A DNA stretch of 14,904 nt from Candidatus Neoflavobacterium equi. GTDB taxonomy: Bacteria; Bacteroidota; Bacteroidia; Flavobacteriales; Flavobacteriaceae. The notes beneath the pieces were generated by a model. The model was not told the DNA's origin. It searched no databases and saw nothing but the letters and a program-made list of their open reading frames with translations. The first letter of the stretch is position 1, and every line of letters begins with the position of its first letter. The DNA is taken from NCBI GenBank assembly GCA_018065745.1, contig JAGHSS010000145.1, positions 1 through 14,904 of the forward strand. The letters are read 5' to 3'. Positions 1 to 14,904 of this stretch are shown here, one piece after another. The position numbers and the translations under genes were made by a program.

Positions 1-25
1 GAATTACTTATTAATTCATCTGACT

Positions 26-60
26 ATAGATATTGTGATTGCTCATTTTCCAATATCTAT
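26..60. repeat. Perfect 10-bp inverted repeat near left edge
   Basis: Arms at 26-35 (ATAGATATTG) and 51-60 (CAATATCTAT) are exact reverse complements around a 15-nt spacer. A second, smaller inverted repeat (GAATTA at 1-6, TAATTC at 12-17) lies just before it, and a rho-independent terminator follows at 95-128. The row of stems could be the 3' untranslated region of an upstream gene, the end of a small RNA, or a protein-binding site. The window starts too late to tell. The pairing is seen directly; any function is a guess. Confidence 0.5.
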
Positions 61-94
61 TCAATTTGTATATTATTTTAGTTGTGTTTGTTTA

Positions 95-128
95 GGGCTA
101 CTTATGAATTTGAGTAGCCTTTTTTTTT
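95..128 (+). terminator. Rho-independent terminator of an upstream rightward unit
   Basis: GGCTACT (96-102) pairs perfectly with AGTAGCC (113-119) around a 10-nt loop, with a possible extra G-T pair at 95/120. A run of nine T follows at 120-128. This is a textbook intrinsic terminator on the plus strand. It ends a unit that begins left of the window and separates it from the oxidoreductase gene, which starts 68 nt further on. Confidence 0.9.
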
Positions 129-195
129 GGACGGTCCTGTACAATATACTTAAAGCCTTAAATTTTAGTTATCATAAGGTACTAAATGTTTAACT

Positions 196-1404
196 ATGGA
201 TTTACACTCAGGCACGCCTTATTGGATTGTGAAGAATAAATTATATGATTATTACAATCCTTTACAAGAATCAATCAAAACAGATGTAGTCATAATTGGA
301 TCTGGTATAACTGGAAGTCTAGTAGCTCATGAATTGTCTAATGCAGGTATACAATGCACCATGATTGACAAAAGAACTCTTGCTACAGGAAGTTCTGCTG
401 CTTCAACTTCTCAATTACAATATGAAATAGACGTTCCTCTAGTGGATTTGATTCAAACCATTGGAGAAGAAAAAGCGATTAAGGCATATCACGATTGTCT
501 ACATTCAATAAACGATATCAAAAAAGTATTTGAGAAAATTGATTTTAATCCAGATTTCTCTCAAGTGCCCACACATTTCATTGCAAGTAATTCCATGGGA
601 TTGGATTTGCTTGAACGGGAATATAAAGTGCGAAAGCAAGCTGGATTACCGGTCCATTTTCTGGATGATAAATTACTGAATACAAATTTAGGTATTTCCA
701 AATTAGGTGCTTTGTACAATGAAACTTCTGCTCAGATGGACAGTTATAAAGGTGCAGTATCGCTCATAAAATATCACAAGAAAAATTCCAATTTAAAAGT
801 CTATACACATACGTGTATTGAAAAAAGGCAAAAAACAAGTAATGGTTTTGAATTGCTAACTTCTTCTGGGCACAAAATATCCTGTTCTTATTTAATCATT
901 GCGGCTGGATTTGAAGCGGGATCTTATATCCCTAAAAAAAGCATGAAGCTTTTATCTACTTACGCCTTAATCTCTCAGCCGTTAAATGCGGAGAAATTAT
1001 GGAAAAATAAAAGTCTTATCTGGGAAACTCAAAATCCATATTTGTATATGCGTACAACGGCAGACAATAGAATTATTGTAGGCGGGGAGGATATGGATAT
1101 GAAAAACCCAGTAAAGAGAGATGCGATGATGCGTACTAAAATTAAATGTTTGGAGGATAAGTTTAAAGACTTATTTCCGCAAATTCCATTAATTACAGAT
1201 ATGTCTTGGTGCGGTACATTCAGTAGTACTCCCACGGGATTGCCAATTTTAGGATCTGATCCTAGAGATAAAAATCTTTTTTTCGCTTTGGGATATGGTG
1301 GTAATGGCATAACGTTTAGCATGATTGGTGCACAGATGATTCGCAATGCATTTTTGGGGATTAAGGATGATAGAGAAAATCTATATAAATTATCAATTAA
1401 TTAA
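196..1404 (+). CDS. FAD-dependent oxidoreductase, DAO (DadA/GlcD-oxidase-like) superfamily
   Basis: A 402-residue flavoprotein of the D-amino-acid oxidase-like superfamily, which typically oxidises amines or amino acids with FAD; the substrate here cannot be told. The FAD-binding beta-alpha-beta unit is visible: GSGITG at residues 35-40 and the ribose-binding acidic residue D58 at the end of the second strand. A serine-rich GSSAAS segment follows (65-70), as in DAO enzymes contacting the FAD pyrophosphate. The C-terminal DAO signature GYGGNGITFS lies at about 366-375. No signal peptide or membrane segment is seen, so it is probably cytoplasmic. The opening, LHSGTPYW, resembles that of a recurrent soil- and flavobacterial subfamily I recall, which supports the ATG at 196. 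It stands alone behind a terminator, and 57 nt separate it from the repair cluster. No clear promoter box was found. Family is sure; reaction is unknown. Confidence 0.85.
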   Translation: MDLHSGTPYWIVKNKLYDYYNPLQESIKTDVVIIGSGITGSLVAHELSNAGIQCTMIDKRTLATGSSAASTSQLQYEIDVPLVDLIQTIGEEKAIKAYHDCLHSINDIKKVFEKIDFNPDFSQVPTHFIASNSMGLDLLEREYKVRKQAGLPVHFLDDKLLNTNLGISKLGALYNETSAQMDSYKGAVSLIKYHKKNSNLKVYTHTCIEKRQKTSNGFELLTSSGHKISCSYLIIAAGFEAGSYIPKKSMKLLSTYALISQPLNAEKLWKNKSLIWETQNPYLYMRTTADNRIIVGGEDMDMKNPVKRDAMMRTKIKCLEDKFKDLFPQIPLITDMSWCGTFSSTPTGLPILGSDPRDKNLFFALGYGGNGITFSMIGAQMIRNAFLGIKDDRENLYKLSIN

Positions 1405-1416
1405 TTTTCAGTACGT

Positions 1417-1443
1417 TAGTTGTTTTTATTTAAATAATAACTA
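1417..1443. repeat. Weak AT-rich inverted repeat between oxidoreductase and exonuclease genes
   Basis: TAGTTGTT (1417-1424) pairs with AATAACTA (1436-1443) with one G-T wobble and an 11-nt loop. The 57-nt gap between the two genes holds little else. There is no T-run after the stem, so it is not a convincing terminator. The exonuclease gene may be transcribed from a promoter here or by read-through; I cannot identify a TAnnTTTG box. Chance occurrence is possible in DNA this AT-rich. Confidence 0.25.
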
Positions 1444-1461
1444 CAAATAAAAATATAGATT

Positions 1462-2478
1462 ATGTTGTTAGAAGTAAATGATTTTGGACTCTATTGCAAG
1501 CAGGCTGATGTTTATATTGATCCTTGGCGCCCAGTAAAAAGAGCGCTTATTACGCATGGTCATGCTGATCATATGCGTTGGGGGAATCAATATTATTTGG
1601 TTCACAAAGACACGGTTCCTGTTTTAAAAGTAAGGATTGGAGCAGACGTTAATTTTGAAAGTGTCTCCTATGGGGAAGTGAAAATTATTAATGGTGTCAA
1701 ATTTAGTTACCATCCTGCTGGACATATTTTGGGATCTTCTCAGATTAGATGTGAATATAAAGGTGAAATTTGGGTTGTGACTGGGGATTATAAATTGCAC
1801 AACGACGGTTTAAGTCCAGAATTTGAACCGGTACAATGCCATCATTTTGTAACTGAGTCAACATTTGGTTTGCCTATATATGAATTTAAATCACCGCTAT
1901 TAATATTCGATGATATCAAAAATTATTGGGCTGAAAATCAAAAAAACAAAGAGAATACCATCATTCTTTGTTATTCTTTGGGCAAGGCACAATCCATATT
2001 AAATCAAATCGATGAAAATACAGATAATGTGTTTCTGCACGGTGCCGTGGCAAATCTCAACGAATCATTTAGGGAAGTTGGATACAATTTTGTTGGGGAA
2101 CGCATCACTGGCGCTCACAACAAGGACCATTTTGATAAAAGTTTGATCATTGCTCCACCAAGTGTATTGGGTAGTGCTTGGATGCGAAAATTCGGCAATT
2201 ACAAGGTTGCATTTTGCAGTGGTTGGATGCAGCTGCGCGGTGCTAAAAACAGAAAAGGGGTAGACAAAGGATTTGTATTTTCAGACCATTGTGATTTCAG
2301 CTCTCTGAATAATGCGGTCAAAATGAGTGGTGCAGAACATGTGTATGTTACCCATGGTTATGAAACTCAATATGCCCAATGGTTGCGTGAATCTATGGGG
2401 TTAGACGCTCAAATTATGAAGACCTTATATTCTGATGAGGAAATGATGCAGGAAGAGGGGAAAGAGACTTTAGAATAA
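1462..2478 (+). CDS. Ligase-associated DNA exonuclease (metallo-beta-lactamase fold, SNM1/CPSF-like)
   Basis: A 338-residue metal-dependent nuclease, first gene of the exonuclease-ligase-helicase-phosphoesterase repair cluster. The metallo-beta-lactamase metal site is complete to the eye: HGHADH at 32-37, PAGH at 85-88, TGDYK at 107-111 with the bridging Asp, TEST at 131-134, SDHCD at 274-278 and a late VTHGY at 296-300. The order and the SDH motif are those of the RNA/DNA-processing SNM1/CPSF-like branch, not of beta-lactamases or glyoxalases. Length matches the family named ligase-associated DNA exonuclease. It most likely trims DNA ends or flaps before ligation; polarity and substrate are not visible. 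The ligase start follows after 14 nt, so the two are very probably co-transcribed and the activities coupled. No signal peptide. The start ATG sits directly before the conserved opening LLEVNDFGLYC. Confidence 0.92.
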   Translation: MLLEVNDFGLYCKQADVYIDPWRPVKRALITHGHADHMRWGNQYYLVHKDTVPVLKVRIGADVNFESVSYGEVKIINGVKFSYHPAGHILGSSQIRCEYKGEIWVVTGDYKLHNDGLSPEFEPVQCHHFVTESTFGLPIYEFKSPLLIFDDIKNYWAENQKNKENTIILCYSLGKAQSILNQIDENTDNVFLHGAVANLNESFREVGYNFVGERITGAHNKDHFDKSLIIAPPSVLGSAWMRKFGNYKVAFCSGWMQLRGAKNRKGVDKGFVFSDHCDFSSLNNAVKMSGAEHVYVTHGYETQYAQWLRESMGLDAQIMKTLYSDEEMMQEEGKETLE

Positions 2479-2492
2479 CAATACAGAAGCTT

Positions 2493-4094
2493 ATGGATGG
2501 ATTTTCAAAACTTTTTGAAGCAATAGATGGCACAACCAAAACAAATGCAAAAATTGATGCCATCGCTTCCTATTTGGATCAGGCTATAGAAGCTGATAAG
2601 TTATTCGCAATCGCATTGTTGATTGGCAATAAACCCAAAAGACCCGTGAAAACAACAACTTTGAGAGAATGGGTTGCAGATTACACCCAATTGCCCCTTT
2701 GGTTGTTTGAAGAATGTTATTATGTGGTTGGAGATCTTGGAGAAACCATTTCGTTGATGATATCCCAGATCACAGATCAGGATTCTGATAGCATATCTCT
2801 CAAAGAACTTTTTGAGTTGTTGGTGGAACTCCAAAAATATGACGTCGAAAAACAACGAGAAGTTGTAGAGACTTTTTGGAAAAACCTTTCAGGTACGCCG
2901 CTTTACCTTTTCAATAAGATGTTAACCGGGAGTTTCAGAATTGGAGTTTCAAAAAAAATAGTCATCAAGGCAATTGCCAAGCACCTCAACAAAGAAGAAA
3001 AAAATATTGAACACCAAATGATGGGTGTTTGGAATCCATTGGAACACACATTTAAAGATATGTTTCCATTGGAGGGCTTAGAAGTAGCCCACCATATTCC
3101 ATATCCATTCTGTTTGGCATATCCATTAGATATAGATTATGATGCACTAGGGCCTATAGAAAACTGGTTTTTGGAAAAAAAATTAGACGGCATCAGAGGT
3201 CAAATCATCTGTAGGAACAACGAACTCTTCATCTGGTCAAGAGGAGAGGATCTACTCACTGATAAATTCCCAGAATTTGAAGTATTGATTCATATGTTGC
3301 CAGCTGGAACGGTATTGGACGGGGAGATCATTCCATGGAAGGACGGCTTGCCGCTTCCATTCTCAGTGATGCAAACACGAATCGGTCGTAAAAATTTAAG
3401 TGTTAAATTTCTTAAAGAGGCACCTCTAATCATGGTTTGTTATGATTTATTGGAGTTTGAAGGGAAGGATTTGAGAGAGGAACCGTTGTCTGTGAGAAGA
3501 AAATTGTTAGAGCAATTAATTGCAGATTTAGTACATCAAGACATCTTGGTACTTTCAGAACGCATGCATTTTGATAATTGGGAAGCTGCTGGGGAGTTTA
3601 GGGACAATGCCAGAAATTACCACTGCGAAGGTTTGATGCTCAAAGCTGAAAATTCCATATACAATGTGGGAAGAAAAAAAGGAGGATGGTGGAAGTGGAA
3701 AACCGCTCCACTAAGCATTGACGGCGTGATGTTATATGCGCAAAGCGGCCATGGAAGAAGGGCAAATTTATTTACTGATTACACCTTTGCTGTTTGGGAT
3801 GGCGACCAATTGGTACCCTTTGCCAAAGCCTATTCTGGATTGACTGATAAAGAGATTGGAAGCTTAGACCGTTGGATCAAAGCAAATACCATTGAGAAGT
3901 TTGGACCTGTGCGTTCTGTAAAGCCGATTCAAGTTTTTGAAATTGGTTTTGAAGGTATCAATGAAAGCAGCAGACACAAATCTGGTGTCGCTTTGAGATT
4001 TCCAAGAATTTTGCGTTGGAGAACAGATAAAGAACCCAAACAAGCCAATACAAAAGATGATTTACTACAACTATTAAAGCTATTTGAATCGTGA
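2493..4094 (+). CDS. ATP-dependent DNA ligase of the Lhr/exonuclease cluster
   Basis: A 533-residue ATP-dependent ligase that would seal nicks in duplex DNA through a lysyl-AMP intermediate. All nucleotidyltransferase motifs can be read in order: motif I KLDGIR with catalytic Lys230 (230-235), motif III LDGEI (275-279), IIIa around VCYDLL (315-320), IV EGLMLK (379-384), V WWKWK (399-403), and a C-terminal motif VI-like RFPRILRWR (502-510) in the OB-fold part. Residues 1-200 form the N-terminal DNA-binding domain. It lacks the polymerase and phosphoesterase domains of LigD, so it is a stand-alone enzyme and not the NHEJ ligase; the essential replicative ligase of bacteria is the NAD-dependent LigA. 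Its TGA stop overlaps the helicase GTG start by 4 nt, which implies translational coupling. Full length, no missing motif. Confidence 0.95.
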   Translation: MDGFSKLFEAIDGTTKTNAKIDAIASYLDQAIEADKLFAIALLIGNKPKRPVKTTTLREWVADYTQLPLWLFEECYYVVGDLGETISLMISQITDQDSDSISLKELFELLVELQKYDVEKQREVVETFWKNLSGTPLYLFNKMLTGSFRIGVSKKIVIKAIAKHLNKEEKNIEHQMMGVWNPLEHTFKDMFPLEGLEVAHHIPYPFCLAYPLDIDYDALGPIENWFLEKKLDGIRGQIICRNNELFIWSRGEDLLTDKFPEFEVLIHMLPAGTVLDGEIIPWKDGLPLPFSVMQTRIGRKNLSVKFLKEAPLIMVCYDLLEFEGKDLREEPLSVRRKLLEQLIADLVHQDILVLSERMHFDNWEAAGEFRDNARNYHCEGLMLKAENSIYNVGRKKGGWWKWKTAPLSIDGVMLYAQSGHGRRANLFTDYTFAVWDGDQLVPFAKAYSGLTDKEIGSLDRWIKANTIEKFGPVRSVKPIQVFEIGFEGINESSRHKSGVALRFPRILRWRTDKEPKQANTKDDLLQLLKLFES

Positions 4095-6520
4095 ATGCAT
4101 TCTCAGAAGTGTGGTTTTACAATCAGAATTGGAAACCACATGAATTTCAAGAACAAACCTGGAAAGCCATTGCTAAAGGGAAATCAGGTTTGCTAAACGC
4201 ACCAACGGGCTATGGTAAAACTTTGGCTGTGTGGTTTGGCGTTCTTGACCATTACTACAACAACAGCAAATACCAAAAGAAAAAAAATAACAAGCTGCAC
4301 GCTCTGTGGATAACACCCTTGCGCGCGCTGTCTAAAGAAATACTCTTGGCTACTCAGAAAATTTCTGACAACCTTGATTTAGATTACAAAATTGAATTGA
4401 GAACAGGGGACACGACTACTAGTCAACGTCAGAAACAACGTAAAAAACCACCTCAGGCATTGATTACAACGCCAGAAAGTGTCCATTTGTTAATGGCATC
4501 AAAAGGGCATCGCGAGTATTTTGAGCAATTGGAATTCATCGTCATTGATGAATGGCATGAACTCATGGGAAGTAAACGCGGCGTGTTGGTTGAATTGGCT
4601 ATCGCGCACATTAAAAAGATAAATCCAAATCTTAAAATTTGGGGGATATCTGCTACCATTGGAAATATTGAAGAAGCCAAAGATATTTTGACCAGAGACC
4701 CTCAAAGTGTTTTGGTGCGTTCAAAAATTCAAAAAAAACTTAGTATTCAAACCATCTTTCCAGATGATTTGGAAAAATACCCATGGACAGGACATTTGGG
4801 AATCAAACTTATTGATAAGGTAGTTCCGCTCATATATGAAAACAACACCACATTGATATTCACCAATACCAGATTTCAATCTGAAATTTGGTATCAAAAA
4901 ATACTTGAATACGATCCTGATTTGTCTGGACAAATCGCTTTGCATCACGGTTCTCTAAGTGATGAATTGAGAATATGGGTGGAAGATATGCTTCATCAAG
5001 GCGTGCTCAAGGCTGTAATTTGTACCAGTAGTTTGGATTTGGGTGTAGACTTTAGATCTGTTGATTGCGTGGTGCAGATAGGTTCTCCAAAGGGAATTGC
5101 GCGATTTCTTCAACGCGCAGGAAGGTCTGGGCATTCTCCCGGTGCGTTGAGTAAAATTTATTTTTTGCCCACACACAGTCTTGAAATTGTAGAAGGTGCT
5201 TCGCTCAAATATGCGGTCAAGGAAGGATTAATTGAAAAGCGACTTCCGTTTATCAGAAGCTTTGATTTATTGATCCAGTTCATGATGACATTGGCGGTGA
5301 GCGATGGATTTAAGGCTCAGGAATTATATGAAGAAATATTGCAAACCCATTGTTTTGAGAGTGTTAGTACTGATGAATTCAACCAGTGCTTGATGTTGAT
5401 TACTCAGGGAGGAACCAGTCTGTATGCCTATGATGAGTTTCACAAAGTAGTAGTTGAAGACGATGTTTTCAAGGTGACTTCACGCAGAATTGCCATGCAA
5501 CATAGGTTAAGTATTGGAGCTATTGTTTCTGATATGATGATGCGTGTCAAATTCAAAGGAGGTAAATATTTGGGATCTGTTGAGGAATTTTTCATATCCA
5601 AACTCAATGAGGGAGATGTATTTTGGTTTACGGGAAGGCCTTTAAAAATTATGCACATCAAAAACAATGAGGTAGTAGTCCAACCCACCAATGAAAAAGC
5701 AGGAACCATTCCAAGTTGGCAGGGAGGACGTTTTCCAATCACCAGTGATTATGGGAAAAGTATTCGTCACATGTTTTTGGAGATTAAAAAGAAAGACCGT
5801 TATAAAAGTGAAGAATTAATATACTTGGATCCGCTTTTTAAGCTTCAGGATGAGCGCTCTTATGTTCCTGAAGAAGATGAATTATTAGTAGAATATTGTA
5901 AGACAAAATATGGCTATCACCTTTTTGTATATCCCTATGAGGGGAAATTGGTGCATGAAGGAATGGCGGCAATCATAGCCTTTAGAATCAGTCAAAAACA
6001 AAAGATATCTTTTACCATAGCTTGTAATGATTACGGTTTTGAACTGTTGTCTGAAGATGATTTTAAGATTGATGAGGATTTGCTTCAACAATTGTTTTCT
6101 CCAGACAATATTGTCCAAGATGTTCAAAGTGGGGTGAATGTACGTGAAATGGCCCGTAGGCTTTTCCGTGATATTGCATCCATCTCCGGTTTAATTTTCA
6201 CCGGCTATCCAGGCAGAAACATGAAGACAAAACACCTTCAGGCAAACTCCGGTTTGTTTTTCAGTGTTTTTGAGGAAAATGAGCCCTCAAATTTACTGTA
6301 TCGTCAGGCTTATGATGAAGTTTTTGATTTTCAATTGGAAATCCAACGCATGCAGTTGGCTTTTCAACGCATCAGCACGCATAAGATTAAGTTTAAAGCC
6401 TTGGAAAAACTGTCGCCTTTTTCATTTCCTATATTTTCTGAATCTTTTAGAACCCGTTACAGCAATGAAGATTGGCAATCCAGATTGGATAAAATTAAAA
6501 AAGCATTGGATATTGACTAA
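4091..6520 (+). CDS. Ligase-associated DExH-box helicase (Lhr-Core type)
   Basis: An 809-residue superfamily 2 DNA helicase. Helicase motifs in order: Walker A PTGYGKT (38-44), Ia TPLRAL (75-80), Ib TPES (127-130), II DEWH (153-156), III SAT (187-189), IV FTNTR (257-261), HHGSLS (285-290), V SSLDLGVD (313-320) and VI QRAGRSGH (341-348). The remaining 450 residues fit the winged-helix, beta-barrel and C-terminal domains of Lhr-Core, with the family-like PSWQGGRFPITSD at 541-553. The long Lhr C-terminal extension is absent, as is usual for cluster-encoded forms. It would track along single-stranded DNA and unwind duplex for the neighbouring nucleases and ligase. The start is GTG at 4091, overlapping the ligase stop as GTGA. 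No ATG occurs in frame until after Walker A, so GTG is the only sensible start. Confidence in family is high; the physiological substrate is inferred. Confidence 0.94.
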   Translation: MNAFSEVWFYNQNWKPHEFQEQTWKAIAKGKSGLLNAPTGYGKTLAVWFGVLDHYYNNSKYQKKKNNKLHALWITPLRALSKEILLATQKISDNLDLDYKIELRTGDTTTSQRQKQRKKPPQALITTPESVHLLMASKGHREYFEQLEFIVIDEWHELMGSKRGVLVELAIAHIKKINPNLKIWGISATIGNIEEAKDILTRDPQSVLVRSKIQKKLSIQTIFPDDLEKYPWTGHLGIKLIDKVVPLIYENNTTLIFTNTRFQSEIWYQKILEYDPDLSGQIALHHGSLSDELRIWVEDMLHQGVLKAVICTSSLDLGVDFRSVDCVVQIGSPKGIARFLQRAGRSGHSPGALSKIYFLPTHSLEIVEGASLKYAVKEGLIEKRLPFIRSFDLLIQFMMTLAVSDGFKAQELYEEILQTHCFESVSTDEFNQCLMLITQGGTSLYAYDEFHKVVVEDDVFKVTSRRIAMQHRLSIGAIVSDMMMRVKFKGGKYLGSVEEFFISKLNEGDVFWFTGRPLKIMHIKNNEVVVQPTNEKAGTIPSWQGGRFPITSDYGKSIRHMFLEIKKKDRYKSEELIYLDPLFKLQDERSYVPEEDELLVEYCKTKYGYHLFVYPYEGKLVHEGMAAIIAFRISQKQKISFTIACNDYGFELLSEDDFKIDEDLLQQLFSPDNIVQDVQSGVNVREMARRLFRDIASISGLIFTGYPGRNMKTKHLQANSGLFFSVFEENEPSNLLYRQAYDEVFDFQLEIQRMQLAFQRISTHKIKFKALEKLSPFSFPIFSESFRTRYSNEDWQSRLDKIKKALDID

Positions 6521-6521
6521 A

Positions 6522-6557
6522 TTTTTATGCTTAAGTGCTGATTGTAAGCGATAAAAA
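6522..6557 (+). repeat. 12-bp stem-loop between helicase and phosphoesterase genes
   Basis: Starting 2 nt after the helicase stop, TTTTTAT (6522-6528) plus GCTTA (6529-6533) pair with TAAGC (6545-6549) and ATAAAAA (6551-6557). The only defect is one bulged G at 6550; the loop is 11 nt. No T-run follows, so it is not a standard terminator, although it could cause partial termination or protect the 3' end of a processed helicase message. It fills much of the 84-nt gap that breaks the tight packing of the repair cluster. A possible -7 box of the wrong last base (TAAATTTA, 6560-6567) follows it. The pairing is seen; function is inferred. Confidence 0.45.
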
Positions 6558-6604
6558 ATTAAATTTAGTATCATTAAACCCTGAACTAATAGATTAATAA
6601 CAAA

Positions 6605-7264
6605 TTGGAAAAAAAATATAAATCCATAACCCTGGGATCTACAGAAGTCTGGCTGTTGTCTGATTGTGCCATGTACATCCCTTTTGATGAATCTTTGATC
6701 ATTGCAGATTGGCACTTGGGTAAAACCGCACATTTTAGAAAATTTGGAATTTTTGTTCCCAAAACTTCATTAGACAAGGAGTTTGAGCAATTGGTTACAC
6801 TTGTGGCAACCTATCCTGTACAAAGAGTAATCTTTTTAGGTGATTTATTCCACTCGGAATGGAATATGGATTGGGACCTCTTTTTAGATGCTTTGGAACA
6901 ATTTTTTGATATTGAGTTTGTCCTTACTTTAGGGAATCATGATATCCTGGATTTTCAACAATATGAAATGGAACACCTCAAGATTGTTAAAAAATTTGAA
7001 GTCAATTCAGATATTTTACTTTCACATCAACCGTTAAAGCGGGTACCAGAGAATCAGTATAATATTGTTGGGCACGTGCATCCCGGGATTGAATTGCGTA
7101 CAAAATCCAAGCAACGCTTCAGGTTGCCCTGCTTTTACATTAAAGATAAGGTAGTGACTTTGCCCGCTTTTGGCGCCATGACAGGACTTTATATATTGGA
7201 TAAGGCAGATGCTGACGCCTGTTATGCTATTATGGGTACAGAGGTGTTTATGGTGCCAAAATAA
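6605..7264 (+). CDS. pdeM: Ligase-associated DNA damage response endonuclease PdeM (MPE-type metallophosphoesterase)
   Basis: A 219-residue binuclear-metal phosphoesterase, fourth gene of the repair cluster. The metallophosphoesterase motifs are all present: DWH at 35-37, GDLFHS at 79-84, GNHD at 110-113, SHQP at 140-143 and GHVHP at 156-160. Length and motif spacing fit PdeM, whose Pseudomonas putida relative (MPE) is known as a manganese-dependent single-strand DNA endonuclease. It would cut or trim single-stranded DNA exposed by the helicase. The likely start is TTG at 6605. The frame is closed by TAG at 6590-6592, and the next ATG is at residue 23, just before conserved sequence, so a weak start codon is hard to avoid. 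The 84-nt gap upstream contains a stem-loop, so expression may differ from that of the three tightly packed genes. It ends only 3 nt from the convergent epimerase gene. Confidence 0.88.
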   Translation: MEKKYKSITLGSTEVWLLSDCAMYIPFDESLIIADWHLGKTAHFRKFGIFVPKTSLDKEFEQLVTLVATYPVQRVIFLGDLFHSEWNMDWDLFLDALEQFFDIEFVLTLGNHDILDFQQYEMEHLKIVKKFEVNSDILLSHQPLKRVPENQYNIVGHVHPGIELRTKSKQRFRLPCFYIKDKVVTLPAFGAMTGLYILDKADADACYAIMGTEVFMVPK

Positions 7265-7267
7265 AAG

Positions 7268-8128
7268 TTATTTAGCACGCACAGCCCAAGATCTCAACCA
7301 TTTTTCTTTAGGTTGTAATCTTTCAATACCTCTTTTTTCTTCCAGTGTGCCAACAAAGTCAACTTCATCTGCAACGCCGCACCATGGTTCCAAGCAAATA
7401 AAATTTGCGTTTTTGGCAGCCCAAATTCCAAAATAGGGAAAACCTTCAAAATGGAATTCTAGATAGTTAGTTTTTTCAGTATGAGCCAAAATGATTTTGT
7501 CACTTTTTAGATTTGACAATACCAAGGCATCGTTTTCAAATAGCTGATAGGAAACCGCTAAAGTTTTGTCTTTTAGTTGAAGAGGAGAAGTGTATTTGCT
7601 GATCAAACCAGCTTCTAATAGGTGAATTTCCAATAGCTCATCACTAGGAAATTGCAATTTGTATTTGTGATAGTCTTCAGAATCTGTGCCGGCAGCAAAT
7701 GCTGGATGTGCTCCTAGTGAAAAATACATGGGAAAATCAGCTGTATTCTCAACCTGATAACAACAGGTTAACGTCTCGTTTTCCAAAGTATAACTGATTT
7801 TCAACTCAAAGTGAAATGGATAAATTTCAAAAGTGTCCTCAGTTGATTTGAGAATAAATTCCCCACTACAATTGTTGTGTTGAACAGCTTCAAACTCTTT
7901 TTCTCTAGCAAATCCATGTCTGCCCATAGGGAAGTTTTTATTGTTGAATTGATAGGTATTCTGGTTCAAACTTCCAACAAATGGAAACAGAACTGGACTG
8001 GTTTTACCCCAAAACACAGGATCTCCAGACCACATCAATTCCTCATTGCTGTCTTTTCTAACCAAACTTTTCAATTCAGCTCCAAAAGGATTTATTTGGG
8101 CAATCAAAAATTCATTCTCTAAAACCAT
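7268..8128 (-). CDS. Aldose 1-epimerase family protein (LacX/GalM-like)
   Basis: A 286-residue galactose-mutarotase-like protein (numbering from the ATG at 8128). The family interconverts alpha and beta forms of aldoses or acts on hexose phosphates. Visible family features are WSGDPVFWG near the N terminus (33-41), RHGFAR at 70-75, LGAHPAF at 138-144 with the likely catalytic His141, and CLEPWCG at 245-251 with the likely catalytic Glu247. The pattern and length match the LacX-like branch. No signal peptide, so cytoplasmic. The reading frame can be extended to a TTG at 8146 (292 residues), but LacX-like proteins usually begin just before the LENEFL segment, and the TTG lies inside a -7 promoter box, so I choose 8128. 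No sugar genes are nearby to suggest a substrate. Its stop faces the pdeM stop with 3 nt between. Confidence 0.88.
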   Translation of the reverse strand: MVLENEFLIAQINPFGAELKSLVRKDSNEELMWSGDPVFWGKTSPVLFPFVGSLNQNTYQFNNKNFPMGRHGFAREKEFEAVQHNNCSGEFILKSTEDTFEIYPFHFELKISYTLENETLTCCYQVENTADFPMYFSLGAHPAFAAGTDSEDYHKYKLQFPSDELLEIHLLEAGLISKYTSPLQLKDKTLAVSYQLFENDALVLSNLKSDKIILAHTEKTNYLEFHFEGFPYFGIWAAKNANFICLEPWCGVADEVDFVGTLEEKRGIERLQPKEKWLRSWAVRAK

Positions 8129-8143
8129 GGTAACAATTTTTGT

Positions 8144-8151
8144 CAAATATA
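8144..8151 (-). promoter_or_regulatory. Bacteroidota -7 promoter box for the epimerase gene
   Basis: On the minus strand the sequence reads TATATTTG, an exact match to the TAnnTTTG -7 box of the Bacteroidota primary sigma factor. Transcription would start a few bases downstream, giving a leader of about 10-12 nt before the ATG at 8128. No matching TTG is seen at the usual -33 position (about 8171-8174), which lowers confidence. The box includes the TTG at 8146-8144, so that codon would not be in the transcript; this supports the ATG at 8128 as start. Confidence 0.5.
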
Positions 8152-8240
8152 ATGCAGCAGTTGTTCTTATTGTCGTTTTTTAAATTTTTTTATATCATCC
8201 AAAATGAACAGTATACACCTTGTTTTATCCTCTGTTTGTA

Positions 8241-9893
8241 CTATCTGTCTTTTTTGTAAATAGAAATAATAATCGTTATACCCAAGACAAAAGAGATTAA
8301 AAAACCGATGAAGCCCAAAACTGGAATATTAAATATTTTAGGAGGCATATCAGCCATGATTAAAATCGATGATCCAATGGAAAATGCTGCAATAATAAGG
8401 GCATAAACCAGTCGATTCCCTAAATTTTGAAGCGTTATACGCATTTCATCCAACCCTTCCACCTTGTGGTTCATGATTAATTTGTCTGCTTTGAGTTTCT
8501 CAAAAAGTACAGACAAATCATCAGGCAACGAGGAAAAATTTTCATAAATGGTTCTGATGTTTTTAATATTGCGATCCAATATTTTCTTCGGTTGGAATTT
8601 TTCTTTGGACAGCTTTAGAGCAAACGGCTTGATACTGGTAACGATATTCATATCAGGATCCATTTGTTTTCCAATGCCCTCCACAATTATAATTCCTCTA
8701 AACAATAAATATATGAATTCAGGCATCATCACGTGGTTGCGTTGCATCACGTCTTTCAATTTCTCGATAATCACAGAGACATTAATTTCGTTGATAGTCG
8801 TGTTGTCCAAAATGTCAAAAATCTCATAGATATCGCGTTCCAATGAATTATCATCTTCAATCTCATAGAAGATTGCAAGTTTTTTGATGGATCTGATCAC
8901 CCGTTTTGCATCTTTTAAAATGAAATTGGTCATAATCTCCTCCAGATTGTCTCGCTCATTGGGCATAATGGTTCCCATCGATCCAAAATCGATGAAACAA
9001 AACTTTTTGTTTGGCAGTAAAAACACATTTCCAGGGTGTGGATCTGCGTGGAAGTATCCGTGCTCCAGAATTTGAGTCAGGTAATTGTTCAATCCAAAGT
9101 CGTTGACCTCTTTTGGAGTCATGCCATAGGATCGTATTTTTTCCTTGTCGTTTATTTTGGCACCCTCCACAAATTCCATACACAAGACATTGTTGTTTGA
9201 CAAATCTCTGTATGTTTTGGGAACATAGATTCCCTCATTTCCCAAGAAGTTTTTTCTGAATTTTTCAATATTGTTGAATTCACTTAACAAAGACAATTCC
9301 CTGTTCATATTACTTTCAAAAGATGCCACAATTTGCTTGAGGTTCATACGTCTCATCGCGTCGTATCTCTTTTCAAGAATATTTGCCAAATCCTTCATGA
9401 TTAAAATATCAGCAGCAATGACTTGGTCAATATGTTCTCTTTTAATTTTCAGAACCACCACCTCACCAGTGATCAGACGCGCTTTATAAACTTGAGAAAT
9501 GGAAGCTGATGCCAACGGTATGGGATCAATATAATCAAAGTATTCTTTGCAGCTGATGTTTAATTCACGCTCCATTTTTTCTTCAATATTCATGATGTCT
9601 GGAGGAACTTGATCCTGTAGTTTTTGAAGTTCAACCGTCAGTTCTGCAGGCAGTATATCTTCGCGATTACTCATCATCTGACCCAATTTCACATAGGCCG
9701 GACCTAATTCTTCCAAAGCCAACCTCAAACGGGTGTAAAAAGTTAATTCTGATGTGTTTACAGAAAGTCGATTAAATAAATTATTAGGCAGGTATTTTTC
9801 CAATTTGGTTCTCGATATGAAATCGTCAAAACCATATTTAGACAAAATGGAGATTACAGTGCCTATACGTTTTATTTTTTTAATGCTTTCCAT
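8241..9893 (-). CDS. ABC1/AarF/UbiB-family atypical kinase, membrane-anchored
   Basis: A 550-residue member of the ABC1 (UbiB/ADCK) family of atypical kinases/ATPases. The family marks are all there: KLGQ (69-72) of the KxGQ extension, the alanine-rich loop ASASISQVYKA (128-138), the ATP-contacting Lys149, the catalytic-loop motif HADPHPGN (282-289) and DFG (302-304). Two hydrophobic helices near the C terminus (about 495-515 and 524-546), then a KKDR tail, suggest membrane anchoring, as in UbiB. UbiB supports ubiquinone synthesis in proteobacteria, but flavobacteria use menaquinone, so a ubiquinone role is unlikely; a general role in isoprenoid-quinone or lipid handling at the membrane is possible. 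The ATG at 9893 precedes a typical short amphipathic N terminus. It is divergent from the S9 peptidase gene. There is a 112-nt gap to the epimerase gene, which has its own -7 box. Confidence 0.92.
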   Translation of the reverse strand: MESIKKIKRIGTVISILSKYGFDDFISRTKLEKYLPNNLFNRLSVNTSELTFYTRLRLALEELGPAYVKLGQMMSNREDILPAELTVELQKLQDQVPPDIMNIEEKMERELNISCKEYFDYIDPIPLASASISQVYKARLITGEVVVLKIKREHIDQVIAADILIMKDLANILEKRYDAMRRMNLKQIVASFESNMNRELSLLSEFNNIEKFRKNFLGNEGIYVPKTYRDLSNNNVLCMEFVEGAKINDKEKIRSYGMTPKEVNDFGLNNYLTQILEHGYFHADPHPGNVFLLPNKKFCFIDFGSMGTIMPNERDNLEEIMTNFILKDAKRVIRSIKKLAIFYEIEDDNSLERDIYEIFDILDNTTINEINVSVIIEKLKDVMQRNHVMMPEFIYLLFRGIIIVEGIGKQMDPDMNIVTSIKPFALKLSKEKFQPKKILDRNIKNIRTIYENFSSLPDDLSVLFEKLKADKLIMNHKVEGLDEMRITLQNLGNRLVYALIIAAFSIGSSILIMADMPPKIFNIPVLGFIGFLISFVLGITIIISIYKKDR

Positions 9894-9955
9894 GGAATAA
9901 ATTTTAGAATTAAAACTTTAAATCCGCATATTTAGTATATTTAAGGCTTGTTATG

Positions 9956-9979
9956 CGTTGAATAAAGTTTTTTTCAACG
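9956..9979. repeat. 7-bp inverted repeat in the aarF/S9 peptidase divergent spacer
   Basis: CGTTGAA (9956-9962) and TTCAACG (9973-9979) are exact inverted copies with a 10-nt spacer. The centre-to-centre distance of the arms is 17 bp, about one and a half helical turns. It lies 31 nt before the S9 peptidase ATG, in the 116-nt region that must hold promoters for both divergent genes. A dimeric regulator site or a leader hairpin would both fit. Only the symmetry is seen. Confidence 0.4.
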
Positions 9980-9980
9980 T

Positions 9981-9991
9981 GTGGTGACCAC
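9981..9991. promoter_or_regulatory. Possible operator: odd palindrome GTGGT-G-ACCAC
   Basis: An 11-bp palindrome with a single central base, 18 nt before the S9 peptidase ATG and directly after the 7-bp inverted repeat. A one-base centre cannot form the full RNA hairpin, so if the symmetry has a purpose it is more likely a DNA-binding site. It is GC-rich amid AT-rich DNA, which makes it stand out. No regulator gene is nearby. A near-match to a -7 box (TATATTTA, 9936-9943) lies upstream on the plus strand, which would put this palindrome downstream of the transcription start. Confidence 0.3.
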
Positions 9992-10009
9992 CAATTAAAT
10001 AAATCAATA

Positions 10010-12832
10010 ATGAAAGAATTACCTCAAATTAAAAGCCTTTACAAATGGTCTTTGGTATCTGCTGTATTTTTAGCATCCTTATCAAGCCAAGCTCAAAAGA
10101 AGCCCGTAGATCACAGTGTTTATGATTCTTGGCAATCCATTGGAGCAACAACAACTACTCCAAATGGCCAATGGGTCAGTTACACCATCAAACCTCAAGA
10201 AGGTGATCAAACCTTGATTATCAGAAATACCAATGACCTAACACAATTTGACATTGCCAGAAGTGAAGGTGGTTCCTTTACCGTGGATTCTCAAAAGGCC
10301 ATTGGATTGATCAAACCTTTTTACAAGGACATCAAGGCTGTAAAGACAAAAAAATTAAAAGAAGAAAAGCTAGAAAAGGACTCTTTGTTCATCGTTGATT
10401 TAAAGACCAAGCAAGTTCAGAAAATCGCGAAGGTTAAATCCTTTATTCTCCCAAAAGAGAACAGCCAATACTTGGCATATTTGACTCATATCACGCCAGA
10501 CAGTACAGCTAAAGGAGCTAAGAAACCCGCAGTTTCAAAAGATAAAAAGGACAAAGAAGCTTTTACATTGAAAGTAAGAGATTTAGTGTCTTCATCAGAA
10601 AAAGAGTTTAAGAATGTAATTGATTTTGTGTTTTCTGAAAATGGAACCCAGTTGGCATTCATCACTAAAGCTCCAAAAAAAGACTCTTTGAGTAAATCTG
10701 GAATCTTTATTTATCAGACCAAAGCAGACAAATTGATCACCCTTTCAACAGAAAAGGGAGAATACAGCAAGCTGTCATTCAATAAAAAATCAGATCAGCT
10801 GGCTTACGTTTTTGACGACGCTCCAGAAAAAGCGTTGCAACGCAATCATGCGCTTCATTTGGTGCAAACAGCCACAGGCAAGAAAATAGCTACCTTCAAC
10901 ACCAAGTCAAAAGGCATGCCTTCAGGATGGAATATCTCAGAATTTAAAGAGGCAAATTTCAGTGAGAACGGCAAAAACCTGTATTTGGGAATAGCGCCAA
11001 TACCAACGGTCAAAGACACTACTTTGGTAGCCTTAGATCATGCAGATTTAGATATATGGGGAAAGAATGACGACTACATCATGCCCATCCAATTAAAGAA
11101 TTTAAAGAGAGATCAAGAAAAGTCATATACCGCATTTGTTGATTTATCAAAACCAGATCGTTTGGTTTCCTTGTCAAATGAAACCTTGGAAAACACCAGG
11201 CTAGTCAATAAAGGAGACGCTACTTTTGTTTTAGCATCCACAGATTTTGGCAATCGCATATCATCTCAATGGGTTGGAGGGACTTCCAAAACACATTATA
11301 TTGTTGATGTCAAAACAGGTAAAAAGACGCTGATTGTTGCAGATTTGAACGGGAATATTACCGCATCTCCAAAGGGGAAATTCGTGGTGTATTACAATGA
11401 GGACAACAAAAATTGGTATGCATTCAACACTCAAAATTCACAGACCAAACAGTTGAATAGCGGTTTAAATGTTTCATTTGCTGATGAGGAAAATGACGTC
11501 CCAAGTGCTCCAAATTCCTATGGAATTGGTTCTTTTACAGAAGACGACCAAACTGTTTTAGTTTATGATCGTTATGACATCTGGGCTTTTGATTTGGCAG
11601 GTAAAAAAGCGGCTTACAAAATTACTGATGGAAGAGGAGATAAAATCACTTACAGAATTCCAAAGTTAAATGAAGATCAAGAAGCTGTGTCTCTAGATAA
11701 ACCGATAGTTTTAGTCACTTTTGACAACAAAAACAAACAACAGGGAATTGCAACTATTGACAAAAAAGGACAGCAGCCAAAGCAGTTTTTAAACCAGGAT
11801 GTCAAAGGTTTTGAAACGGTGAAAAAGGCAAAATTAGCAGATGTATATTTTTATACAAAAGAGAGTTACAAGCAATCACCTAATCTTTTTGTTACATCAA
11901 ATTTTACAGCAGAAAAGCAGTTGAGTCAAACCAATTCACAGCAAGATCAATACAATTGGTTAACGGCAGAAATGGTAAAATGGACCACACCAAAAGGCTA
12001 TCAGTCTGAGGGGATTTTGTACAAGCCTGAAAATTTTGACGCCAACAAACAGTATCCGATGATTGTTTATTTCTATGAAAAAGTTACTGACAACATCAAC
12101 AGATATGAGGCACCAGCACCAACGCCATCCAGGTTAAACATTGCTTATTTTGTCAGCAATGGCTATTTGGTTTTTGCTCCAAACATCAGCTATGTGGATG
12201 GATATCCAGGGCAATCTGCAGAAGAATACATCAATTCTGGAGTAGAGATGTTGAAGAAAAACAACTGGGTGAATCCAAATAAAATTGGAATTCAAGGTCA
12301 GAGTTGGGGAGGATATCAGGTTGCGCATTTGATTACCAGAACCAATATGTATGCAGCCGCTTGGGCGGGTGCACCGGTTGTAAATATGACCTCTGCATAC
12401 GGCGGTATCAGATGGGGTTCTGGAATGACCAGACAGTTCCAGTATGAAAAAACGCAGAGTAGAATTGGTGCAAACCTTTGGGAAAAGACTGATTTGTATT
12501 TGGAGAATTCTCCTTTGTTTTACATGAATCAGGTCAACACCCCGGTGGCCATCATGCACAATGATCAGGACGGAGCCGTGCCGTGGTACCAAGGGATTGA
12601 GATGTATACCGCTTTGAGAAGGTTGAACAAACCCGTTTGGATGTTGAATTACAACGGGGACGACCACAATTTGATGAAGCGTCAAAACAGAAAAGACATT
12701 CAAATCAGACAGCAACAATTTTTTGATTTTTACTTGAAAGACGCCAAAGCTCCAGTGTGGATGGTCAAAGGAGTTCCTGCAGTCAAAAAAGGAATAGATT
12801 GGGGGTTTGAATTGACAGATGAAAAACCTTAA
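10010..12832 (+). CDS. Secreted S9-family (prolyl oligopeptidase family) serine peptidase
   Basis: A 940-residue exported peptidase. It begins with a signal peptide: Lys residues near the start, a hydrophobic core at about 13-24, and a likely signal-peptidase I site after SSQA (residue 28). The long middle region (about 40-650) fits the beta-propeller that gates S9 peptidases. The alpha/beta-hydrolase domain is C-terminal (about 665-920), with the triad readable as Ser765 in GQSWGGY (763-769), Asp854 in HNDQDGAVP (850-858) and His886 in GDDH. S9 enzymes cleave short peptides, often after proline; this large subgroup in Bacteroidota is thought to digest peptides in the periplasm or outside. 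Exact specificity is not visible. The stretch at about 160-180 is rich in Lys and Ala and looks like an insertion loop. It is followed by ettA after 91 nt and has no clear terminator, but ettA has its own promoter. Confidence 0.92.
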   Translation: MKELPQIKSLYKWSLVSAVFLASLSSQAQKKPVDHSVYDSWQSIGATTTTPNGQWVSYTIKPQEGDQTLIIRNTNDLTQFDIARSEGGSFTVDSQKAIGLIKPFYKDIKAVKTKKLKEEKLEKDSLFIVDLKTKQVQKIAKVKSFILPKENSQYLAYLTHITPDSTAKGAKKPAVSKDKKDKEAFTLKVRDLVSSSEKEFKNVIDFVFSENGTQLAFITKAPKKDSLSKSGIFIYQTKADKLITLSTEKGEYSKLSFNKKSDQLAYVFDDAPEKALQRNHALHLVQTATGKKIATFNTKSKGMPSGWNISEFKEANFSENGKNLYLGIAPIPTVKDTTLVALDHADLDIWGKNDDYIMPIQLKNLKRDQEKSYTAFVDLSKPDRLVSLSNETLENTRLVNKGDATFVLASTDFGNRISSQWVGGTSKTHYIVDVKTGKKTLIVADLNGNITASPKGKFVVYYNEDNKNWYAFNTQNSQTKQLNSGLNVSFADEENDVPSAPNSYGIGSFTEDDQTVLVYDRYDIWAFDLAGKKAAYKITDGRGDKITYRIPKLNEDQEAVSLDKPIVLVTFDNKNKQQGIATIDKKGQQPKQFLNQDVKGFETVKKAKLADVYFYTKESYKQSPNLFVTSNFTAEKQLSQTNSQQDQYNWLTAEMVKWTTPKGYQSEGILYKPENFDANKQYPMIVYFYEKVTDNINRYEAPAPTPSRLNIAYFVSNGYLVFAPNISYVDGYPGQSAEEYINSGVEMLKKNNWVNPNKIGIQGQSWGGYQVAHLITRTNMYAAAWAGAPVVNMTSAYGGIRWGSGMTRQFQYEKTQSRIGANLWEKTDLYLENSPLFYMNQVNTPVAIMHNDQDGAVPWYQGIEMYTALRRLNKPVWMLNYNGDDHNLMKRQNRKDIQIRQQQFFDFYLKDAKAPVWMVKGVPAVKKGIDWGFELTDEKP

Positions 12833-12843
12833 ACCTGTATTAA

Positions 12844-12868
12844 GCGTTTTAAAATCAGTTTTAAAAGC
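12844..12868. repeat. Twin GTTTTAAAA copies forming a stem just before the ettA -7 box
   Basis: GTTTTAAAA occurs at 12846-12854 and again at 12858-12866, a 12-bp period. Because TTTTAAAA is self-complementary, the two copies can also pair with each other around a TCAG loop (12855-12858). The stem is extended by GC (12844-12845) with GC (12867-12868), leaving one bulged G at 12846. No T-run follows, so it is a poor terminator for the S9 peptidase gene. It covers the -33 region of the ettA promoter, so a role in promoter activity or regulator binding is possible. Confidence 0.4.
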
Positions 12869-12877
12869 CTATATTTG
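12846..12877 (+). promoter_or_regulatory. Bacteroidota-type promoter for ettA
   Basis: TATATTTG at 12870-12877 matches the TAnnTTTG -7 consensus exactly. A GTTTT at 12846-12850 lies 19 nt upstream, the usual spacing for the TTTG-like -33 element, with a mismatch in the last base. Transcription would begin near 12884, giving a leader of about 40 nt before the ATG at 12924. A second, imperfect box (TATATTTA, 12885-12892) follows. Confidence 0.65.
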
Positions 12878-12923
12878 CAGTTGCTATATTTAGAATATTC
12901 ACATAAAGATTTGCTTATATATT

Positions 12924-14621
12924 ATGAGTAACAACGGAGAAGATAAGAAAGTTATATTTTCAATGTCAAGAGTAAGTAAAACTTACTCGTCGACAAACAA
13001 ACAAGTACTTAAAGATATTTACTTAAGTTTCTTCTATGGTGCCAAAATTGGTATCTTGGGATTAAACGGTTCAGGTAAGTCATCTTTGTTAAAAATCATC
13101 GCTGGAGAGGATAAAAACTACCAAGGGGATGTTGTTTTTGCACCTGGATATTCTGTTGGATATTTGGAGCAAGAGCCAAAATTGGATGAAAACAAAACAG
13201 TCATTGAGATTGTCAAAGAAGGGATGTCAGAAATTGTATCTATCTTGGATGAATTCAACAAAATTAATGACATGTTTGGTTTGCCAGAGGTCTATGAAGA
13301 CGCTGACAAAATGCAAAAATTAATGGACCGTCAAGCAGAGCTTCAAGATAAAATTGACGCTGCTGGTGGATGGGAATTAGATACAAAATTGGAAATTGCA
13401 ATGGATGCTTTGCGTTGTCCAGATCCAGAAACACCAATCAGCGTGTTGTCAGGAGGGGAGCGCAGACGTGTTGCTTTGTGTAGATTGTTGTTGCAAGAGC
13501 CAGATGTATTGTTGTTAGATGAGCCTACCAACCACTTGGATGCTGAATCTGTGCACTGGTTGGAACAACATTTATCTCAATACAAAGGAACGATTATTGC
13601 CGTTACCCACGACCGTTATTTCTTGGATAACGTTGCAGGTTGGATTCTAGAATTGGACCGCGGTGAGGGAATTCCATGGAAAGGAAATTACTCTTCTTGG
13701 TTGGATCAAAAATCTAAGCGTTTAGAGCAAGAGGAAAAAGTTGCGTCAAAGAGAAGAAAGACTTTGGAGCGTGAGTTGGACTGGGTTAGACAAGGTGCTA
13801 AAGGAAGACAAACCAAGCAAAAAGCGCGTTTGCAAAACTACGACCGCTTGTTGAATGAAGATCAAAAAGAGCTTGAAGAGAAATTGGAGATCTACATTCC
13901 AAATGGACCACGTTTGGGAACCAATGTTATTGAAGCAAAAGGTGTTGCCAAAGCTTTTGGTGATAAATTGTTATATGACAACTTAAACTTTACACTTCCT
14001 CAAGCAGGTATTGTTGGAATTATTGGACCTAACGGTGCGGGTAAATCAACCATTTTCAGAATGATTATGGGAGAACAGCAAGCAGATGCAGGTACATTTG
14101 AAATTGGAGACACGGTTAAAATTGCTTATGTAGATCAAAATCACAGCAATATTGACGCTGAAAAATCCATTTATGACAACTTCGCAGACGGTCAGGAATT
14201 GATCATGATGGGAGGGAAGCAGGTCAATGCTCGTGCATATCTTTCACGTTTCAACTTTGCAGGTTCAGATCAGAACAAAAAAGTGGCAGCTTTATCAGGT
14301 GGAGAGCGCAATCGCTTACACTTAGCTATGACTTTAAAAGAAGAAGGTAACGTTTTGTTATTAGATGAGCCAACAAATGACTTGGATATCAACACGTTGA
14401 GAGCCTTAGAAGAAGGTTTGGAAAATTTTGCTGGATGCGCCGTTGTGATCTCTCACGACCGTTGGTTCCTTGACAGAATTTGTACACATATCTTAGCTTT
14501 TGAAAATGACTCAGAAGTTTACTTCTTTGAAGGATCTTTCTCTGAATATGAAGAAAACCGTAAGAAACGTATGGGTGATGTAGCTCCTACACGTGTTAAA
14601 TACAGAAAATTGATTAGATAA
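12924..14621 (+). CDS. ettA: Energy-dependent translational throttle protein EttA (ABC-F ATPase)
   Basis: A 565-residue ABC-F protein with two ATPase domains and no membrane part. Domain 1 has Walker A GLNGSGKS (46-53), signature LSGGER (175-180), Walker B LLLDEP (196-201) and switch His229. Domain 2 has GPNGAGKS (368-375), LSGGER (457-462), LLLDEP (478-483) and His511. An insertion in domain 1 (about 95-140) corresponds to the EttA arm that contacts ribosomal protein L1, and the basic, charged linker (about 262-325) is the P-site tRNA interaction motif. E. coli EttA binds the ribosomal E site and gates the first elongation step according to ATP/ADP level. The length is close to the 555 residues of the E. 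coli protein, and the basic tail (RVKYRKLIR) is family-like. The arm plus overall length argue for EttA over the shorter-armed Uup or resistance ABC-Fs. It is monocistronic by appearance, with its own promoter and a terminator downstream. Confidence 0.95.
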   Translation: MSNNGEDKKVIFSMSRVSKTYSSTNKQVLKDIYLSFFYGAKIGILGLNGSGKSSLLKIIAGEDKNYQGDVVFAPGYSVGYLEQEPKLDENKTVIEIVKEGMSEIVSILDEFNKINDMFGLPEVYEDADKMQKLMDRQAELQDKIDAAGGWELDTKLEIAMDALRCPDPETPISVLSGGERRRVALCRLLLQEPDVLLLDEPTNHLDAESVHWLEQHLSQYKGTIIAVTHDRYFLDNVAGWILELDRGEGIPWKGNYSSWLDQKSKRLEQEEKVASKRRKTLERELDWVRQGAKGRQTKQKARLQNYDRLLNEDQKELEEKLEIYIPNGPRLGTNVIEAKGVAKAFGDKLLYDNLNFTLPQAGIVGIIGPNGAGKSTIFRMIMGEQQADAGTFEIGDTVKIAYVDQNHSNIDAEKSIYDNFADGQELIMMGGKQVNARAYLSRFNFAGSDQNKKVAALSGGERNRLHLAMTLKEEGNVLLLDEPTNDLDINTLRALEEGLENFAGCAVVISHDRWFLDRICTHILAFENDSEVYFFEGSFSEYEENRKKRMGDVAPTRVKYRKLIR

Positions 14622-14630
14622 TTAAATTTT

Positions 14631-14748
14631 TTAGGGCGTTCCCCTTTCCTGCGCTAGCGCTTGGAAAGGTCGGGTTTTCCGCTGTATCTTTTGAAAAAGG
14701 CTTGAAAAAAGCCATTTGTCAAAAGGATGCCGCTTCAACCCCTAACGC
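14631..14748 (+). ncRNA. Structured intergenic element downstream of ettA, possible repeat family or RNA
   Basis: This GC-richer block folds into several perfect stems. (1) CCTTTCC (14643-14649) with GGAAAGG (14663-14669), enclosing GCG/CGC (14651-14653, 14658-14660) with a CTAG loop. (2) TCTTTTGA (14687-14694) with TCAAAAGG (14719-14726), enclosing GGCTT (14699-14703) with AAGCC (14709-14713). (3) A closing set: TTAGG (14631-14635) with CCTAA (14741-14745) and GGTT (14673-14676) with AACC (14737-14740). An alternative closure pairs GCGTT (14636-14640) with AACGC (14744-14748), excluding part of the first. From memory only, elements with the same conserved words (GGGCGTT, GGTCGGG, CCGCTGTATCTTTTG, CAAAAGGATGCCGCTTC, CCCTAACGC) recur between genes in many flavobacterial genomes. 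It contains no credible reading frame. It could be a 3' UTR element of ettA, a small RNA or a non-coding mobile repeat; strand is assumed from ettA. Confidence 0.6.
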
Positions 14749-14791
14749 ACGGGACACCTACTCTAAAAGAAGATCGTTATCTCAACATAAT

Positions 14792-14828
14792 AAAAGCCCA
14801 TTTCAGCGATGATTTGGGCTTTTTTTTT
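14792..14828 (+). terminator. Rho-independent terminator downstream of ettA
   Basis: AAAAGCCCA (14792-14800) pairs with TGGGCTTTT (14815-14823), with an inner TCA/TGA stem around GCGA (14803-14812). The T-run continues to 14828, nine T in all after the C. The A-run on the left arm means it could also work on the minus strand for a gene beyond the window. It would end ettA transcripts that include the structured element. Confidence 0.85.
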
Positions 14829-14855
14829 CATTCTTTTGAAGTATAATATTGATAT

Positions 14856-14873
14856 TCAAATAGCTTTATTTGA
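14856..14873. repeat. 7-bp inverted repeat at right edge
   Basis: TCAAATA (14856-14862) and TATTTGA (14867-14873) are exact inverted copies around GCTT. This lies past the ettA terminator, in what is probably the upstream region of the next gene. A one-mismatch -7 box (TATATTTA, 14885-14892) follows. The gene itself is outside the window. In sequence this AT-rich the repeat may be chance. Confidence 0.3.
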
Positions 14874-14904
14874 GTAAATTTTCTTATATTTACTACTACT
14901 TATA

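Follow-up and report, generated by a model that had tools for sequence, protein, structure and literature searches.

A copy of the Flavo-1 family downstream of ettA in Candidatus Neoflavobacterium equi, probably a dispersed repeat that acts as a folded DNA strand

The structured stretch 3′ of the ettA-type gene on contig JAGHSS010000145.1 of Candidatus Neoflavobacterium equi is a copy of the Rfam family RF01705, Flavo-1, with a match on the minus strand at 14750-14664 that covers positions 1-76 of the 76 of the model and scores 44.6 bits against a cut-off of 42. It is the sole match when the window, the whole analysed stretch of 14,904 nucleotides, is scanned against Rfam at E values up to 1. 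Membership in Flavo-1 and the larger size of the unit than modelled by Rfam are certain, and the element and its fold, a three-way junction of the helices P1, P2 and P3 (Table 1), are secure. We consider it likely, with a probability of roughly 0.6, that we are dealing with a copy of a mobile DNA repeat, dispersed and non-autonomous, which acts as a folded single strand. A first-pass annotation of the sequence had left the family unnamed but pointed to a similar word order in other flavobacterial intergenic regions, a recurrence that is borne out below. In 2010 Flavo-1 was entered as probably an RNA of no known role (Weinberg et al., 2010, PMC2864571), and its placement could not be explained in a transcriptome study of 2021 (PMC9723704); the Flavo-1 literature consulted describes neither a three-way junction nor a mobile-DNA reading.

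Position and fold of the element

That stems are present in this stretch, as the first-pass annotation had claimed, is confirmed beyond chance by folding against dinucleotide shuffles. As RNA, 14620-14760 reaches a z score of -3.30 on the plus strand, with 0/200 shuffles as good, and of -2.02 on the minus strand, with 5/200 as good. As DNA, 14630-14752 surpasses each of 200 shuffles, whichever strand is folded (z -3.78 and -3.32), and gives the three-way junction of P1, P2 and P3 on either of them. The minimum-energy RNA folds of the 141-nt stretch 14620-14760 retain P2 and P3 with other closures and without P1, so that P1 is drawn from the comparison of copies and from the DNA folds. In line with the proposed lack of coding potential, the list of open reading frames of the window contains none of at least 60 amino acids inside the stretch. 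The element agrees with Flavo-1 (PMC2864571) in sequence and structure, in the P2 arm and in its occurrence in Bacteroidetes, but the 76 positions of the Rfam model include no helices beyond those of P2, to which P1 and P3 are added in the full unit.

Table 1. Features of the element and its surroundings in the window
Feature	Position	Strand	Basis or remark
ettA-type ABC-F gene, 565-aa ORF	12924..14621	+	ORF list; named by resemblance and by the first-pass annotation
3′ flank CCCTAA (minus strand)	14630..14635	-	other copies mostly CC, then A residues
Full element, 113 nt, three-way junction	14636..14748	-	parsed unit, DNA fold, covariation
P1, 3′ strand AACGC	14636..14640	-	parsed copies, covariation, DNA fold
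P1, 5′ strand GCGTT, pairs with 14636-14640	14744..14748	-	100% paired, double changes at 4/5 pairs (64-copy alignment)
P3 hairpin, CCTTTCC/GGAAAGG and, further in, GCG/CGC, not among the Rfam model helices	14643..14669	-	parsed copies, covariation, DNA fold
P2, the Flavo-1 arm	14672..14742	-	Rfam match, pair counts
P2, GGG/CCC	14740-14742 with 14672-14674	-	
P2, G opposite A	14739 with 14675	-	
P2, internal loop, GAA opposite GGA	14734-14736 with 14678-14680	-	
P2 inward of the GAA/GGA loop: GC/GC, second internal loop, apical hairpin	within 14672..14742	-	
Intrinsic-terminator-like hairpin with T run, 3′ of the element	14792..14828	+	sequence

Two outer closures, GCGTT/AACGC and TTAGG/CCTAA, had been suggested to compete and thereby to hint at a bistable fold or at different folds on the two strands. 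Both are present here, but conservation is seen for GCGTT/AACGC only; TTAGG/CCTAA does not covary, and its share of paired cells is 65.6%, compared with 64.9% for shuffles, which leaves the bistable fold unsupported. That the two closures seem to compete is a coincidence of the copy in the window. Different folds on the two strands apply in a weaker sense only: the same three helices are predicted for both as DNA, whereas the conserved mismatches between purines (GNA opposite GNA, A opposite G) are present on the minus strand only.

The element is placed between the ettA stop codon and the terminator-like hairpin. A similar hairpin follows shortly after the ettA stop codon in most of 14 relatives inspected, and the closest named relative of the gene among the matches listed is that of Paenimyroides baculatum (92%). 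The 80 loci ranking highest in ettA similarity, not all of them informative since some are short after ettA, were scanned with R1, a model of the full unit, which gave nine matches at E up to 1. In only one of these loci (L132, Flavobacterium sp. KMS) is a copy located next to the ettA stop, and it lies beyond the terminator, whereas that of the window lies before it; a weak match (E 0.4) is located about 280 nt after the ettA stop in L146. Elsewhere in the window, 1462-7264 holds a run resembling, by eye, a ligase-associated DNA repair cluster, whose genes we take to be exonuclease-like, an ATP-dependent DNA ligase, a DEXH helicase and a metallophosphoesterase.

Comparison of copies

A 161-bp stretch gives 41 BLAST matches in the genome of origin (G000; 2.17 Mb, 83.55% complete), where Flavo-1 matches number at least 115, 81 of them over the cut-off, a lower bound since 150 of 424 candidates were scored; at least 59 matches occur in the one-contig genome G010 (150/1046 candidates scored). 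From the 115 copies with their flanks, 113 were parsed and 110 passed, that is, had a closing stem with at least 4/5 Watson-Crick pairs followed by C, the two unparsed and three failing copies standing outside the pair tables. As the parser finds the P1 partner by complementarity, the pairing rate of P1 is partly built in, but the kinds of change are not: besides GCGTT/AACGC, the 110 copies display GCGCA/TGCGC, GCGAA/TTCGC, GCGTC/GACGC, GCGGC/GCCGC, GCAAA/TTTGC and GTGTT/AACAC. Above GGG/CCC in P2, A stands opposite G in 58/110 and G opposite A in 45/110 copies, and the next internal loop has GNA opposite GNA in 108/110. The tail after P1 begins with CCAAAA in 45, CCCAAA in 7 and CCTAAA in 7 of them, while the type of apical loop (GNA or GNYA versus GNRA) is mixed in this genome and was not relied on. 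The nearest copies are at most 91.6% identical (median 82%, n=110), which argues against a recent burst, and across the family the full unit measures about 80-130 nt.

Covariation is evident in each of the alignments. Among 64 copies picked from the 110, with P1 as one criterion, 95.9% of cells are paired against 39-58% for slid versions of the structure, a comparison favouring the structure since it was derived from these same copies; 211 cells carry double changes against 56 in shuffles, and 22 of the 26 pairs have at least one. A second alignment (A2), fitted to the model, combines 34 model matches, namely the 30 best-match loci of 30 genomes of the genus, the genome of origin included, and four loci near ettA from more distant genomes; with seven rows being orthologous lepA copies, it is 98.0% paired and has 140 double-change cells against 42 shuffled. 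The 14 orthologous lepA copies by themselves (A3) are 94.0% paired, with 48 such cells against 17. The first-pass annotation had taken the stretch for a conserved structured element or a non-autonomous repeat rather than spacer DNA and had named a lack of homologues, or arms that change without compensation, as what would speak against it; since homologous copies with compensatory changes exist, this objection falls away.

Distribution and occupancy of sites

Flavo-1 matches occur in 26/40 genomes, the genome of origin included, and in 0/14 controls. R1 matches 186/199 genomes of the genus (19 candidates scored per genome), leaving 13/199 without a match, and 44/296 genomes of the phylum (12 candidates scored per genome), both counts including the genome of origin and both lower bounds because of strict filters. 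The Leptospira biflexa plasmid p74 carries one intergenic copy (Rfam 58.9 bits, R1 47.9 bits) with a P1 of GCGCC/GGCGC, situated at L435 2995-3070 between genes for an alpha/beta hydrolase and for exodeoxyribonuclease V gamma. With a canonical copy as query, two Leptospira plasmid p74 records (E 6e-3) and no phage were matched, and a copy of the G000 type as query matched no plasmid. A 16-letter pattern led to 40 viral stretches, one of which held elements; the IMG/VR contig L418 has two R1 matches of 70.9 and 37.8 bits, the first also over the Rfam cut-off. These elements, at 6175-6253 and 4308-4379, have opposite orientation and lie near ORFs which by eye are methyltransferase-like and HNH-like, and in G216 a copy (L447 5001-5136) reaches the 3′ end of a gene with an ORF6N domain. 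The distribution of the family is thus wide and patchy, and its copies are dispersed and mostly intergenic, 11/201 sharing more than 40 nt with an ORF of 100 aa or longer under our ORF calling. Replichore polarity in G010, apparent in the 11 copies first listed, was dropped when the 55 copies above the cut-off split 35:20 (p 0.058; a hand count, with borders placed from 20 sampled GC-skew stretches).

At orthologous sites the element is present in full, absent or degraded. Among the 30 best lepA loci of 61 genomes (L488-L517), the lepA leader holds the element in 14, G010 included, in sense orientation in 14/14 and with a visible TATATTTGC box upstream in 12/14, while L490 looks empty, L498 retains only P3 and the 3′ half of P1, and L493 and L505 appear degenerate. 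The lepA copies of different species differ in entire apices of P2 and P3, which looks like an exchange or replacement of arms. A site just after the stop codon within the same gene pair is filled in L355 and empty in L298; L225 versus L385 is a weaker pair because its flanks have diverged, and L359 versus L292 was set aside as other repeats occupy the gap. It is well supported that the repeat is dispersed and that a given site may be occupied or vacant, and the comparison of sites also supports its presumed mobility. Target-site duplication, which had been held out as a sign of such a repeat, is not clearly seen at the lepA sites or in L355 versus L298, where the flanks are AT-rich and diverged.

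Action as RNA or as DNA

Flavo-1 might be a structured RNA, either a small RNA or a UTR element, which acts after transcription of the conserved strand. Its Rfam type 'Gene; sRNA', the strong covariation in all three alignments, the sense orientation in the lepA leaders with the box upstream, and several 5′ transcribed regions of Flavobacterium psychrophilum that coincide with Flavo-1 (PMC9723704) are in line with this, but the same study describes the matches as seemingly indistinctly sense or antisense to transcribed regions and many as outside them. Since the copy of the window lies between the ettA stop codon and the terminator, the ettA mRNA is expected to contain the conserved strand's complement, which speaks against such an RNA, as does the placement in the genome of origin, where 27/35 tandem copies are antisense and 50/86 copies with both neighbours lie between convergent genes. 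In three samples from other genomes (30/59 copies of G010, 28/44 of G214 and 28 loci of the genus, seven being the lepA site), the conserved strand of tandem copies is antisense in 26 and sense in 23 cases, and no gene orientation is common to all genomes.

Pair composition bears on the same question. G-T wobbles make up 14/1152 pairs of P1 and P2 in alignment A1 (1.2%), 4/680 in A2 (0.6%) and 5/249 in A3 (2.0%), against 27/295 (9.2%) in a control of 14 distinct tRNAs; the Fisher p of 2e-10 for the first rate versus the control is nominal, as related copies are not independent. G-T pairs exceed A-C mismatches on the conserved strand by 37 to 7, which together with the one-strand purine mismatches argues for single-strand action, although the G-T excess also fits RNA. 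The structured RNA is in our view an unlikely explanation, and action as a folded DNA strand is probable, at odds over RNA of about three to one; although Flavo-1 figures as an RNA gene in Rfam, the evidence here leans toward a DNA repeat. Some copies, such as those at lepA, may have taken on RNA functions.

Less likely still is an element of gene 3′ ends, such as a bidirectional terminator, an mRNA stabilizer or a supercoiling site between convergent genes. It would fit the genome of origin, where copies occupy convergent gaps in 52/90 cases versus 13/184 for other gaps of the same loci, these loci having been chosen around copies, but the preference is absent in G010 (4/29), G214 (2/25) and the genus sample (6/27), and the window has a separate terminator-like hairpin downstream. 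An intrinsic terminator, a GC-rich stem followed by a T run, was rejected, as the 12 nt after P1 include a T4 run in 10/110 copies on one strand and 3/110 on the other.

The mobile DNA repeat, which we prefer, has to accommodate several observations that count against it. The constant orientation at lepA also suits a cis-acting RNA, tandem copies in the genome of origin are biased to antisense, the DNA fold is equally good on the other strand, a target-site duplication is not clearly seen, and 11/201 copies overlap ORFs while apical loops are mixed.

Relation to known repeats

Like REP/REPIN sequences, the Flavo-1 unit is short, mostly intergenic, of high copy number, foldable as one strand and non-autonomous, and mobilization by a RAYT (Y1 transposase) would also agree with the report that Bacteroidetes RAYT genes of subclass 2.6 have atypical secondary structures at their flanks, copies of which occur at other places in the genome (PMC6006769). 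Two copies lie near frames of this type, one about 0.5 kb from a RAYT-type ORF in L334 and one in the distant genome G496 (L449 4970-5075), roughly 70 nt 5′ of a RAYT-like ORF (5144-5560) which is cut by the contig end and is a RAYT by motif only, Pfam giving no family; the latter is a lead, no more, and both are near background. PF01797, by contrast, is matched neither in G000, at 83.55% completeness, nor in G004, which is 100% complete and holds at least 88 copies, and in 25 genomes of the genus a Y1 match is found in 16/21 with at least 10 copies and in 3/4 with fewer. Fifty Y1 loci (181,574 bases) contain four copies, about as predicted from the density in G010, and 30 further Y1 loci from distant genomes gave nothing better than E 0.087. 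Beside most of 31 RAYT-type frames other palindromes are visible by eye, for instance GCGGATTTGCAATCCGTGCC or GCGAGCGTCCCGCTCGTGCC. The foot GT[AG]G is absent in 109 parsed units, whose 5′ foot is GCGTTA or a covarying form followed by the junction, and the palindrome of REP/REPIN sequences has 20-40 nt, in contrast to the three-way junction of about 80-130 nt. RAYT-type transposases, a search for which the first-pass annotation had proposed, show no linkage beyond background; RAYT mobilization was rejected, and a REP/REPIN-type repeat is very improbable.

Flavobacterial RAYT loci (L318, L316, L333, L326, L478 and others) are themselves flanked by short palindromes of several kinds, such as GCGGATTTGCAATCCGTGCC, GCGAGCGTCCCGCTCGTGCC and GCTCGATTGCATCGAGTACC, which are candidates for the cognate repeats of those transposases, in line with the atypical structures reported at subclass 2.6 (PMC6006769).

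The similarity to miniature inverted-repeat elements is likewise partial. MITE-type non-autonomous elements are short, have terminal inverted repeats and a target-site duplication and derive from a parent transposon. The Flavo-1 unit shares with them the small size, a short inverted terminal match, given by the 5 bp of the covarying P1, and filled and empty sites, but differs by the lack of a clear target-site duplication, by the absence of a parent transposon among what was found and by an internal structure that is kept by compensatory change. The unit ends GCGTTA/TAACGC bring integron attC sites to mind.

Biological meaning

The repeat proposed here would be a single-strand fold closed by P1, in which P2 is a bulged arm carrying two purine-rich internal loops and the hairpin P3 is interchangeable. 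Its minus strand may be recognized as folded single-stranded DNA by a putative protein, copies may spread slowly by such a protein-recognized single-strand route, and old copies would decay or exchange arms. For the copy of the window, the ettA mRNA would have a structured 3′ UTR formed by the complement of the conserved strand, and any effect of the element on ettA is probably incidental.

More tentatively, and with less than even confidence, we suggest that Flavo-1 as a whole might be no RNA family and might instead serve, as a folded single strand, as substrate for an undescribed mobile DNA system in Bacteroidota that reaches Spirochaetota and phages, whereby the purine mismatches (GNA opposite GNA) would be read by a dedicated protein and arms exchanged between copies while the junction is kept. 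If Flavo-1 is a folded DNA repeat, the puzzle of its placement would be answered, a repeat present in most sampled genomes of the genus would be reclassified, and a new way of recognizing single-stranded DNA would become accessible to direct test.
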